Assembly: GCF_018457175.1 (NCBI RefSeq)
Contig: NZ_JAGFNU010000011.1
Location: forward strand, 1-64,000
Source of the DNA: Pseudohalocynthiibacter aestuariivivens
Lineage (GTDB): Bacteria; Pseudomonadota; Alphaproteobacteria; Rhodobacterales; Rhodobacteraceae
Reading direction: 5' to 3'
DNA length: 64,000 nt
The first letter of the stretch is position 1, and each line of letters opens with the position of its first letter. The notes beneath the pieces are model-generated. The model did not search any database, was not told where the DNA came from, and was given only the letters and a program-made list of their open reading frames with translations. Below, piece by piece: positions 1-64,000 of this stretch. Both the position numbers and the translations under genes were made by a program.

Positions 1-62
1 CACCGATCCCACATCTCAGATTTCTGTTTGTCCGTGTAAAACGTCCGCGTCCGATATTTCAT
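1..62 (-). CDS. IS30-family transposase, N-terminal fragment (cut by window edge)
   Basis: An open frame starts at an ATG at 62 and runs leftward off the window, giving 20 visible residues that begin MKYRTRTFYTDKQK and end SEMWDRW. From memory of the family, this is how many proteobacterial IS30 transposases begin, just ahead of their N-terminal helix-turn-helix. A GGAG sequence lies upstream of the ATG at normal spacing. Only the first residues are visible, so the DDE catalytic domain and whether the copy is intact cannot be judged. The gene points away from the rest of the window, so the right-hand end of the insertion sequence should lie between it and the lipoprotein gene at 190. Confidence 0.6.
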   Translation of the reverse strand, partial: MKYRTRTFYTDKQKSEMWDR

Positions 63-94
63 CTCTAACACTCCATCTTTCCAAAAAGACTAAA

Positions 95-121
95 GTGTTG
101 CGACCACCCGTTGAAACCGCC
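95..121. repeat. candidate terminal inverted repeat of the IS30-type element
   Basis: The stretch beginning GTGTTGCGACCACCCGTTGA lies 33 bases upstream of the transposase start, where one terminal repeat of an IS30 element would be expected. It resembles IS30-type ends as I remember them. The partner repeat is outside the window, so this rests on position and recollection only. Confidence 0.25.
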
Positions 122-189
122 GGACAATCCAGGCATTTGTTGCGCAAATGTTGCTCGGCGACTGACGGGCGCGTTGTTAAGTGAGGAAG

Positions 190-642
190 TTACATTGAAC
201 CGATTTCGTACAGACCACTGAAGGCCAAAGCACCAACTTTACCCATGCCTGTTTCTCTCGGAACAACTTTTAGATCGACCCGGCCTACAAGTATGCCGAA
301 GCTAATGGTGCATTCAACATACGCCGTCTGACCAGCCCCGATAACCACCGTGAGGGTCTCCGTGTTCTCAGTGGCCGCAGTAATGGTGTTGCTTCCCGTG
401 GGAACGTCGACGAAGAACACCTTGTTGGGTTGGCAAGTATCCGTTCCCTTGCCATTCACAGATATCATTGGCTGAACCGCAGCTCCCATCACCTGAGTGC
501 GATAGAAGACCAGTCTCGCCTCGTTATTCTGGACCGCAGGAACCGAAGGTGCTGACTCCGACAAGCTATTACCTGAGGCACAGGCCGAAAGCCCGAGGGC
601 TAGTACGCTGAAAATACCAGCTTTCCCAATTGATTTCTGCAT
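190..642 (-). CDS. small lipoprotein with DUF2846-like domain
   Basis: The 150-residue product has a short charged N-terminus, a hydrophobic stretch and a lipobox ending LSAC at about residues 18-21, so it is probably exported, cleaved before Cys21 and lipid-anchored. The rest is a small beta-rich domain with an early ARLVFYR segment and a PTGSNTI turn. That pattern is typical of DUF2846 lipoproteins, whose molecular role is not established. A purine-rich GGGAGAGAAGC stretch precedes the ATG. The gene stands alone between the IS30 fragment and tRNA-Lys and may belong to an accessory segment. I trust the lipoprotein call more than the family call. Confidence 0.7.
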   Translation of the reverse strand: MQKSIGKAGIFSVLALGLSACASGNSLSESAPSVPAVQNNEARLVFYRTQVMGAAVQPMISVNGKGTDTCQPNKVFFVDVPTGSNTITAATENTETLTVVIGAGQTAYVECTISFGILVGRVDLKVVPRETGMGKVGALAFSGLYEIGSM

Positions 643-1051
643 GCTTCTCTCCCCCAGAGCTTTGCTACAATTTCGTTCAGCCTAGATCGACAGCACCAGC
701 ATTGCCAGCACCGATACTCATTAACCATGGTCAAGTGAACTTTTTGCCCGGAAAGGCCAATCTCGCTGTCGATTGGAATTCCTGATTGAACCTTGAATGT
801 TCGCTTTGGCTCCAACCAGCCGTTCGCTGCGGTTGGGGCGAAAGGTCGCTTTGTTCAGCGGCTCTTCATGGGTGTTAGGCTTTGACGCCTTTTTTGAGGC
901 GGTCTATGGGGAAAGGAAAGATACCCTAAATTAGGGGAATTTCGTGGATAATGTCCCCCATATGTCCCCCAGAATCGTTACTGGGGGAAAAGAGACAGGG
1001 CTACGTTGAACATATACAGCGTCAAGCCGTTGATTTAAAATAGAAAAGATG
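643..1051. other. gene-poor stretch beside tRNA-Lys with inverted repeats
   Basis: I see no convincing gene here. The stretch lies downstream of the tRNA 3' end and holds a palindrome CCCTAA-A-TTAGGG (924-936), a repeated TGTCCCCC element (953-960 and 963-970), a 7-bp hairpin CCCCCAG/CTGGGGG (966-972 and 981-987) and a small CGCCT/AGGCG hairpin (886-901). None is followed by a T-run on either strand, so they do not look like intrinsic terminators. Repeat-rich DNA next to a tRNA 3' end is common where integrative elements insert. No integrase gene is visible, so this is only suggestive. Confidence 0.45.
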
Positions 1052-1127
1052 TGGTGAGCCCTACTGGGTTCGAACCAGTGACCTACTGATTAAAAGTCAG
1101 CCGCTCTACCAACTGAGCTAAGGGCCC
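1052..1127 (-). tRNA. tRNA-Lys (anticodon TTT)
   Basis: Read on the minus strand from 1127, the sequence folds into a standard cloverleaf. The acceptor arm is GGGCCCT with AGGGCTC (one G-T pair). The D-arm contains AGCTCAGTTGGTAGAGC. The anticodon loop CTTTTAA carries TTT, and the T-arm contains GGTTCGAACCC. The discriminator base is A and CCA is encoded at 1054-1052. The length is 76 bases. The 3' end faces the repeat-rich, IS-containing left edge of the window. Confidence 0.95.
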
Positions 1128-1220
1128 TCACGAGGCGCCGTCTTAGGCAAGCTGACCGCAGGGGTCAAGGACGAAATTGCCTGAATCAGCCCTCTGGATT
1201 GATTTTTCCGCTTAACCTAT

Positions 1221-2072
1221 ATGATGCGCATGGCAGATTTGACTCTCCAGACGGGCGGGCTTCCGTTTCGCAAGATGCACGGGCTTGGCAATGACTTTGT
1301 TGTTGTCGACGCAAGAAGTGCGCCTGATTTGGTGAATGAAGATACCGCTCGGGCAATTGGGCACCGGTCTTTCGGGGTCGGCTTTGATCAGCTTGCGGTG
1401 TTGCGCGAGTCTGACGTTGCGGATCTGGATGTAGAATTCTGGAACTCTGATGGGTCAAAAGCAGATGCCTGCGGCAACGCCAGCCGTTGTGTTGCAAGGA
1501 TCATAATGGACGAAACCGGGCAGAAAGCTGCCAGCATCCGCACGGGACGCGGAACCCTGCAAGCCGTAGATGCCGGAGAGGGCCTGATCAGCGTGAACAT
1601 GGGACAGCCGCAACTGGAGTGGGATCAGATACCACTTGCCCATCCTGTTGATGATCTGAACGCCTTGCCAATTGAAGGGGCCCCCGGTGCTGCTGGTATT
1701 GGAAACCCACATATGGTTTTCGTCGTTAATGATGCAGAAGCTGTACCATTATCAGACGTCGGCCCAGCGCTGGAACATCACCCGCTATTCCCGGAGCGCA
1801 CGAACGTTGAATTCATTCATGTGATTGACCGTCAAACCTTGCGAATGCGCGTCTGGGAACGCGGCGGAATGATAACCCTCGCTTGTGGGTCTGGTGCCTG
1901 TGCTTCTGCGGTTGTGGCGCATCGCAAGGGTCTGACCGACCGCAAGGTGACGATCCATCTGGATGGTGGTGATCTCGAAATTGACTGGCGCGATGACGGT
2001 GTCTGGATGACTGGTCCAATTACGCATGTCTTTGACGGCGTAATCCGTCGTGAGTTTCTGGAAAACATCTGA
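1221..2072 (+). CDS. dapF: diaminopimelate epimerase
   Basis: The 283-residue product converts LL-diaminopimelate to the meso form, the cell-wall cross-linker and last precursor of lysine, in the cytoplasm. The two catalytic cysteines of the family are visible: Cys84 in ADACGNASRC and Cys222 in ACGSGACAS. The substrate-binding segment GLGNDFVVVD lies near residues 21-30. Length is normal. Three in-frame ATGs lie within the first four codons (1221, 1224, 1230) with no clear Shine-Dalgarno sequence, so the exact start is open and the message may be leaderless. The stop overlaps the mtaB start by one base, which suggests translational coupling. dapE, another gene of the same pathway, lies at the far right of the window. 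Confidence 0.95.
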   Translation: MMRMADLTLQTGGLPFRKMHGLGNDFVVVDARSAPDLVNEDTARAIGHRSFGVGFDQLAVLRESDVADLDVEFWNSDGSKADACGNASRCVARIIMDETGQKAASIRTGRGTLQAVDAGEGLISVNMGQPQLEWDQIPLAHPVDDLNALPIEGAPGAAGIGNPHMVFVVNDAEAVPLSDVGPALEHHPLFPERTNVEFIHVIDRQTLRMRVWERGGMITLACGSGACASAVVAHRKGLTDRKVTIHLDGGDLEIDWRDDGVWMTGPITHVFDGVIRREFLENI

Positions 2073-3334
2073 TGTCAGGCAGCCCCCCCCTTTTCACGAC
2101 GCTTGGCTGTCGCCTGAACGCCTATGAAACCGAGGCGATGAAAGAACTGTCTGCCGCCGCCGGTATCGAAAATGCTGTTGTCGTGAACACCTGCGCCGTC
2201 ACGGCAGAGGCTGTACGCAAAGCCCGGCAGGAAATTCGCAAACTGCGCCGCGCGCATCCTGACGCGAAACTGATTGTGACAGGCTGTGCAGCGCAGACTG
2301 AACCGCAAACCTTTGCCGAGATGGGCGAAGTCGACCTTGTCATCGGCAATACAGAAAAGATGCAGGCCAGCATCTGGGCATCCATGCGCGGCCCGGATTT
2401 CATCGGGGAAACGGAGCGCGTGCAGGTTGATGACATAATGTCAGTCACCGAAACAGCCGGGCATCTGATTGACGGGTTTGGCACAAGGTCGCGCGCCTAT
2501 GTTCAGGTTCAGAACGGCTGTGATCATCGCTGCACCTTTTGCATTATCCCTTATGGACGCGGCAATTCGCGGTCTGTCCCTGCTGGTGTTGTCGTCGATC
2601 AGATCAAGCGACTGGTCAACAAGGGTTACAATGAGGTCGTATTGACCGGTGTAGACCTGACAAGCTGGGGTGCTGATCTGCCCGCAACGCCACGCCTTGG
2701 CGACTTGGTGATGCGGATTCTCAAATTGGTTCCAGACCTGCCCCGCTTGCGGATTAGCTCGATAGACTCCATCGAGGCTGATGAAAACCTTATGCAGGCG
2801 ATCGCAACAGAACCACGTCTTATGCCGCACCTTCACCTTTCCTTGCAGGCGGGTGATGACATGATCCTGAAGCGCATGAAACGGCGCCATCTGCGGGACG
2901 ATGCAATCGCGTTCTGCGAAGAGACGCGTCGTTTGCGCCCCGACATGACTTTTGGCGCTGACATCATCGCGGGCTTTCCGACGGAAACGGAAGAAATGTT
3001 CGAAAACTCTCTGAAACTCGTGACCGAGTGTGACCTGACATGGCTGCATGTGTTTCCCTATTCAGCTCGTGAATGCACACCTGCAGCGAGGATGCCGGCT
3101 GTCGATGGGCGTGCAATAAAATCACGGGCGGCACGTTTGCGTGCGGCGGGCGAAGCTCAGGTTGCGCGCCATCTTTCCGATCAAGTCGGCAAAACCCACC
3201 ATATTCTGATGGAAAACCCGCACATGGGGCGGACAGAGCAGTTTACCGAGGTGAATTTTGCGGCTGATCAAACCGAGGGTAGCCTCGTCACAACCCGGAT
3301 AACGGGTTATGACGTTCATCGGTTAACAGCATGA
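2072..3334 (+). CDS. mtaB: tRNA t6A37 methylthiotransferase MtaB
   Basis: This 420-residue radical-SAM enzyme adds a methylthio group to N6-threonylcarbamoyladenosine at position 37 of ANN-reading tRNAs. The N-terminal UPF0004 domain carries three cluster cysteines, in TLGCRLN (Cys13), VNTCAVT (Cys41) and VTGCAAQ (Cys72). The radical-SAM motif CDHRCTFC supplies Cys150, Cys154 and Cys157. The LGCRLN signature and the length fit the MtaB branch better than MiaB or RimO. It sits between dapF (one-base overlap) and a glutathione S-transferase gene (four-base overlap), so all three are probably one transcription unit. The unit starts close to tRNA-Lys, but I infer no functional link from that. Confidence 0.9.
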   Translation: MSGSPPLFTTLGCRLNAYETEAMKELSAAAGIENAVVVNTCAVTAEAVRKARQEIRKLRRAHPDAKLIVTGCAAQTEPQTFAEMGEVDLVIGNTEKMQASIWASMRGPDFIGETERVQVDDIMSVTETAGHLIDGFGTRSRAYVQVQNGCDHRCTFCIIPYGRGNSRSVPAGVVVDQIKRLVNKGYNEVVLTGVDLTSWGADLPATPRLGDLVMRILKLVPDLPRLRISSIDSIEADENLMQAIATEPRLMPHLHLSLQAGDDMILKRMKRRHLRDDAIAFCEETRRLRPDMTFGADIIAGFPTETEEMFENSLKLVTECDLTWLHVFPYSARECTPAARMPAVDGRAIKSRAARLRAAGEAQVARHLSDQVGKTHHILMENPHMGRTEQFTEVNFAADQTEGSLVTTRITGYDVHRLTA

Positions 3335-3960
3335 CTCTTCCGATTCTTTACTCCTTTCGGCGCTGCCCCTATGCGATGCGCGCACGATTGGCGATTGCCA
3401 GCGCCGGGATCACCTGTGAACTACGAGAAATCGTTTTGCGCGATAAAGCACCGGAATTTCTAGCGGCATCCCCTAAGGGAACGGTTCCGGTGGTCGTTGC
3501 CGATGGTGAGGTGCTTGAAGAAAGTCTTGACGTGATGCACTGGGCACTTGGCGAAAATGACCCCGAAGGATGGCTGAATGTGCCGCAAGAAGCCCATAGC
3601 CTGATTGATGAGGCGGATGGTCCCTTCAAGTCTGCCCTTGATCGCACGAAATACGCAACGCGCTACAAAGATGCAGACCCATCGGTCGAGCGGGAAAAGG
3701 CTTCTGTTTTCTTGCGCAAACTCGACATGATGCTTGTTGAGCAACTCTATCTGTTTGGTGAAAGCCCGAGTATCGCAGATACGGCTATTGCACCCTTCGT
3801 ACGGCAATTCGCCAATATCGAAAAAGATTGGTTTGACGCGCAGCCCTGGCCGAACCTTATTGAATGGCTCGAGAGGTTTCTTTCCTCAGAGCGGTTTACG
3901 GCAATCATGAAGAAAAACCCAAAATGGCAGGCCGGTGATCACGTCGTGTTGTTTCCCTGA
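3331..3960 (+). CDS. glutathione S-transferase family protein (Cys-type)
   Basis: The 209-residue product has a thioredoxin-like N-terminal domain beginning with a strand (PILYSF) and a CPYA motif at residues 12-15. A Cys at the active-site position is typical of omega-like or glutaredoxin-2-like members rather than Ser or Tyr GSTs. The glutathione-binding EESLDVM segment (a variant of the usual ESxxI) lies near residues 62-68, followed by a helical C-terminal domain. It may act in thiol-dependent reduction or conjugation; the substrate cannot be told. The ATG overlaps the mtaB stop as ATGA, so it is the last gene of the dapF operon, and a hairpin at 3968-3998 follows. Confidence 0.85.
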   Translation: MTLPILYSFRRCPYAMRARLAIASAGITCELREIVLRDKAPEFLAASPKGTVPVVVADGEVLEESLDVMHWALGENDPEGWLNVPQEAHSLIDEADGPFKSALDRTKYATRYKDADPSVEREKASVFLRKLDMMLVEQLYLFGESPSIADTAIAPFVRQFANIEKDWFDAQPWPNLIEWLERFLSSERFTAIMKKNPKWQAGDHVVLFP

Positions 3961-3967
3961 AAGCGTT

Positions 3968-3998
3968 GCCAGAGGCAAAAAAGATTAATGCCTCCGGC
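3968..3998. terminator. hairpin between convergent genes, probable bidirectional terminator
   Basis: GCCAGAGGCA (3968-3977) and TGCCTCCGGC (3989-3998) form a 10-bp stem with one mismatch on the plus strand, which becomes a G-U pair on the minus strand. It lies between the convergent GST and ribH2 genes. The right arm runs into CCTCCGGCGGGGATATTTTT, a motif I recall as frequent after genes in Rhodobacteraceae. Confidence 0.6.
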
Positions 3999-4022
3999 GG
4001 GGATATTTTTCGGAAAAAGAAT

Positions 4023-4457
4023 TCAGGCTGCTAGAGAAGCCCTTGTCTTGCCAATCATCAACGCTGCCTTTGCGGCCTCGCGTCCTTTTTCAACAAAATG
4101 CGCGCGGTATATTTCATTGTGGTGATCGGTTTCCTGATAGTGGTGCGGGGTCAGAGAGACTGACAGCACTGGAACACCTGTATCCATGCCTGCACGCATC
4201 AAACCATCGACCACAGCTTGCGCCACAAAGTCGTGCCGGTAAATGCCGCCGTCAACCACGAATGCGGCTGCAGCCACAGCGGCGTAACGACCGGACGCCG
4301 CGAGATCACGTGCCACAAGCGGCATTTCAAACGCACCAGGCACATCAAACACATCGACCTGAGAGGCCGGGATCAGCTCGCAAAACCCATCAAAGGCGCG
4401 ATCAACAATATCTGAGTGCCAGTTTGCCTTAATAAAGGCGTAGCGGGTGGGTGTCAT
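4023..4457 (-). CDS. ribH2: 6,7-dimethyl-8-ribityllumazine synthase, RibH2-type
   Basis: The 144-residue product condenses 5-amino-6-ribitylaminouracil with a butanone phosphate to make the lumazine precursor of riboflavin. Family marks are the N-terminal KANWHSDIVD, the VPGAFEMPL substrate loop and an alanine-rich AAVAAAAFVVDGGIYRHDF segment in place of the usual GAVIRG loop. That deviation plus the short length point to the type II (RibH2) group known from Brucella and rhizobia. The start ATG follows GAAAGGAAAGAAC. It is a single-gene unit under the FMN riboswitch at 4541-4680, so flavin level should control it. Other rib genes are not in the window. Confidence 0.88.
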   Translation of the reverse strand: MTPTRYAFIKANWHSDIVDRAFDGFCELIPASQVDVFDVPGAFEMPLVARDLAASGRYAAVAAAAFVVDGGIYRHDFVAQAVVDGLMRAGMDTGVPVLSVSLTPHHYQETDHHNEIYRAHFVEKGREAAKAALMIGKTRASLAA

Positions 4458-4540
4458 AGTTCTTTCCTTTCATTCCAGACACGTCACCCAGAGCGTGCAA
4501 ACGAAAGGAACGCCAAGGCACCATGCCTTACCACCCAATC

Positions 4541-4680
4541 GTCCTCTTCCATCCGGACTATGACCGTCGGCTCTGGAATCACACCAGATCTGCTGACACC
4601 CCGATATCCGGGGCCGCTCGCGGGCTTATGGCTTGCGCCACACACCGCCGGTGGGGAATTTCACCCCGCCCTGAGAACAC
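4541..4680 (-). promoter_or_regulatory. FMN riboswitch (RFN element) upstream of ribH2
   Basis: Read on the minus strand, the element shows the conserved RFN blocks in order: TTCTCAGGGCGGGGTGAAAT, CCCCACCGGCGGT, AGCCCGCGAGCG, GTCAGCAGATCTGGTG, and CCGACGGTCATAGTCCGGAT. It ends about 80 bases before the ribH2 start, so it most likely represses ribH2 when FMN is plentiful. I did not find a clear T-run terminator between it and the gene, so control may act on translation. Confidence 0.95.
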
Positions 4681-4748
4681 AGCCAAAATGGCTAAGCCTT
4701 GGCCTGAAGGCAAGACCCGGATAAGACATTTTCAAACAGAGACGCGAC

Positions 4749-5372
4749 ATGCACCCAAACCCTGCCTTCAGACAGATGCCAGATAAAGCGAATCGAAGTT
4801 TTGCGCAGAAGTGCGGTTTTGGCATTCTTTCTGTAAACGGATCGGAAGGTCCGCTGCTGTCACATGTTCCGTTTTTACTGTCTGATGACGGTAAGGTTGC
4901 AGAGTTGCATCTGGTAAGGTCAAACCCGATTGTTCGCACGCTAAGTGAACCAGAGCCGGCGGTTGTAGCTGTTTCTGGTCCGGACAGTTATGTTTCACCT
5001 GACTGGTATGGAATCGATGATCAGGTGCCAACATGGAACTATGTTGCGGTACACTTGCGTGGTCAGTTGATAAAAGAGCCACAGGAAAAGTTAAGAGGTT
5101 TACTCGACCGGCTTTCGGCGCGGTTTGAGGCGGACCTGCTGCCAAAAACCCCTTGGGTTTCTGGCAAAATGAGCGATGGCGTTATGGACAAGATGATGCG
5201 CCAGATCGTTCCAATTAGACTCGAGATCACCAGCATTGACGGTACATGGAAGCTTGGCCAGAACAAGACTGATGAGGTCCGCAGCAACGCAGCGTCTCAG
5301 ATGGATGCATCTGGAACAGGTCACGAAACACGCCACCTTTCGGCGCTGATGATGGCCCCATCCAAAGCTTGA
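4749..5372 (+). CDS. PaiB-like FMN-binding protein (putative transcriptional regulator)
   Basis: The 207-residue product begins MHPNPAF, close to the usual MYxPxxF start of the PaiB/FMN_bind_2 family. It has the family segments LLSHVPFLL near residue 36, HLVRSNP near residue 54, SPDWYG near residue 83 and VPTWNY near residue 92. These proteins have a split-barrel flavin-binding fold and are often annotated as negative transcriptional regulators after Bacillus PaiB, although DNA binding is rarely shown. The gene is divergent from the FMN-riboswitch/ribH2 unit, about 70 bases from the element, so both involve flavin; a shared role is only inference. The ATG has no strong Shine-Dalgarno sequence. 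Confidence 0.8.
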   Translation: MHPNPAFRQMPDKANRSFAQKCGFGILSVNGSEGPLLSHVPFLLSDDGKVAELHLVRSNPIVRTLSEPEPAVVAVSGPDSYVSPDWYGIDDQVPTWNYVAVHLRGQLIKEPQEKLRGLLDRLSARFEADLLPKTPWVSGKMSDGVMDKMMRQIVPIRLEITSIDGTWKLGQNKTDEVRSNAASQMDASGTGHETRHLSALMMAPSKA

Positions 5373-5426
5373 TTGGACATCGGCAGACTGGCTTCTTACA
5401 TTTGAAACACAGATTGGGAGGAGATA

Positions 5427-5711
5427 ATGCCGTTACCCCTTGCCCCGGTTGCAGGTCTTGCATTGCGTTATGGCGCCGTTGCGTTGGCGGCTTACGCTGT
5501 CACGCGCACCATTGAACGAGGCCGCCGCGATCAACGCGCTGAAGACGCGCTCGACGAACTTGAAGAAGGTGCAACGTTGCGTAGCGATGGTGACCAGACC
5601 AACGCTGGCTTTCATTTTAAAAGAACGATCCGGCTGGGAACAATGGGCCCCGGTGTGGATATAGACATTTCGGCTTTGGGCCGTATACGCATCCGAAAGG
5701 CATCTGAATGA
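5427..5711 (+). CDS. small conserved protein with one N-terminal membrane segment
   Basis: I do not recognise a named family. The 94-residue product has a hydrophobic N-terminus (about residues 4-25), an Arg/Glu-rich linker (residues 28-46) and a short C-terminal part ending in a Gly- and Ile-rich strand pattern. This suggests a membrane-anchored protein with most of its mass in the cytoplasm. A strong GGGAGGAG sequence precedes the ATG, and the stop overlaps the start of the next GST gene by four bases as ATGA. The good ribosome site and coupling make it a real gene. Confidence 0.7.
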   Translation: MPLPLAPVAGLALRYGAVALAAYAVTRTIERGRRDQRAEDALDELEEGATLRSDGDQTNAGFHFKRTIRLGTMGPGVDIDISALGRIRIRKASE

Positions 5712-6319
5712 AACTATACTACAGCGCGACCTCGCCCTATGTACGCAAGGTCATGGTCCTATTACATGAGGCAGAACAGACCGAAGCGGTCGCACTGGAA
5801 CCCACACACGGTACTCCATTTGAAGCGTCAGCAAGCGCAATCGCGCAAAACCCGCTTGGTAAAGTTCCCGCATTGGCGCGCGACGATGGCCCTTCGCTGT
5901 ATGACAGCCGTGTCATTTGCCGCTATCTAGACGCGCGTTTTCAAGCGGGCTTCTACCCAGACGGTGCCAGACTGTGGGATGCCCTCACGCTCGAGGCCAC
6001 TGCGGATGGTATTCTCGATGCAGCACTTCTGATGGTTTACGAGGGTCGTTTACGCCCCGAGGAAAAACAATTTCCAGATTGGGTTGAGGCGCAATGGAGC
6101 AAGGTATCCAATGCCGTCGATGCCGTTAACAGCCGCTGGATGAGCCAGCTGAACGGCTCTCTTGATATGGGGCAAATTGCAATAGGCTGTGCACTTGGGT
6201 ATCTCGACTTGCGCCACGATGCACGGGGTTGGCGCACGGGACATGAGGCACTGGCAGACTGGTACGAAAGATTCGCAGAACGTGAGTCGATGCTAGCAAC
6301 GGTCCCTCCTGCTGGCTAG
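5708..6319 (+). CDS. glutathione S-transferase family protein (Ser-type)
   Basis: The 203-residue product has a GST N-terminal thioredoxin fold starting MKLYYS with SPYVRK at residues 9-14, where Ser9 is the likely glutathione-activating residue. The NPLGKVPAL loop with the cis-proline is near residues 48-56 and DSRVICRYLD near residue 66. The C-terminal helical domain follows. The pattern is that of the bacterial GST_N_3/GST_C_2 group, whose substrates are mostly unknown. It is coupled to the small membrane protein upstream. It differs from the Cys-type GST at 3331, so the two are not recent duplicates. Confidence 0.85.
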   Translation: MKLYYSATSPYVRKVMVLLHEAEQTEAVALEPTHGTPFEASASAIAQNPLGKVPALARDDGPSLYDSRVICRYLDARFQAGFYPDGARLWDALTLEATADGILDAALLMVYEGRLRPEEKQFPDWVEAQWSKVSNAVDAVNSRWMSQLNGSLDMGQIAIGCALGYLDLRHDARGWRTGHEALADWYERFAERESMLATVPPAG

Positions 6320-6439
6320 CATTTCACTGCATTGAGCTGGATTAGGCGTTTCTCCGAAATTGGACTAAGCTCAGAACCCTGAAACGAGTTGTACTGAACA
6401 ACTCTGCTTGGCAGAGCGAATATACTTGGGGGGACTGAA

Positions 6440-6730
6440 ATGTTTGCACGGATAACAACCTACAAACTTAAACCAGGAACGGTTGAAGCATCTGAAAAAA
6501 TGCTTGAACGGATCAAGCCGCAAATTCTGGCGCTGGCCGGATTGAAGCATTTCATCAATGCCGTGGACGCGGACGGGAACGGCTACATCATCTCGATTGT
6601 CGAAAGCGAGGAAATTTCAAATGCAAATCAGGCAAAAGTTGCTGAGCTTTGGCAATCATTTGGCGAATTCCTTGCAGAACCCCCAAAACCGGGTGGATAC
6701 AGAGTCATAATGAATGAGTCGGTCGGCTAA
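6440..6730 (+). CDS. small dimeric alpha-beta barrel (ABM-like) protein
   Basis: The 96-residue product begins MFARITTYKLKPG, with predicted strands around residues 2-9 and 48-56 and helices between them (residues 15-28 and 60-78). That is the ferredoxin-like pattern of the ABM/dimeric alpha-beta barrel superfamily, which includes quinol monooxygenases and many uncharacterised stress proteins. No catalytic residue can be assigned. A clear GGGGGGA sequence lies just upstream of the ATG. It stands alone between the GST gene and the petABC promoter region. Confidence 0.65.
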   Translation: MFARITTYKLKPGTVEASEKMLERIKPQILALAGLKHFINAVDADGNGYIISIVESEEISNANQAKVAELWQSFGEFLAEPPKPGGYRVIMNESVG

Positions 6731-7074
6731 AACCGAACTCTCAATTCGAAAAACATGTACTGGCGATTTGAGGTTTTCTTACTTCTGCCGGGTGATTTCT
6801 TGTGCTGGTCGACTGGAGTTGACGCAAATTCAGGGTCCAGAGGCGTTTTGGATGCGAAGTTAAACACAAAACGGCAATTTTTGTCTTCCTGACCCTCGAA
6901 TACCACTGTAAATTGCACTAATGAACCGCGACAAAACCGCATCTTTTTTATTTGAGCCGCATTGTCTTCTGGACGGAGCGCATTTGGGCGGATAAACAGC
7001 CGCGCGAGAAGGCTACGTTCACGCGTGGTCATTTTAACGTTAAGGCCGTTCGGCCAGGGAAGGGAGAAACTCTC
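6731..7074. other. intergenic region upstream of petABC
   Basis: This 344-base stretch should carry the petABC promoter. I see no obvious sigma-70 boxes or FNR-type TTGAT-N4-ATCAA palindrome. Minus-strand and plus-strand open frames cross it, but their composition and lack of ribosome sites argue against genes. Confidence 0.5.
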
Positions 7075-7638
7075 GTGTCTCACGCAGAAGATCACGAAGG
7101 CACCCGCCGGGATTTCCTCTATTATGCAACGGCAGGCGCAGGCGCTGTGACAGCCGGAGCAGCGGTTTGGCCGCTTGTAAATCAGATGAATCCAAGTGCC
7201 GATGTTAAAGCGCTGGCATCGATTCGTGTTGATATTTCAGGTATCGAAACCGGAACGCAGCTGACCGTCAAATGGCAGGGTAAGCCAGTTTTCATCCGTC
7301 GTCGTACGGAAGAAGAAATCGAGGCTGCCCGCAATGTCGATATGAGCACGCTGATCGATTCGAGCGCGCGCAACGACAATGGAAACGAATCCGCTGACGC
7401 ATCAGATGAAAACCGCGCGCTTGACGAAAACGGCGAGTGGCTGGTGATGATGGGTGTATGTACGCACCTTGGTTGTGTGCCGCTTGGTAACGCAGCTGGT
7501 GAATTTGGTGGCTGGTTCTGCCCATGCCACGGGTCGCACTACGATACGTCTGGTCGTATTCGCAAAGGTCCGGCTCCGGAAAACCTTCCGGTGCCTGTCG
7601 CCAACTTCGTCGATGAAACGACGATCGAGCTGGGTTAA
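7075..7638 (+). CDS. petA: ubiquinol-cytochrome c reductase, Rieske iron-sulfur subunit
   Basis: The 187-residue Rieske protein of the cytochrome bc1 complex passes electrons from ubiquinol to cytochrome c1. The 2Fe-2S ligands are visible: Cys129 and His131 in CTHLGC, Cys149 and His152 in CPCHGSH, with Cys134 and Cys151 as the stabilising disulfide. The N-terminal [10 protein letters not shown] with a following hydrophobic helix is a Tat-type signal-anchor. I chose the GTG at 7075: it follows a GGGAG site and gives a start matching known Rhodobacter PetA proteins. The open frame reaches back to 6952, but its first 41 codons look like leader. It is the first gene of petABC, 11 bases before petB. 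Confidence 0.95.
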
Positions 7639-7649
7639 GGGAGGCACAA

Positions 7650-8975
7650 ATGTCCGGAATTCCGCACGACCATTACGAGCCCAAGTCGGGTATCGAAAAA
7701 TGGCTCCATTCACGCCTGCCTGTGGTTGGCCTTCTCTATGATACACTGATGATCCCCACACCCAAAAACCTGAATTGGATGTGGATCTGGGGTATCGTCC
7801 TTACATTCTGCCTCGTATTGCAAATTATCACCGGCATCATTCTGGCGATGCATTACACGCCGCATGTCGACATGGCGTTTGCCTCGATTGAGCATATCAT
7901 GCGCAATGTGAATGGCGGCCACATGATGCGCTACGTTCATATGAACGGTGCATCACTGTTCTTCGTGGCGGTTTATGCACACATCTTCCGCGGCCTTTAC
8001 TACGGATCTTACAAGGCGCCGCGTGAAGTTACGTGGATCATCGGGATGCTGATTTACCTTTGCATGATGGGCACGGCGTTTATGGGTTATGTTCTGCCCT
8101 GGGGTCAGATGTCTTTCCACGGTACTGCTGTGATCACCGGCCTCTTTGGTGCGATCCCGGGTATTGGTGAAGCAATTCAGACATGGCTTCTGGGCGCAAG
8201 CGCAGTTGGGCAACCGGCACTTAACAGGTTCTTCTCACTTCACTACCTGCTGCCGTTTGTGATTGCTGGGCTTGTGGTTGTTCATATCTGGGCATTCCAC
8301 TCAACCGGTAACAACAACCCAACCGGCGTCGACGTACGCAAGGACTCTAAGGCTGTTGCGGAAAAAGACACCCTTCCGTTTTGGCCATACTTTGTGATCA
8401 AAGACGTCTTTGCACTGGCCGTTATCATGTTGATTTTCTGGGCGATCGTCGGCTTTATGCCGAACTACCTTGGCCACCCGGACAACTACATCGAAGCGAA
8501 CGCGCTGGTGACGCCTGCACACATCGTTCCCGAATGGTATTTCCTGCCATTCTACGCGATCCTGCGGGCCTTCACGGCTGATGTCTGGGCTGTTCAGCTT
8601 GTAAGCTTTGTCACCGGTGGCATCATCAACGCCAAGTTCTTTGGTGTTCTGGCAATGTTTGGCGCAATCGCCGTTCTGGCGTTGGCTCCTTGGCTCGATA
8701 CTTCATCTGTACGCTCGGGTCGTTACCGTCCGATGTTCAAATGGTGGTTTGTGCTTCTTGTGATCGACTTCTTTGTTCTGATGTGGGTTGGCGCACGCCC
8801 TGCTGAGTTCCCGTATGACTGGATCTCACTGATCGCATCCGCCTATTGGTTCGCCTACTTCCTGATCATCCTTCCGCTATTGGGTGTGATTGAGAAACCA
8901 GAGGCACAACCGGCCACCATCGAAGCAGACTTTGACGCACACTACGGCGCCAAAGCTGAAACGCCGGCCGAGTGA
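7650..8975 (+). CDS. petB: ubiquinol-cytochrome c reductase, cytochrome b subunit
   Basis: The 441-residue integral membrane protein carries both b-type haems and the quinone sites of the bc1 complex. The haem-ligand histidines fall at 97, 111, 198 and 212, the same numbers as in Rhodobacter capsulatus cytochrome b. The Qo-site PEWY motif is at residues 294-297. Eight or so membrane segments are evident. A GGGAGG site precedes the ATG. The stop overlaps the region of the petC start. The hydrophilic C-terminal tail after residue 415 is usual for the alphaproteobacterial form. Confidence 0.97.
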
Positions 8976-8989
8976 AAGGGACAATGACA

Positions 8990-9799
8990 ATGATCAAAAA
9001 ACTAGCGATCACCGCCGTCACGGCCCTTGGCCTTTCAACCGGAGGCGTTTTTGCAGCCGGTGGCGAGCAACACATCGAAGATTTTGCTTTCTCGTTCGAA
9101 GGACCTTTTGGCAAATTCGATCAGAACCAGTTGCAACGCGGCCTGCAAATCTACACCGAAGTCTGTTCAGCCTGCCACGGCATGCAATATGTCTACTTCC
9201 GCAACCTCGCGGATGAAGGCGGACTTGGGTATTCAGAAGACCAGGCACGGGCTTACGCTGAAAACTTCGAAGTCTGGGATCCCGAGCTTAGCGACGGTGA
9301 CGGTGATTTTCGCACGGCGACCCCGGCGGATCACTTCCCTGCAAACACTGCGGCTGGTGCGCCTGACTTGTCTTTGATGGCAAAAGCGCGCGCGGGTTTT
9401 CACGGGCCATATGGCCTAGGGATCAATCAGGCCGTTCGCGGCATGGGTGGTGCTGAATATATCGCTTCGATCCTGACTGGCTACACCGGCCACGAAAAAG
9501 AAGAAAACAACGTCACTTTCTATGAAAACACTGCCTTCCCGGGCGGCTGGATTTCAATGGCGCCGCCGCTGGTTGGTGAAGATGTAGAGTACGCCGACGG
9601 CCACTCTAACGATCTTCACCACGAAGCAATGGATGTTTCTGCCTTCCTGATGTGGGCTGCAGAACCAAAAATGATGGCTCGTCAGCAAGCAGGCTTCATC
9701 GGTGTTTTCTCTCTCTTGATTCTGTCGGTGCTGCTCTATCTCACCAACAAACGGATTTGGGCACCAATCAAGAAAAGAGCGAAATCTGGCGAAGCATAG
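8990..9799 (+). CDS. petC: ubiquinol-cytochrome c reductase, cytochrome c1 subunit
   Basis: This periplasmic c-type cytochrome of the bc1 complex is anchored by a C-terminal helix ([16 protein letters not shown]) and takes electrons from the Rieske centre to cytochrome c. The haem-binding motif CSACH has Cys59, Cys62 and His63. The Met ligand probably lies in WISMAPPL. A cleavable signal peptide ends near AGVFAA-type residues 20-23. Of three in-frame ATGs (8972, 8984, 8990) I chose 8990, because the AGGG at 8977-8980 is nine bases away and the signal peptide then begins MIKK. A strong terminator follows at 9824. Confidence 0.93.
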
Positions 9800-9823
9800 A
9801 ACTCGTTGATTTTAAAATGAACA

Positions 9824-9852
9824 AACCCCGCCATTCGGCGGGGTTTTCTTTT
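9824..9852 (+). terminator. intrinsic terminator of petABC
   Basis: AACCCCGCC (9824-9832), loop ATTC, GGCGGGGTT (9837-9845), then TTCTTTTGTT. This is a perfect 9-bp stem followed by a T-rich run, just after petC. Confidence 0.92.
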
Positions 9853-9950
9853 GTTAGCCTGTATCACTATCCTGTCAGTCGATCGTGATACGCTCCACCT
9901 TTTTTGCTGTGCTAGGGTGAACCTGCACAAATTGATTAAAGGCGCACAGC

Positions 9951-10622
9951 ATGGCTGCGGGCACACTAATAAAGCATTTCTCTAACCATAGACGCCGTTT
10001 CGTGGTCCTGATCATATTTCTCGCGATTCTGTTTTTGGGTTGGTACTTTGGGCAACGCGCCGCAAGTTATGCGTCCAGCGAAGCCGTACTCAATGACGAA
10101 CCCCTGATGCGGATGATGATACTGACCATTGCTGGTCTCTACATCGTCACATCGGCGATACCCTTTGTCCCCGGTGCAGAGATCGGGTTTGGTATGCTGA
10201 TGATCTTTGGCGCAAGTGCCGCGATACTGGTCTATCTGTGCATGGTGGCCGCTTTGCTGATCGCCTACCTGATTGGCCGGTTTGTACCTGCCGCACTTAT
10301 TGCCAGAGCATTTGCATATCTGGGATTCGAACGCGCACGAACTCTGGTGGAGAATCTGGCTGGTCTGGACCACAAAGAGCGCCTTTCCTATTTGGCAGAG
10401 AACGCACCGAACCGTATTATTCCGTTCCTGCTAAAGCACAGGTATCTTGCGCTGATCGCTGTGTTAAACCTGCCGGGTAACGTTGTTCTTGGCGGCGGTG
10501 GCGGCATTGCATTTGCAGCAGGCATGTCCGGGCTATATCCACTGCCCGCGTTTGTTATTTCACTCCTGATTGCCGTCGCGCCAGTGCCTTTGATGTTCGT
10601 GCTGTCGCACAATTTTTTCTGA
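9951..10622 (+). CDS. membrane protein, probably VTT/DedA-like (TVP38 type)
   Basis: The 223-residue product has about five hydrophobic segments (around residues 17-33, 55-75, 80-112, 165-185 and 195-220). A central region rich in Gly and Pro (AIPFVPGAEIGFGML) and a later NLPGNVVLGGGGG segment recall the paired re-entrant loops of the VTT/SNARE-associated domain, which includes DedA and TMEM64/TVP38 proteins. Members are linked to membrane lipid or drug handling, but no substrate can be given. It lies convergent with thiQ, with stops only three bases apart and no terminator between them. The family assignment is from pattern only. Confidence 0.6.
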   Translation: MAAGTLIKHFSNHRRRFVVLIIFLAILFLGWYFGQRAASYASSEAVLNDEPLMRMMILTIAGLYIVTSAIPFVPGAEIGFGMLMIFGASAAILVYLCMVAALLIAYLIGRFVPAALIARAFAYLGFERARTLVENLAGLDHKERLSYLAENAPNRIIPFLLKHRYLALIAVLNLPGNVVLGGGGGIAFAAGMSGLYPLPAFVISLLIAVAPVPLMFVLSHNFF

Positions 10623-10625
10623 AGG

Positions 10626-11318
10626 CTACCCCAGATACCTTTTCAACGCGTCTGGCGGGTTGGCAAATAGCGTGGCCGTATCTATTGGCGGATGCGCAAT
10701 ACCCTCTGCCACAAGGATTGTTTGGCTTGAAATGCGCACTGCATCATCCGGGTCGTGGCTAACCATCAGCAGGGTTGCGCCTGTCTCATCAAGCAGGTCT
10801 GCCAGAAGGGTTAGCATCTCACCCTTTAATGCCGGGCCGAGCGCACCGAATGGCTCATCCAGCAACACAAGTGGTTTTTGACGCAAGATCATACGTGCCA
10901 ACGCAACACGAGCGATCTGCCCGCCCGACAAAGCGGCTGGTTTGCGGTTGCCGAACCCTTTCAACCCCACTCGTTCAAGAGTATTACTCACGGCCTCTTT
11001 TTGCGAAGAGGATAGCCTCAAATCAGAACGCAGGCCAAGGCCAACATTCTCCGCAGCACTTAAATGTGGGAACAGGTTATTGTCCTGAAACAACAAACTT
11101 AGCGGTCTTTCTCCCGGCGGAAGGTCAGCCAGATCAACCCCATCCCACAGGATTTTGCCACTTCCGGGTTTCAGGAAACCTGCGATGGCTGCGAGCAAGG
11201 TTGATTTGCCCGCCCCGGATGGCCCGATTACAGCAACCCTTGCTCCTGTTGGGACTGACAGATCAGCCGTAAGGCAAAAATCGTCCTGAACAATTTCCAA
11301 TCTTTCAAGTGTCAGCAT
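10626..11318 (-). CDS. thiQ: thiamine ABC transporter, ATP-binding subunit
   Basis: The 230-residue ATPase would power thiamine or thiamine-phosphate uptake with ThiP and ThiB. Walker A GPSGAGKST is at residues 32-40, the Q-loop in LFQDN near residue 78, the signature LSGGQ at 130-134 and Walker B LVLLDEP at 150-156, then the switch His in VSHDP. I chose the ATG at 11318 (start MLTLERLEI) because GGGGGT lies about seven bases upstream; an ATG seven codons earlier is less likely. The gene overlaps the end of thiP by 14 bases. Its place behind a TPP riboswitch makes the substrate call firm. Confidence 0.92.
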   Translation of the reverse strand: MLTLERLEIVQDDFCLTADLSVPTGARVAVIGPSGAGKSTLLAAIAGFLKPGSGKILWDGVDLADLPPGERPLSLLFQDNNLFPHLSAAENVGLGLRSDLRLSSSQKEAVSNTLERVGLKGFGNRKPAALSGGQIARVALARMILRQKPLVLLDEPFGALGPALKGEMLTLLADLLDETGATLLMVSHDPDDAVRISSQTILVAEGIAHPPIDTATLFANPPDALKRYLG

Positions 11319-12879
11319 CAACACGACCCCCACGATCAAAAACCCAAAACAGACACAGGCTGAGCGCCAACAAGACTAGCGCCGCTCCTGCCGCGTCGCC
11401 CATCCGGTAGGCCGTCATTAAACGAAACATCTGTAACGGTAGTGTCGCGCTTTCAGGATCAGCAAACAATGCGATAACCCCAAGGTCCCCCATAGACAAC
11501 GCTGCCGCAAGACCAGCAGCGAACCCAAGCGGTCTGCGCATCCGTGGCAAGATCAGCAACCGCATCCGGGACCAGCCTGACAGACCAAGACTGTCAGCGA
11601 GGCGACCAAAGTCATTTTCGATGTCGCGCAGTGCGGGGCTCAACGCGCGCAAGGCGAATGGCAGGCTCATCGCGGCGTTTACGATAGCTGTTACCGGCAG
11701 CGCCAGATCGGACGGGCGCGCAAACGGGAAGATCATGATAAATAACCCGGTCCCGACAACCAAAGGTGACGCAGCAATCGTCAGATATCCAAAACCCTCG
11801 ACAAATCCGGCGGTTCGTTTCTGGCCAAGTTTGACTGCAAGCAATGCCAAGGACAAAGCCAGGCTGATCGCGAGTGCTGCAGAACCCAAGGCCACCAGTA
11901 CTGATCTGAACGCAGACCACCAGACAACATCAGGCAGCGTCCAGACTGCTCCGGCACCTTTAAGAAAGATCACGACCAGGGGAGTGAGCAAAAACAGCTT
12001 GGCGAACACAAGGACAGTAAAATCCTGCGCGCGAAGCACCGGATTGCTCGTGTCCCACCGTTCAACAGTCCGGTCAAGGCCTGCCCCCATGCCTGCAGGT
12101 GTTGCCACACGCCACGCGATAACCGCAACAACCGCGCATAAACCAAATTGAATGACAGCAAGAAGAGCCGCTTTTCCAAGATCAAAGTCAAACCGGAACG
12201 CCTGATAAATCGCGAGTTCCAGCGTTGTCGCCTTTGGCCCCCCACCCAATGCAAGAACAACCGCAAAGCTGGTCATGCAAAGAAGGAAGATCACCATGAA
12301 GATACCCGGGACAACTGCGCGCAGCATTGGCCATTCCAGAACACGCTGTATGTCTGCATTGTCAAAGCCAAGCGAGGCTGCAAGACGAAACCGCTCTGCC
12401 GGGATGGCCAGCCAACCTTGCAAAATAAGGCGTGTCGCAAGGGGGATGTTGAAAAAGACATGCGCCAGAACGACGCCGTGTAATCCATAAATATGAACAG
12501 GCGGCAAACCCACCCAGCCAAGCATCGTGCTGAGTATGCCTGACCGGCCAAACACCGCGAGCAATCCCAGCACCGCAACAATAACCGGCAGGATAAACGG
12601 CGCGCCAAGCAATGTAACAAGCGCTGAGCGTCCGAAAAACTGCCGCCGCGCAAGCGCGCGTGCCACCGGCACTGCAAGAAGCACGCTTAGAGATGCCGAA
12701 AGGAACGCCTGCCAAAGCGTAAACCTTAACGCAGCCCAATCTGCTGGGCGCAAGGCGGATACCCCCTCTGCCCGCGTTACTACGGCAGCCAATGTGCCGA
12801 GCGTCAGCAAAAGGATGAGGGCGGCAGAAACCGCCCCCAAGCCGTAGACCGGCTTTATTGGGACAAGGCGTTTCGCCAT
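11305..12879 (-). CDS. thiP: thiamine ABC transporter, permease subunit
   Basis: The 524-residue permease contains two homologous halves, each with a binding-protein-dependent transport (EAA-loop) domain, giving about twelve membrane segments; the first coupling loop lies near residues 155-190 and the second near 435-470. A fused double permease of this length is characteristic of ThiP and related iron and thiamine transporters. It moves thiamine across the inner membrane using ThiQ. It overlaps thiB by 25 bases upstream and thiQ by 14 bases downstream, so the three are translated as a block. Confidence 0.93.
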   Translation of the reverse strand: MAKRLVPIKPVYGLGAVSAALILLLTLGTLAAVVTRAEGVSALRPADWAALRFTLWQAFLSASLSVLLAVPVARALARRQFFGRSALVTLLGAPFILPVIVAVLGLLAVFGRSGILSTMLGWVGLPPVHIYGLHGVVLAHVFFNIPLATRLILQGWLAIPAERFRLAASLGFDNADIQRVLEWPMLRAVVPGIFMVIFLLCMTSFAVVLALGGGPKATTLELAIYQAFRFDFDLGKAALLAVIQFGLCAVVAVIAWRVATPAGMGAGLDRTVERWDTSNPVLRAQDFTVLVFAKLFLLTPLVVIFLKGAGAVWTLPDVVWWSAFRSVLVALGSAALAISLALSLALLAVKLGQKRTAGFVEGFGYLTIAASPLVVGTGLFIMIFPFARPSDLALPVTAIVNAAMSLPFALRALSPALRDIENDFGRLADSLGLSGWSRMRLLILPRMRRPLGFAAGLAAALSMGDLGVIALFADPESATLPLQMFRLMTAYRMGDAAGAALVLLALSLCLFWVFDRGGRVDADT

Positions 12880-13835
12880 TCTTCCAGTGCTCCGTCCCGC
12901 ACGTCATTCGCTTCTTGTTCGGACAAGAAGATCGCCTTTTCAGGCGTTCCTAACTGCAAAAACTGTGCGGGTAGTTTCTCTGCATCAAGCTGGGCGGGGT
13001 AGGACCAGTTGCTTGTCGGGATCATAGACTGGAACTCCTCTGACAGGACGTATTCCATAAACGAGTCAGCAAGTTCCGGCTGATCGGTCGTCGCGATTTT
13101 CCCCGCCAACTCGACAAGCACATAGTGGCCCTCATCAAAAATCGCCGCCGATTTTGTCAAATCCTCTTCGGCTATGATATGATAGGCGGGCGACGTGGTG
13201 AACGACAAAACCATGTCAGCTTCGCCATCCGTGAACATACCGTAGGCTTCGGACCAGCCTTTGGTCACGGTCAGGATTTTTGGCGCAAGCCGTGTCCAGG
13301 CGTTTTCCGCATCATCCCCGTAAACCGATTTCACCCAAAGCAACAGGCCAAGACCAGAGATCGAACTCCGTGGGTCCTGAATAACGATTTTCACATCGTC
13401 CGGCATCTCTAGCAGCGCTTCAAAGCTGGTGGGTGGGTTTTCAAGCTTGGTGTTGTCGTAGACGAAGGAAAGGTAGCTCCAGTCAAAGGGCAGAAACACG
13501 TCATCCGACCATTCAATCGGCAGCGTGAGGCCACTGGTGTCTTGACCATGTGTACCAAACAAGCCTGATTCCCGCGCCTTCAGCGTGACATCGGTGTTCA
13601 GGCCAATGACAGCATCCGCCTCTGTCCGTTCCCCTTCAAGCAATAGCCGGGGCAGAACATCACCCGTGATAAATTGCAAATCACAGGCGCAGCGTTCTTC
13701 AAACCCTGCTTCAATGCCGGGGCCCGGGCCCCATTCAGACGCAAAGTAGTCTGGTGCGTAAACTGTCAGAACGGGTGCCTCTGCCGCAGCCATGCTGGCT
13801 GCACAAAGTCCCGCGGCGATCAGTGGATATTTCAT
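12855..13835 (-). CDS. thiB: thiamine-binding periplasmic protein
   Basis: The 326-residue solute-binding protein has a signal peptide (MKYPLIAAGLCAASMAAA, cleavage near residue 18) and the ThiB pattern: LTVYAPDYFASEWGPG at the N-terminus, FITGDVLPRLL and DAVIGLNTD in the first lobe, and the aromatic-rich SNWSYPAQ near the C-terminus. It should deliver thiamine or its phosphates to ThiPQ in the periplasm. It is the first gene of the unit and starts about 40 bases downstream of the TPP riboswitch. The gene order B-P-Q is the classical one. Confidence 0.94.
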   Translation of the reverse strand: MKYPLIAAGLCAASMAAAEAPVLTVYAPDYFASEWGPGPGIEAGFEERCACDLQFITGDVLPRLLLEGERTEADAVIGLNTDVTLKARESGLFGTHGQDTSGLTLPIEWSDDVFLPFDWSYLSFVYDNTKLENPPTSFEALLEMPDDVKIVIQDPRSSISGLGLLLWVKSVYGDDAENAWTRLAPKILTVTKGWSEAYGMFTDGEADMVLSFTTSPAYHIIAEEDLTKSAAIFDEGHYVLVELAGKIATTDQPELADSFMEYVLSEEFQSMIPTSNWSYPAQLDAEKLPAQFLQLGTPEKAIFLSEQEANDVRDGALEEWRNALSQ

Positions 13836-13876
13836 ATCTCATCCTCTATTTGCCGACGGGCGGATATCGGGATGAG

Positions 13877-13966
13877 TGCATCTCAACCTTCCCTCCGCCG
13901 GTCTTAACCGGTTCAGGTTCAACGGGTCCGCTATTGCATCTCAGCCAGTAAAGGCCCCCCGAGGTA
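13877..13966 (-). promoter_or_regulatory. TPP riboswitch (THI element) upstream of thiBPQ
   Basis: Minus-strand reading gives the conserved blocks in order: CTCGGGGGGCC, CTGAGATG, GACCCGTTGAACCTGA, then CCGGTTAAGACCGGCGGAGGGAAGG with its closing hairpin. This is the thiamine pyrophosphate aptamer. It ends about 40 bases from the thiB ATG, so TPP binding likely hides the ribosome site or triggers early termination. Confidence 0.95.
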
Positions 13967-14061
13967 AGGATGTCTCTAGGGCGGCATAACGCACTTGGCA
14001 AGCCAAAACCCCTTGAGACAGGCGCCGCCGCCCGGTAGAGCAGTTGAAAAGGAGCGTTTGC

Positions 14062-15162
14062 ATGAGCATCAATACATTCGGGCATCTCTTTCGTGTAACT
14101 ACGTGGGGCGAAAGCCACGGGCCCGCTTTGGGCGCGACAGTGGATGGCTGCCCCCCCGGTGTGCCGGTCACTCCCGAAATGCTCCAGCATTGGCTCGACA
14201 AGCGCAAACCCGGCCAGAGCAAGCACACCACGCAACGGCAAGAGGCCGATCTGGTACGCATTCTGTCCGGAGTGTATGAGGGCAAAACCACAGGCACGCC
14301 GATTCAGTTGATGATTGAAAACACCGATCAGCGGTCTAAGGATTATGGGGATATCGCCGAAACCTTTCGTCCCGGCCACGCAGACATCACCTACCATCAA
14401 AAATACGGCAACCGTGACCCGCGCGGTGGCGGCCGGTCGTCGGCACGTGAAACCGCTGCACGGGTTGCAGCGGGTGGGGTTGCGCGCGAAGCGATCAAGG
14501 CTTTGGTGCCTCATGTCGAGATCAGGGGTTACATGGTTCAGATGGGCGAAATGCACATTGACCGAAGCAGATTTGACTGGGACGCGATTGACCAGAATGA
14601 TTTCTGGATTCCCGATGCAGGTGCCGTTGAAGATTGGGACGCCTATCTTGGAAAAATCCGAAAATCAAAAAACTCGGTTGGGGCCGTTGTCGAGGTTGTG
14701 GCGCGTGGCGTCCCGGCAGGCATAGGCGCGCCTGTCTACGGTAAGCTTGATACCGACCTTGCCGCCGCGATGATGTCAATCAATGCCGTAAAGGGTGTTG
14801 AGATTGGTGAAGGCATGGCGGCGGCAGCGCTAAAAGGCACTGACAACGCGGACGAGATATTCATGGGGCCGGATGGACCCGAGTATAGCTCTAACCATTC
14901 GGGCGGCATTTTGGGTGGAATAAGCACTGGTCAGGATCTCGTCGTTCGTTTCGCCGTAAAGCCAACGTCATCGATCCTCACACCACGCAGATCGATCCGC
15001 AAAGATGGCACCCCGATCGAGGTGGTGACCAAAGGCCGGCATGATCCCTGCGTTGGGATTCGCGCAGTTCCGGTCGGCGAAGCAATGATGGCCTGCGTTA
15101 TACTGGACCACCTGCTGTTGCACCGTGGCCAGGTTGGTGAAAATCAGGGCAAGATTGGCTGA
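14062..15162 (+). CDS. aroC: chorismate synthase
   Basis: The 366-residue enzyme performs the last shikimate step, turning EPSP into chorismate with reduced FMN. Signatures are [11 protein letters not shown] near the start, the [14 protein letters not shown] segment followed by [14 protein letters not shown] in the first third, and the C-terminal [14 protein letters not shown] chose the ATG at 14062 because GGAG lies seven bases upstream and the protein then starts MSINTFGH like its relatives; an ATG six codons earlier is unsupported. It is divergent from thiBPQ. Its end overlaps the open frame of the HD-domain gene. Confidence 0.96.
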
Positions 15163-15811
15163 TTTACACCAACAGTTTCGCCGGATCGTTGCGGATCACA
15201 TGGCGAATGATGCTGCGCATGACCTCGCGCATCTAGACAGGGTCTGGCGAAACTGTCAGCAGATTGCCGAAGGCGAAGGTGTGGTTGCTGGAAGCACCCT
15301 CTTAGCAGCGGCCTATTTTCATGATCTGGTAAACCTGCCAAAAGATGACCCAAACCGGGTGGGTGCGTCGACTATGTCCGCAGATGCAGCTGAGGGGCTA
15401 CTTGCTCCATTTTCGTTTTCCGAGGAAGGCATTGCAACAATCAGACACGCGATAGAGGCACATAGCTACTTTGCGAACATTCCTGCGCGAAACATAGAGG
15501 CGAAGATTTTGCGGGACGCTGATCGGTTAGATGCGCTGGGAGCCATTGGTATCGCGCGCGCCTTTGCTGTCGCGGGTTCTTTAGGGCGTGAACTTTATAA
15601 TCCAACCGACCCATTTCCAACAATCCGTGCACTTGATGATCTACGGTTCTCAATTGATCACTGGGCCGCAAAGCTCTTAAAGCTTCCTCGTAAGATGTCG
15701 ACCGATACCGCCCGTAAGCTGGCAACAGAGCGGGCCGCAATTATGTGCAGGTTTTTGGAAAATCTCGCGAATGAAATTGGCCACAAATTACCCGAAAACT
15801 GGGGTGGCTAA
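15125..15811 (+). CDS. HD-domain phosphohydrolase (YedJ-like)
   Basis: The product of up to 228 residues has the HD metal-binding pattern: HDLAHLDRV near residue 32, YFHDLVN near residue 64 (the HD pair), a later AIEAHS and [11 protein letters not shown] near residue 130 supplying the last Asp. This arrangement fits small stand-alone HD phosphohydrolases such as YedJ, which act on nucleotides or other phosphate esters; the substrate is not known. The ATG at 15125 would overlap aroC by 38 bases. A TTG at 15155 preceded by AGGGC would give a ten-residue shorter protein starting near LADLHQQF, which is plausible. The 3' end overlaps the convergent transporter gene by four bases. Confidence 0.82.
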
Positions 15812-16674
15812 GCGCGTTGTTTAGACAACTGCACCGCCAGAATGCCCACAGTGATGATCGCGACACCAATCAGGTCTATCCCGCCTATCGCTTCGCCAAG
15901 TAAAACACCGGCGATTGCAACACCAAAGAATGGATTCAGGAAGTGAAAGGTCGCTGCGCGTACAGCACCTATTCTGCCAACCAGTGCGAACCAAACCCAG
16001 GTTGCCAGTACACCCGGAACCAGCGTTGTGTAGATAAACGCAAAACCCAGCCTCCAGGTGAAGTTAACTTCAATTGTTTCCAGCCCGGCTGACGCGACGG
16101 CAAGGATACCCGCGCCAACAAACATCTGCAGCCCGACAATCATCATGACATTTCCGCCGGATGATGCCCCCCGCACCGAAAGTGTGGCAATGGTCAGGGC
16201 TACGGCGGCGATTCCGCACAGGCTGACGCCGTAGAGGTCAACTCCACCGTTAATCCGCGTACCCATAATCAGGCCAACGCCAATTACGCCCGCCAGCAGG
16301 CCGAGTACCGCAAGCGGGCGAAGCCGTTCGCGGAAAACCACCCAGCCAGCAAAGGCAACCATCAGTGGCATCATCGATGCGATGATAGAGGCAAGCGACG
16401 CTTCGATGGTTTGCATCGCAACAAAATTAAGCCCCAGATATAGCGCGTTCTGGCACAGCCCAAAAACAAATGTCGCACGCCATTGGTCGCGCGTCAGGGT
16501 CCAGCATTGGCCCATCATCCGGGCGAGCCCCACGCCGATGATTCCAGAGATAAGGAACCGAAGCGCCAGTGAGCCCAACGGAGGCGCATCCATCACGATG
16601 ACCCGTGCAGAGGTAAAGGCCGAAGACCACATCAATGCAAAGGCAAGCCCCATGCCTATCGCACGTATGTCCAT
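15808..16674 (-). CDS. EamA/DMT-family transporter
   Basis: The 288-residue protein has ten hydrophobic segments in two EamA repeats (roughly residues 5-135 and 145-280), the usual layout of drug/metabolite transporters. The conserved ALRFLISG and the Pro-containing ASMMPLMVAF stretch are visible in the first repeat. These carriers export or import small metabolites; the substrate cannot be predicted. I chose the ATG at 16674, preceded by TTTGGAGGCAGG. A longer frame reaches 16740, but that extension is the translated terminator hairpin of the upstream HU gene. Confidence 0.85.
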   Translation of the reverse strand: MDIRAIGMGLAFALMWSSAFTSARVIVMDAPPLGSLALRFLISGIIGVGLARMMGQCWTLTRDQWRATFVFGLCQNALYLGLNFVAMQTIEASLASIIASMMPLMVAFAGWVVFRERLRPLAVLGLLAGVIGVGLIMGTRINGGVDLYGVSLCGIAAVALTIATLSVRGASSGGNVMMIVGLQMFVGAGILAVASAGLETIEVNFTWRLGFAFIYTTLVPGVLATWVWFALVGRIGAVRAATFHFLNPFFGVAIAGVLLGEAIGGIDLIGVAIITVGILAVQLSKQRA

Positions 16675-16686
16675 TCCTGCCTCCAA

Positions 16687-16717
16687 ATGAAAAGGGTCGC
16701 CTGTGTCAGGCGACCCT
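16687..16717 (-). terminator. intrinsic terminator of the HU gene
   Basis: A perfect 10-bp inverted repeat, GGGTCGCCTG (16694-16703) and CAGGCGACCC (16707-16716), with a three-base loop is followed on the minus strand by TTTTCATTT. It sits 36 bases after the HU stop and just before the transporter ribosome site. Confidence 0.92.
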
Positions 16718-16752
16718 AATGTATTCAGCGTTGGGGACAATCCCCGAACGTA

Positions 16753-17040
16753 TTAGCCGTTGACGCCGTCTTTCAGCGCTTTCGCGATTGTCATTTTGAC
16801 AACTTTGTCGGCGTCTTTTTTGATCTGCTCGCCAGTAGCGGGATTGCGAACCATGCGCTCTGGGCGTTCGCGGCAGTAAATTTTACCAACACCTGGAAGG
16901 GTCACAGCGCCGCCGCCGGTTACTTCGCGCGTGATAACCGCGATAACTGCGTCCAGTGCGCCGTTCGCTGCTTTTTTGTCTGAGCCCATTTCGTCGGCCA
17001 GAGCAGCTACAAGCTGGGTCTTTGTCATTGGTTTTGCCAT
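16753..17040 (-). CDS. HU-family DNA-binding protein
   Basis: The product of about 95 residues is a small basic histone-like protein that bends DNA as a dimer. It has the N-terminal TKTQLVAALADEMG helix, the VTLPGVGKIYCRERPER strand region leading into the beta-arm, and the RNPATGEQI arm motif of HU/IHF. The Cys in the strand and the acidic DKKAANG stretch are mild deviations from classical HupB. I chose the ATG at 17040 (MAKPMTKTQ) because GAGGAGA is 6-7 bases upstream; an ATG five codons earlier lacks a site. It has its own terminator at 16687. Confidence 0.92.
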   Translation of the reverse strand: MAKPMTKTQLVAALADEMGSDKKAANGALDAVIAVITREVTGGGAVTLPGVGKIYCRERPERMVRNPATGEQIKKDADKVVKMTIAKALKDGVNG

Positions 17041-17098
17041 TGTATGTCTCCTCATGAAGCCCTGATAACTTGGGCATTATTGGGCGCATTTAACGGCA

Positions 17099-17118
17099 TG
17101 TTGTGATGGGACACAACA
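17099..17118. promoter_or_regulatory. perfect inverted repeat upstream of HU
   Basis: TGTTGTG (17099-17105), a six-base spacer, then CACAACA (17112-17118), lying between amn and HU about 60 bases before the HU start. There is no T-run after it on the minus strand, so an operator for HU is more likely than an amn terminator. The binding protein is unknown. Confidence 0.4.
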
Positions 17119-17172
17119 ATTAGTGGTAAAATTCTTCAGTTTTTCATGTATTTTGTGCTGATTTTCGCCGTC

Positions 17173-18654
17173 TCAGAGGAACGCGGTCTCTTCAAAGCTA
17201 CGCAATTTGCGTGAATGGATGCGTTCCAGTGGCATTTTCCGCAATGCTTCCATAGCGTGTATACCTATTTTCAAATGCCGCGACACCTGTGTTTTATAAA
17301 AATCCGAGGCCATTCCCGGTAATTTCAACTCACCATGAAGAGGCTTGTCTGAAACACACAGTAATGTCCCATAAGGGACGCGAAAGCGAAAACCATTTGC
17401 TGCGATCGTTGCACTTTCCATATCCAAAGCGATGGCGCGCGACTGTGAAAGACGCTGAACCGGGCCTGACTGGTCTCTCAACTCCCAGTTGCGGTTGTCA
17501 ATGGTGGCGACGGTCCCCGTTCGCATGATGCGTTTAAGCTCAAATCCTTCCAGTTTGGTAACTGACGCAACTGCCTGTTCCAAAGCGATTTGAATTTCCG
17601 CAAGCGGTGGAATCGGAACCCAGATTGGCAGATCGTCATCCAGAACATGATCTTCGCGCAGATAAGAATGCGCGAGCACGAAATCCCCAAGGTTCTGAGA
17701 GTTCCGCAGCCCGGCGCAATGCCCGACCATCAGCCAGGCATGAGGCCGCAAAACCGCAATATGATCTGTTGCGGTTTTGGCGTTTGAAGGACCCACCCCT
17801 ATGTTCACCAGTGTGATTCCCGTCCCATCCGCGCGTTTCAAATGATAGGTCGGCATCTGCGGCAATTTCGCTGGTGCGTCCATTATTTGGTTTGGCGAAG
17901 AGATCTCCGCGTTTCCCGGCCCAACGAAACCTGTGTAGCCGTTGTTTGGGTCGGCAAGCATTTCACGTGCGTATGCCTCAAACTCTTCTATGTAGAATTG
18001 ATAGTTGGTGAACAAAACGTGGTTCTGGAATTGTTCAGCCGGTGTTGCCGTATAATGTGCCAACCGCGCCAAAGAATAGTCCACGCGCTGTGCAGTAAAC
18101 GGACCAAGCGGGCCTGACTCGTCCGGATTTTTGTAACCAAAGCCATTCACTATATCATCATTTGTGGTTGAAAGATCTGGCACATCAAAGACGTCGCGCA
18201 GTGGATACTCCATGCACCCTTCTTGCGGAACATTCACCTCTGCGTCACCCGCGACCGCGAAATGAACCGGCATTGGTGTGTCAGATATGCCTATCACCAC
18301 GGGAACACTATGATTGCACATCAACAAATCTATTTGCTGGCACAGGTAGTTTTCGAACAAATCGGGCCGAGTAACAGTGGTTGAATAAGTTCCCGGAACT
18401 GCGACATGGCCGAAACTCAGACGGCTGTCGGCTTGGGCGTAACTTGTCGTCGTAACCCGAATTTCGGGATAAAATGCTCTGTACCGTCTATCGGGCCGCG
18501 GGCCTGTCGCTTTTTCTGAAAACCTCTCGCTCAGGAACTGAGTGGCTGTGCGATAAAGGTCTTTCAGCCTTTCCACTGCTGCCTTGGCGTCGGTGAAGCT
18601 TTCATGTGCGGGAACGGCCGGGGTTTCTACATCTATTTCGAAATGTGCTGTCAT
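17173..18654 (-). CDS. amn: AMP nucleosidase
   Basis: The 493-residue enzyme cleaves AMP to adenine and ribose 5-phosphate. It has the N-terminal Amn regulatory domain (with RRYRAFYPEIRV and SYAQADSRLSFGHV) and a C-terminal nucleoside-phosphorylase-like domain with ITLVNIGVGPSNAKTATDH, LMVGHCAGLR and the ALDMESATIAANGFRF segment holding the catalytic Asp/Glu. Length matches the proteobacterial enzyme. It begins two bases after ade, with an AAGGAAAA site inside the ade end, so the two are coupled. The product adenine is the substrate of the adjacent adenine deaminase. Confidence 0.95.
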   Translation of the reverse strand: MTAHFEIDVETPAVPAHESFTDAKAAVERLKDLYRTATQFLSERFSEKATGPRPDRRYRAFYPEIRVTTTSYAQADSRLSFGHVAVPGTYSTTVTRPDLFENYLCQQIDLLMCNHSVPVVIGISDTPMPVHFAVAGDAEVNVPQEGCMEYPLRDVFDVPDLSTTNDDIVNGFGYKNPDESGPLGPFTAQRVDYSLARLAHYTATPAEQFQNHVLFTNYQFYIEEFEAYAREMLADPNNGYTGFVGPGNAEISSPNQIMDAPAKLPQMPTYHLKRADGTGITLVNIGVGPSNAKTATDHIAVLRPHAWLMVGHCAGLRNSQNLGDFVLAHSYLREDHVLDDDLPIWVPIPPLAEIQIALEQAVASVTKLEGFELKRIMRTGTVATIDNRNWELRDQSGPVQRLSQSRAIALDMESATIAANGFRFRVPYGTLLCVSDKPLHGELKLPGMASDFYKTQVSRHLKIGIHAMEALRKMPLERIHSRKLRSFEETAFL

Positions 18655-18656
18655 TG

Positions 18657-20465
18657 TTATTTTCCTTTTTCAAACAGCTCTGTCAGCTCAAACTTTGTGA
18701 CGTCCACCAAGCCCAAATCAGAGATACGTAGTTCTGGGATAACAACAAGTGCCAGCAGTGAATGCTGCATATAAGCATTGTTCAGCGTGCAGCCACAGAC
18801 CGCCATAGCGGCGACCATTTTATCAGCTGTTTCTGCCACCTCTTGTGCGGGTGCATCTGACATGAGACCTGCAATTGGCAGTTTCACCAAGGCCAGTTCG
18901 CGTCCGTTCTGCCAGACAGTGATACCACCGCCAACATCTTGCAGCCTGTTCGCAGCCATCGCCATATCAGCATGATTCGTACCGACAACGATCATGTGAT
19001 GGCTGTCATGCGCGACCGTCGACGCGATCGCCATATCACCAGTATATCCGAACCCGGACACAAAACCATTTACCACACCACCAGTACCCTGATGTCGTTC
19101 CACCAGTGCAATTTGGCAAACATCCTGAGCGGGGTCCCCTTCGACCATTCCGTCCACGACGGAAAGTTCTGCTGTCAAAGCTTTGGTTGGGGCTTGATTT
19201 TCAACAACGCCGATAACTTTTGCAGTAACCGTGTTCGCGCCTTTCGGGGCTGTGATATGGAAGTCAGCACCAATCAGCATGCGTCCCATATTCACGGTTT
19301 TCCGTACCTTTTCCGGCCACTTCAGATGCGGGCATTCAACCTTTACCACCCCATTTTCCGCCACTGTTACTCCACGTGCAATGACGCGGTTTATTTGCAG
19401 TGTTTTAAGGTCCGACGTCAGAACAACATCAGCGCGGCGCCCAGGGGCGATCGACCCAAGTTCCCGCTCCAACCCAAAATGGGTTGCTGTATTGATTGTC
19501 GCCATTTGCAGTGCGACCAGCGGGTCGCATCCACATTCGATTGCATGGCGCACAACGCGGTTCATATGGCCGTCGTTGACCAGCGTGCCTGAATGGCTGT
19601 CATCGGTGCAAAGAATAAAGTTGCGGGAATCGAGCCCTTTTTCCGTAACCGCTGTTATCTGGGTTTCAACGTCGTACCAGGCCGAACCAAGCCGCATCAT
19701 GTGCCGCATTCCCTGCCGGGTACGGGCAATTGCATCCGCCTCGCAGGTTCCCTCGTGATCATCTGCGGGTCCGCCTGCCGCGTAGGCGTGGAAAGCCGGG
19801 CCAAGGTCCGGGCTTGCGTAATGCCCCCCAACGGTTTTACCCGCGTTCTGGGTCGCTGCGATTTCGGCCAACATTTTTGGGTCAGCATTGACCACGCCGG
19901 GAAAATTCATCATTTCCCCAAGCCCAACAATACCGGGCCAGCTCATCGCCTCGGCAACGTCCTCGGGTTTGATTTCATAACCCGTTGTTTCAAGACCTGG
20001 GGCTGACGGCGCGCAACTTGGCATCTGCGTAAATATGTTAACGGGCTGCATCATCGACTCGTCGTGCATCAGGCGTACACCTTCAAGCCCCATGACATTC
20101 GCAATCTCATGCGGATCGGTGAACATCGAGGTGGTGCCATGCGGAATGACAGCGCGGGCGAACTCTGCGGGCGTCAGCATGCCGGATTCGATGTGCATAT
20201 GCGCATCACATAGTCCCGGGATCATATACTGACCCTTTGCATCGATCACCTCAGTTGCGGGTCCGATGCAATGACTGGCATCTGGGCCGCAATAGGCAAA
20301 TCGACCATCAGCAATTGCGATATCGTGGTTTTCGAGAAGCTCGCGGGTGTGAACGTTAACCCAGACACCGCCCTTTAGAACCAGATCCGCCGCTTCGCGC
20401 CCGGCCGCAACGGCGATTAAACGTGCGGCGCTTTCGGGCCATGTTTTAATTGAATGTGTTTCCAT
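18657..20465 (-). CDS. ade: adenine deaminase
   Basis: The 602-residue metal-dependent amidohydrolase converts adenine to hypoxanthine and ammonia. The N-terminal DAHMHIESGML motif provides two metal ligands, HGTTSMFTDPHEIANV follows, and LCTDDSH provides the catalytic Asp region; the C-terminal half has the TVAHDSHHMIVVG segment of the Ade family. Length is normal. It lies 13 bases behind a LysR gene and directly ahead of amn. Amn makes adenine from AMP and Ade deaminates it, so the unit looks like a purine salvage or AMP-degradation route under LysR control. Confidence 0.95.
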   Translation of the reverse strand: METHSIKTWPESAARLIAVAAGREAADLVLKGGVWVNVHTRELLENHDIAIADGRFAYCGPDASHCIGPATEVIDAKGQYMIPGLCDAHMHIESGMLTPAEFARAVIPHGTTSMFTDPHEIANVMGLEGVRLMHDESMMQPVNIFTQMPSCAPSAPGLETTGYEIKPEDVAEAMSWPGIVGLGEMMNFPGVVNADPKMLAEIAATQNAGKTVGGHYASPDLGPAFHAYAAGGPADDHEGTCEADAIARTRQGMRHMMRLGSAWYDVETQITAVTEKGLDSRNFILCTDDSHSGTLVNDGHMNRVVRHAIECGCDPLVALQMATINTATHFGLERELGSIAPGRRADVVLTSDLKTLQINRVIARGVTVAENGVVKVECPHLKWPEKVRKTVNMGRMLIGADFHITAPKGANTVTAKVIGVVENQAPTKALTAELSVVDGMVEGDPAQDVCQIALVERHQGTGGVVNGFVSGFGYTGDMAIASTVAHDSHHMIVVGTNHADMAMAANRLQDVGGGITVWQNGRELALVKLPIAGLMSDAPAQEVAETADKMVAAMAVCGCTLNNAYMQHSLLALVVIPELRISDLGLVDVTKFELTELFEKGK

Positions 20466-20478
20466 GGACCAATTGTCC

Positions 20479-21369
20479 TTACATTTGTTCGGTGTTCAAG
20501 CCCCTGATTTCACTCTTGAGCCAATCGGAAAAAGCCTGAGATGCAGGTGACGCGACATGTCCCGCCGGATGAATCAGATAGTAGGCCTCGCTTACGGGTG
20601 CAACGTGATCAAATGGCTGTTTTAAAATGCCATCACGCAACATGTCTGCCACAAGAATATCATGCCCAATCGCAACACCGCTGCCAGCGCGCGCTGCTGA
20701 AAACGAAACTGTGTAAGTGCTCGCATAGGTCAAATGCGCCTTTTTAGGGAAAGATATCCCTTGTCCTGTGCACCAGGATTCCCAGTTGCAGGAAAGCCCT
20801 GCACAGTCAAACAACGGCCGATCAAACAGCGTGTCGAGCGTTACTGAATCGCCCGGGGCGCAAATCGGAAAATAGTTTGCCCGTGTAAGAAGCTCGTACA
20901 TCAGCCGAGAATCTGGTTCACGCCCAAATCGAATCTCAAGGTCAGCAGACTGTGAAGTATGATCCAAATGCCAGATTGGCGTTGTGAAATTTAAACGAAT
21001 TTTGGGATGTGCCGCGAAAAACTTTGGTAATCGCGGCGCCAGCCAATGCACCGTGAAGGCAAGGTTAGAGACGATCTGCAACGTTTTCGCCCGATCAGGG
21101 CCAAGCAATTGTTGCGTACCCTTTGTCAAAACAGAAAAACTATCCTGAACCCATGGAAGATACAGATTACCCGCGTCCGTCAGTTCGAGCCGCCGAACAA
21201 GTCGGTAAAACAATGCCTTACCCAAATATCCCTCTAACGCCTTGATCTGCTGACTGACGGCAGATTGCGTCATGTTTAGTTCCTGAGCCGCACTTGTGAA
21301 CGACAGGTGTCGCGCCGACGCTTCAAACGCGCGCAACCAGTTCAGCGGGGGAAGGCCGGTATCATCCAT
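20479..21369 (-). CDS. LysR-family regulator, GcvA-like
   Basis: The 296-residue regulator has an N-terminal winged helix-turn-helix (LNWLRAFEASARHLSFTSAA, then AVSQQIKALEGYLGKALF) and a LysR substrate-binding domain from about residue 92. The PPLNWLRAFEASARH start is the mark of the GcvA group. It is the first gene of a likely LysR-ade-amn unit and is divergent from the aldolase/desaturase genes across a 113-base gap, so it could control either side. That gap contains the direct repeat CATAAG-N5-CATAAG but no strong inverted repeat. The effector is not predictable. Confidence 0.88.
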   Translation of the reverse strand: MDDTGLPPLNWLRAFEASARHLSFTSAAQELNMTQSAVSQQIKALEGYLGKALFYRLVRRLELTDAGNLYLPWVQDSFSVLTKGTQQLLGPDRAKTLQIVSNLAFTVHWLAPRLPKFFAAHPKIRLNFTTPIWHLDHTSQSADLEIRFGREPDSRLMYELLTRANYFPICAPGDSVTLDTLFDRPLFDCAGLSCNWESWCTGQGISFPKKAHLTYASTYTVSFSAARAGSGVAIGHDILVADMLRDGILKQPFDHVAPVSEAYYLIHPAGHVASPASQAFSDWLKSEIRGLNTEQM

Positions 21370-21482
21370 TTTTTATCATAAGCTATGCATAAGTTCTGCT
21401 AATAGCATGACGCCTTTTTTTTCGTTGGTAAAGATCAGCCAGCATCGCCACGATGTTGCTCAAGGATTTGAAAGGAAATGAA

Positions 21483-22244
21483 ATGGCGACGCCTACCCCT
21501 CTCCACAAAGCAAATATTGATCACTGGCAAGAACGCGTCGATATGGCCGCTGCGTTTCGCTGGACCGTACGGCTTAATTTTCACGAAGCGGTGGCGAACC
21601 ATTTCAGCCTGGCGGTGAACGAGGACGGAACTGAGTTTCTGATGAACCCAAATCAGGCGCATTTTTCGCGTATCAAAGCGTCTGATCTGCTGCTGCTGGA
21701 TGCCAACAATCCGAATGCGCTGGACACACCGGATGCACCTGATCCAACCGCGTGGGGGCTGCATGGATCGATTCACCGGCGCTGTCGGCATGCGCGCTGC
21801 GTGATGCATGTGCATTCGATCCATGCAACTGTTTTAGCCTGCCTTGCGGATTCAAACCTCCCACCAATCGACCAGAACACCGCGACCTTCTACAAGCGCT
21901 ACGTTATTGACGAAAGTTTTGGTGGCCTCGCCTTTGAGGCAGAAGGCGAACGCTGCGCGTCTATGCTGTCCGACCCGAAAGTCAAAGTGATGATCATGGG
22001 CAATCATGGGGTGCTGATCATCGGAGATAGCGTCGCCGATACGTTTAACAGGCTCTATTATTTCGAACGCGCAGCAGAAACATACATTCGCGCACTTCAA
22101 ACCGGTAAACCGTTGCGCGTTTTGTCAGATGAGGTCGCTGAAAAGACTGCGCAGGAGCTGGAAGATTACCCTAGTCAGGCTGAACGCCACTTGGCGGAGT
22201 TAAAGGCAATATTGGATGAAGAAGGCTCTAACTATGCCCAATAA
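21483..22244 (+). CDS. class II aldolase/adducin-family protein
   Basis: The 253-residue protein belongs to the aldolase_II fold. The metal-binding pattern is visible as MHVHSIHAT near residues 105-113 and GNHGVLIIG near residue 178, with AAAFRWTVRLNFHEAVANHFSL near the N-terminus. The fold includes sugar-phosphate aldolases, epimerases and decarboxylases. I chose the ATG at 21483 because AAAGGAAATGAA precedes it; the frame opens ten codons earlier. It is the first of three same-direction genes with two membrane hydroxylases, 44 bases ahead of the first, so they are probably co-transcribed. The substrate is unknown. Confidence 0.85.
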   Translation: MATPTPLHKANIDHWQERVDMAAAFRWTVRLNFHEAVANHFSLAVNEDGTEFLMNPNQAHFSRIKASDLLLLDANNPNALDTPDAPDPTAWGLHGSIHRRCRHARCVMHVHSIHATVLACLADSNLPPIDQNTATFYKRYVIDESFGGLAFEAEGERCASMLSDPKVKVMIMGNHGVLIIGDSVADTFNRLYYFERAAETYIRALQTGKPLRVLSDEVAEKTAQELEDYPSQAERHLAELKAILDEEGSNYAQ

Positions 22245-22288
22245 GGCATATTCCGCGTTTGACTAGACTCCAACAAGGACCTTCAGAG

Positions 22289-23281
22289 ATGCCTGAAAAA
22301 CTGAAGACGGAAAACCTATCCGGTAGCTGGAACTACCATCCTGACCTGCCGCTACAGGACCCCTCAATTTTCCAATGGCCACCACGGCCAGCCTATCTTG
22401 TGAAATGGCTCACCTTTAACTGGCTGATGCTGTCCGAACGCGTGATCATGCTTCTGATGGCTTTCGCGCTTTGGGCGTTCTTTTATCCATCGCTTGAGAC
22501 AACGCAAACCTTTGTCGTTGGTTGGATTCTACAGATCTGGGCAATCAACTTTGCAATGGTTTTTATCTGTTCGGGCGGGCTGCACTGGTATTTCTACATA
22601 CATAAAGGCCAAGGTAAGAAACTGAAGTTCGAACGCCGCGATCAGGGGAAAAACAACCGGCTGTGGAATTTTTCGGATCAGGTACGGGACAATATGTTCT
22701 GGTCTTTGGGGTCAGGTGTGCTGCAACTCACCGGGTTTCAGGTGGTCACAATGTGGTTGATGGCCAACGGATACGCACCAACGATTACATTCGCCAGCAA
22801 CCCAGTCTGGTTCATTCTTGCCCTGATCCTCGTCCCTATCTGGTCTGCGTTTCATTTCTATTGGGTGCATCGGCTGCTGCATGTTCCGTTTCTTTACAAA
22901 CGTGTGCATTCGCTTCACCATCGGAACGTCAACATCGGGCCGTGGAGTGGGTTTTCAATGCATCCTGTTGAGCATTTCATCTACTTAACAACGCTGTGCA
23001 TCCATTGGGTCGTGGCGACCCACCCAATTCACTTGTTTTTTCACATCGTGTATCAAGGGCCCGGTGCCGCGATGAGCCATACAGGATATGAGGACCTGCT
23101 GATCAAAGATAAGCGGCGTCTGGCGCTCGGAACCTTTTACCATCAGCTTCACCATCGTTATTATGAGTGTAATTACGGAAACCAAGAGATGCCCTGGGAC
23201 CGTTGGTTTGGCACTTTCCATGATGGTTCGGAAGCGGCGACTGTGGAAACACGCGCGCGCAAGAAACGGATGCATGCCTGA
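22289..23281 (+). CDS. sterol desaturase/fatty acid hydroxylase-family protein (copy 1)
   Basis: The 330-residue integral membrane protein has four or more hydrophobic helices and the three histidine clusters of di-iron membrane hydroxylases: HFYWVHRLLH, HSLHHRN and HQLHHRYYECNYGN. This fold hydroxylates or desaturates lipids using oxygen. The start at 22289 follows AAGGACCTTCAGAG; the frame extends back to a TTG at 22259 but without support. The stop and the ATG of copy 2 share one base (TGATG). The specific lipid substrate cannot be deduced; bacterial members include sphingolipid-like, carotenoid and fatty-acid hydroxylases. Confidence 0.87.
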   Translation: MPEKLKTENLSGSWNYHPDLPLQDPSIFQWPPRPAYLVKWLTFNWLMLSERVIMLLMAFALWAFFYPSLETTQTFVVGWILQIWAINFAMVFICSGGLHWYFYIHKGQGKKLKFERRDQGKNNRLWNFSDQVRDNMFWSLGSGVLQLTGFQVVTMWLMANGYAPTITFASNPVWFILALILVPIWSAFHFYWVHRLLHVPFLYKRVHSLHHRNVNIGPWSGFSMHPVEHFIYLTTLCIHWVVATHPIHLFFHIVYQGPGAAMSHTGYEDLLIKDKRRLALGTFYHQLHHRYYECNYGNQEMPWDRWFGTFHDGSEAATVETRARKKRMHA

Positions 23282-24261
23282 TGGCAGAACCACGACGAGA
23301 ATGGAACTATACCCCTGATTTGCCTTTGGGGGTTTCTCCTCTGTGGCAATGGCCCCCAAAACCGCTGGCGGTGCTGCGCTGGTATTGGGATGGCTGGTTC
23401 CTGATCACCGTTAACCTGATAATCCTTGGGCTAAGCATTGCCAGCTGGGTTTGGTTTAACCCCTCTTTGGAAACCGCTCAGACCTTCGCAGTTGGTTGGA
23501 TTCTTCAGATCATTTTACGCAATTTGGCCTTATTAGTGACTGTTGCAGGTGGCTTACACCTATATTTTTACACGTTCCGAAATCAAGGAAACGACCTTAA
23601 ATATGACACTCGCGAATTTGCCAAAAAGGGCGGAATGTTCACCCTGAACAATCAGGTTCTGGACAATATTTTCTGGAGCTGCACCAGCGGTGTTCTAGTT
23701 TGGAGCGCCTATGAAGTTTTGATGTTCTGGTGCTTTGCCAATGGATATCTGTGGTTACTAAGCTGGGACACGAACCCTATCTGGTTTGTAGCAATCTTTT
23801 TTCTGATCCCGATATGGGAAAGCTTTTATTTTTATTGGATTCATCGCTGGCTGCACTGGCCCCCACTTTACCGTGTTGCCCATGCGCTTCATCATCGGAA
23901 TACCAATGTCGGTCCCTGGTCCGGACTTTCGATGCATCCGATCGAACATATCATCTACTTTGGATCGGTTCTGATCCACTGGGTTATCGCTTCTCACCCT
24001 TTGCACATGATGTTTCACCTACAGTTTTACGCGCTGTCTGCCGTGACAACACATACCGGGTTTGAAGAGTTGTTCATCAAAAACAAAAAACGTCTTCGGT
24101 TAGGTATGTTTCATCACCAGATGCATCATAGGTATTTTGAATGTAATTACGGCAATCTGGACGTGCCTTGGGATATTTTGTTCGGATCGTTTCATGATGG
24201 AACACCAGAGGCAAAAGAACGGATGCGTCACCGCTTGAAAATCAGAAACTCGGCGCGCTGA
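23281..24261 (+). CDS. sterol desaturase/fatty acid hydroxylase-family protein (copy 2)
   Basis: The 326-residue paralog of the preceding gene shares the N-terminal NYTPDLPL and QWPPKP region, the PSLETAQTFAVGWILQI helix, and all three histidine clusters (FYWIHRWLH, HALHHRN, HQMHHRYFECNYGN). The copies are clearly diverged along their whole length, so the duplication is old or one was acquired separately. Keeping all metal ligands in both suggests two active enzymes, perhaps a heteromer or successive hydroxylations. It starts on the stop codon of copy 1 and ends six bases before the convergent GlxA-type regulator. Confidence 0.87.
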   Translation: MAEPRREWNYTPDLPLGVSPLWQWPPKPLAVLRWYWDGWFLITVNLIILGLSIASWVWFNPSLETAQTFAVGWILQIILRNLALLVTVAGGLHLYFYTFRNQGNDLKYDTREFAKKGGMFTLNNQVLDNIFWSCTSGVLVWSAYEVLMFWCFANGYLWLLSWDTNPIWFVAIFFLIPIWESFYFYWIHRWLHWPPLYRVAHALHHRNTNVGPWSGLSMHPIEHIIYFGSVLIHWVIASHPLHMMFHLQFYALSAVTTHTGFEELFIKNKKRLRLGMFHHQMHHRYFECNYGNLDVPWDILFGSFHDGTPEAKERMRHRLKIRNSAR

Positions 24262-24267
24262 ACCTGC

Positions 24268-25206
24268 CTATCCAACTCGCATATGCCGCGGGGCAGTTCC
24301 AAATTCTTCTCTGAAGGCCCGGGTCATCGCGCTTGCGTTCTGATACCCGGAACGTAGCGCAATTTCGCCAACTGGCAATTCTGTTTCAAGAACCAGTTTT
24401 CGAGCCAATATAAGCCTAAAACGCCTGTATACGGTCTGCGGAGACGCTCCAAGATCCGCCTTCATGCGCGCTTCCAAATCCTTTTGGCTGCGCCCGACAC
24501 GCCGTGCTATTTCACCAATACTTAACGGTTCTTCCAAATGCTCCTGCATCAGCGCCACGGCGCGTGAAACGGTCTTTGTTCGTGCCAGCAGCACATTTTG
24601 CGGCGCAGAAACACCTGGTGACATGAAGAGGGTCGCAACCTCCAACCTCAACGCTTCGCCGCTTGTTTGCGCGATCATCTCCATCACAAGATCAAAAGCC
24701 GCCATTGCGCCGCTGCAGGTGATGCGATTTGAATCAATGACATATCGTTCACGCACAGTTTCGACATCCGGGAACTTTTCAGCAAAGCTACCCAGTTCTT
24801 CCCAGTGAATCGTAGCGCGACGTCCTGTCAGCAGCCCTGCTTCGGCCAACAGCCAACTGCCTGTATCAAAGCCCGCTAAGGTTGGAAATCTTCGTGCAGC
24901 ACTGCTAAGGCCACGTACTGTTACCGTGTTTGCATGCCGCTTAAAATCATAACTTGGCATCACAGCCAACATATCGCCTGACGCCTCCGCCAGTTTTCCG
25001 TGCGGCGCAATCTGCAACCCGCTGGACGAGGTAACCGGAGCCCCGTCCAAAGACAGGAAACGCCAATCATATAAGACGCGTCCAGAAAGCGTGTTTGCAG
25101 CGCGAAGCGGTTCAACAGTATTGGCAAGGCAATGGTTCGAAAAGGACTCGAACAGCAACACGCCGATACGCTGCACTGCGGCGTTTTGATTTTCCCAGTT
25201 TCGCAT
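24268..25206 (-). CDS. GlxA/CdhR-type AraC-family regulator
   Basis: The 312-residue regulator has an N-terminal DJ-1/PfpI-like domain (RIGVLLFESFSNHCLANTVEPLR to about residue 185) and a C-terminal AraC double helix-turn-helix (LSIGEIARRVGRSQKDLEARM and IALRSGYQNASAMTRAFREEFG). This architecture is that of GlxA, GbdR and CdhR, several of which sense betaine- or carnitine-type compounds. I chose the ATG at 25206; earlier in-frame starts exist to 25260. It is divergent from an acyl-CoA dehydrogenase gene across about 80 bases, the usual position of a pathway-specific activator. Confidence 0.85.
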   Translation of the reverse strand: MRNWENQNAAVQRIGVLLFESFSNHCLANTVEPLRAANTLSGRVLYDWRFLSLDGAPVTSSSGLQIAPHGKLAEASGDMLAVMPSYDFKRHANTVTVRGLSSAARRFPTLAGFDTGSWLLAEAGLLTGRRATIHWEELGSFAEKFPDVETVRERYVIDSNRITCSGAMAAFDLVMEMIAQTSGEALRLEVATLFMSPGVSAPQNVLLARTKTVSRAVALMQEHLEEPLSIGEIARRVGRSQKDLEARMKADLGASPQTVYRRFRLILARKLVLETELPVGEIALRSGYQNASAMTRAFREEFGTAPRHMRVG

Positions 25207-25286
25207 GATTTTTACCCAACTTTGCACAGCCATACTGGGCGTGCCCAATAACCTTTGCAAACAAATTCAGCAAATCGGAGCCCGTG

Positions 25287-26447
25287 ATGCAATTCGGCCT
25301 GAACGAAGAACAAGAGATGATCGTTTCAACTGTCCGCAGTTTCGTTGAAAACGAGATCTATCCGCACGAAGATTTGGTAGACCGTACAGGTGAAGTACCA
25401 GAAGAGGTTGCTGAGGAAATTAAGCGAAAAACCATCGAACTTGGGTTCTACGCCTGTAATTTTCCTGAAGAAGTGGGCGGTGCGGGTCTGAGCCACCTTG
25501 AGTTTGCATTGGTGGAACGTGAACTTGGCCGCGGGTCAATGGCGCTAAATCACTTTTTCGGGCGTCCACAAAACATCCTGATGGCATGCGAGGGAGAACA
25601 GAAAGAACGTTACTTGTTCCCCGCTGTTCGTGGAGAGCGGACGGACGCGCTTGCAATGACTGAACCCGGTGCGGGTTCGGACGTGCGGGGCATGAAATGC
25701 AGCGCGGTCCGTGACTGTGGTGATTGGGTCGTGAATGGAACAAAACACTTCATATCAGGCGCAGATCACGCTGATTTCATAATCGTTTTTGTTGCAACAG
25801 GCGAAGATCAGACACCGCGCGGGCCTAAAAAGCGCATCACGACCTTCTTGGTAGACCGGGGAACGCCAGGGTTTACCATCCGGGATGGCTATAAATCTGT
25901 CAGCCACCGTGGATACAAGAACATGGTGCTTGAATTTGATGATTGCCGTTTGCCCGACGCTCAAGTTCTAGGTGAGGTTGATGGAGGCTTTGCTGTGATG
26001 AACGAATGGCTCTACGCCACCCGAATTACGGTTGCCACCATGTGTGTGGGCCGGGCGCGAAGGGCCTTTGACTATGCACTGGATTATGCCGCCCAACGCC
26101 ATCAGTTCGGCCAGCCGATTGGTAAGTTTCAGGGGATCGGGTTTCAGATTGCCGATATGATCACCGAAATTGATGCCGCTGACCTTTTGACGTTGGCGGC
26201 GGCTGAAAGACTTGACCGGGGTCTGCCTGCCAACCGGGAAATTGCCTCCGCCAAGCTCTATGCCTCGGAAATGCTGGCACGTGTTACCGACGCTGCGATT
26301 CAGGTGCACGGCGGCATGGGCTTGATGGATGACTATCCGCTGGAACGGTTCTGGCGGGACGCACGGGTTGAGCGTATCTGGGACGGTACAAGCGAAATCC
26401 AACGCCATATTATAAGCCGCGATCTGCTTCGCCCTCTCGGGGCTTAA
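25287..26447 (+). CDS. acyl-CoA dehydrogenase (CaiA-like context)
   Basis: The 386-residue flavoprotein oxidises an acyl-CoA to the enoyl-CoA. The family marks are LAMTEPGAGSDVRGMKC (FAD and acyl binding), the C-terminal QVHGGMGLMDDYPLERFWRDAR with DGTSEIQR, and Arg/Gln contacts in RHQFGQPIGKFQ. The ATG at 25287 is six bases after CGGAG; a GTG one codon earlier is less likely. It leads an operon with a CoA ligase and a CaiD-like hydratase. With that neighbourhood the substrate may be gamma-butyrobetainyl-CoA or a similar short acyl-CoA; this is inference. Confidence 0.9.
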   Translation: MQFGLNEEQEMIVSTVRSFVENEIYPHEDLVDRTGEVPEEVAEEIKRKTIELGFYACNFPEEVGGAGLSHLEFALVERELGRGSMALNHFFGRPQNILMACEGEQKERYLFPAVRGERTDALAMTEPGAGSDVRGMKCSAVRDCGDWVVNGTKHFISGADHADFIIVFVATGEDQTPRGPKKRITTFLVDRGTPGFTIRDGYKSVSHRGYKNMVLEFDDCRLPDAQVLGEVDGGFAVMNEWLYATRITVATMCVGRARRAFDYALDYAAQRHQFGQPIGKFQGIGFQIADMITEIDAADLLTLAAAERLDRGLPANREIASAKLYASEMLARVTDAAIQVHGGMGLMDDYPLERFWRDARVERIWDGTSEIQRHIISRDLLRPLGA

Positions 26448-26448
26448 C

Positions 26449-28479
26449 ATGACCAAAGACCTGTCGCGCCTGTTCCGGCCAAAATCGATCGCTGTTGTCG
26501 GCGGTGGAGCGTGGTGCCGGGCGGTTATCGAACAATGCCAAAAGATGGGGTTCAACGGGGCGATCTACCCCGTTTACCCTAAAGCGGCTAAAATTTGCGG
26601 AATAAGAGCCTATTCAGGCCTAAATCAGCTTCTAGAAGCGCCGGATGCCTGTTTCGTTGGGGTCAACCGACAAGCAACAATTGACGTTGTCGGCACTCTT
26701 GCAAAACTCGGCGCAGGCGGTGCCGTTTGCTTTGCATCAGGTTTTGCCGAAGCCAAAGCAGAGGACGAGGCGGCAGGTGGTTTACAATCCCTTTTGCTGG
26801 AAGCGGCGGGTGATATGCCAATCCTTGGCCCGAATTGCTATGGTTTCATAAATGCACTGGATGGCGCACTGCTTTGGCCTGACCAACATGGATGCACAAC
26901 CGTTAAATCCGGCGTTGCTATTCTAACCCAATCCTCAAATATGGCGATCAACCTGACCATGCAGAACCGCGGCTTGCCAATTGCCTACATGGTAACCGCT
27001 GGAAATCAGGCGCAGACTACCCAGGCCGAAATGGCTGCAGCCCTGATTGATGATCCGCGTGTTACCGCGATTGGGATGCATATTGAAGGCTTCGGAGATC
27101 TGCGCGCATGGGAGATGCTGGCAGACAAAGCCTATGCAGCGGGTAAGCCCATTGTCGCAATCAAAGTCGGCCAATCCGAACAGGCACGAGCGGCGACGAT
27201 TTCTCATACGGCTTCTCTTGCAGGGGAGGACGCTGGCGCCGCTGCGTTTTTAAAACGGCTTGGAATTCCGCGTTTACATAGCCTTCCAGCGTTTCTCGAA
27301 ACACTCAAACTGCTTCACATCACGGGTCCCCTTCCGTCAAACCGACTCGCGTCGATTAGCTGTTCTGGTGGCGAAGCGTCCCTTGCGGCAGATACTGCGA
27401 TTGGCCGTTCGGTTGTATTTCCGGAGCTCAACGAAAGACAGAAGCACGATTTGCGCGATGCGCTTGGACCGATGGTCGCGTTAGCCAACCCGCTTGACTA
27501 CCACACTTACATCTGGCGCGACGGCCCAGCCATGACACGGGCCTGGGCGGCCATGATGGACCCCTCTGTCGCGCTAACCTTGCTGATCGTGGACTTTCCT
27601 AGATCAGACATTTGCGATGCCGGTGACTGGGAGTGCGCTATTGAAGCAGCGTTGGGCGCTAAGGAATTAACAGGAGCGAATGTCGCAATGGTCGCGACGT
27701 TGCCAGAGTTGATGCCCGAAGAGGTCGCGAAACGGCTCATCTCAGGTGGGGTTGTCCCAATAAGCGGGTTGGCCGAAGCGATTATTGCAGCCGAAGCAGC
27801 CGGTTCTTTCAAATCGCCAACGTCTACACCCGTTTTCTTGGAGAGCGGGCCTGATTTGGTTTGTTTAGTCTCTGAAATGGACACAAAACGAAAGCTTTCG
27901 ACCTTTGGCCTTGATACCCCAAAAGGTACGCATGTTGATGATAAATCCAAATTGAAAACCGCTGCAGATACTCTGAACTTTCCATTGGTTCTTAAGGGTG
28001 AAGGCATTGCACATAAGACAGAGGCAGGTCTTGTCGCCTTGAATTTGAAAGACGCTGATCAGGTTTCTGAGGCTGGCATCAACATGCCTTGTGACAGTTT
28101 TCTGTTGGAAGAGATGATCTCCGACAGTGTTGCTGAGTTGCTGATCGGCGTAACACGTGACCCGGCCCACGGGTTTGTTCTGACGCTGGGCGCGGGTGGG
28201 ACGCTGACAGAATTGCTTGATGATAGCCAATCATTGTTGTTGCCGACGGACGAAAACTCGATAAAAGAGGCTCTAACTGGCCTGAAAGTCACAAATTTAC
28301 TAAACGGTTATCGTGGAAAAGCAGCAGCCAATCTGCCAGCTATTTTGCACGCGGTTCAGGCGGTACAAGCTTATGTTCTTGCCAATGGCAGCCATGTCGA
28401 GGAAATTGAAATTAACCCGCTGATCTGCACCCCTACACGCGCTGTAGCGGCAGACGCTCTACTTCGAGAGGCTCCATGA
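26449..28479 (+). CDS. NDP-forming acyl-CoA synthetase (acetate-CoA ligase family)
   Basis: The 676-residue protein fuses a CoA-binding Rossmann domain (RPKSIAVVGGG at the start), succinyl-CoA-ligase-like domains with the phospho-His region ISHTASLAGED near residue 250, and a C-terminal ATP-grasp domain starting near residue 480 (LKTAADTLNFPLVLKGEGIAHKTEAG). It would activate a carboxylic acid to its CoA thioester. The same architecture is common for ligases in carnitine, betaine and aromatic-acid degradation. It starts one base after the acyl-CoA dehydrogenase stop and overlaps the hydratase by four bases, so one polycistronic unit is almost certain. Confidence 0.9.
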   Translation: MTKDLSRLFRPKSIAVVGGGAWCRAVIEQCQKMGFNGAIYPVYPKAAKICGIRAYSGLNQLLEAPDACFVGVNRQATIDVVGTLAKLGAGGAVCFASGFAEAKAEDEAAGGLQSLLLEAAGDMPILGPNCYGFINALDGALLWPDQHGCTTVKSGVAILTQSSNMAINLTMQNRGLPIAYMVTAGNQAQTTQAEMAAALIDDPRVTAIGMHIEGFGDLRAWEMLADKAYAAGKPIVAIKVGQSEQARAATISHTASLAGEDAGAAAFLKRLGIPRLHSLPAFLETLKLLHITGPLPSNRLASISCSGGEASLAADTAIGRSVVFPELNERQKHDLRDALGPMVALANPLDYHTYIWRDGPAMTRAWAAMMDPSVALTLLIVDFPRSDICDAGDWECAIEAALGAKELTGANVAMVATLPELMPEEVAKRLISGGVVPISGLAEAIIAAEAAGSFKSPTSTPVFLESGPDLVCLVSEMDTKRKLSTFGLDTPKGTHVDDKSKLKTAADTLNFPLVLKGEGIAHKTEAGLVALNLKDADQVSEAGINMPCDSFLLEEMISDSVAELLIGVTRDPAHGFVLTLGAGGTLTELLDDSQSLLLPTDENSIKEALTGLKVTNLLNGYRGKAAANLPAILHAVQAVQAYVLANGSHVEEIEINPLICTPTRAVAADALLREAP

Positions 28480-29258
28480 CCGACCCTGTAAAAACCCGCT
28501 GCGATGGACCAATACTGGAAATCATCCTCGATCGCCCAAAAGCGAATGCGATTGACCTTGCGACCAGTAAGATCATGGGCGAAACGTTCGCTGCTTTCCG
28601 TGATGATCCAAAACTGCGCGTCGCTATCGTTACCGGCGCCGGAGAAAAATTCTTTTGCCCGGGCTGGGACCTTAAGGCCGCTGCAGATGGTGATGCCGTA
28701 GATGGTGATTATGGCGTTGGGGGGTTTGGTGGTCTGCAGGAATTACGTGACATGAACAAACCGGTGATTGCCGCAGTCAATGGTATTGCTTGCGGTGGCG
28801 GGCTGGAACTGGCCCTTTCTGCTGACATTATTCTTGCAGCAGATCACGCGTCTTTCGCGCTTCCCGAAATCAGATCCGGTACAGTGGCCGACGCAGCCAG
28901 CATTAAGCTGCCAAAGCGCATTCCCTATCATATCGCCATGGAACTGCTGCTAACAGGACGTTGGTTTGACGTCGACGAGGCACATCGGTGGGGTCTGGTA
29001 AACGAAATACTGCCTGCGGATAAGCTCATGAAACGCGCATGGGAGCTTGCAAGAGTCCTCGCATCCGGCCCGCCGCTCGTCTATGCCGCAATCAAGGAAA
29101 TCGTTCGCGACGCCGAAGACAGCAAGTTTCAGGATGCTTTAAACCGGATAACCGGGCGGCAGTTGCGTACTGTTGATGCGCTCTACAGCTCCGAAGACCA
29201 GATGGAAGGCGCACGCGCCTTTGCTGAAAAACGTGACCCAATCTGGAAAGGTCGCTAG
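28476..29258 (+). CDS. enoyl-CoA hydratase/isomerase, CaiD (carnitinyl-CoA dehydratase)-like
   Basis: The 260-residue crotonase-fold enzyme keeps the oxyanion-hole regions FCPGWDLKAAADGD and ACGGGLELALSAD, and the two acidic residues expected in GGGLELA and LPEIRSG. The N-terminal ILEIILDRPKANAID and the last residues FAEKRDPIWKGR closely match CaiD of enteric bacteria as I know it, which interconverts carnitinyl-CoA and crotonobetainyl-CoA. The start overlaps the ligase stop as ATGA. With the ligase, dehydrogenase and CdhR-type regulator it suggests CoA-dependent degradation of a carnitine-like compound, but general short-chain enoyl-CoA hydration is not excluded. Confidence 0.82.
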   Translation: MTDPVKTRCDGPILEIILDRPKANAIDLATSKIMGETFAAFRDDPKLRVAIVTGAGEKFFCPGWDLKAAADGDAVDGDYGVGGFGGLQELRDMNKPVIAAVNGIACGGGLELALSADIILAADHASFALPEIRSGTVADAASIKLPKRIPYHIAMELLLTGRWFDVDEAHRWGLVNEILPADKLMKRAWELARVLASGPPLVYAAIKEIVRDAEDSKFQDALNRITGRQLRTVDALYSSEDQMEGARAFAEKRDPIWKGR

Positions 29259-29287
29259 TGCGCGTGTTTTACGGAGTGTACCACAAG

Positions 29288-29311
29288 AATAGACCCTAAT
29301 AAGGGTCTATT
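29288..29311. terminator. hairpin between convergent units, probable terminator
   Basis: AATAGACCCT (29288-29297), loop AATA, AGGGTCTATT (29302-29311) is a perfect 10-bp stem between the hydratase gene (plus) and the YCII gene (minus). T-runs on either side are weak, so termination efficiency is uncertain. Confidence 0.65.
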
Positions 29312-29326
29312 CTGCGTTTCCCTGAT

Positions 29327-29638
29327 CTACATTTCCATCGCTTCCGCAACTTCGACGGTTCCACCATTTTCCAGAATTGGGCATCCCTTGGCCATTGAAG
29401 CCGCAATCTCAATACTGTCAGCGGCGACCAGTGAATATCCCGATATCGGGTTCGCCCCTCCGTCATCCACGACTCCGGAGGCAGAAACAGTTTTGGACAT
29501 ACCAGCAGGGTTTCCGCCATCGACGACCGCGTCGCCCATGTCCTGAAACCACGTCATCCAATTTGCCATGACTTTTTCGATTTCATCCGGTGCGTCAGGC
29601 TTACGCCCACCGTGGTAAACAAAAATGTACTTGGACAT
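29327..29638 (-). CDS. YCII-like domain protein
   Basis: The 103-residue product starts with a strand (KYIFVYHGGRKP), then a helix with WMTWFQDMGDAVVDGG, then SGYSLVAADSIEIAASMAKGCP, the usual sequence pattern of the YCII/DGPF family of dimeric alpha-beta barrels. Function is not established; such genes often sit with SRPBCC proteins and ArsR or sigma factors. It is the third gene of an ArsR-SRPBCC-YCII unit, 17 bases after the SRPBCC gene, with GGGAGGA upstream of its ATG. Confidence 0.8.
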   Translation of the reverse strand: MSKYIFVYHGGRKPDAPDEIEKVMANWMTWFQDMGDAVVDGGNPAGMSKTVSASGVVDDGGANPISGYSLVAADSIEIAASMAKGCPILENGGTVEVAEAMEM

Positions 29639-29655
29639 TCTTAATCCTCCCTTAT

Positions 29656-30090
29656 CTATGAATTTACAAACTGCTCAAGCTTGCGGAGCGACGATGTCCA
29701 GCCTTCATTGTGTCGAACACCCGCTTCTTCGTCCGTCAGATCGCGGTGCACCAATTCGAATTTCGTTCCACCTGATTTATCTGCGCTAAGCGTTACTGTG
29801 ACATGGCTTTCTGCACCACGAATGTCCCGATCATCATGCCACCCCCAGGTAAAGCTGACAGAGTTTGGTGGATCTACGGACGTGACCAGCCCGGAAACCT
29901 TGAACCTTTCACCTTCTCCATTAACCATCACAGAGAACCACGGACCGCAGGCTGAGAAATTCAGATTGTTTTCGGCTATCGTAATTCCTTCTGGCCCCCA
30001 CCACTTCAAAAGGTTTTCGGTTTCAGTAATGAAGGAAAACACCTTTTCCTGTGGGGCGGAAAACACCCTCTCTATTGAAACATCAGTCAT
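29656..30090 (-). CDS. SRPBCC (AHSA1-like) protein
   Basis: The 144-residue protein has the START/AHSA1 pattern: IERVFSAPQEKVFSFITE at the start, LLKWWGPEG near residue 28, a central VSGLVTSVDPPNSVSFTW, and a C-terminal helix with NEGWTSSLRKLEQFV. It is a single-domain hydrophobic-ligand-binding fold; no ligand can be named. The start lies one base after the ArsR stop, and a GGAGAG site lies within the ArsR end. The same pair of genes, ArsR plus AHSA1, is common in bacteria and the SRPBCC protein is assumed to share the regulator's signal. Confidence 0.85.
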   Translation of the reverse strand: MTDVSIERVFSAPQEKVFSFITETENLLKWWGPEGITIAENNLNFSACGPWFSVMVNGEGERFKVSGLVTSVDPPNSVSFTWGWHDDRDIRGAESHVTVTLSADKSGGTKFELVHRDLTDEEAGVRHNEGWTSSLRKLEQFVNS

Positions 30091-30091
30091 T

Positions 30092-30412
30092 CTAGTTGCT
30101 CTCCTTCTTCAATGCCGCCTCGAGACGGTCCAGACTTTTTGCCCAGAACTCCTGATGGGAAATAAACCAGCTCCCCACCGTCGCAAACGCTTCGGGTCGC
30201 AAAGAATAGAGCCTCTGCTGTCGATTTATCTTTCGGTTTACCAGCCCGGCCTCGTGCAAGACTTTCAAATGCCGCGAGATTGCAGGTGCTGAAATATTCG
30301 CGACATCCTGAAGTTCGCCTGCGCTTTGCTCTCCGTTTGCTAAAAGCCGCTCTATGATTGCAAAGCGAGTCGGGTCGCCCAGCGCTGAAAAGATAGATGC
30401 AAGATTTTCCAT
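30092..30412 (-). CDS. ArsR-family transcriptional regulator
   Basis: The 106-residue winged-helix repressor contains LGDPTRFAIIERLLANGEQ, then the recognition helix region SAPAISRHLKVLHEAGLV and the wing NRQQRLYSL. The metal-binding ELCVCDL motif of arsenic sensors is absent, as in the AHSA1-linked subgroup. It heads a three-gene minus-strand unit and probably represses itself through the palindrome at 30422-30437. An overlapping longer frame (30428 to 30087) in another phase is a shadow. Confidence 0.9.
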   Translation of the reverse strand: MENLASIFSALGDPTRFAIIERLLANGEQSAGELQDVANISAPAISRHLKVLHEAGLVNRKINRQQRLYSLRPEAFATVGSWFISHQEFWAKSLDRLEAALKKESN

Positions 30413-30421
30413 GATTCTTTA

Positions 30422-30437
30422 TTAGCACTCGTGTTAA
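30422..30437. promoter_or_regulatory. candidate ArsR operator
   Basis: TTAGCAC-TC-GTGTTAA is a near-perfect palindrome with one mismatched pair. It lies ten bases before the ArsR start codon and beside a TATATT-like -10 sequence on the minus strand, which suits autorepression. Confidence 0.6.
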
Positions 30438-30615
30438 TTAATATAAACAGGAAATAATAGATTTGTTGGATAGGTGCACGTTCTTAAGACAAAGACCCGC
30501 CTCGCAACCTTGAAAACTCTTTACAATTGCTTGCGCACACTGGCCGATGCATTAACTTGCGTGCCCAGACCCAACGACAGATAAAATTACAGAATAAATC
30601 CAACGGGAGGACATG

Positions 30616-31755
30616 ATGGGACTTTTGAAAACATTTACAGCGGCAGCGACCGTGCTTGCGATTGCAGGCATGGCGTCTGCTGAACCTGTGAAAGTCGGAA
30701 TGATTACAACTTTGTCAGGTGGCGGAGCAGGCCTTGGTATCGATGTACGCGACGGCTTCATGCTGGCAGTCGCACAATCCGGAAATTCAGATATCGAAGT
30801 GGTGATCGAAGACGATCAGCGCAAACCTGAAGTTGCTGTTCAGTTGGCAGACGAAATGATCCAGTCAGAGAAGGTTGACGTTTTGACTGGTATTATCTGG
30901 TCAAATCTTGCGATGGCTGTTGTTCCAGCGGCAACGGCGCAGAACGTTTTTTATCTGTCTCCCAACGCGGGCCCATCAGCCCTTGCAGGTCAGGGGTGTC
31001 ACAAAAACTATTTCAACGTTGCCTGGCAGAATGACAATCTGCACGAAGCCGCAGGTGCCTATGCCAACAGTGCAAACTACGCAAATTCATTTATCATGGC
31101 GCCAAACTACCCTGCGGGGCAGGATGCGCTGACAGGGTACAAGCGGTTCTACGAAGGCGGTCTTGCGGGCGAGGTTTACACCCAGCTTGGCCAGAAAGAC
31201 TATGCCTCTGAGATCGCGCAGATCCGGGCAAGCGGCGCGGATAGCGTCTATTTCTTCCTGCCCGGCGGCATGGGCATCGCCTTCATGAAGCAATACGCAC
31301 AATCAGGTGTTGATATTCCGCTGCTTGGGCCAGCATTCTCTTTTGACCAGGGGATATTGCAAGCGGTCGGTGAAGCTGCGCTTGGTGTTCGCAACACGTC
31401 TCAGTGGAACAAAGATTTGGACAACCCTGCAAACGCAGCGTTCGTAGAAAACTTTCAGGCAGAATACGGTCGCCTCCCGTCACTCTATGCGAGCCAGGGG
31501 TTTGACACCGCAAACCTCTTGCTTTCGGCAATGGCAGCGGCAGATGTCTCAGATGCAGACGCCTTCCGCGCAGCATTGGAGGCTGCAAATTTTGACTCGG
31601 TTCGTGGTGACTTTGCCTTTGGGCCAAATCATCACCCGATTCAAAACATCTACGTGCGCGAAGTGATCAAAGAGGGTGATGTCTTCACCAATCAGATCAT
31701 CGCAACCGGCCTTACAAACCATTCGGACGCTTACGCTGCCGACTGCAAAATGTAA
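30616..31755 (+). CDS. ABC transporter substrate-binding protein, branched-chain amino acid (Peripla_BP_6) type
   Basis: The 379-residue periplasmic receptor has a signal peptide ending near ASA (residue 22), then VKVGMITTLSGGGAGLGIDVRDGF, the standard opening of LivK-type proteins. Segments NVFYLSPNAGPS and LGQKDYASEIAQIRASGADSVYFF follow the family pattern. The substrate is uncertain; this family also binds urea, amides and aromatic acids, and the Gly-rich loop differs from true LivK. I chose the second ATG, five bases after GGAGG at 30606-30610. It opens a five-gene importer unit. Confidence 0.88.
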   Translation: MGLLKTFTAAATVLAIAGMASAEPVKVGMITTLSGGGAGLGIDVRDGFMLAVAQSGNSDIEVVIEDDQRKPEVAVQLADEMIQSEKVDVLTGIIWSNLAMAVVPAATAQNVFYLSPNAGPSALAGQGCHKNYFNVAWQNDNLHEAAGAYANSANYANSFIMAPNYPAGQDALTGYKRFYEGGLAGEVYTQLGQKDYASEIAQIRASGADSVYFFLPGGMGIAFMKQYAQSGVDIPLLGPAFSFDQGILQAVGEAALGVRNTSQWNKDLDNPANAAFVENFQAEYGRLPSLYASQGFDTANLLLSAMAAADVSDADAFRAALEAANFDSVRGDFAFGPNHHPIQNIYVREVIKEGDVFTNQIIATGLTNHSDAYAADCKM

Positions 31756-31824
31756 GATCACAAATGCGGCGGGCTGCTCAATTGGGTAGCCCACCGTTTT
31801 ATTGAACGGGCAAATTTCTTGGCA

Positions 31825-32739
31825 ATGACCCTGATCATTGAACAGCTTTTAAACGGGCTGCAACTTGGCGTTATGCTGTTCTTGATGGCAGCAGGCCTAA
31901 CACTTGTGTTTGGTGTTATGGGGCTCATCAATCTTGCGCATGGTTCGCTTTACATGGTTGGCGCGTTTGCCTGTGCTGCCGTCGCGACGGCGACAGGCTC
32001 TTTCTGGCTGGGTGTCATTGCAAGCCTTGCTGCTGCTGCCGCTGCTGGTGCCATCGTTGAACTGGTGGTGATACGACGCCTGTACAGTCGTGATCATCTG
32101 GATCAGGTGCTGGCGACATTTGCCCTGATCCTGGTATTTTCCGAAGGCACGCGATGGCTGTTCGGGTCCTTTCCGCTGTTTCTTGACGTGCCTGCCGCGT
32201 TCTCCGGCCCTGTTACCCTGCCTGGCGGAATTGAATATTCCCGTTACCGGCTGGCAATTATCGCGGCTGGTTTGCTGATTGCCGTAGGGCTCTACGCCCT
32301 GATCACCAAAACAAGGCTCGGTATTCGTATTCGCGCGGGCGAAAGTGATCGGGAAATGATCGCGGCACTTGGTGTTGATATTTCGAAGCTTTATACCATT
32401 GTTTTCGCACTTGGGGCCGCCCTGGCCGGTTTCGCCGGGGCGCTGGTTGGAGCCATTCAATCGGTTCAGGTTGGCATGGGCGAACCGGTTCTTATTCTGG
32501 CTTTTGTTGTCGTTGTGATTGGCGGTATCGGTTCGGTCAAAGGGGCTTTTGTCGGCGCACTTCTTGTTGGGATGACTGATACGCTTGGCCGTTTCCTTTT
32601 ACCTGTTTTCTTTGGCACCTTCATGGACCCGTCAAGCGCAACTTCTGTCGGCTCCGCCCTTGCATCAATGTCTATCTACATTCTGATGGCGTTGGTTTTG
32701 GTCGCAAAACCCAGCGGCCTCTATGGGGATGCAATCTGA
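31825..32739 (+). CDS. branched-chain-type ABC transporter permease (LivH-like)
   Basis: The 304-residue inner-membrane permease has about eight helices with LTLVFGVMGLINLAHGSLYMVGA at residues 24-46, the LivH signature, and the EAA-like AGESDREMIAALGVDISKLY near residue 175. It pairs with the LivM-like permease downstream, whose start overlaps its stop by one base. The ATG at 31825 was taken; an in-frame TTG two codons earlier also exists and neither has a strong ribosome site. Confidence 0.9.
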   Translation: MTLIIEQLLNGLQLGVMLFLMAAGLTLVFGVMGLINLAHGSLYMVGAFACAAVATATGSFWLGVIASLAAAAAAGAIVELVVIRRLYSRDHLDQVLATFALILVFSEGTRWLFGSFPLFLDVPAAFSGPVTLPGGIEYSRYRLAIIAAGLLIAVGLYALITKTRLGIRIRAGESDREMIAALGVDISKLYTIVFALGAALAGFAGALVGAIQSVQVGMGEPVLILAFVVVVIGGIGSVKGAFVGALLVGMTDTLGRFLLPVFFGTFMDPSSATSVGSALASMSIYILMALVLVAKPSGLYGDAI

Positions 32740-33722
32740 TGCTGCGCGAACGCATTCTGAACTTTGTGTTCGCGTTTGGTTTGCTGGCTGTCCCTCTGAT
32801 TGCTTACGTAAGTGATGCGCCTTTCGTAATTACACTAGCGACGAAAGTCGCGATCCTCGCACTGGCGGGTGTTGGCCTCAATATCGCGCTTGGACTTGGC
32901 GGTTTAATATCACTGGGCCATGCAGCATTCTTTGGCATCGGCGGTTATGCGATGGGAATCTTAGCAAGCCACGCGCAAAGCTACACCCTTCTTACAACAT
33001 GGCCGTTTGAAATTGCTGGCACGAAATCGATGTTAATTATCTGGGTTGTCGCGCTGGCTTCGAGCGGTCTGGCCGCCTTGATTATCGGCGCACTTTCTTT
33101 GCGTACCAGCGGCGCCTATTTCATCATGATTACACTCGCCTTTGGACAAATGCTGTTTTTCTTCGCAATCTCCTGGCCTGCATATGGGGGTGAAGATGGG
33201 TTGCCTATTTATCTGCGAAACGGGTTTCCGGGTCTGAACACGCTCGACCCTATTCAGTTTTTCACGATTACCTATGTGATCCTCGGCCTCGCGCTTTTCC
33301 TGTCATCACGCCTTTCCAAGTCGCGCTTTGGACTAGCACTGCAAGCAACACGCCAAAACCCTGAGCGGGTTGAAGCGGTCGGGATGCGACCCTTCAATAT
33401 TCGCCTCACGGCCTTTCTAATTTCCGGCATGATCACTGGGTTGGCTGGCGCGCTTTTTGCCGACCTTAATCGCTTTGTCAGCCCATCGATGTTTAGCTGG
33501 CAAACCAGCGGCGAGATTATGGTGTTTGTGATCCTTGGCGGTGTTGGGCGGCTATATGGGCCGGTCGCCGGGGCAGCACTATTCATTCTGTTGGAACATT
33601 GGCTGGGTGGCATTAACGACTACTGGCAATTCTTACTAGGGCTCATACTTCTCGGCGTCGTGTTGTTTGCACGTGGTGGGCTGATCGGAACCCTTGTTGG
33701 GCGCGAGGTCGCGCATGACTGA
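32739..33722 (+). CDS. branched-chain-type ABC transporter permease (LivM-like)
   Basis: The 327-residue second permease has eight to ten helices and the LivM mark ALGLGGLISLGHAAFFGIGGYA near residues 50-71, with the coupling helix around TRQNPERVEAVGM. It forms the heterodimeric membrane channel with the preceding gene. Its end overlaps the start of the ATPase gene by eight bases. Confidence 0.9.
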   Translation: MLRERILNFVFAFGLLAVPLIAYVSDAPFVITLATKVAILALAGVGLNIALGLGGLISLGHAAFFGIGGYAMGILASHAQSYTLLTTWPFEIAGTKSMLIIWVVALASSGLAALIIGALSLRTSGAYFIMITLAFGQMLFFFAISWPAYGGEDGLPIYLRNGFPGLNTLDPIQFFTITYVILGLALFLSSRLSKSRFGLALQATRQNPERVEAVGMRPFNIRLTAFLISGMITGLAGALFADLNRFVSPSMFSWQTSGEIMVFVILGGVGRLYGPVAGAALFILLEHWLGGINDYWQFLLGLILLGVVLFARGGLIGTLVGREVAHD

Positions 33723-34470
33723 TCCAGTCCTGTCTGTACGCAATATCTCAAAATCTTTCGGAGCATTGAAAGCCAGTGACGAGGTTTCCATTGGTCTTCT
33801 GCCCGGTGAAATCCACGCTTTGATCGGCCCAAATGGCGCTGGCAAATCAACCCTGATCAGCCAGATTGCAGGCGGACTGAGACCTGATAGCGGCACAGTT
33901 GAATTTCTGGGGCAGGATGTGACCACCCTTGGTACGGCGGCACGCGCGCGGATGGGTCTGGCACGCAGCTTCCAGGTGTCATCCGTAGTGCCTGATTTTA
34001 CTGTCTTGCAGAACGTTGTTCTGGCTGTTCAGGGTGCTACCGGACATTGGATGGGATTTTTACGACCTGTGATGAAAGCAACTGGTCTGACTGAGGCTGC
34101 AATCAACTTTATTGACCAGGTCGGGCTGACAGGCCGCTATACTATTCATGCCGCTGATCTTGCTCACGGCGAACGCCGCAAGCTGGAAATCGCGATGGCA
34201 CTGGCGCTTTCCCCGAAAGCTTTCCTGCTTGACGAGCCTATGGCAGGATTGGGCGTGGAAGGCACAGGCGAGATGACAAAGCTTCTGGACCAACTTCGCC
34301 ACAAAGCACCAATATTGCTCGTCGAACATGATATGGACGCCGTCTTCAAACTTGCAGACCGGATCAGTGTTCTTGTTTATGGCCGGGTGATCGCCACCGG
34401 ATCGGTTGACGAAATACGTACAAACTCTGAGGTACAGCGCGCGTATCTGGGCGAGGAGGCCGTGTTGTGA
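33715..34470 (+). CDS. branched-chain-type ABC transporter ATP-binding protein (LivG-like)
   Basis: The 251-residue ATPase has Walker A GPNGAGKST near residues 38-46, the signature in LAHGERRKLEIAMAL (a variant of LSGGQ common in LivG), Walker B FLLDEPMAGL and the switch His in LVEHDMD. I chose the ATG at 33715, which overlaps the permease stop; the frame opens seven codons earlier. It works with LivF-like as an ATPase pair. Confidence 0.9.
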   Translation: MTDPVLSVRNISKSFGALKASDEVSIGLLPGEIHALIGPNGAGKSTLISQIAGGLRPDSGTVEFLGQDVTTLGTAARARMGLARSFQVSSVVPDFTVLQNVVLAVQGATGHWMGFLRPVMKATGLTEAAINFIDQVGLTGRYTIHAADLAHGERRKLEIAMALALSPKAFLLDEPMAGLGVEGTGEMTKLLDQLRHKAPILLVEHDMDAVFKLADRISVLVYGRVIATGSVDEIRTNSEVQRAYLGEEAVL

Positions 34471-35159
34471 CCGCCCTTCTGACCGCGTCAAATATTACTG
34501 CATTCTATGGGGCCTCTCAGGCGTTGTTCGGTGTTGATCTGCAGGTGGGAGAAGGAGAAGTCGTTGCCTTGATGGGTCGCAACGGCATGGGGAAATCCAC
34601 AACCATCCGAACAATTTGCAGGATGGCCCCACAAAAAAGCGGCAAAATTATTTTCGCAGGGCAATCGCTCAACCGCCTGCCATCTTACAAGGCCGCGCAA
34701 CTGGGTATAGGTTTGGTACCGGAAGGGCGACGGTGTTTTACCAATCTAACGGTTGAGGAAAACCTTATTGCCGCTGCGCGAGAAGGTTTCTGGTCACTCG
34801 CAACAATCGCAGATCTTTTCCCGAGACTCGGCGAGCGACGCGGTCAATCTGCCCGGTCTTTATCAGGGGGCGAGCAACAGATGCTTGCCATCGGCAGAGC
34901 TCTGATGACGAACCCAAAGCTCTTGATTCTTGATGAGGCGACAGAGGGACTCGCCCCTGTGGTTCGGCAAGAGATATGGGCCGCGATCCGGCGGTTAAAA
35001 TCAGAAACCGGGCTTGCCATTCTGGTGATTGACAAGTCCCTGAAAGAGCTTTCGTCAGTCGCGGATCATGCAGTGATACTGGAACGCGGGAAAACCGTTT
35101 GGGCAGGCGCAACGGCAGATCTGAATGACGACCTGACGCACCGCTATCTGGGTGTCTGA
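34467..35159 (+). CDS. branched-chain-type ABC transporter ATP-binding protein (LivF-like)
   Basis: The 230-residue ATPase has Walker A GRNGMGKST near residues 37-45, the LivF-type IGLVPEGRRCFTNLTVEENL, signature LSGGEQQMLAIGRAL and Walker B LLILDEATEGLAP. The late VIDKSLKELSSVAD has Asp-Lys where the switch histidine of most ABC ATPases would be, a substitution to note. It starts with GTG overlapping the previous stop (GTGA). It closes the importer unit; no clear terminator follows. Confidence 0.9.
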   Translation: MTALLTASNITAFYGASQALFGVDLQVGEGEVVALMGRNGMGKSTTIRTICRMAPQKSGKIIFAGQSLNRLPSYKAAQLGIGLVPEGRRCFTNLTVEENLIAAAREGFWSLATIADLFPRLGERRGQSARSLSGGEQQMLAIGRALMTNPKLLILDEATEGLAPVVRQEIWAAIRRLKSETGLAILVIDKSLKELSSVADHAVILERGKTVWAGATADLNDDLTHRYLGV

Positions 35160-35338
35160 ACCTGCCTTCCGTCATTTACCAATGTCTGGACAATATTTCG
35201 CACTAACCGTTAGGGTGACCATACGCAGTCGCGTGATTTCAGCCGTAAATTCGGAAGGAAAACAGTGAGCACCATCCGGACAGCTTTGGAAGCACAGGAA
35301 ACCTTGGCTGACAGTCGCGTAGAACAATGTGGCGATTC

Positions 35339-36385
35339 ATGAGAGTTCTCTGCATCACCACGGTCCGAAATGAGGGCCCCTTTCTGTTGGAATGGATTGC
35401 CCATCATCAGGCTGCGGGCGTGACTGATTATCTGATCTATTCCAACGATTGTGATGATGGAACTGGCGAGATGCTGGATGCTCTGGCTGCAGCAGGGGAG
35501 ATTGTACACCTACCCCAAACCAAAACAGGCAGTCAAAGCATTCAGTGGCAAGCTTTGCGCGATGCGTGGAAACACCCGTTACGAAAAGAATCCGACTGGA
35601 TTTTGGTCAGCGATGTTGATGAATTTCTGAACATTCACGTGGCCGGACATCAGATTTCAGATTTGCTCAAAGCACTTCCCGACGATACAGATGCTGTCGC
35701 CTTGCCGTGGCGGCTGTTTGGTAACAACGACATTGTCTTTGCAAAAGATGCCCCCGTTACCGCGCAATTTACCGCTTCAGCCCCTACAGACTGTTCCTCT
35801 CCGATAGCCGCAACCTTGTTTAAGTCACTGATCCGCGCGGGCGGGCCGTTTAACCAGCTTGGTGTTCATCGGCCAAAACAAAAACCCGCGACCAAAGCCG
35901 GTCTGCCAAAATGGGTCGACGGGTCCGGCAATCAAATGCCGGGAGTGTTTGCGGCTAACCAAAAGCGGCTTTCGCTTTATAGCCTGCCCAATGGTCGCTC
36001 GCTTGCCGAGATGAACCACTATTCCCTACGCTCTGCAGAGTCGTTTCTGATCAAGCGTGATCGGGGCCTGCCCAACCGAAAGGACAAAGAGATAGACCTG
36101 ACTTATTGGGTTGAGCGAAACTTCAACACAGAACGAAACGAAACTATTTCCGCTATGCGGCCAGCAACTGAAAAGCGGCTTAATGCGCTGCATCGCATTC
36201 CCGGTGTATCAGACTTACATGAGTGTTCGGTGAACTGGCATCATGAGAAATTTAAAGTGCTTATCACCCAGATCGACCTTTATAAGCTGTTCAACCGAAT
36301 TGTGCTGACCGGAAGCAGCAAGGTGCTATCAAAGCAGTTAACGCAACAGCTTGTTCGATGGTATAGCGAGGCATACCGCTCGTGA
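35339..36385 (+). CDS. family 2-like glycosyltransferase
   Basis: The 348-residue protein begins VLCITTVRNEGPFLLEWIAHHQ, the usual opening of the Glyco_tranf_2_4/GT92-like group, and has a metal- and sugar-nucleotide-binding SDVDEFLN near residue 94. A histidine- and asparagine-rich MNHYSLRS segment occurs near residue 225. It probably transfers a sugar to a cell-surface polysaccharide or lipid; the donor is not clear. The ATG at 35339 was preferred over one four codons earlier. A nucleotide-sugar epimerase lies 100 bases downstream, which fits envelope polysaccharide synthesis. Confidence 0.8.
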   Translation: MRVLCITTVRNEGPFLLEWIAHHQAAGVTDYLIYSNDCDDGTGEMLDALAAAGEIVHLPQTKTGSQSIQWQALRDAWKHPLRKESDWILVSDVDEFLNIHVAGHQISDLLKALPDDTDAVALPWRLFGNNDIVFAKDAPVTAQFTASAPTDCSSPIAATLFKSLIRAGGPFNQLGVHRPKQKPATKAGLPKWVDGSGNQMPGVFAANQKRLSLYSLPNGRSLAEMNHYSLRSAESFLIKRDRGLPNRKDKEIDLTYWVERNFNTERNETISAMRPATEKRLNALHRIPGVSDLHECSVNWHHEKFKVLITQIDLYKLFNRIVLTGSSKVLSKQLTQQLVRWYSEAYRS

Positions 36386-36489
36386 CCGAAAAGTCGATAT
36401 GAATAGGGCGGTCTCGGAAACCCCGTTTGCAGGTTTCTGAAATTTATGCGACCTAATTCTTAGGCAAATAAAAAACGGCAGGGCATCGC

Positions 36490-37500
36490 ATGGCAAAGTA
36501 CCTCGTAACCGGATCGGCTGGCTTTATCGGCTTTCATGTTTGCCAGCGACTTTTAGCTGATGGGCATGATGTGATCGGTTTTGACAGCCTTAGCCCATAT
36601 TATGACCCCGCATTAAAAAAAGCGCGGCATGACATTCTAAAGCAATCGAACCACTTTCAGGAGCAGATCGGCTCGCTGGAAACACCGCGCCTTTTGGCGA
36701 TGTTGTTTGAGGAAGAAAAACCAGAAGTGGTGATCCATCTGGCCGCACAAGCGGGTGTGCGCTATTCGATTGACGAACCACGGTCTTATGTCGAGTCAAA
36801 CCTTGTCGGAACATTTGAGCTGCTGGAAGCGGCTCGTACCCACCCACCAAAGCACATGCTGCTGGCTTCAACTTCGTCAGCATATGGCGCAAACACCAAA
36901 ATGCCCTATGCCGAGACAGATAAAGCAGACCATCAGATGTCGTTCTACGCCGCCACCAAAAAAGCAACCGAAGGAATGGCGCATTCTTACGCGCATCTCT
37001 ATGGGCTACCAATAACGATGTTCCGGTTTTTTACCGTCTATGGCCCATGGAGCCGCCCGGATATGGCCCCCTTGAAATTTGCGAATTTGATAACAGAGGG
37101 TCAGCCAATCGACATCTACAACCACGGCGATATGCAACGAGATTTCACATTTGTTGATGATCTGGTTGAGGGGATCATACGTCTAGTTTCGGCACCTCCT
37201 GTCCGATCTGACAATGCTCCGGACCCCGGTGACAGCCTATCCCCCGTCGCGCCCTGGAGAGTGATTAATATTGGCGCAGGGCAACCCGTAAACCTGATGG
37301 ATTTCATAGACGCATTAGAAACTGCGCTTGGTCAGACCGCAGAAAAGAACTTTCTCGAGATGCAACCGGGTGACGTGCCAGCAACATGGGCAGATGCGCA
37401 ATTGCTGGAAAAACTGGTTGGCAAGCTGCCACAAACGCCGCTGGAAACGGGCGTTGAGCAGTTTGTTGACTGGTTTAAGAGCTACTACAAAAAACCCTGA
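36490..37500 (+). CDS. NAD-dependent nucleotide-sugar epimerase (UDP-glucuronate 4-epimerase-like)
   Basis: The 336-residue short-chain dehydrogenase-fold enzyme has the NAD site TGSAGFIGFHV near residues 7-17, the catalytic STSSAYG and YAATKKATE (Tyr and Lys), and the FRFFTVYGPWSRPDMA segment typical of UDP-glucuronate 4-epimerases (LpsL/CapI group). It would make UDP-galacturonate or a similar sugar for polysaccharides. A hairpin-forming CCCTGA...TCAGGG lies just after the stop but lacks a T-run. Confidence 0.88.
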   Translation: MAKYLVTGSAGFIGFHVCQRLLADGHDVIGFDSLSPYYDPALKKARHDILKQSNHFQEQIGSLETPRLLAMLFEEEKPEVVIHLAAQAGVRYSIDEPRSYVESNLVGTFELLEAARTHPPKHMLLASTSSAYGANTKMPYAETDKADHQMSFYAATKKATEGMAHSYAHLYGLPITMFRFFTVYGPWSRPDMAPLKFANLITEGQPIDIYNHGDMQRDFTFVDDLVEGIIRLVSAPPVRSDNAPDPGDSLSPVAPWRVINIGAGQPVNLMDFIDALETALGQTAEKNFLEMQPGDVPATWADAQLLEKLVGKLPQTPLETGVEQFVDWFKSYYKKP

Positions 37501-37615
37501 AGCACAGGAATGCCTCAGGGCGATTGCAACAAATGGCTCGGTGGAGCCAAATTTTTCACAAACCGGAAGAAATTTCAGAAGTGGCTTACAGGCTACCTCT
37601 GGCTCTTAGGCTTTC

Positions 37616-38510
37616 TTAACCTGAATTTCGACGTTTGGAGATTACACTCTTAAGCCAAAGAAGCGGTAGAAAAAGTAAGAACCAGAACTTCTTGAGCAAA
37701 ACCAGCGCAACAACAAAGATGCCCGTTTTGGCCATAACCTTACCCGCTATCAACCCGCCGATTCCAACAGCTGCAACAGTGTCAATCGAAGGGTCAAAAT
37801 CGGAATATTTATTACCCTCTGCAAAATCTGTCATCGCCAGAATGCGGGGAACGTCGTTGTTGACCGCAGAAAGCTGATCCATGTTGGCGATGAAATTCAG
37901 GACAAGTACACCTCGCCGCCCCAAGACACGGATGTTATAGTTTAGCGTGTTTTGAGCCTCCCCTTCAAAAGCCAGCTCTTTGGCCCAATAAAGCTTGCGC
38001 GTAGCGGCATCATAAAAAGGCTCTGCCGCCCAACCAACCAGTTCAACAGTTTGAAAACTGTTCTCACGACGCCACTTGTTCTCCTCGGCCGCATCATCCC
38101 GCATTTCCTGTAAAAATATCGTCATAGTCGTAGCTACCCGCGTCTTCATCAGAGACGTAGCCGATATCTTCATACTCAATATTGATTCCCCATGAATCAT
38201 CAATCGGCGTAAAATCGGCAGGAAAAATCATTCCAAGAGACGCTTGTTCTTCTGGATTTCCCCAGAGTTCCGTCAGCACATAGCTGGCATCACTCGGTTC
38301 TAGGTAGTAAAAATCCTCATTCAGCGTCAAAAGGCCAATGCCGTCACCTATCACGATCTCACCCTGTTTAAAGTCCAGATCACGCAGCAGCACGATTGCT
38401 TCTTCGGTGTAACGATCAGAAATATCGGGAAACATTTCGTTCAGAGGTTTTGAACTCGCCGGAAATGACAAACTGATTGCAACAATTGCAATTAAAAAAA
38501 TTCTGGACAT
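37616..38510 (-). pseudogene. DUF2167 membrane protein gene broken by a one-base frameshift
   Basis: Two minus-strand frames together make one DUF2167 protein. The upstream part (start ATG at 38510 with AGGAGAG, signal peptide, GIGLLTLNEDFYYLEP, WGINIEYEDIGYVSDEDAG) ends in YDDIF and then stops at 38094. The downstream part continues in the next phase with LQEMRDDAAEE, VELVGWAAEPFYDAAT, NTLNYNIRVLGR and two C-terminal membrane helices. The phase change falls at a run of five A on the plus strand (38112-38116); one base fewer restores the full frame of about 297 residues. It may be a true inactivating insertion, a sequencing error, or slippage. Function of the family is unknown. Confidence 0.85.
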
Positions 38511-38651
38511 GAAATCTCTCCTATAGTGGTCACCTTCAAATATGATCACTATAATTGAATACCGAACTCAACCTTTTGGCGAGTCAAATTTCTAACTTCT
38601 AAAACTTTAAGCAGACTAGTTTCGCCAAAATCAGGTTAACTTCGACCGCAA

Positions 38652-39758
38652 TCAGAGTGACGCGTTCAAAGCAGCAATAACTGCATCACCCATTTCAGAT
38701 GTAGTGGCGGGCGTTCCATCACTTGCTTGCATCAGATCACCTGTCCTTACACCATCTGCAAGTACCTTTTCGACCGCGCTTTCAAGACGCTTTGCTTCAG
38801 TACCCTGGTCAAAGGAATAGCGCAGCGCCATTGCAAAACTCAGGATACAAGCGCAAGGGTTTGCCTTGCCTTGCCCCATAATATCAGGTGCTGATCCGTG
38901 CACTGGTTCATAAAGCGCCTTTGGGCGGCCGTTTTCCATGGGTGAACCAAGGCTGGCCGAAGGCAACATACCAAGCGAACCGGTCAGCATTGCCGCGCAA
39001 TCCGAAAGGATATCGCCAAACAGATTGTCGGTCAGGATGACATCAAACTGCTTGGGGGCCCGGACAAGCTGCATCGCGCCGTTGTCTGCGTACATATGCG
39101 AGAGTTCGACATCCGCATAGTCAGCTTTATGGACGGCGGTCACAACCTCGCGCCAAAGGATGCCGCTTTCCATGACGTTGGCTTTTTCCATTGAGCAGAC
39201 TTTATTGCTCCGGCGTCGTGCGAGTTCGAATGCTGCTCGCGCAACACGGTCAATCTCAGACTCTGTATAGCGTTGTGTGTTGATCCCGACGCGTTCCCCG
39301 TTTTCTACAAAAATCCCACGCGGTTCTCCGAAATAGGAACCAGAGGTCAGTTCGCGCACGATCATGATATCAAGGCCGGAAACGATATCTTTTTTCAGCG
39401 ACGAGAAATCTGCAAGCGCATCAAAACATTGAGCCGGGCGCAGGTTGGCGAACAGGTCCATTTCCTTGCGGATCCGCAGCAAACCGCGCTCGGGTTTAAC
39501 GCTGAAATCAAGATCATCGTATTTTGGGCCGCCCACAGCACCCAGAAGAACCGCATCAACCGCCTGTGCCTTTGCCATCGTTTCATCGGATAAAGGCGTG
39601 CCATGTGCATCATAGGCGGCACCCCCAATCAGGTCCTCTGAAACATCAAATTTCAGATCGCGGTTTTCGCCATACCAGCCAATGATTTTGCGTACTTCGA
39701 CCATAACCTCCTGGCCAATACCGTCACCGGGCAGAATAAGAAGCGAAAGGTTGCTCAT
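38652..39758 (-). CDS. leuB: 3-isopropylmalate dehydrogenase
   Basis: The 368-residue enzyme oxidises and decarboxylates 3-isopropylmalate in leucine synthesis using NAD. Marks are [13 protein letters not shown] at the start, [24 protein letters not shown], the [13 protein letters not shown] loop, and [20 protein letters not shown] with metal-binding aspartates. I chose the ATG at 39758, nine bases after AGGA; an ATG two codons earlier is possible. It is separated from leuC and leuD by two unrelated genes, all in the same direction. Confidence 0.95.
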
Positions 39759-39832
39759 TGACATAATTCCTTGAATAGCAGGGTTGTCCCGACCTAACGG
39801 GTTGGCCCGGCATGGTCAAGAAACCAGCAGCT

Positions 39833-41035
39833 TCAAAATTCCAGATCGACCCAAACCAACCTGTGTCGCGATGCGTCAGTGACAAGCGTATCGTCCAACG
39901 GCCAAAAGACACCTGAATCGGCAACCCGCAGATCTGCTGAGGGAAGCACATAGTCAACACGAAGATTGCCAGGCCTACCCGTAAAGTCAGGCCAGTCCAC
40001 TGTATCCAGAGCGGGATCGCCGCGATGTGCGTCGTTCACACCAGACTGTTTGCGCGCTGCATCTGCGCCACCTGCGCTTGTGGGTGCGGGGTCCTGAATT
40101 CGGTGGTGCTTCAACAGTGATGATAGCGCTGCGTGTCGCCCGTCACCATCCAGTGGATCAAGGTTTGCATCCCCCAAGATAACGAAAGGCGCCTCTGTCT
40201 TTCTTTCCGGCAAAGCCCCATCTAAATAATGTTGCCAAAAGGCCGTTTCATCGTGATTACGGCGTCCGTTACGATCTTCGGGACCATCAAAAACTGGTGG
40301 TGTGGCGTGATACGCAAACAAGTGGAGTGTTTGGCTGTTCGAAAGTTCGATAGGTACATCCCAATGCGCCACAGAAGAAAGACGCTGCACCTGCTGTGCC
40401 TCTTCCGAAGGAAAAGGCTTACCCTCCACCTCCGGCATTAATGCCTCTGGCAAATCACGCCAGAGAAAGGACGCGAAATCGCGGACTTCGGTTTCCAGAA
40501 TAGGAAATACTGACAAAAGAGCCATTCCACCCTGACCCGAAAACCGCCCATACCCTTGCCCGTCTTCCGGCTGCCCAGAACGCCCATCCCCGTTCATATC
40601 GATCCCGGTTTGCAGCCCGGTGTTTGGCCGTAAGGCGAAAAGGTAAGGGTATTCCTTGCCTTGCTTCCCCAGCAAAGCTGCGAAAGCCTTCAGCGCTTGC
40701 CGTTCGAAATCATAGTCAAAACTTTGCAAAAGCAACACGTCAGGTTGAACCGCAATAATCACCTGAACGACAGCGTCTATCTGTGTGTCATCCCCTCTGA
40801 GAATGTCACGAAAAAGCAGGCCGGGGCCTGCTCTGTTCAGTTCGGTATTAAAACTGGCAACGCGAATTGCATCTGAAATGCATGCGGTGGCTGTTACCCA
40901 CCAGATCAGGAAGGCGCAAAACCCTGTTCCAGCGCGGCCAGTTCGTAAGCTTGCCGTCTTTGTTCGCGGATCATTTCTGCAATTCGGTGCATGGCGATAC
41001 CGCGCATAAACAGACTTGCGGGAAGAAACGCCCAT
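39833..41035 (-). CDS. endonuclease/exonuclease/phosphatase-family protein, exported
   Basis: The domain runs from IRVASFNTELN (near residue 57) through VQPDVLLLQSFDYD, LHLFAYHATPPVF, FVILGDANLDPLDGD and LRVDYVLPS to a late DASRHRLVWVDLEF. These supply the Asn, Asp and His of the DNase-I-like fold. A calcium-loop-like DMNGDGRSG lies in the middle. A signal-peptide-like RTGRAGTGFCAFLIWWVTA precedes the domain. The first in-frame ATG (41035) overlaps the upstream gene by 130 bases; a CTG at 40909 touching its stop is the only nearer candidate. The true start is therefore uncertain. The substrate is unknown. Confidence 0.8.
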   Translation of the reverse strand: MGVSSRKSVYARYRHAPNCRNDPRTKTASLRTGRAGTGFCAFLIWWVTATACISDAIRVASFNTELNRAGPGLLFRDILRGDDTQIDAVVQVIIAVQPDVLLLQSFDYDFERQALKAFAALLGKQGKEYPYLFALRPNTGLQTGIDMNGDGRSGQPEDGQGYGRFSGQGGMALLSVFPILETEVRDFASFLWRDLPEALMPEVEGKPFPSEEAQQVQRLSSVAHWDVPIELSNSQTLHLFAYHATPPVFDGPEDRNGRRNHDETAFWQHYLDGALPERKTEAPFVILGDANLDPLDGDGRHAALSSLLKHHRIQDPAPTSAGGADAARKQSGVNDAHRGDPALDTVDWPDFTGRPGNLRVDYVLPSADLRVADSGVFWPLDDTLVTDASRHRLVWVDLEF

Positions 41036-41748
41036 GCAGATACCGTCCAGATCAAAGTTTGCGGCGATCCTACAGTAACCGGAGTAAACAAAGTCGATGC
41101 AGAGCTAACCACTACGGGAGTCAAGAATGGTAAAACAAAGCCTAATATAATGTTAAGGCGCGCGTCCCTTATCAAACGTACAACAACATCACCCCCTGCT
41201 GTCGGGTCAAATGTTGGAAGGTTAACCCAAACGTTGAAAGATCGGCCTTGAACTGGCCAGCCTTGCAACCGCAAGATGATAATAAATATCGTCAGGGTGA
41301 TCAGCGATATAAGATAGGCCAAGCCTGCGGCAGTTCTTACCATGAAAATATTATCAGCACTGGTGTCCGTCGGGAACATCTGCAGGACAAGCCGGACTGG
41401 GCTATACGGGAAATCAATCGCGTAACCGATCAAGCCGCCGACTGCCTGTACAAATTGCGTCAGATTAGTGGGCTCGATTTGCCCACGACTGATAACAGAC
41501 AACAAAAACACCGTCACAAATAGCGACATAAAGCGCACCCTGTTAAAAGGCGGCGCATCCCGAAATTCTATCAGGCTCGGATAAACAGAGGCGTACTCGA
41601 ATATCACAAGGGCGGCGCTGAATAGCGCGATTAACGTTACAATCTGGGTGGTTTCTGGGGAAGACGAAGGCAACAGCAGTGAAGGCGTCGCAATTAGCAA
41701 CGCTACCAATATTGCGCGTAAGATTGCGCCTGCTAATCTTGAAAACAC
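40906..41748 (-). CDS. conserved integral membrane protein, unknown function
   Basis: The 280-residue protein has five or six hydrophobic segments (about residues 8-27, 37-57, 72-86, 138-160, 195-215 and 230-248) and soluble loops between. The C-terminal tail IREQRRQAYELAALEQ is charged and helical. I do not recognise the family; the same position between leuD and leuB is one I associate with Rhodobacteraceae. It probably shares a transcript with the nuclease-fold gene that overlaps its 3' end. A tandem 29-base repeat lies in its 5' leader. Confidence 0.7.
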   Translation of the reverse strand: MFSRLAGAILRAILVALLIATPSLLLPSSSPETTQIVTLIALFSAALVIFEYASVYPSLIEFRDAPPFNRVRFMSLFVTVFLLSVISRGQIEPTNLTQFVQAVGGLIGYAIDFPYSPVRLVLQMFPTDTSADNIFMVRTAAGLAYLISLITLTIFIIILRLQGWPVQGRSFNVWVNLPTFDPTAGGDVVVRLIRDARLNIILGFVLPFLTPVVVSSASTLFTPVTVGSPQTLIWTVSAWAFLPASLFMRGIAMHRIAEMIREQRRQAYELAALEQGFAPS

Positions 41749-41841
41749 AGCCCGTCTGTCCTCAGTTTGGTCGAACGCAATACCGTGTCGCGCCCTTATC
41801 CCATCGTTAACTGCTCATTGCGGCAGCTTTATTAGCTCTTT

Positions 41842-41899
41842 GTGGCACTCTGCCTCATTCTTGCCCTATTGTGGCACTTTGCCTCATTCTTGCCTTATT
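41842..41899. repeat. two tandem copies of a 29-base unit
   Basis: GTGGCACTCTGCCTCATTCT... (41842-41870) is followed at once by a second copy (41871-41899) differing at two C/T positions. On the minus strand each copy reads GGCAAGAATGAGGCA then GTGCCAC. It lies about 95 bases upstream of the membrane-protein start (41748) in the otherwise gene-free stretch 41749-42053, where the leuD terminator is the only other feature. It could be a duplicated binding site. Confidence 0.85.
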
Positions 41900-42000
41900 T
41901 CTGCCCACTTTCGCTTCTCACTGCAACATCCTGTTAATCCATATGAATCTTTCAGGGCGTTTCCAAAGCAAACTGGTGCGGCTTTGCATCATTAGATTGA

Positions 42001-42031
42001 AAAAAGGAGGGCAGATATCTGCCCCCCCTCA
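42001..42031 (-). terminator. intrinsic terminator after leuD
   Basis: On the minus strand GGGGGGGCAGATATCTGCCC followed by TCCTTTTTTC forms a stem of about 8 bp around GGGCAGATATCTGCCC with a six-T run. It lies about 25 bases after the leuD stop and separates leuCD from the downstream genes. Confidence 0.85.
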
Positions 42032-42053
42032 ACATATTGTATCTACAAGAAAA

Positions 42054-42659
42054 TCAGACCCAAGGTCGCGAAACGCTCGCTTCTGCCTCAAAGCTGTCAA
42101 TCGAAGTAACATTCTTCATCGTCAGCCCGATATCATCGAGCCCTTCAAGTAAACAATGTTTTTTGAAGCTATCAACTTCGAACGAAAAAATTTCTCCGTC
42201 GGATGTAATAATTTCCTGTTTCTCCAGATCAATGGTCATGCGAGCGTTTTCGCCCTTTTCTGCGTCCTTCATCAGGACGTCAACTTGCTCTTTTGGCAAC
42301 GCGATTGGTAAGATCCCGTTTTTAAAGCAATTGTTGAAAAAGATGTCGGCAAAACTGGGTGCAATCACGCAACGAATGCCAAAATCCTTGATCGCCCAAG
42401 GCGCATGTTCGCGCGATGAACCGCAGCCGAAGTTTTCGCCAGCAACCAGAACTTCTGCTTTACGGTAAGCTGGCTGGTTCAGCACAAACTCTGGTCGTTC
42501 GTTGCGATCATCGTCGTAACGCATCTCATCGAACAGGTTCAGACCAAGCCCCGAACGCTTGATGGTTTTCAGAAACAACTTCGGGATGATCATGTCTGTA
42601 TCGACGTTAATCATCGGCAACGGGGCTGCAACTCCAGTGATTTTTTCAAATTTTTCCAT
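42054..42659 (-). CDS. leuD: 3-isopropylmalate dehydratase small subunit
   Basis: The 201-residue swivel-domain subunit partners LeuC to isomerise 2- to 3-isopropylmalate. Marks are [15 protein letters not shown] near residue 19, the active-site loop [13 protein letters not shown] near residue 77, and [18 protein letters not shown]. Length is normal. It starts 12 bases after leuC with a ribosome site AAGGAGC, and a strong terminator follows at 42001, so leuC-leuD is a closed unit. Confidence 0.96.
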
Positions 42660-42670
42660 GTTGCTGCTCC

Positions 42671-44092
42671 TTAAGCCAATTCACGAACATCAGTCAGGTG
42701 TCCCGTAATCGCTGCTGCGGCAGCCATTGCGGGTGAAAGCAGATGGGTCCTGCCTCCGCGGCCCTGGCGCCCTTCGAAGTTCCGGTTCGATGTTGCTGCG
42801 CAACGCTCTCCCGGTTCCAACTGGTCCGGGTTCATCGCCAGGCACATGGAACAGCCCGCAAGCCGCCATTCGAAACCGGCTTCGATGAAAATATCCGCAA
42901 GCCCTTCTTCTTCGGCCTGCGCACGAACGAGACCAGACCCGGGAACGATCATGGCACGCATCCCTTCCTTGATCTTCCTGCCTTTCAGAACTTCCGCTGC
43001 TGCGCGCAAATCTTCGATCCGGCCATTTGTGCACGACCCGATAAAGACCGTGTCAACCTTGATGTCTGTCAGTTTTTCGCCTGGGGTCAGGCCCATATAT
43101 TCGAGCGACCTTTGCGCAGCATCCACTTTACCCCCGGTAAAATCAGAAGGGCTCGGAACGGTTGCGGTAATTGGAAGTACATCCTCTGGCGAGGTTCCCC
43201 ATGTCACGACAGGCGCAATATCTTCGCCCTTCAGCGTGATGACCTTGTCAAAGTGCGCGTCTTCGTCTGTGTAGAGCGTTTTCCACCAGTTCATCGCCGC
43301 TTCCCACTGCGCACCTTTTGGCGCGTGAGGGCGACCCATAACATATTCAAAGGTCTTTTCATCTGGCGCGATCAGACCAGCACGCGCGCCACCTTCAATC
43401 GCCATGTTGCAGACGGTCATGCGACCTTCCATGCTGAGATCGCGGATCGCTTCGCCGCAATATTCAATCACATGGCCAGTGCCACCTGCTGTGCCGGTTA
43501 CACCGATCACAGACAGGGTAATGTCCTTGGCCGTCACTCCGGGGCGTAGTTTGCCCGTAACTTCGACCTTCATGTTTTTCGATTTTTTCTGGATCAAGGT
43601 CTGGGTTGCCAGAACATGTTCAACTTCAGACGTTCCGATGCCGTGCGCAAGTGCGCCAAAGGCACCGTGCGTAGCAGTGTGGCTGTCGCCGCAGACCACT
43701 GTCATGCCTGGTAAGGTCCAGCCCTGCTCTGGGCCGACGATATGCACAATACCCTGACGCACATCAGAGACGGGGTAGTAATGGATTCCGAAATCCTTGG
43801 CGTTCTTGTCCAGCGCGTCGACCTGAATGCGGGATTCTTCGTTGTCGATGCCTTTGGCCCGGTCAAGCGTTGTTGGAACATTGTGGTCGGGAACGGCAAT
43901 GGTTTTATCCGGGGCGCGGACAGCGCGGCCGGTCATGCGCAGACCTTCAAAAGCCTGTGGGCTGGTTACCTCATGAACAAGGTGACGGTCGATGTACAAC
44001 AATGTTGTTCCATCGTCAGCCTCATGGGCGATATGGGCATCCCATATCTTGTCATAGATTGTTCTAGGGCCGGTTTTACTTTGGGCGGTCAT
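42671..44092 (-). CDS. leuC: 3-isopropylmalate dehydratase large subunit
   Basis: The 473-residue aconitase-fold subunit carries the 4Fe-4S cluster. Cluster cysteines appear in IGSCTNGR (near residue 352) and in the pair within [14 protein letters not shown] (near 412-415). The [17 protein letters not shown] and [16 protein letters not shown] segments are standard. It heads leuCD and is divergent from the mscS-type gene across 300 bases that contain a possible leader ORF. The ATG follows AAAAGAGAATTAAC. Confidence 0.97.
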
Positions 44093-44158
44093 GTTAATTC
44101 TCTTTTGAAGAGTGACTATTGGGGTGACTTATGTATGAGCGCTGCACACGCCTGACCA

Positions 44159-44245
44159 TCATAGGTCGGCGGTGACAGAAAGCGTGAGACCGTGAAACCG
44201 CCATGGCAGGCGTGAACGGTCGTCCATGTCAAAAACAAGAGTCAT
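44159..44245 (-). CDS. possible small leader ORF upstream of leuC
   Basis: A 28-codon frame begins at ATG 44245 after AAGGCAGGCGC and ends 66 bases before leuC. It encodes MTLVFDMDDRSR then a short Leu-, Arg- and Trp-containing tail. Five of 28 residues are Leu, but they are not clustered as in classical leucine attenuators. The ribosome site is good. It may be a regulatory leader or chance. The remaining part of the 44093-44392 gap shows no other gene. Confidence 0.35.
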   Translation of the reverse strand: MTLVFDMDDRSRLPWRFHGLTLSVTADL

Positions 44246-44392
44246 GCGCCTGCCTTACATCGGAATGTCGGTTTCATCAAGCAAGATAGAGTCAGATCAA
44301 CTGATACCGGCAGGTGAAAGATACAGACAGAGTTGTCGGACTCGAAATCCCATGCAAGAGTGGACATAGCAGTATAGGAAACGCAAAACACC

Positions 44393-45700
44393 GTGACAGA
44401 ATTTCAAACTCTTCTGACTCAGATACAGGTTTTTCTGGCAAATTTGCTTTTGCCGTCGAGGCTTTACCAGATCGCGATTGCGATCGCTCTTTTCGCCGTT
44501 GCGCAGATGATAAATATGTTTATCGCGCCGCGTCTTCACGCGTGGATGCGCAATCTTGAAGACAGACCAAAATGGCAGTTGCGCTGGCTGGTTGTTCTGC
44601 ACCGAAGGCTGTACCTGATTATTTTTGTATTGCTGATCTGGACCGTGATCACCTTCATGCGCGAAGTGCTGAACACGTTCCCATCACGCACTTTCTTGTT
44701 GTCTATCATCGGCACAATCGCCGTTGCGTGGTTGGCCATCGCGATGATCGCCCGCCTGATACGAAATCGGTTCATGCGGCGTCTGGCGACATGGGGGGGG
44801 TGGGCCTATGTGACGCTCTATTATCTGGGTTTCATCGAGGCAACCTCAGATCTGCTAGACAATGTTGCAATAGAGTTTGGTGATTTCCGATTGTCCGCCT
44901 TTGGCATTTTGAAGGCGCTGGTTGTAACCGGGTTATTGTTCTTTTTTGCGCGTCTTATTTCGACCCAGTCAAAAAGTCAGATCGAAAAGAACCAGGACAT
45001 CTCACCTTCGATGCGGGTTCTTATGGTCAAGTTCCTGCAAATCGTATTATACGGCGCCGCCTTTTTCATCGGTTTGAAAGCTGTCGGATTTGACCTGACA
45101 GGTCTTGCAGTTCTGTCTGGTGCGATTGGTGTCGGTCTTGGTTTTGGTTTGCAAAAGGTGGTCTCAAACCTCGTTTCCGGGGTGATCATCCTGCTCGATA
45201 AATCCATCAAACCCGGCGACGTTATCAGCCTTGGTGAAACCTTCGGCTGGATCAATTCACTGGGCGCGCGTTATGTTTCTGTCGTCACACGCGACGGGCG
45301 GGAATACCTTATTCCAAACGAAGACCTGATCACCAATCAGGTGGTCAACTGGTCTCATTCGAATGATTTTGTGCGGTTGGATATCTTTTTTGGCGTCGCT
45401 TACGGCGATGACCCACATAAAGTGCGGGCCTTGGCGATCGAGGCCGCGTCCGCAGTAGGGCGCATTCTTACGACGAAACCGCCGGTTTGCCATATCGTTG
45501 GGTTCGGTGACAGTTCGGTCGACTACATCCTTCGGTTCTGGATAACCGATCCGACTGCGGGGCTGACCAACGTGCGTGGCGCCGTTTACCTGGCACTATG
45601 GGATAAATTTAAGGAGAACGACATCTCCATCCCATTCCCCCAAAGAGAAGTTCGCATGTTGCCGGATGAGATGGAAAAACCGCCAAAACCGCTTGACTAA
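44393..45700 (+). CDS. mechanosensitive ion channel, MscS family
   Basis: The 435-residue protein has N-terminal extra helices (about residues 26-45, 65-85, 100-125, 135-155 and 165-185), then the conserved pore helix and beta domain: GLAVLSGAIGVGLGFGLQKV near residues 238-257, SNLVSGVIILLDKSIKPGD and YLIPNEDLITNQVVNWS. It would open under membrane tension to release solutes on osmotic downshock. It starts at GTG 44393. It is divergent from leuC, and the amidase gene follows about 50 bases later. Confidence 0.92.
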   Translation: MTEFQTLLTQIQVFLANLLLPSRLYQIAIAIALFAVAQMINMFIAPRLHAWMRNLEDRPKWQLRWLVVLHRRLYLIIFVLLIWTVITFMREVLNTFPSRTFLLSIIGTIAVAWLAIAMIARLIRNRFMRRLATWGGWAYVTLYYLGFIEATSDLLDNVAIEFGDFRLSAFGILKALVVTGLLFFFARLISTQSKSQIEKNQDISPSMRVLMVKFLQIVLYGAAFFIGLKAVGFDLTGLAVLSGAIGVGLGFGLQKVVSNLVSGVIILLDKSIKPGDVISLGETFGWINSLGARYVSVVTRDGREYLIPNEDLITNQVVNWSHSNDFVRLDIFFGVAYGDDPHKVRALAIEAASAVGRILTTKPPVCHIVGFGDSSVDYILRFWITDPTAGLTNVRGAVYLALWDKFKENDISIPFPQREVRMLPDEMEKPPKPLD

Positions 45701-45756
45701 CCTGCCACGAAATCCCTGAGTGTGCTGTGTATGGAACACAAGATTATAACCTGATC

Positions 45757-47166
45757 ATGAGCAATCCAATTCTCAATCTCGGCGCAACAGAACTCGGCAC
45801 GGCAATTCGTACCGGCACTCTGACTGTCGAAGATGTTGTGTCAGCCTACCTTGATCAAATTGACGCATCGAACACCGCAATTAATGCAATCATATCACTT
45901 CGCCCGCGTGATGAAATCATGGCAGAAGCTTCTGAAATGGGCAACTCTGACCCGGCCGGTGCGCTTCACGGTCTGCCTATAGCTGTAAAAGATCTTGCCG
46001 ATACGAAAGACCTGCGCACCACGCACGGTTCACCTATTTTTAAAGATCATATTCCTAAAGCCGACAGCCTGATGGTCAGCCGTCTGCGTCAGGCCGGTGC
46101 TCTGATCATCGGCAAGACCAACACACCCGAATTTGGACTTGGGTCACATACTTACAATCCCGTCAGCGGGCCAACCCGCAACCCATATGATCTGACCCGC
46201 TCTGCTGGCGGCTCAAGCGGAGGTGCGGGTGCTGCCCTTGCGGCGCGGATGGTGCCGCTTGCTGACGGGTCGGACATGATGGGGTCGCTGCGCAATCCTG
46301 CGGGGTGGAACAACGTTTATGGGTTTCGGCCAAGCTATGGGCTCGTTCCGCCAAACCCGGTGGGCGAGGTGTTTCTGCATCAACTTTCAACCGCTGGCCC
46401 AATGGCGCGGTCTGTTGAGGATCTGGAGCTTTTGTTGCGGGTTATGGCCGGGCCTGACCCGCGCAGCCCACATTCAGGCGCAACGTTCGCGCAAATGGAT
46501 GCGAGATCGGCCAAGGGAACACGCATTGGCTGGATCGGAGATTGGGGCGGGTATTTCCCGATGGAGCCGGGTGTTCTGAATCTTTGTGAAAATGGCCTAA
46601 CGACATTGGCTGATCTCGGCTGCGATATCGAAACGATAAAACCTGAGTTTTCACCGGAAAAACTTTGGCAGTCGTGGATCACACTGCGCAGTTGGGACAT
46701 TGCCGGATCATACAGCTACCTCTACGAAAACCCCGAAACGCGTGATCTGTTGAAACCTGAACTTATCTGGGAAATCGAATTGGGCCTCTCGCTCTCGGCG
46801 CAAGAGATAAACAATGCCAGTGACATTCGGTCTGACTGGTTCAGAGCGGTCGCAACCATGACCGATGTCGACATTCTGGCTTTGCCCAGCGCGCAGATTT
46901 TCCCATTCGACGTCACGCTGGACTGGCCTAAGGAAATCGCCGGTCGCAGGATGGATACGTATCATCGCTGGATGGAAGTCGTAATTCCTGCGTCGCTGAT
47001 CGGACTACCTGCATTGTCCGTTCCCGTTGGTTTTAATCAAATTAGCCTGCCTATGGGCCTGCAACTGATCGGGCATAGAGGCTCGGATGCCAGGGTCCTC
47101 GGGCTTGGGCATGCCTATCATCAAAGAACACTCTGGCCACAAAAGCACACCCCGGTGTTGGGGTAA
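45757..47166 (+). CDS. amidase (amidase-signature family)
   Basis: The 469-residue hydrolase has the Ser-cisSer-Lys triad region: Lys in LPIAVKDLADT near residue 80, cis-Ser in SAGGSSGGAGAALAARM near residue 155, and the nucleophile in DGSDMMGSLRNPAGW. The last segment replaces the usual GSDTGGSIR by GSDMMGSLR; the reactive Ser is kept, so activity is likely. Substrate class cannot be told; the family includes indole-acetamide, aliphatic and aryl amide hydrolases. I chose the ATG at 45757 (MSNPILN); a GTG ten codons upstream is also open. It is convergent with the permease gene. Confidence 0.87.
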   Translation: MSNPILNLGATELGTAIRTGTLTVEDVVSAYLDQIDASNTAINAIISLRPRDEIMAEASEMGNSDPAGALHGLPIAVKDLADTKDLRTTHGSPIFKDHIPKADSLMVSRLRQAGALIIGKTNTPEFGLGSHTYNPVSGPTRNPYDLTRSAGGSSGGAGAALAARMVPLADGSDMMGSLRNPAGWNNVYGFRPSYGLVPPNPVGEVFLHQLSTAGPMARSVEDLELLLRVMAGPDPRSPHSGATFAQMDARSAKGTRIGWIGDWGGYFPMEPGVLNLCENGLTTLADLGCDIETIKPEFSPEKLWQSWITLRSWDIAGSYSYLYENPETRDLLKPELIWEIELGLSLSAQEINNASDIRSDWFRAVATMTDVDILALPSAQIFPFDVTLDWPKEIAGRRMDTYHRWMEVVIPASLIGLPALSVPVGFNQISLPMGLQLIGHRGSDARVLGLGHAYHQRTLWPQKHTPVLG

Positions 47167-47183
47167 CTTCGTTTTGAGGTCCG

Positions 47184-48206
47184 TCAGGACACCCAATCAA
47201 AGACGTACCCAGCGATCAACGAGCCGGTAACTGCCAGCGAAAGATACAACAGGAATGGTCTGATCCTCAGGACAGGGAAAATTGCCATTGCTCCCCAGAT
47301 ACTGACAACACCGCCTGAAACCAGAAACGCCATGGCTGCCCCTTGTGACATCCCGTGTTCCATTAAACCACGTGTCAGCGGAAGTGCGGCATAGCCATCC
47401 AGATACGCCGGGGCGCCAACAAAAACCGCAAACGGAATTGCCCACCAGACATCTTCGCCAACGTAGTCAGAAAGCGCTTCGGGTTGCAGAACCGCGTTCA
47501 AAGCATATTCCGCCGCAAAGGCAGGGATCAGGCAGATCAGAATGAGCTTTGTTGTCGCGATGAAATTGCGACGAAAAATTACCCTGCGTTCTGCATCACC
47601 CCAAATACCGGCTTTGAAAGACAAGGCTTTTGCACAGGCGTTTTCTGACAAATGACCAACGATACGGTTGCTGCGCAGAGATGTCTTATACCAGTCGCGG
47701 TCTGAAAACCCCAACGTAACGACCCCCCCGAAAAGGCCCAGACCAAAGGCTGCAAGCGTTTTGCCAACCGCGAAACTTATACCCAGAGTCGCCGCAGTTG
47801 TCGCCAACATCGCAGGGTCGGTGACCGGCGAAGACAGCCAGAACGCCATTACGGGCGCAAGCGGCACACCTGCCGCCAGAAGGCCAGCCATCAAGGGAAG
47901 GACAGTGACGCCACAGACCGGCGTGATCGCCCCAATCGCTGATGCTGCAACGATCGCGTAAAGCAAGCGCCCTTCGAAAGCGCGGGCAATGTAAGAATCT
48001 GCACCGCTGGCAATAATCCATGCTGCAAGCACGATTCCCGGGATGACCAATGGGGCGACCAGCACCATGCTTTCCGCAACAAACCAAGTCATATCCAAGA
48101 TTGATCGCGGCCAAATCAGGAGCGAGATGCAGAAAATTACACCCAAGATCAACGAGATCATCGACAGGTTCAAAGAACGGCTTGGAATTTTTGTTTGATC
48201 TGACAT
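47184..48206 (-). CDS. predicted permease (UPF0718/ArsP_1-like)
   Basis: The 340-residue integral membrane protein has eight to ten helices and two similar halves, with AITPVCGVTVLPLMAGLLAAGVPLAPVMAFWLSSP in the first and VFVGAPAYLDGYAALPLTRGLMEHGMSQGAAMAFLVSGG in the second. The Cys in the first repeat and the small-residue-rich loops are typical of the permease family that includes ArsP and related exporters. Substrate unknown. I chose the ATG at 48206 (MSDQTK) after AGAGGTGCG; the longer frame lacks support. It is divergent from a LysR regulator with a perfect operator between them. Confidence 0.8.
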   Translation of the reverse strand: MSDQTKIPSRSLNLSMISLILGVIFCISLLIWPRSILDMTWFVAESMVLVAPLVIPGIVLAAWIIASGADSYIARAFEGRLLYAIVAASAIGAITPVCGVTVLPLMAGLLAAGVPLAPVMAFWLSSPVTDPAMLATTAATLGISFAVGKTLAAFGLGLFGGVVTLGFSDRDWYKTSLRSNRIVGHLSENACAKALSFKAGIWGDAERRVIFRRNFIATTKLILICLIPAFAAEYALNAVLQPEALSDYVGEDVWWAIPFAVFVGAPAYLDGYAALPLTRGLMEHGMSQGAAMAFLVSGGVVSIWGAMAIFPVLRIRPFLLYLSLAVTGSLIAGYVFDWVS

Positions 48207-48231
48207 CGCGCACCTCTGTTTCGGTATTCGA

Positions 48232-48256
48232 CATATAGATCTCGCGTAACTATATG
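48232..48256. promoter_or_regulatory. perfect LysR-type operator (T-N11-A)
   Basis: CATATAG (48232-48238), eleven bases, CTATATG (48250-48256): a perfect 7-bp inverted repeat with the classic LysR T-N11-A spacing. It lies midway between the divergent permease and LysR genes (starts at 48206 and 48296) and should serve both. Confidence 0.85.
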
Positions 48257-48295
48257 AGAAACGAGTAATACAAAGCCCAGACATGAGGTTTTTAA

Positions 48296-49150
48296 ATGGA
48301 TCATCTGAACAGTGACTTGCTTCGCACCTTTCTGGCCATTGCTGACACTGGCAGTTTTACGGAAGGTGCAGCGCGTATTTACCGGTCGCAATCTGCGGCG
48401 AGCCTCCAGATAAAGCGGCTTGAAGAAATCGTTCGCCAACCCGTTTTTGAACGGCACGGTCGTGGGGTTGTCCTTACCCCTGCCGGAGAGCAGTTGGTAC
48501 CTGTGGCACGTGATGTAACCGGTATTCTTGAGTCAACGCTGCGTGAACTGACATCCGATGATCTGCATGGAAAACTCAGACTTGGGATACCCGACGACCA
48601 AAGCAGAGATACAATTTCGCGAATTGTCGGTGAGTTTGCGCAGTTGCATCCCTCTGTCGAACTGAACGTGACCTGTGCAATTAGCAGTGGGTTTCCAAAA
48701 GCCATAGAGAATGGCGCGCTTGATCTTGCGGTTTATGAAGTTGAACACCTGCACGAAGGGGTTGAACTGCTGGCAGAAGAAACAACACATTGGATGGTGT
48801 CACGCTACCACGATCTTTTATCGCGAGATGTTATTCCTGTCGCATTGTTTGACCGGGACTGCTGGTGGCGGGATGCTGCTCTCAATTCGCTAAACGAACT
48901 TGGTCGGCCTTTCCGCATCGTGTTTTCAAGCCAAAGCGTCACAGGTGTCGCTGCGTCTATCGAAGCAGGTATCGCGATCGGCCTGCTAGCGAAGTCGTCA
49001 CAAAGTGCAAGCCTGAGACTTTTGGCGCCAAACGAAGGATTCTCTGAGATGCCGGCTTCCAAACTGGTGCTTGCAAATTGCAAAACCGCGAATGGCCCGG
49101 CATTCACCGCAATGAAAACCGCCATACGAAACGCTTTCAACACAATGTGA
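48296..49150 (+). CDS. LysR-family transcriptional regulator
   Basis: The 284-residue regulator has an N-terminal winged helix-turn-helix (LLRTFLAIADTGSFTEGAARIYRSQSAASLQIKRLEE) and a substrate-binding domain from about residue 88 (GKLRLGIPDDQSRD). The divergent permease gene is its likely target; the operator between them supports this. The ligand is probably the permease substrate, which is unknown. The ATG lies 10 bases after a purine-rich TGAGG site. Confidence 0.9.
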   Translation: MDHLNSDLLRTFLAIADTGSFTEGAARIYRSQSAASLQIKRLEEIVRQPVFERHGRGVVLTPAGEQLVPVARDVTGILESTLRELTSDDLHGKLRLGIPDDQSRDTISRIVGEFAQLHPSVELNVTCAISSGFPKAIENGALDLAVYEVEHLHEGVELLAEETTHWMVSRYHDLLSRDVIPVALFDRDCWWRDAALNSLNELGRPFRIVFSSQSVTGVAASIEAGIAIGLLAKSSQSASLRLLAPNEGFSEMPASKLVLANCKTANGPAFTAMKTAIRNAFNTM

Positions 49151-49365
49151 CAGTGTTTGTTTCTTTGTTTTCGAAACACGTAAGTGTGCTGATTCCCATC
49201 AATGGAACACGAAAAAATTCTTTAGGTCGTTAATGGGGAAGGTCAATTTTTTCTATTTTTACCAGTAGCTTAAACTGAAAAGACACCCCGGAAAACAAAA
49301 TTTTAGCGTCGCGCAACCGTGCATTGAGCTTTACCAAATGCAGTGATACCTTTTTCTTATGCTCA

Positions 49366-49385
49366 GCGCCGGAGCATGTCGGCGC
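49366..49385 (+). promoter_or_regulatory. hairpin in the rsfS leader
   Basis: GCGCCG (49366-49371) and CGGCGC (49380-49385) form a perfect 6-bp stem with an 8-base loop, seven bases before the AGGAGG that precedes rsfS. It may affect access to the ribosome site. The rest of 49151-49365 shows no gene. Confidence 0.4.
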
Positions 49386-49391
49386 GCTGAA

Positions 49392-49408
49392 AGGAGGACA
49401 TTGTCCTG
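49392..49408 (+). promoter_or_regulatory. strong ribosome site facing an in-frame CTG, candidate rsfS start
   Basis: AGGAGG (49392-49397) lies eight bases before CTG (49406-49408), which is in frame with rsfS (49457) and would add MSHSVNAAGRSAAPDAP to the protein. The ATG at 49457 has only a weak GGA upstream. No ATG, GTG or TTG is in frame at the right distance from AGGAGG. This suggests a non-AUG start. Confidence 0.55.
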
Positions 49409-49456
49409 TCTCACTCTGTAAACGCGGCTGGTAGATCGGCCGCACCGGACGCGCCA

Positions 49457-49813
49457 ATGACTGGCACGCCGGCGGATATATCAAGCGAAGAACTGCTTGA
49501 ACAAATTCTTTCCTCTCTCAACGATGACAAGGCTGAGGACATTGTGTCCATCGACCTGCGCGGCAAATCCGAAATTGCCGACTATATGGTCGTTTGCTCT
49601 GGCCGTTCGACACGTCAGGTTTCCGCAATCTCGGAAAAACTGGTCGACCGGTTGAAACAGCGCTTTGCACGTCTTTCAAAGACCGAGGGCAAGGATCAGG
49701 GCGATTGGGTTTTAATCGACACCGGAGATGTGATTGTGCATATCTTCCGCCCCGAAGTTCGCGAGTTCTACCAGCTTGAAAAGTTGTGGCAAAGCCCTAG
49801 CCCGCAAAACTGA
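49457..49813 (+). CDS. rsfS: ribosome silencing factor RsfS
   Basis: The product (118 residues from this ATG) binds ribosomal protein L14 and blocks subunit joining when nutrients are scarce. The family core is clear: DDKAEDIVSIDLRGKSEIADYMVV near residues 22-45, SGRSTRQVSAISEKLVDRL, GDWVLIDTGDVIVHIFRPEVREFY with the C-terminal LEKLW. The ATG at 49457 is the nearest canonical start, but the AGGAGG with CTG at 49406 is a better-placed start. It overlaps rlmH by one base (TGATG), the usual gene order. Confidence 0.93.
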   Translation: MTGTPADISSEELLEQILSSLNDDKAEDIVSIDLRGKSEIADYMVVCSGRSTRQVSAISEKLVDRLKQRFARLSKTEGKDQGDWVLIDTGDVIVHIFRPEVREFYQLEKLWQSPSPQN

Positions 49814-50283
49814 TGCGGGTTCACATTTGCGCAGTTGGCCGCCTTCGGGCGGGGCCGGAGCGCGAGCTTATAGAAGATTATTTCACCAGATTTGACCGTA
49901 CTGGCCGCGCGCTCGGGCTCGGGCCGGTCACGTTGCATGAAGTCGAAGATAAAAAGGGTGGTGGGCAGGTCACCGAAGCTCTGCTGCTTGAACGGGCGAT
50001 ACCGGAGCGCGCGACAATCTGTGCGTTGGACGAACGTGGCAAAGGGCTAAGCTCACCCCAATTTGCAACGCAAATGGCGCAGTGGCGCGACAATGGATGC
50101 AGCGATCTGGCGTTTGTTATCGGTGGGGCTGATGGTATCGCACCAGACCTTCGGTCCCGTGCAGACTTTAAACTTTCGTTTGGTGCAATGGTTTGGCCGC
50201 ATATGTTGGCGCGTGTCATGTTGTCAGAACAACTCTATCGCGCCGCCACAATTCTTGCAGGATCGCCCTATCACCGAAGCTAA
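49813..50283 (+). CDS. rlmH: 23S rRNA (pseudouridine-1915-N3)-methyltransferase
   Basis: The 156-residue SPOUT methyltransferase modifies helix 69 of 23S rRNA. The family start MRVHICAVGRLR, the ALDERGKGLSS segment, the knot region LAFVIGGADGIAPDLRSRAD and the tail LSEQLYRAATILAGSPYHR are all present. Length is standard. The start overlaps the rsfS stop by one base, so the two are coupled. Confidence 0.96.
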   Translation: MRVHICAVGRLRAGPERELIEDYFTRFDRTGRALGLGPVTLHEVEDKKGGGQVTEALLLERAIPERATICALDERGKGLSSPQFATQMAQWRDNGCSDLAFVIGGADGIAPDLRSRADFKLSFGAMVWPHMLARVMLSEQLYRAATILAGSPYHRS

Positions 50284-50415
50284 TTCAGCTTTCAGCTTGT
50301 TCTTGCGTCGATGTTAGCGAAAACAACAATTTAGCCAGTTGCAGAACAAACCTGAAACCTTGCTCTTTCACCGCCTCACCCATAGATAGAGGGCGAGCAG
50401 AAGACGGACCTTATA

Positions 50416-51936
50416 ATGAACACACCTAAACCTGTCGTTCTATGCATTCTTGATGGATGGGGCAGTCGCGCTGAGACCGATGCGAATGCACCTGCATTGG
50501 CAAATACCCCTAATTTTGACGAGGTGATGGCCACTTGCCCAAACGCAACGTTGCTTACACATGGGCCTGACGTTGGCCTTCCAAGCGGACAGATGGGGAA
50601 TTCGGAAGTTGGTCATACAAACATTGGTGCCGGACGTGTCGTTGCAATGGACCTCGGACAGATTGACCTAGCCATTGAAGACGGATCGTACTTTGAAAAC
50701 AAAGCTCTTTTGGACTTTATTGCCAAACTAAAAGAAACCGGGGGAACCGCTCACCTGCTTGGTCTTGTGTCAGATGGCGGCGTTCATGGCCATATCTCGC
50801 ATATAAAAGCGACGGTTCGTGTGCTTACGGATGCTGGCATACCTGTTGCGCTTCACGCAATAACGGATGGTCGCGATGTGGCCCCAAAATCAGCTTATGG
50901 GTACCTCGGTGATCTGGCGGGCAGCCTTCCTTCTAATGCAAAAATCGTAACCGTTGTCGGCCGATATTTTGCGTTTGACCGCGATCACAGATGGGAGCGT
51001 GTCAGTGAGGCATATCATGCGATTGTCAGGGCAAAAGGTCCGGTTTCAAAAGACGCACATTCCGCAGTAACGGCCGCGTATAACAGAAGCGAAAGTGACG
51101 AATTTATCAGCGCAACGGTCATCGGAGACTACGCAGGAATCAAAGACGGAGATGGCATTTTCTGTCTTAACTTTCGCTCTGACCGCGCGCGTGAAATTCT
51201 TGCGGCCATAGGTGACCCAGAGTTTGATGGCTTCGAGACAGGTCTGCGGCCAAAACTGGCCGCGTTCCTCGGGATGGTCGATTATTCAGACAGCCACCGA
51301 ACTTACATGACGACTTGTTTTCCCAAACGCGAGATCGTGAACACGCTTGGTGCCTGGGTTGCAAAGCACGGGTTAAAACAATTTCGCCTCGCCGAGACGG
51401 AGAAGTATCCGCATGTGACCTTCTTTTTGAACGGCGGCGTTGAGGTGCCGGAAAAGGGTGAGGATCGCTTTATGCCAAAATCCCCAAAGGTAGCGACTTA
51501 CGACCTGCAACCTGAAATGTCGGCCCCTGAAGTCACCAAAAAATTTGTCGAGGTCATCGAAGCTGGTTACGATCTGATCGTTACGAATTATGCGAACCCG
51601 GATATGGTTGGCCATACCGGAAGCCTTGAAGCCGCAATCAAAGCCTGCGAGACCGTTGATCTTGGGCTTGGCCGGGTGCTGAAAGCCTTAAAGCAAGCGG
51701 GTGGGGCAATGATAGTGACCGCAGACCACGGCAATTGCGAAGTCATGGTTGACCCGGCAACGGGTGGTCCACACACGTCACACACAACGAACCCGGTTCC
51801 TGTTGCCTTGGTCGGAGGCCCTGAGGGCGTCACTTTGCGAAATGGGCGGCTTGCAGATATCGCACCAACACTTCTGGAATTGATGGGTCTGCCAAAGCCT
51901 GATGAAATGACCGGGGAAAGCCTGATTGCCCGATGA
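50416..51936 (+). CDS. gpmI: 2,3-bisphosphoglycerate-independent phosphoglycerate mutase
   Basis: The 506-residue two-metal alkaline-phosphatase-fold enzyme interconverts 3- and 2-phosphoglycerate. VVLCILDGWG provides the first metal Asp, GNSEVGHTNIGAG the catalytic Ser, GLVSDGGVHGH and TDGRDVAPKSA the substrate site, and VTADHGNCEVM the late metal ligands. Length is normal. It is the first gene of gpmI-envC-ctpA, about 130 bases downstream of rlmH; the envC start overlaps its stop by four bases. Confidence 0.97.
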   Translation: MNTPKPVVLCILDGWGSRAETDANAPALANTPNFDEVMATCPNATLLTHGPDVGLPSGQMGNSEVGHTNIGAGRVVAMDLGQIDLAIEDGSYFENKALLDFIAKLKETGGTAHLLGLVSDGGVHGHISHIKATVRVLTDAGIPVALHAITDGRDVAPKSAYGYLGDLAGSLPSNAKIVTVVGRYFAFDRDHRWERVSEAYHAIVRAKGPVSKDAHSAVTAAYNRSESDEFISATVIGDYAGIKDGDGIFCLNFRSDRAREILAAIGDPEFDGFETGLRPKLAAFLGMVDYSDSHRTYMTTCFPKREIVNTLGAWVAKHGLKQFRLAETEKYPHVTFFLNGGVEVPEKGEDRFMPKSPKVATYDLQPEMSAPEVTKKFVEVIEAGYDLIVTNYANPDMVGHTGSLEAAIKACETVDLGLGRVLKALKQAGGAMIVTADHGNCEVMVDPATGGPHTSHTTNPVPVALVGGPEGVTLRNGRLADIAPTLLELMGLPKPDEMTGESLIAR

Positions 51937-53075
51937 GAAAAATGCGTGGCATTTTCCTGGCCGTTTTGATGGCCCTGACCTCCCCTTTCTCAGCCGGGGC
52001 CGAGACGGACCCATCTCTGATCGCCCGCCGTGCTGCGGGCCAGCTTGAAGCCGCCTCTGTTGCGTTGCAGGAAGCAGAGGGCGCAAGAGACCGTGTTGCC
52101 GCGCTAACCCAAACGATACACGCTTATGAAGAAGGGCTTGTTGCGCTGCGTCAGGGCCTGCGTCAGGCCGCAATCCGCGAAGCTGCCATCCGGCTGGAGT
52201 TTGATTCAAGGCGTGATCGGGTTTCCCGACTTTTGGGGGTTCTGCAAACAATGCAGAACTCGCCCACGCCCCTTCTTTTGATGCACCCTTCGGGACCGGT
52301 TGGCACCGCGCGGTCTGGTATGATCCTTGCGGAAGTGACACCTGCAATTCAGGCGCAGGCAGAAGACCTCAGATATCAACTAGAGGAACTTTCGCTGTTA
52401 CGCGCGCTGCAGGAAAGCGCCGCAGACACATTGAATGAGGGGCTTCAAGGAGCGCAAAACGCGCGAACTGCGCTTTCGCAGGCGGTTTCAGACAGAACAG
52501 AGCTGCCGCGCCGCTTTACAGAAGATCCGGCACAATTGCAGAGCTTGCTAGAAGGAAGCGAAACGCTTGAAGGGTTCGCTGGGGGTCTCGCATCCCTGCC
52601 AGAAAGTGACAAGGCGATCCCGATTCCCGATTTCGAACTTGGTCAGGGCAATCTTCCGCTACCCGTCTCGGGAACTTTGCTTCGGGGATACAACGAAGCC
52701 GATGCTGCAGGAATTCGCCGCCCCGGCTTTCTTATTGCGACATTACCTCTCTCTATCGTCACTGCTCCGTGGCCGGCCACAATCAGATATCGTGGACCGT
52801 TGCTTGACTACGGAAACGTGATGATACTTGAGCCGCATCAAGACTATCTAATGGTGTTTGCGGGCCTCGGGCGTGTTTATGGTGAAGTCGGTGAAGTGGT
52901 CTCTGCCGGTGCGCCTCTTGGGTTGATGGGCGGCAGTTCTGAAGGAATTGAAGCGTTTTTGCCAAATAGTGCTGATGGTGCTGGTGCTGACCGGACAGAA
53001 ACGCTTTATATAGAGATAAGAAATGGGCAAAGCCCGGTGGACCCGTCAGGCTGGTTCAATCTGAACAAGGATTAG
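51933..53075 (+). CDS. envC: murein hydrolase activator EnvC-like protein
   Basis: The 380-residue exported protein has a signal peptide (cleavage near AGA, residue 23), a long coiled coil at about residues 30-195, and a C-terminal LytM/M23-like domain from about residue 255. The zinc ligands of active M23 peptidases (HxG...D and HxH) are missing; the corresponding places read RRPGFLIAT and LYIEIR. This is expected for EnvC, which activates cell-separation amidases rather than cutting peptidoglycan. The gpmI-envC-ctpA order is the common proteobacterial one. It starts on the gpmI stop and ends seven bases before ctpA. Confidence 0.88.
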   Translation: MRKMRGIFLAVLMALTSPFSAGAETDPSLIARRAAGQLEAASVALQEAEGARDRVAALTQTIHAYEEGLVALRQGLRQAAIREAAIRLEFDSRRDRVSRLLGVLQTMQNSPTPLLLMHPSGPVGTARSGMILAEVTPAIQAQAEDLRYQLEELSLLRALQESAADTLNEGLQGAQNARTALSQAVSDRTELPRRFTEDPAQLQSLLEGSETLEGFAGGLASLPESDKAIPIPDFELGQGNLPLPVSGTLLRGYNEADAAGIRRPGFLIATLPLSIVTAPWPATIRYRGPLLDYGNVMILEPHQDYLMVFAGLGRVYGEVGEVVSAGAPLGLMGGSSEGIEAFLPNSADGAGADRTETLYIEIRNGQSPVDPSGWFNLNKD

Positions 53076-53081
53076 AATGCG

Positions 53082-54419
53082 ATGAAGAAATTTGTGATGG
53101 CCGCAATTGGTGGCACCTTGGCCGGGGTTGTAGCGACCACCCAGATTGCCGGTCCTTTGATTGCACAAGAAACCACTCGTAACACCAACGTTTATGAACA
53201 GCTGGATCTTTTTGGCGATATTTTTGAACGCATTCGCGCACAGTACGTCGAAGAGGTGGACGAAGCTGACCTGATCGAAGCCGCGATAAACGGAATGCTG
53301 TCGTCACTTGATCCGCATTCAAGTTATCTGCCCCCTGCTGATTTTGATGACATGCAGGTGCAAACACGTGGAGAATTTGGCGGCCTTGGGATCGAAGTGA
53401 CCCAGGAAGAAGGCTTTGTCAAAGTCGTCTCGCCAATTGACGGAACACCTGCCGATGCCGCTGGAATGGAATCTGGTGATTTCATAACCCACGTAGATGG
53501 CGAAAGTCTGCTGGGTCTGACCCTTGATCAGGCTGTTGAAATGATGCGTGGTCCGGTTGGTTCTGAAATCATTATTACTGTCGTTCGTGAAGGAGCGGAT
53601 GAACCGTTTGATGTTTCCATCATCCGCGACACAATCAAACTAACAGCAGTGCGCGCACGCACTGAAGGCGATACAGTTGTTCTTCGCGTCTCAACCTTCA
53701 ATGACCAGACCTATAGCAACCTGAAAAACGGGCTCGAAAAAGAAATCGAAGCTGCGGGTGGGATCGATAATATCAACGGTGTGGTTGTTGACTTGCGAAA
53801 CAACCCCGGCGGCTTGCTCAATCAGGCGATCCGGGTGTCTGATGCGTTCCTTGATGCAGGTGAGATCGTATCAACCCGCGGCCGTGCACCTGAAGACGGA
53901 GAACGGTTCAACGCCTCTGCGGGCGATCTGGCGCAGGGCAAGCCGATTGTCGTTCTGATTAACGGTGGGTCTGCTTCGGCTTCTGAAATTGTGGCCGGTG
54001 CGCTGCAAGATCACCGCCGTGCAATCGTGGTTGGCACAAAGAGCTTTGGGAAAGGGTCTGTCCAGACCGTTATGCCATTGCGCGGCGACGGTGCCATGCG
54101 CCTGACAACCGCGCGCTACTACACACCTTCAGGCCGTTCGATCCAAGCTTTGGGCGTGGAGCCAAACGTTGTTGTTCCACAACCCCGCAGACAGCCTGAA
54201 AATGACGAGGACGAAAGTGCAACACCGCGCACCCGTACAGAGGCGGACCTGCGTGGCAGCCTCGACAATGACTCGTTCACCGAAGAAGAACGCCGGTTGC
54301 TGGAAGAAGAGCGCGCGCGCGTTGAAGCCGCAGCTGAACTTCGTGAGGAGGATTTTCAACTGTCTTATGCAATCGACCTGCTGACGGGGCTATCGGCCCT
54401 AGCATCTGCAACCGAATAA
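53082..54419 (+). CDS. ctpA: carboxy-terminal processing protease (S41 family)
   Basis: The 445-residue periplasmic serine protease has a signal or anchor (residues 1-28), an S41 cap region, a PDZ domain at about residues 95-180 (GGLGIEVTQEEGFVKVVSPIDGTPADAAGMESGD), and the catalytic core with VVDLRNNPGG, the nucleophile in GGSASASEIVAGAL and the Lys in GTKSFGKGSVQT. It probably trims cell-wall hydrolases or their regulators. A charged stretch from about residue 370 is Asp/Glu/Arg rich. A hairpin at 54427 follows. Confidence 0.95.
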   Translation: MKKFVMAAIGGTLAGVVATTQIAGPLIAQETTRNTNVYEQLDLFGDIFERIRAQYVEEVDEADLIEAAINGMLSSLDPHSSYLPPADFDDMQVQTRGEFGGLGIEVTQEEGFVKVVSPIDGTPADAAGMESGDFITHVDGESLLGLTLDQAVEMMRGPVGSEIIITVVREGADEPFDVSIIRDTIKLTAVRARTEGDTVVLRVSTFNDQTYSNLKNGLEKEIEAAGGIDNINGVVVDLRNNPGGLLNQAIRVSDAFLDAGEIVSTRGRAPEDGERFNASAGDLAQGKPIVVLINGGSASASEIVAGALQDHRRAIVVGTKSFGKGSVQTVMPLRGDGAMRLTTARYYTPSGRSIQALGVEPNVVVPQPRRQPENDEDESATPRTRTEADLRGSLDNDSFTEEERRLLEEERARVEAAAELREEDFQLSYAIDLLTGLSALASATE

Positions 54420-54426
54420 GGAAAAG

Positions 54427-54448
54427 GGGCCGGTTGTAAAACCGGCCC
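54427..54448 (+). terminator. hairpin after ctpA
   Basis: GGGCCGGTT (54427-54435), loop GTAA, AACCGGCCC (54440-54448) is a perfect 9-bp stem seven bases after the ctpA stop, followed by the weakly T-rich TCCTTCT. It probably reduces read-through into rppH, whose start lies 13 bases on. Confidence 0.75.
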
Positions 54449-54461
54449 TCCTTCTACCATC

Positions 54462-54956
54462 ATGAAACCAGATGACATTTCTGCCCTTCCCTATCGCCCC
54501 TGCGTCGGAGTGATGCTCGTAAATTCTGCTGGCCTGATCTTCGCTGGCCAACGGATTGATAGCGAATTGCCAGCGTGGCAGATGCCTCAGGGTGGAATCG
54601 ACGACGGTGAAGACCCGCGGGATGCGGCGATGCGTGAATTGTGGGAAGAAACCGGTGTAACCACTGATCTGGTTTCAGTCAGGGCACAGACAGATGATTG
54701 GCTGACGTACGAACTGCCGCACAACATCATACCCAGAATTTGGAAGGGACGGTTCAAAGGGCAAAAGCAATTGTGGTTCCTGCTTCAATTCTTGGGTCAA
54801 GATGCCGACATCCAAATTGAAACCGACCACCCGGAATTTTCAGAATGGCGCTGGATTGGCCCGGATGAAATGCTGGAAAGCATCGTGCCGTTTAAACGAG
54901 ATTTGTACAGACAGGTGATTGATGCTTTTCGCAACCACCTGAACAGCGACCGTTAG
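54462..54956 (+). CDS. rppH: RNA pyrophosphohydrolase (Nudix)
   Basis: The 164-residue Nudix enzyme removes pyrophosphate from the 5' end of mRNA and so starts decay. The Nudix box [22 protein letters not shown] is at about residues 44-65, and the RppH marks YRPCVGVML near the start, WQMPQGG just before the box and KGQKQLWFL follow the family. It lies after ctpA and convergent with the lytic transglycosylase gene. rnr, another RNA-decay gene, is 1.5 kb away on the other strand. Confidence 0.93.
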
Positions 54957-54978
54957 TCAGCGATTTTTATGCGCTCTG

Positions 54979-56325
54979 CTAGCGCAATCGCCGCAGAATA
55001 TCGTATGACGCATAGCCATCCGGAATCATCCCGACAGAACTCTGAAACCTTCTGATCGCTGCAATTGTGTTTGGCCCGATGATGCCGTCAACACCGTCGG
55101 TGTTGAACCCGGCAGCGGTCAGCATCCGCTGCATTTCCTGTTTCTCGGAAAACCGCAATGGCCTGTCGCCACGTGGCCAGTCTGATCGTAGTGGCCCTGC
55201 CCCAGCAATCCGATCCGACAAGTGCCCAACGCCGATAACGTAGGCATCGGCTGTATTATACCGCTCTATCACGTGAAAATTCTGAAAGATCATAAAGGCG
55301 GCACCCTGCGCACCCGCTGGTAACAAGATAGAGGCACGCCCGTGTTCAGGTATTCGATTGCCGTTTGCATCCCTGATGCCCAGCGCCATCCATTCACGAA
55401 CCGGTTTCTTTATCCTTTCACCCGTCAGGCCATAATTAAACCCGCGCGGAAGCTGTACCTCTACACCCCAAGGCTGGCCCTTGGTCCACCCAAACCGTGC
55501 AAGATAAGCCGCAGTAGACGCCAGAGCGTCGGCAGGATTGTCGGACCAGATATCACGCTTACCGTCACCGGTAAAATCCTGCGCATAAGCAAGATAACTG
55601 GTTGGTATGAACTGTGTATGTCCCATGGCCCCCGCCCAGGAACCCGTCATCTGGTTCGGGCGTACATCACCGGACTGAATGATTTTCAACGCCGCAATCA
55701 GCTGCGATTCAAAGAACCGGCCACGCCGCCCATCAAAGGCAAGCGTCGCCAACGATTCGATCAGCGGCTCACTGCCGCGATACTCTCCATACGCGCTTTC
55801 CAACCCCCAAATCGCGGCGACAACTTCCTTTTCAACGCCGTAGCGCGCTTCAATCTGTTCAAGTAAGCGGCGATGCTGGCGCACGGCCGCGCGCCCATTG
55901 TTTACGCGCGTATCCGAAGCTGCACTATCCAGATATTCCCAAATCTGTTTGGTGAATTCAGATTGATTGCGGTCTTTCTGGATCACTCCGGTGTTGTACT
56001 GAACACCCCGGAAAGCGGCGTCAAACGTCTGGGACGTGATACCTGCCGCTACCGCGCGAGACCGAAAACTTCTGATCCAGCGTTGAAACCCTGCATTGCC
56101 GACTGCGGGCTGCACCTGAACACTCTCTTCTCTCTGAGGGCGTGCGGCAGGGCGCGGAAGCGCGATCACACCTGACGTTGCGACTGTTGCGACAACAGTT
56201 TCACCTGCAACAACAGGCCGCTCGACGGGCCGCTTTGAAACCTCGACAGCTAGGCCAGATGCCCCAGCCACTACGGCTGGCAACAAGCCCGCAACAAACC
56301 CGAAGATCATTACCCAATTGCGCAA
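54979..56325 (-). CDS. lytic murein transglycosylase, MltB type
   Basis: The 448-residue exported protein has a signal peptide (about residues 1-22), a Pro- and Arg-rich linker, an SLT_2 (MltB) domain from about residue 80 to 375 with the catalytic Glu in AAIWGLESAYGEYRG, and a C-terminal peptidoglycan-binding domain (MQRMLTAAGFNTDGVDGIIGPNTIAAIRRFQ). It cleaves glycan strands to form 1,6-anhydro ends. No lipobox is present, so it is probably soluble in the periplasm, unlike enteric MltB. Confidence 0.92.
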   Translation of the reverse strand: MRNWVMIFGFVAGLLPAVVAGASGLAVEVSKRPVERPVVAGETVVATVATSGVIALPRPAARPQREESVQVQPAVGNAGFQRWIRSFRSRAVAAGITSQTFDAAFRGVQYNTGVIQKDRNQSEFTKQIWEYLDSAASDTRVNNGRAAVRQHRRLLEQIEARYGVEKEVVAAIWGLESAYGEYRGSEPLIESLATLAFDGRRGRFFESQLIAALKIIQSGDVRPNQMTGSWAGAMGHTQFIPTSYLAYAQDFTGDGKRDIWSDNPADALASTAAYLARFGWTKGQPWGVEVQLPRGFNYGLTGERIKKPVREWMALGIRDANGNRIPEHGRASILLPAGAQGAAFMIFQNFHVIERYNTADAYVIGVGHLSDRIAGAGPLRSDWPRGDRPLRFSEKQEMQRMLTAAGFNTDGVDGIIGPNTIAAIRRFQSSVGMIPDGYASYDILRRLR

Positions 56326-56421
56326 TTTGACACCTGTATGTTTTTGTTCTTTTACTAAGTGTACCCTGTCTGAAACCCATCGAAAAGCACCCTGATAAAA
56401 ACGCGCAGGCTTTCGCCGGAG

Positions 56422-58680
56422 CTAGCCACGCCGTTTGCGCGCAACTTTCTTTTTTATCTTGGCTGACTTCTTCTGTGACCGGTTCGTTGCACGTCCCTTG
56501 TAGCTGCCACGCCCCCCGGCCTGGCCCCTTGGCAAGGCCTTGCCCGCCACTTCGACCAATTCCAGCAAGAGACCCCCGGTTACCGGTGCGGCCTCTGACA
56601 GCCGAACCAGCACGCGCGTGCCAATTCCAAGCTTGAGGCCGGAATGTTCACCCGTCAAAGTCTGCTCTTCGGCATCGAAATGGAAAAACTCACGTCCGAG
56701 CGTTCGTACAGGAATGAGCCCGTCTGCCCCGGTCTCATCCAGACGCACAAAGGCGCCAAACCGTGCGATTCCCGAGATGCGACCGGGAAACTCTGTTCCG
56801 ACACGCTCTGATAGATACGCCGCTAAATAGCGGTCTGTGGTGTCCCGTTCCGCCATCATACTGCGGCGTTCGGTTTCTGAAATATGCGTACCTGTTTCGG
56901 CGAGATTTTGCACGTCAGCATCGGTGAGCCCGTCATCACCCCAACCATGTGCCCTGATAATTGCACGGTGCACGACAAGGTCCGCGTACCGCCGGATAGG
57001 TGAGGTGAAATGCGCATACGCGCGCAACGCCAAACCAAAATGCCCAAAGTTTTCAGGTGCGTAATAGGCCTGTGTCATAGATCGCAGAGTGGCCATATTG
57101 ATCAGTTCATCCTGATCGGTGCCTTCTGCTTCCTTCAGCAATCGGTTCAAATGCGCCGTTTTCAATACCTGTCCCTTGGCGAGGGTCAGGCCAGAGGCCT
57201 GTGCAACCTCGCGCAGACTATCCAGCTTTTCAGGGCTGGGCTCTTCATGCACCCGGAAAATCAGGGGTTGGCGTTTTTTGATCAGCTCTTCGGCGGCGGC
57301 AACATTCGCAAGCACCATGAATTCTTCGATCAGGCGATGTGCGTCCAACCGTTCGTAGAAGTTGACGGAGGCGACTTTGCCATCGTCACTTATAACAACG
57401 CGACGCTCTGGCAAATCAAGGTCAAGCGGTTGGCGTTCCGCACGCGCCTTTTTTGTCGCTTCATAGGCGGCATAAAGTGGTTTTAGAACCGGTTCCACCA
57501 AAGCTTCGGTTTTCTCGTTTGCGTCACCATCAATCGCGGTCTGAACTTCATGATAGTGAAGCGATGCCACAGATTTCATGAGACCCCGTGTAAACCGATG
57601 ACTAATTTTGTGGCCGCTCGAATCTAAAACCATTCGCACGGCCATACAGGCACGTGGCACCCCTTCGTGCAAACTACATAGATCGCCGGACAGGTGATCG
57701 GGCAGCATAGGCACCACCCGATCCGGGAAGTAGGTTGAATTGCCGCGTTTACGGGCCTCGCGGTCTAATGCCGAACCGGGCGTGACATAGTGAGCAACAT
57801 CTGCGATAGCCACCCAAACAACATGACCACCCTTGTTCTTTGGGTCGTCATCCGCGTGCGCATAGCAGGCATCATCACGGTCGCGCGCGTCGGTCGGGTC
57901 AATCGTGATCAGGGGAAGATCACGCAGGTCCTCACGTTTACCGAGCGGCACAGGTTTCGCATTGTCTGACTCTGCAACGACATCATCAGGGAAATCGTCG
58001 GGAATACCATGCTGGTGAATAGCGATCAGCGAAACAGCCTTTGGTGCTGTCGGGTCCCCCAGACGGCTTATGATACGCGCTGAAGGAAGGCCCATCCGGT
58101 TCTTTGGCCCGGCCTGTTCAGCCTCGACCAGTTCGCCGTCTTTCGCGCTAAGGCTTGCACCTGGCGTGACACGCCATTCCTTGTCACTGCCTTTCTCGAT
58201 TGGCAGAACGCGTCCGCCTTCAGCCCCTTTCCTGAAAACGCCCAATATCCGGTGCGGGTTCGTTCCGATCCTGCGGATCAGCCGCGCTTCGTACTGATGC
58301 GCTTCTCCGCTTACTTCGCTTAGACGTGCTAATATTCTGTCGCCTTCACCCAACGCAGGATCAGACTCACGCGCAACGAACAAAACCTTTGGTTCGGGGC
58401 TATCGCTGATCCACTCAAGTGGACGCGCGTATAGGTCACCATCCTCAGAAGGGGCCATTATCTGTAAAACAGAAACTGGCGGCAGCCTATCCGGATCACG
58501 ATAAGAGTGTTTTCTTTTCTGAAGGTGTCCTTCGGACTCCAACTCTTTCAGTAAACGCTTCAGATCAATGCGCGCAGCACCCTTGATGCCAAAAGCACGG
58601 GCGATATCACGTTTATTGGTTTTGGTCGGGTTATCGGAAATCCATGCAAGAATTTCGTCTTTTGTCGGTATGCGCATCAT
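56422..58680 (-). CDS. rnr: ribonuclease R
   Basis: The 752-residue 3'-5' exoribonuclease has an N-terminal winged helix (residues 1-65), cold-shock domains, the RNB catalytic domain from about residue 255 with the metal-binding aspartates in TIDPTDARDRDDACY, a C-terminal S1 domain (FPGRISGIARFGAFVRLDETGADGLI) and a Lys/Arg-rich tail. It degrades structured RNA. The two adjacent ATGs at 58680 and 58677 are both possible. The DUF2064 gene begins upstream on the same strand. Confidence 0.96.
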   Translation of the reverse strand: MMRIPTKDEILAWISDNPTKTNKRDIARAFGIKGAARIDLKRLLKELESEGHLQKRKHSYRDPDRLPPVSVLQIMAPSEDGDLYARPLEWISDSPEPKVLFVARESDPALGEGDRILARLSEVSGEAHQYEARLIRRIGTNPHRILGVFRKGAEGGRVLPIEKGSDKEWRVTPGASLSAKDGELVEAEQAGPKNRMGLPSARIISRLGDPTAPKAVSLIAIHQHGIPDDFPDDVVAESDNAKPVPLGKREDLRDLPLITIDPTDARDRDDACYAHADDDPKNKGGHVVWVAIADVAHYVTPGSALDREARKRGNSTYFPDRVVPMLPDHLSGDLCSLHEGVPRACMAVRMVLDSSGHKISHRFTRGLMKSVASLHYHEVQTAIDGDANEKTEALVEPVLKPLYAAYEATKKARAERQPLDLDLPERRVVISDDGKVASVNFYERLDAHRLIEEFMVLANVAAAEELIKKRQPLIFRVHEEPSPEKLDSLREVAQASGLTLAKGQVLKTAHLNRLLKEAEGTDQDELINMATLRSMTQAYYAPENFGHFGLALRAYAHFTSPIRRYADLVVHRAIIRAHGWGDDGLTDADVQNLAETGTHISETERRSMMAERDTTDRYLAAYLSERVGTEFPGRISGIARFGAFVRLDETGADGLIPVRTLGREFFHFDAEEQTLTGEHSGLKLGIGTRVLVRLSEAAPVTGGLLLELVEVAGKALPRGQAGGRGSYKGRATNRSQKKSAKIKKKVARKRRG

Positions 58681-58764
58681 GAAACCCGATTAACACGCCG
58701 CTGCTGCGACGTCATTGCAAATCGGTCTGTTACAGATCGCCTCTTTTGACTTTCCGTTCCGGGT

Positions 58765-59370
58765 TCAATTTGACCGGAGCTTCTCCAGATCGGCAATGCT
58801 GTCCACGTCCTGCATTTCATCAACCAATGCGATCCGTGCGCACCCAAGTGTTTCACATGTGTCAGACAAGGTATGTTCGCTAGACCAACGCACGCCGTGG
58901 AAAAGCGTTGTTGGCACGGGACCAACACGCTTTAACCCAACCAGCCAATACCCTCCATCCATTGCAGGGCCAAAAACCGCGTCATGATTTCCGAGGGCAC
59001 GAAATGCTTTGTTTATGTGTTGACGCGTCACACCCGGAATGTCGGCGCCGATAATGACAACCGGGCCATTTGGCATCATATGAAAAATGCGACCCATCCG
59101 GTCGCCAAGGTCGCCCGTTCCTTGCGGGATGCGTGGCAGATGCGTTGGCCAGACGCGGCTTGTCAAACCATCGGTATCTGGCGCGACCGAAAGTACAACA
59201 TCCCAACGCGGATCAGTTACATCGCGAAGCAATCGCCGCACCTGATGGCGAAACCACCAAGCCGCGGCTGTCTTGCCAATACCTCGCCCAAGCCGCGTTT
59301 TTACCCGACCGGGGCGCGGCTCTTTCACCATCACCACCAGTTGTTGACGGTATCTAGGCGAAATAGTCAC
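58765..59370 (-). CDS. DUF2064/TIGR04282-type glycosyltransferase-like protein
   Basis: The 201-residue protein starts [17 protein letters not shown], the nucleotide-binding opening of this GT-A-like family, and has [12 protein letters not shown] near residue 100 (metal-binding Asp), [14 protein letters not shown] near residue 132 and [17 protein letters not shown] near the end. Members occur near arsenosugar synthesis genes in some bacteria, but here no such genes are nearby, so that specific role is not supported. It overlaps the end of dapE by 17 bases. Confidence 0.85.
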
Positions 59371-60502
59371 GCAGGATCCGCCCGTAGATCGCTTTCAGTT
59401 GCGGTATCTGTTCAACTTCAACCCGCTCATCAACCTGATGCATTGTTTTGCCAACAAGCCCGAACTCCACCACCGGGCAATGGTCTTTGACAAACCGCGC
59501 ATCCGAGGTTCCACCCGACGTTGACGCGATTGGCCGCACGCCACATTCCGCTTCGACCGCTGTTGCGATCAGTTCTGACAGCGGGCCAGGTGGTGTTAAG
59601 AAGCTTTCCCCGGAAACCTGCGTTTCCATCTGGATATCAACGCCCGTCTGTTGGGTTACGACCGCTGCTTCCTTTGCCAGCCATTCGATCAGACTGTCGG
59701 AGGAATGCGCGTCGTTAAACCGAATGTTCACGGTTGCCTTGCATTCAGCAGGAATAACGTTGTTTGCCGGATTGCCCGCATCAATCGTTGTAACGGCAAG
59801 TGTGGATGCATCAAAATGGCCGGTACCTGTATCGAGTTCATGGCCTGCCAACCGATCGATCAACCGTGCCATGGCGGGAAGCGGGTTTAGCGCACGATGT
59901 GGATATGCTGAATGACCCTGAATACCTTTCGCCGTAAAATAGGCGGTCATGGAACCGCGCCGCCCGATTTTCATCATCTCGCCCATGTGGTTCGGGCAGG
60001 TCGGTTCGCCCACCAGACAGGCGCTCATCGCTTCGCCGTTCACCTTCATCCAGTCAAGAAGTGCAACGGTGCCGTCAATTGCATCGCCTTCTTCGTCGCC
60101 AGTTATGGCCAATACAACCGCACCATCCGGTGGCGTCTGCGTAACAAATTCAATTGCAGCGGCAGCAAATGCTGCGACACCCGACTTCATATCAGTTGCG
60201 CCGCGCCCCCACAAAAATCCATCTTTTTCCTCGCCACCAAAGGGATCGACTGTCCAAGCGGCTTCGTCGCCAACAGGCACAACATCGGTATGACCATTGA
60301 ACCCAAAGGTCTTCGGATGACCCTTTTCACCCCAACGTGCGAAGAGGTTTACTACTTCTCCGCGATCAACACGGGCGCAATAAAAACCTGCGCGCGATAA
60401 ATGCGTTTCCAGAAGTGCGAGCGCACCCCCATCAGCAGGGGTAACCGAAGGGCACCGGATTAGCTCCGCACAAAGTTCGACAACATCAATATCTTGGGTC
60501 AC
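59354..60502 (-). CDS. dapE: succinyl-diaminopimelate desuccinylase
   Basis: The 382-residue M20-family enzyme hydrolyses N-succinyl-LL-DAP to LL-DAP, the substrate of DapF encoded at 1221. Di-zinc ligands appear in [39 protein letters not shown] and the late [15 protein letters not shown]. The dimerisation domain is at about residues 178-295. Length is normal. It leads a dapE-DUF2064-rnr minus-strand group; the ATG follows GGAGGGGTAAGG. Confidence 0.96.
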
Positions 60503-60804
60503 CTTACCCCTCCTTTATACCACCGATAGACATTTCCTTCTGACGAGGCAATGTCAACCGCCTGACAATACTGTTGCCCCAGAGAGACACGCAAATTTGC
60601 GGAAACTACAACCAAGGCATTCTTTTGTTAACAATCTGTCAAACACTTGATTTAGTGCAAAATAATAACAGACCCGAGGCAGGGCAAACTTAGGACCAAA
60701 AATAAAAAACGGTCCGATCGAGCGGTAAGAGACTAATATCGATGATGGCTGGGCTATGCCCGGCTATATGTTTGCGTTGCCTCCTTGCAGGGCCGGGGGC
60801 AGAC
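60503..60804. other. intergenic region between dapE and the Hint-domain genes
   Basis: This stretch should hold divergent promoters. An AT-rich segment at about 60620-60710 and the short inverted pair GGACC...GGTCC (60692-60714) are the only notable parts. The open frame from 60742 to 60804 upstream of the chosen start is probably leader. Confidence 0.4.
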
Positions 60805-62388
60805 ATGGTTACAGCATCGGAACTTCCGATCAACACCAAAGCTAACGCCGTTAGCATGGCAAATACGATATTTGGCGACGGTGTTACTGTTGTCGGCGCA
60901 AGTTACTCAGGCGACAAGAACTCATCCGGTACTTACTCAGACGGCGATAACACCTCCCCCGGTGTCACGCCGGGCGACACGGGCGTTATCCTGTCAACTG
61001 GACGTGCCAAGGATTTTACCAATTCATCGGGGCAGTCCAACCAATCGACCAATACATCCACCAACACCAAGGGTGTAAATAACGACCCAGACTTTAATTC
61101 TCTTGCCGGCACTAAAACCTACGACGCGTCAATGCTGGATGTCGATTTCATTCCGGACAGCAACATTTTGACAATGCAGTTTGTGTTCTCGTCTGATGAA
61201 TACCCGGAGTACACAAATTCAATTTATAATGACGCGGTCGGTGTTTGGGTAAACGGCAACCCCGTTCAACTGGCAATTGGCTCTGGCCAGACGAATGTCG
61301 GAAACGTCAACGACACCAACAACGTAAATCTCTACAATGACAACACGTCTGATGCGTTCAACACTGAAATGGACGGCTTTACTGTCACAATGACGCTCAA
61401 GATGGTTGTTGTACCCGGCCAATTGAACTCGATCCGGATCGGCATCGCGGACGTCGGGGATTCAAACTATGATTCAAATCTGCTGATCGCTGGAAACAGC
61501 GTTCAGACTGCGCTGATCGCATCAGATGATACAGTTGATATTGGAATAAGCGGCACTAAAACTCTTGACGTTCTCGCAAATGATACCGGCCCAAACGGAA
61601 GCTCGTTAACAGTTACACATATCAATGGAAACGCTGTCGTAGCAGGCGATACCGTGACACTGGCGACCGGGCAGCAGGTTTCTCTGAATGCGGATGGAAC
61701 GTTTTCCATTACAACAGACGCCGACGAGGAAAGTGTCAACTTCACTTACACCGTTGCAAATGGCGGTGGAAATGGGATTTCTGATACCGCATTTGTGACC
61801 GTCAACACGATACCGTGTTTTGTGGCTGGCACCATGATCCTTACGCCTGACGGTGAAGTGCCTGTTGAAACGCTTGAGCCCGGCAATCTGGTTATCACCC
61901 ATGACGACGGCCCCCAGCCCGTACGATGGATAGGCCAGCGACGTGTTCCAGCCAAAGACAATCTTGCGCCGATATGCATCAAGGCAAATACGTTTGGCTC
62001 GCATCGCGAACTTTTGGTGTCGCCGCAGCACCGGATTTTGATCAGCGATAGTCTTGCAGAACTGCTGTTCGGAGAAGCCGAAGTTTTGATCGCCGCTAAA
62101 GACCTCGTCAACGACTACACGGTACGTTCGCAAGAAGGCGGTATGGTTGACTATGTGCATATCCTGTTTGACCGCCATCAGGTCGTGTTCTCAGAAGGCC
62201 TGGCAACCGAGAGCTTTCTGCCCGGCCCTCAGACAACACGCAGCTTTGAACGGGAATGTGTTGAAGAGATATGTTCAATTTTTCCTGAACTTAATCCGGA
62301 TACTGGCCTTGGATACAGCCCGGCCGCGCGCCGAACCCTGCGCGCCTATGAAGCTCGGGTCTTGATTGCAAGGAGCGTTGCAGCGTAA
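60805..62388 (+). CDS. choice-of-anchor L / Ig-like / Hint domain protein
   Basis: The 527-residue protein has three parts. Residues 5-230 match the choice-of-anchor L domain (SMANTIFGDGVTVVGASYSGD, VFSSDEYPEY, DGFTVTMTL). Residues 240-335 form a cadherin- or VCBS-like beta domain (LDVLANDTG, VNFTYTVANG). From residue 336 comes a Hint domain with IPCFVAGTMILTPDG, nucleophile candidate Cys338, and SPQHRIL. No downstream extein is seen, so it could self-cleave or form an ester as hedgehog-like Hint domains do. I chose ATG 60805 after GGGGGCAGAC. It is probably secreted, although no classical signal peptide is visible. An earlier ATG at 60742 is less likely. Confidence 0.85.
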   Translation: MVTASELPINTKANAVSMANTIFGDGVTVVGASYSGDKNSSGTYSDGDNTSPGVTPGDTGVILSTGRAKDFTNSSGQSNQSTNTSTNTKGVNNDPDFNSLAGTKTYDASMLDVDFIPDSNILTMQFVFSSDEYPEYTNSIYNDAVGVWVNGNPVQLAIGSGQTNVGNVNDTNNVNLYNDNTSDAFNTEMDGFTVTMTLKMVVVPGQLNSIRIGIADVGDSNYDSNLLIAGNSVQTALIASDDTVDIGISGTKTLDVLANDTGPNGSSLTVTHINGNAVVAGDTVTLATGQQVSLNADGTFSITTDADEESVNFTYTVANGGGNGISDTAFVTVNTIPCFVAGTMILTPDGEVPVETLEPGNLVITHDDGPQPVRWIGQRRVPAKDNLAPICIKANTFGSHRELLVSPQHRILISDSLAELLFGEAEVLIAAKDLVNDYTVRSQEGGMVDYVHILFDRHQVVFSEGLATESFLPGPQTTRSFERECVEEICSIFPELNPDTGLGYSPAARRTLRAYEARVLIARSVAA

Positions 62389-62511
62389 CAGGGGCGAAGA
62401 CAAGAAAGAAAACCCTTGCTTACCTGTCAGACGCAACAGCCAAAACTGTGCATTTGCGCCGATACCGGACACCTGCAATGGGGCGAGCTGAAAAGAGTGT
62501 GATAATCCAAG

Positions 62512-63573
62512 ATGACCTGGCTGGCGCTTTGCGATTTTTCTAACTCATTTTTTTCTCCTCTTGGGATATCACATCCGTCGGCAGTAGGCGGTTCCAAACC
62601 ATCTGACGAGCAGCTTTTGGCAAAGGGTAGCCTTGTCATCGAAATTTCCACGCTTGAAGAAAATTCAAACGCATTGGAACTGATAAATTTTTATTCAGTT
62701 TCCGATTGGGGAACGCAGCTAAAAATCAGTCTTACACAGAACGACACTGTCATTTTACGACATATTCAGGGGTCACGTCAGATTACGTTGGAAACGGGGG
62801 AGGGCGCGCTTGTTCGCGCGCAACCCTCCAGGATCATTTTCTCCTGGGATGCCCCGCAACGCTGGGGGCAGCTAACGATTGAAAACCTTGATGACGGGTC
62901 TGTGCATACCAAAGACGTGTCGGATCCGTTGCCAGTTCCTGTCGTTGACGTCCATCACATGACGATGTCACCCGAAAGCACGCGTGCTGTTTCAGAAGTT
63001 CTGTTTTTTACGTTTTCGGACCAGATTGAAGAACATGGCCTTATCCCCGGAATTGTCGCGTCTTCACCGGTGGAAACGCCAAATGGGCCAGAGCTTGTGC
63101 AAAACCTGCGCGTGGGTGATTTGGTTTCAACACTGGACAGTGGTCCTCAGCCTATACGCTGCCTTATGGTGCGTGATGTTCCGGCGCATGGTCACTATCA
63201 GCCTTTGCGGCTTCGCGCCCCGTATTTCGAGCTAAACCAAGATATCATGGTTGCGCGGAATTTGCGTCTTTTGGTCGAAGGTGACATGGTCGAGTATCTT
63301 TTCGGAGAAGAAGAGGTCCTGATCAATGCAGAGCATTTGCAAGACACCTATTCCGTTTTACCCGAAACGCGATTGAAAACTATTCGCTACTATCAGTTAC
63401 TGTTTGACCGTCCAGAGATTTTGAACGTGGCGGGAAGTAGTGTTGAGAGCCTGTTCAGGCCACAACCATCTGGCGAAGATTTTTCAGATGAATTACCGGT
63501 TCACACCGAACCATCGCGACCAGTTTTACGCCCCTTCGAGGCCTACACGTTGAAATCTATGCGCGCAGGCTAG
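62512..63573 (+). CDS. Hint-domain protein lacking the catalytic cysteine
   Basis: The 353-residue protein has a beta-rich N-terminal half (residues 38-140) and a C-terminal Hint-like domain aligned with that of the preceding protein: IPGIVASSPVETPNG with Gly180 in place of the Cys, then LRVGDLVSTLDSGPQPIRCL, ARNLRLLVEGDMVEYLFGEEEVLINAEHL and a shared C-terminal RPFEAYTLKS tail. The QHR motif of the first protein is NLR here, so both likely catalytic residues are lost. It may be an inactive partner or binder. It starts 123 bases after the first Hint gene with no clear ribosome site, and codes the same direction. Confidence 0.8.
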   Translation: MTWLALCDFSNSFFSPLGISHPSAVGGSKPSDEQLLAKGSLVIEISTLEENSNALELINFYSVSDWGTQLKISLTQNDTVILRHIQGSRQITLETGEGALVRAQPSRIIFSWDAPQRWGQLTIENLDDGSVHTKDVSDPLPVPVVDVHHMTMSPESTRAVSEVLFFTFSDQIEEHGLIPGIVASSPVETPNGPELVQNLRVGDLVSTLDSGPQPIRCLMVRDVPAHGHYQPLRLRAPYFELNQDIMVARNLRLLVEGDMVEYLFGEEEVLINAEHLQDTYSVLPETRLKTIRYYQLLFDRPEILNVAGSSVESLFRPQPSGEDFSDELPVHTEPSRPVLRPFEAYTLKSMRAG

Positions 63574-63591
63574 GTGATCTGGGCCTGCCGA

Positions 63592-63951
63592 TCAGGTATC
63601 ATAGAACGGTGTCATCTGCGCAACGATTACAGAGTTTTCAATAAGCGCACGGTTCATCAGGTCTTTTTCCTCGTCCCCGATATCGTGACCTTCAGCAAGC
63701 CGTTCCTCAAGTGTGCCGTACCCGGAAACATCCAGTGGTGCCATCTCTGCCTGCTTGAGGATCGCGACAGTTTCACGCACGGCCTCTGCTTCATCAACGC
63801 CCGACGCATAGATCATCAACGCCGCACCTGTTGCGGTTTTGGGTAACCCGTCACCCGTAGAACGGCCGACCTCGACCAGCAGGGTATAGACCTGCTGGCG
63901 AGATTTTTTCTTAGGCTTATCAGCTACTTTCTCAGTCACGAAGTAACTCAT
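63592..63951 (-). CDS. small conserved cytoplasmic protein, unknown function
   Basis: The 119-residue protein has a Lys-rich start (residues 8-17), then a mixed alpha-beta pattern including VYTLLVEVGRSTGDGLPKTATGAALMIYASG and two acidic helices (residues 52-68 and 81-104). I do not recognise the family. Composition and even codon use support a real gene. It is convergent with the second Hint gene, 18 bases apart. No strong ribosome site is visible before its ATG. The 49 bases after it to the window end show nothing. Confidence 0.7.
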   Translation of the reverse strand: MSYFVTEKVADKPKKKSRQQVYTLLVEVGRSTGDGLPKTATGAALMIYASGVDEAEAVRETVAILKQAEMAPLDVSGYGTLEERLAEGHDIGDEEKDLMNRALIENSVIVAQMTPFYDT

Positions 63952-64000
63952 TAATAGAGGTTTTTGACCGCGTCTGTGCGTCTACCTTTTTCACGATAAC

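Follow-up and report, generated by a model that had tools for sequence, protein, structure and literature searches.

The genes and their domains

The window (i.e. the whole stretch of DNA that was analysed, 64,000 nucleotides in length) contains two adjacent open reading frames running in the same direction on the forward strand, as an initial annotation of the sequence had described. We call these genes A and B. Together with the genes on either side they comprise the following features.

59354 to 60502, reverse strand: dapE, the upstream neighbour (TIGR01246); upstream on the opposite strand in 91 of 92 loci
60805 to 62388, forward strand: gene A, choice-of-anchor-L, Big_9 and Hint_2 with catalytic residues intact (open reading frame and domain matches)
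60856 to 61503, forward strand: choice-of-anchor-L domain of A (P0001 residues 39-254; NF038133, 170 bits)
61513 to 61806, forward strand: bacterial Ig-like domain Big_9 of A (P0001 residues 258-355; 36 bits)
61813 to 62226, forward strand: Hint_2 domain of A (P0001 residues 358-495; PF13403, 180 bits)
61816 to 61818, forward strand: codon of the nucleophile Cys of A (Cys338 counted from 60805); the predicted cut is directly N-terminal to it (from the sequence)
62029 to 62031, forward strand: codon of the His of A (His409 counted from 60805) in an SPxH motif resembling the intein TxxH (from the sequence)
62512 to 63573, forward strand: gene B, 353 aa, jelly roll and non-catalytic Hint_2 (pseudo-Hint) (open reading frame and domain matches)
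62602 to 63051, forward strand: predicted laminin-G/CBM40-like jelly roll of B, approximately residues 31-180 (AF2 model; 6er3, Z 11.8, rmsd 3.2 over 130)
63049 to 63051, forward strand: codon of Gly180 of B, at the place of the catalytic Cys (alignment with A)
63055 to 63459, forward strand: pseudo-Hint_2 domain of B, residues 182-316 (PF13403, 103 bits; intein 6riy, Z 10.3, rmsd 1.9 over 70)
63262 to 63264, forward strand: codon of Leu251 of B, at the place of the catalytic His (alignment with A)
63592 to 63951, reverse strand: small protein of 119 aa between B and dapD; downstream on the opposite strand in 76 of 92 loci

The reading frame of gene A is open from 60742. Its homologs favour a start at 60805 (MVTASEL), many of them beginning with MVAASEL or a similar sequence, and with this start the numbering of the nucleophile as Cys338 in the initial annotation is correct. 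The matches of A to NF038133 (170 bits against a cut-off of 27) and to PF13403 (180 bits against a gathering score of 28.4) are both above the cut-off. The PF13403 match of B is also above the curated cut-off (103 bits against 28.4), and it lacks the first three profile positions, i.e. those occupied by P-C-F in A. The same profile is matched by all 13 members of the B sequence set A3.

The AF2 model of A has a mean pLDDT of 50.8 and was too poor for use. A PDB sequence search with A returned designed proteins, mostly beta-trefoils, that matched one short stretch, together with one weak BIL match. For B the model (13 sequences) has a mean pLDDT of 61.9; in blocks of 10 residues the values are 75-90 for residues 31-150, 53-66 for residues 151-180 and 44-83 for residues 181-310, and lower at the termini. 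Residues 31-180 of this model match jelly rolls of the laminin-G, neurexin, CBM40 and pentraxin types, so that a lectin-like protein with a jelly-roll fold is predicted. The N-terminal halves of the two proteins are thus those that had been noted in the sequence, anchor-L plus Big_9 in A and, in B, a 'short beta domain' that is modelled as the laminin-G/CBM40-like jelly roll. The likeness to the CBM40 and laminin-G jelly rolls lies in the predicted fold (Z up to 11.8); the CBM40 and sialidase matches have 8-10% identity to B, and B differs from them in being fused to a pseudo-Hint.

Residues 178-314 (approximately) of the B model match inteins with Z of 9.7-10.3 and rmsd of 1.7-3.0 over 66-75 residues, in a Hint region where the pLDDT is partly low. 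Searching the PDB with a B profile gave weak matches, at E of 0.013 or worse, to inteins, CBM40, a BIL domain and a phage tail protein. By its profile match B is a true Hint_2 homolog, and according to the predicted structure its HINT fold is of the intein type. The initial annotation had allowed that B might prove to be no Hint homolog; the PF13403 score and the predicted fold indicate that it is one.

Loss and retention in the pseudo-Hint domain of B

Hint domains are familiar as modules that cut their own chain or splice. Those of A and B are 34% identical over 169 aa (E 2e-24), the rest of the domain and the C-terminal tail aligning as had been observed, and the C-terminal motif L..xEA..L being shared. 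The nucleophile Cys and the SxxH motif are present in A, within IPCFVAGT and SPQHRIL. At the aligned positions B has IPGIVASS and ARNLRLL, so the difference first noticed in the sequence is seen directly in the alignment.

This loss of catalytic residues is conserved family-wide in B. We examined 122 B Hint domains, i.e. those of 121 loci plus the window, the 121 being made up of 29 family-search loci with a B match, 12 loci of named relatives and 80 from family-search rows; these are the best-scoring loci and not a random draw. Duplicate loci of the window's own genome and identical open reading frames were removed before residues were counted in these and in 92 A-type domains. Cys is present at the nucleophile position in 4 of the 122 B domains, the window B being among the 118 that lack it, and the assisting His is present in 14; none has both. 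Relatives of B with the Cys were a possibility raised at the outset, and among the domains examined they number these four. The common states at the nucleophile column are T (41), G (32), S (32) and A (11), while the assisting His is replaced by Gln in 100 of the 122, and by Leu in the window. By contrast, the A-type domains have Cys in 91 of 92 and His in 92 of 92. A second His that is constant in A (alignment column 129; 90 of the 90 A domains filled there) is Gln in 97 of the 122 B domains. Covariation of the two His-to-Gln changes within B was not significant (p 0.22). B has fixed residues of its own that are absent from A, for example Tyr at column 96 (99%) and Pro at column 71 (100%). 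The 38 B loci that have no adjacent A show the same loss (Cys 0/38, His 5/38).

The B genes are under purifying selection, with dN/dS of about 0.1. For 11 Sulfitobacter genes (55 pairs) dN/dS has a median of 0.097 over the whole gene, 0.093 in the pseudo-Hint and 0.124 in the N-terminal part; A in six of these loci (15 pairs) gives 0.050. The dS values of this comparison are near saturation, and the whole-gene value is not finite in 10 of the 55 B pairs and 3 of the 15 A pairs. The pseudo-Hint has therefore been retained after the loss of its catalytic residues, and a second, non-cutting use of the fold is probable.

Distribution, arrangement and origin of the gene pair

A survey of Rhodobacteraceae for the pair, as had been suggested, shows that the A-B pattern is real and far more widespread than a single genome could show. 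Relatives of P0002 at E ≤ 1e-20 are present in 195 of the 394 genomes of the window's family, some of these being Hint-only matches. The full-length B profile at E ≤ 1e-65 finds 148 of the 394, nearly all of them whole-length; partial matches are included, and at least four of the matches listed start past profile position 40. Class-wide, a sample of 385 genomes has full-length B in only four, all of the window's family, and the Hint part alone was matched in G293 (window's family) and G723 (another family). The named relatives comprise one MAG of the Paracoccaceae and eleven records of Sulfitobacter. The N-terminal profile of A at E ≤ 1e-30 matches 153 of the 394 family genomes and also catches paralogous A copies.

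At these thresholds 97 of the family genomes have both A and B, 56 A only, 51 B only and 190 neither. The co-occurrence is positive (Fisher odds ratio 6.5, p 4e-17, with genomes treated as independent and kinship ignored), and the genes are adjacent in at least 83 genomes among the A matches listed. A is absent at the threshold used from 51 of the 148 B genomes, one of which (G068) has a shortened A-like open reading frame. We inspected 20 A loci in which A scores at least 481 bits and a strict B match or its adjacency is missing: eight have a divergent, partial or truncated B-like open reading frame, and 12 have none. Each gene is thus dispensable to the other, and with absences in both directions we infer that the ancestral state was probably A-B and that either gene can be lost.

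In 83 of the 121 B loci the gene directly upstream, on the same strand, is A; the 38 scored as lacking it include L095, in which B reaches the contig end. In these 83 pairs the median distance from the stop codon of A to the start of B is 2 nt. The gap is 9 nt or less after the stop in 54 of the pairs, a 4-nt overlap is present in 23, and a start codon is found at the predicted start of B in 76. The gap in the window, at 123 nt, is wider than usual. A scan for promoters and terminators gave about as many matches as shuffled sequences.

The surroundings are also fixed. In the 92 loci L051-L142, where short flanks cause distant genes to be undercounted, a homolog of rnr (an RNB-domain gene) is found upstream on the other strand in 81 and a DUF2064 homolog likewise in 67; a dapD match is present in 68, of which 67 are downstream on the other strand. 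In the window's own genome dapD follows downstream and extends just beyond the window end (L230). The small protein encoded at 63592-63951 has no Pfam or NCBIfam match. The position of the A-B unit at one place in the genomes therefore points to a single old insertion, vertically inherited.

The initial annotation proposed that the Hint part was duplicated and that one copy then lost catalysis. The loss stands, conserved as set out above. B forms one clade (UFBoot 100 in one tree, SH-aLRT 99 in another) and lies outside A in both IQ-TREE and FastTree trees, the nearest row to it in the first tree being another Hint_2 protein of G054 (90). In an AU test with a mixture model, for which one A row (L165) was dropped, A and B as one clade were not rejected (p 0.675) and gave a slightly better tree. 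In its own genome the best match of B is the Hint of A, at 77 bits against 57 for the next. The sequences therefore neither show nor exclude an origin of B by duplication of the Hint of A.

B is one of several non-catalytic groups. The window's genome and four others have 11-17 Hint_2 matches each, many with intact residues. Of the 12 Hint_2 domains in the window's genome eight have Cys and His, one has the Cys shifted by two residues, and three (B, C40:149445 and C1:517904) have neither residue at its column. Of the 72 matches in the five genomes 67 were examined for residues, five mid-scoring ones being left out, and two repeat open reading frames were dropped before the counting: 41 have both residues, 21 neither and five a shifted Cys, one per genome. 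The 21 form five groups, and each has a single, well-supported branch of its own in the tree (SH-aLRT 98-100). B accounts for five of them and the AFARGT/GPxAR type for another five; a type of approximately 183 aa makes up four, one of approximately 240 aa four, and the LPGF type three. All non-catalytic lineages as one clade gave an AU p of 0.47, so that single and repeated loss both fit. As a pseudo-Hint family that is conserved and often stands beside an active Hint, B is one of five non-catalytic Hint_2 groups seen.

We note that two of the genes lacking both residues lie outside the window, at G000:C1:517904-518296 (L012) and G000:C40:149445-149888 (L010). The latter has a Cys one residue earlier, and open reading frames related to both, with the loss, are present in other genomes. 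The shifted-Cys gene (G000:C23:226742-227152, L008) has ACVSFGRGT and retains the His; it is found once in each of the four other genomes.

Probable function of A and B

A and B belong to the Hint_2/BIL family and, by the model of B, share its fold. A has the Cys and SPxH of these domains; B differs in lacking the catalytic pair in 122 of 122 domains and in its fusion to a jelly roll. Our explanation, which we hold with about even confidence, is that they form an old two-gene unit whose products are made together, A cutting itself and B remaining an uncut lectin-like protein with a repurposed Hint. A functional reading of this kind is plausible from the sequences and the model.

A would be an adhesin-like protein that lacks a Sec signal. 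Typical choice-of-anchor L proteins have both a signal peptide and a sorting signal. A has the NF038133 domain of these proteins, but without a signal peptide-like start and with a Hint domain at its C-terminus. From its motifs, and by analogy with characterized domains, this Hint most likely self-cleaves ahead of Cys338, cutting its own chain through a thioester. In BIL and Hedgehog-type Hint domains, as described in PMC4031507 and PMC7664689, the first residue undergoes an acyl shift, with the N-terminal part being cleaved off or transferred. The former states that type B BILs, which lack intein block G, cleave without splicing, and the latter presents the Hedgehog C-terminal domain, which is in the same HINT superfamily as the Hint of A and B, as the model for how an N-terminal part is transferred by way of a thioester. 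The cut in A could similarly free or hand on its anchor-L/Ig part.

Since B lacks the catalytic residues it most likely stays whole, its lectin-like jelly roll remaining attached to a Hint fold that has neither nucleophile nor assisting residues, and this fold might now be a fixed structural, binding or export module. The usual arrangement of the genes for co-translation makes it probable that uncut B and processed A are produced together and act at the same place. Cleavage of A, the integrity of B, the place of action and any contact between the two proteins are all what we infer from these features. B is best read as a pseudo-Hint family of long standing, lectin-like and often co-translated with a partner that would process itself.

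A crude hydropathy test found no Sec signal peptide-like N-terminus in A or B: the maximum of the mean hydropathy over 11 residues within the N-terminal 40 is 1.93 for B (n 110) and 1.61 for A (n 56), against 2.58 for the OmpA yardstick. Type I secretion was considered as a route and is not claimed, as no transporter of the window's own genome scores above the HlyB or PrtD model cut-offs; the best matches reach 380 bits where the cut-off is 726 and 245 bits where it is 510. A cytoplasmic location of A and B is therefore conceivable. One Hint_2 protein of the same genome carries RTX repeats. The C-terminus is -AA in 66 of 110 B and 42 of 68 A.

The main rival, which we think unlikely while taking it seriously, is that B is a regulatory partner. 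Its pseudo-Hint would bind the Hint of A and set the timing of cleavage or the acceptor; the target could alternatively be another of the Hint_2 proteins, of which there are 11-17 per genome, many with intact residues. The tight linkage of A and B with their frequent start/stop overlap, their positive co-occurrence and the selection on the fold despite lost catalysis would all be expected of such a partner. An enzyme and pseudo-enzyme pair had been suggested from the sequence, and the active copy does adjoin the non-catalytic one in most loci; an obligatory partnership is weakened, however, by the 51 of 148 B genomes that lack A and the 12 of 20 inspected A loci that lack B.

It is improbable that B retains Hint chemistry through another nucleophile, in the manner of the class 2 and class 3 inteins that lack Cys1. 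Splicing is possible for inteins of this kind according to PMC4031507 and PMC7664689, and Ser or Thr is at the Cys position in 73 of the 122 B domains, with Cys in four. However, 43 of the 122 have Gly or Ala there (Gly in the window B), Gln replaces the assisting His in 100, and at every other column of the B Hint Cys is present in at most 20 of the 122.

More speculative, and decidedly a long shot, is the idea that the conserved pseudo-Hint families of the Rhodobacteraceae, B together with at least four more, act in trans on the many active Hint proteins of these bacteria. In the A-B unit the thioester of A would then be passed to B, and the lectin-like B would be the anchor for the choice-of-anchor-L part of A.

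That B is the decaying remnant of a Hint protein is scarcely credible: it is missing or divergent in some A genomes and diverges faster than A, but the open frames at 121 loci, the Sulfitobacter dN/dS of about 0.1, the B-specific fixed residues and the mostly full length of B even where A is gone largely refute it. A contact-dependent system, which the initial annotation had raised as a possibility, or a polymorphic-toxin system has hardly any probability, although papers on CDI and MafB toxins use the term bacterial intein-like. Pfam searches of A, B and four neighbours and NCBIfam searches of A, B, dapE and the small protein revealed no toxin, immunity or two-partner-secretion (TpsB-like) domain. 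The neighbours include dapE, dapD, rnr and a DUF2064 gene, the nearest being housekeeping genes and one small gene in fixed synteny.

A non-catalytic Hint fold that is under selection and often co-translated with an active one would give the intein/Hedgehog superfamily a naturally occurring pseudo-enzyme. None of the literature titles among the matches listed names the A-B pair or a non-catalytic Hint_2, those for PF13403 being mostly on human HINT2. The A-B unit would offer a means of testing what the Hint_2 proteins, 11-17 in each of these genomes, do and whether non-catalytic roles exist for Hint domains.

Other combinations of Hint_2 genes were also seen. Non-catalytic and active Hint_2 open reading frames occur in tandem in L221 (G013; 1084-3226, strand coordinates) and on opposite strands in L195 (G140; 1440-3151, strand coordinates). 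In the window's own genome an intact Hint_2 protein (VPCFLKGT, SPSHRVL) is encoded on the reverse strand about 4 kb past the window end (L230:3959-5014). L091, L101, L111 and L135 each encode a second choice-of-anchor-L plus Hint protein a few kb away from the A-B unit.
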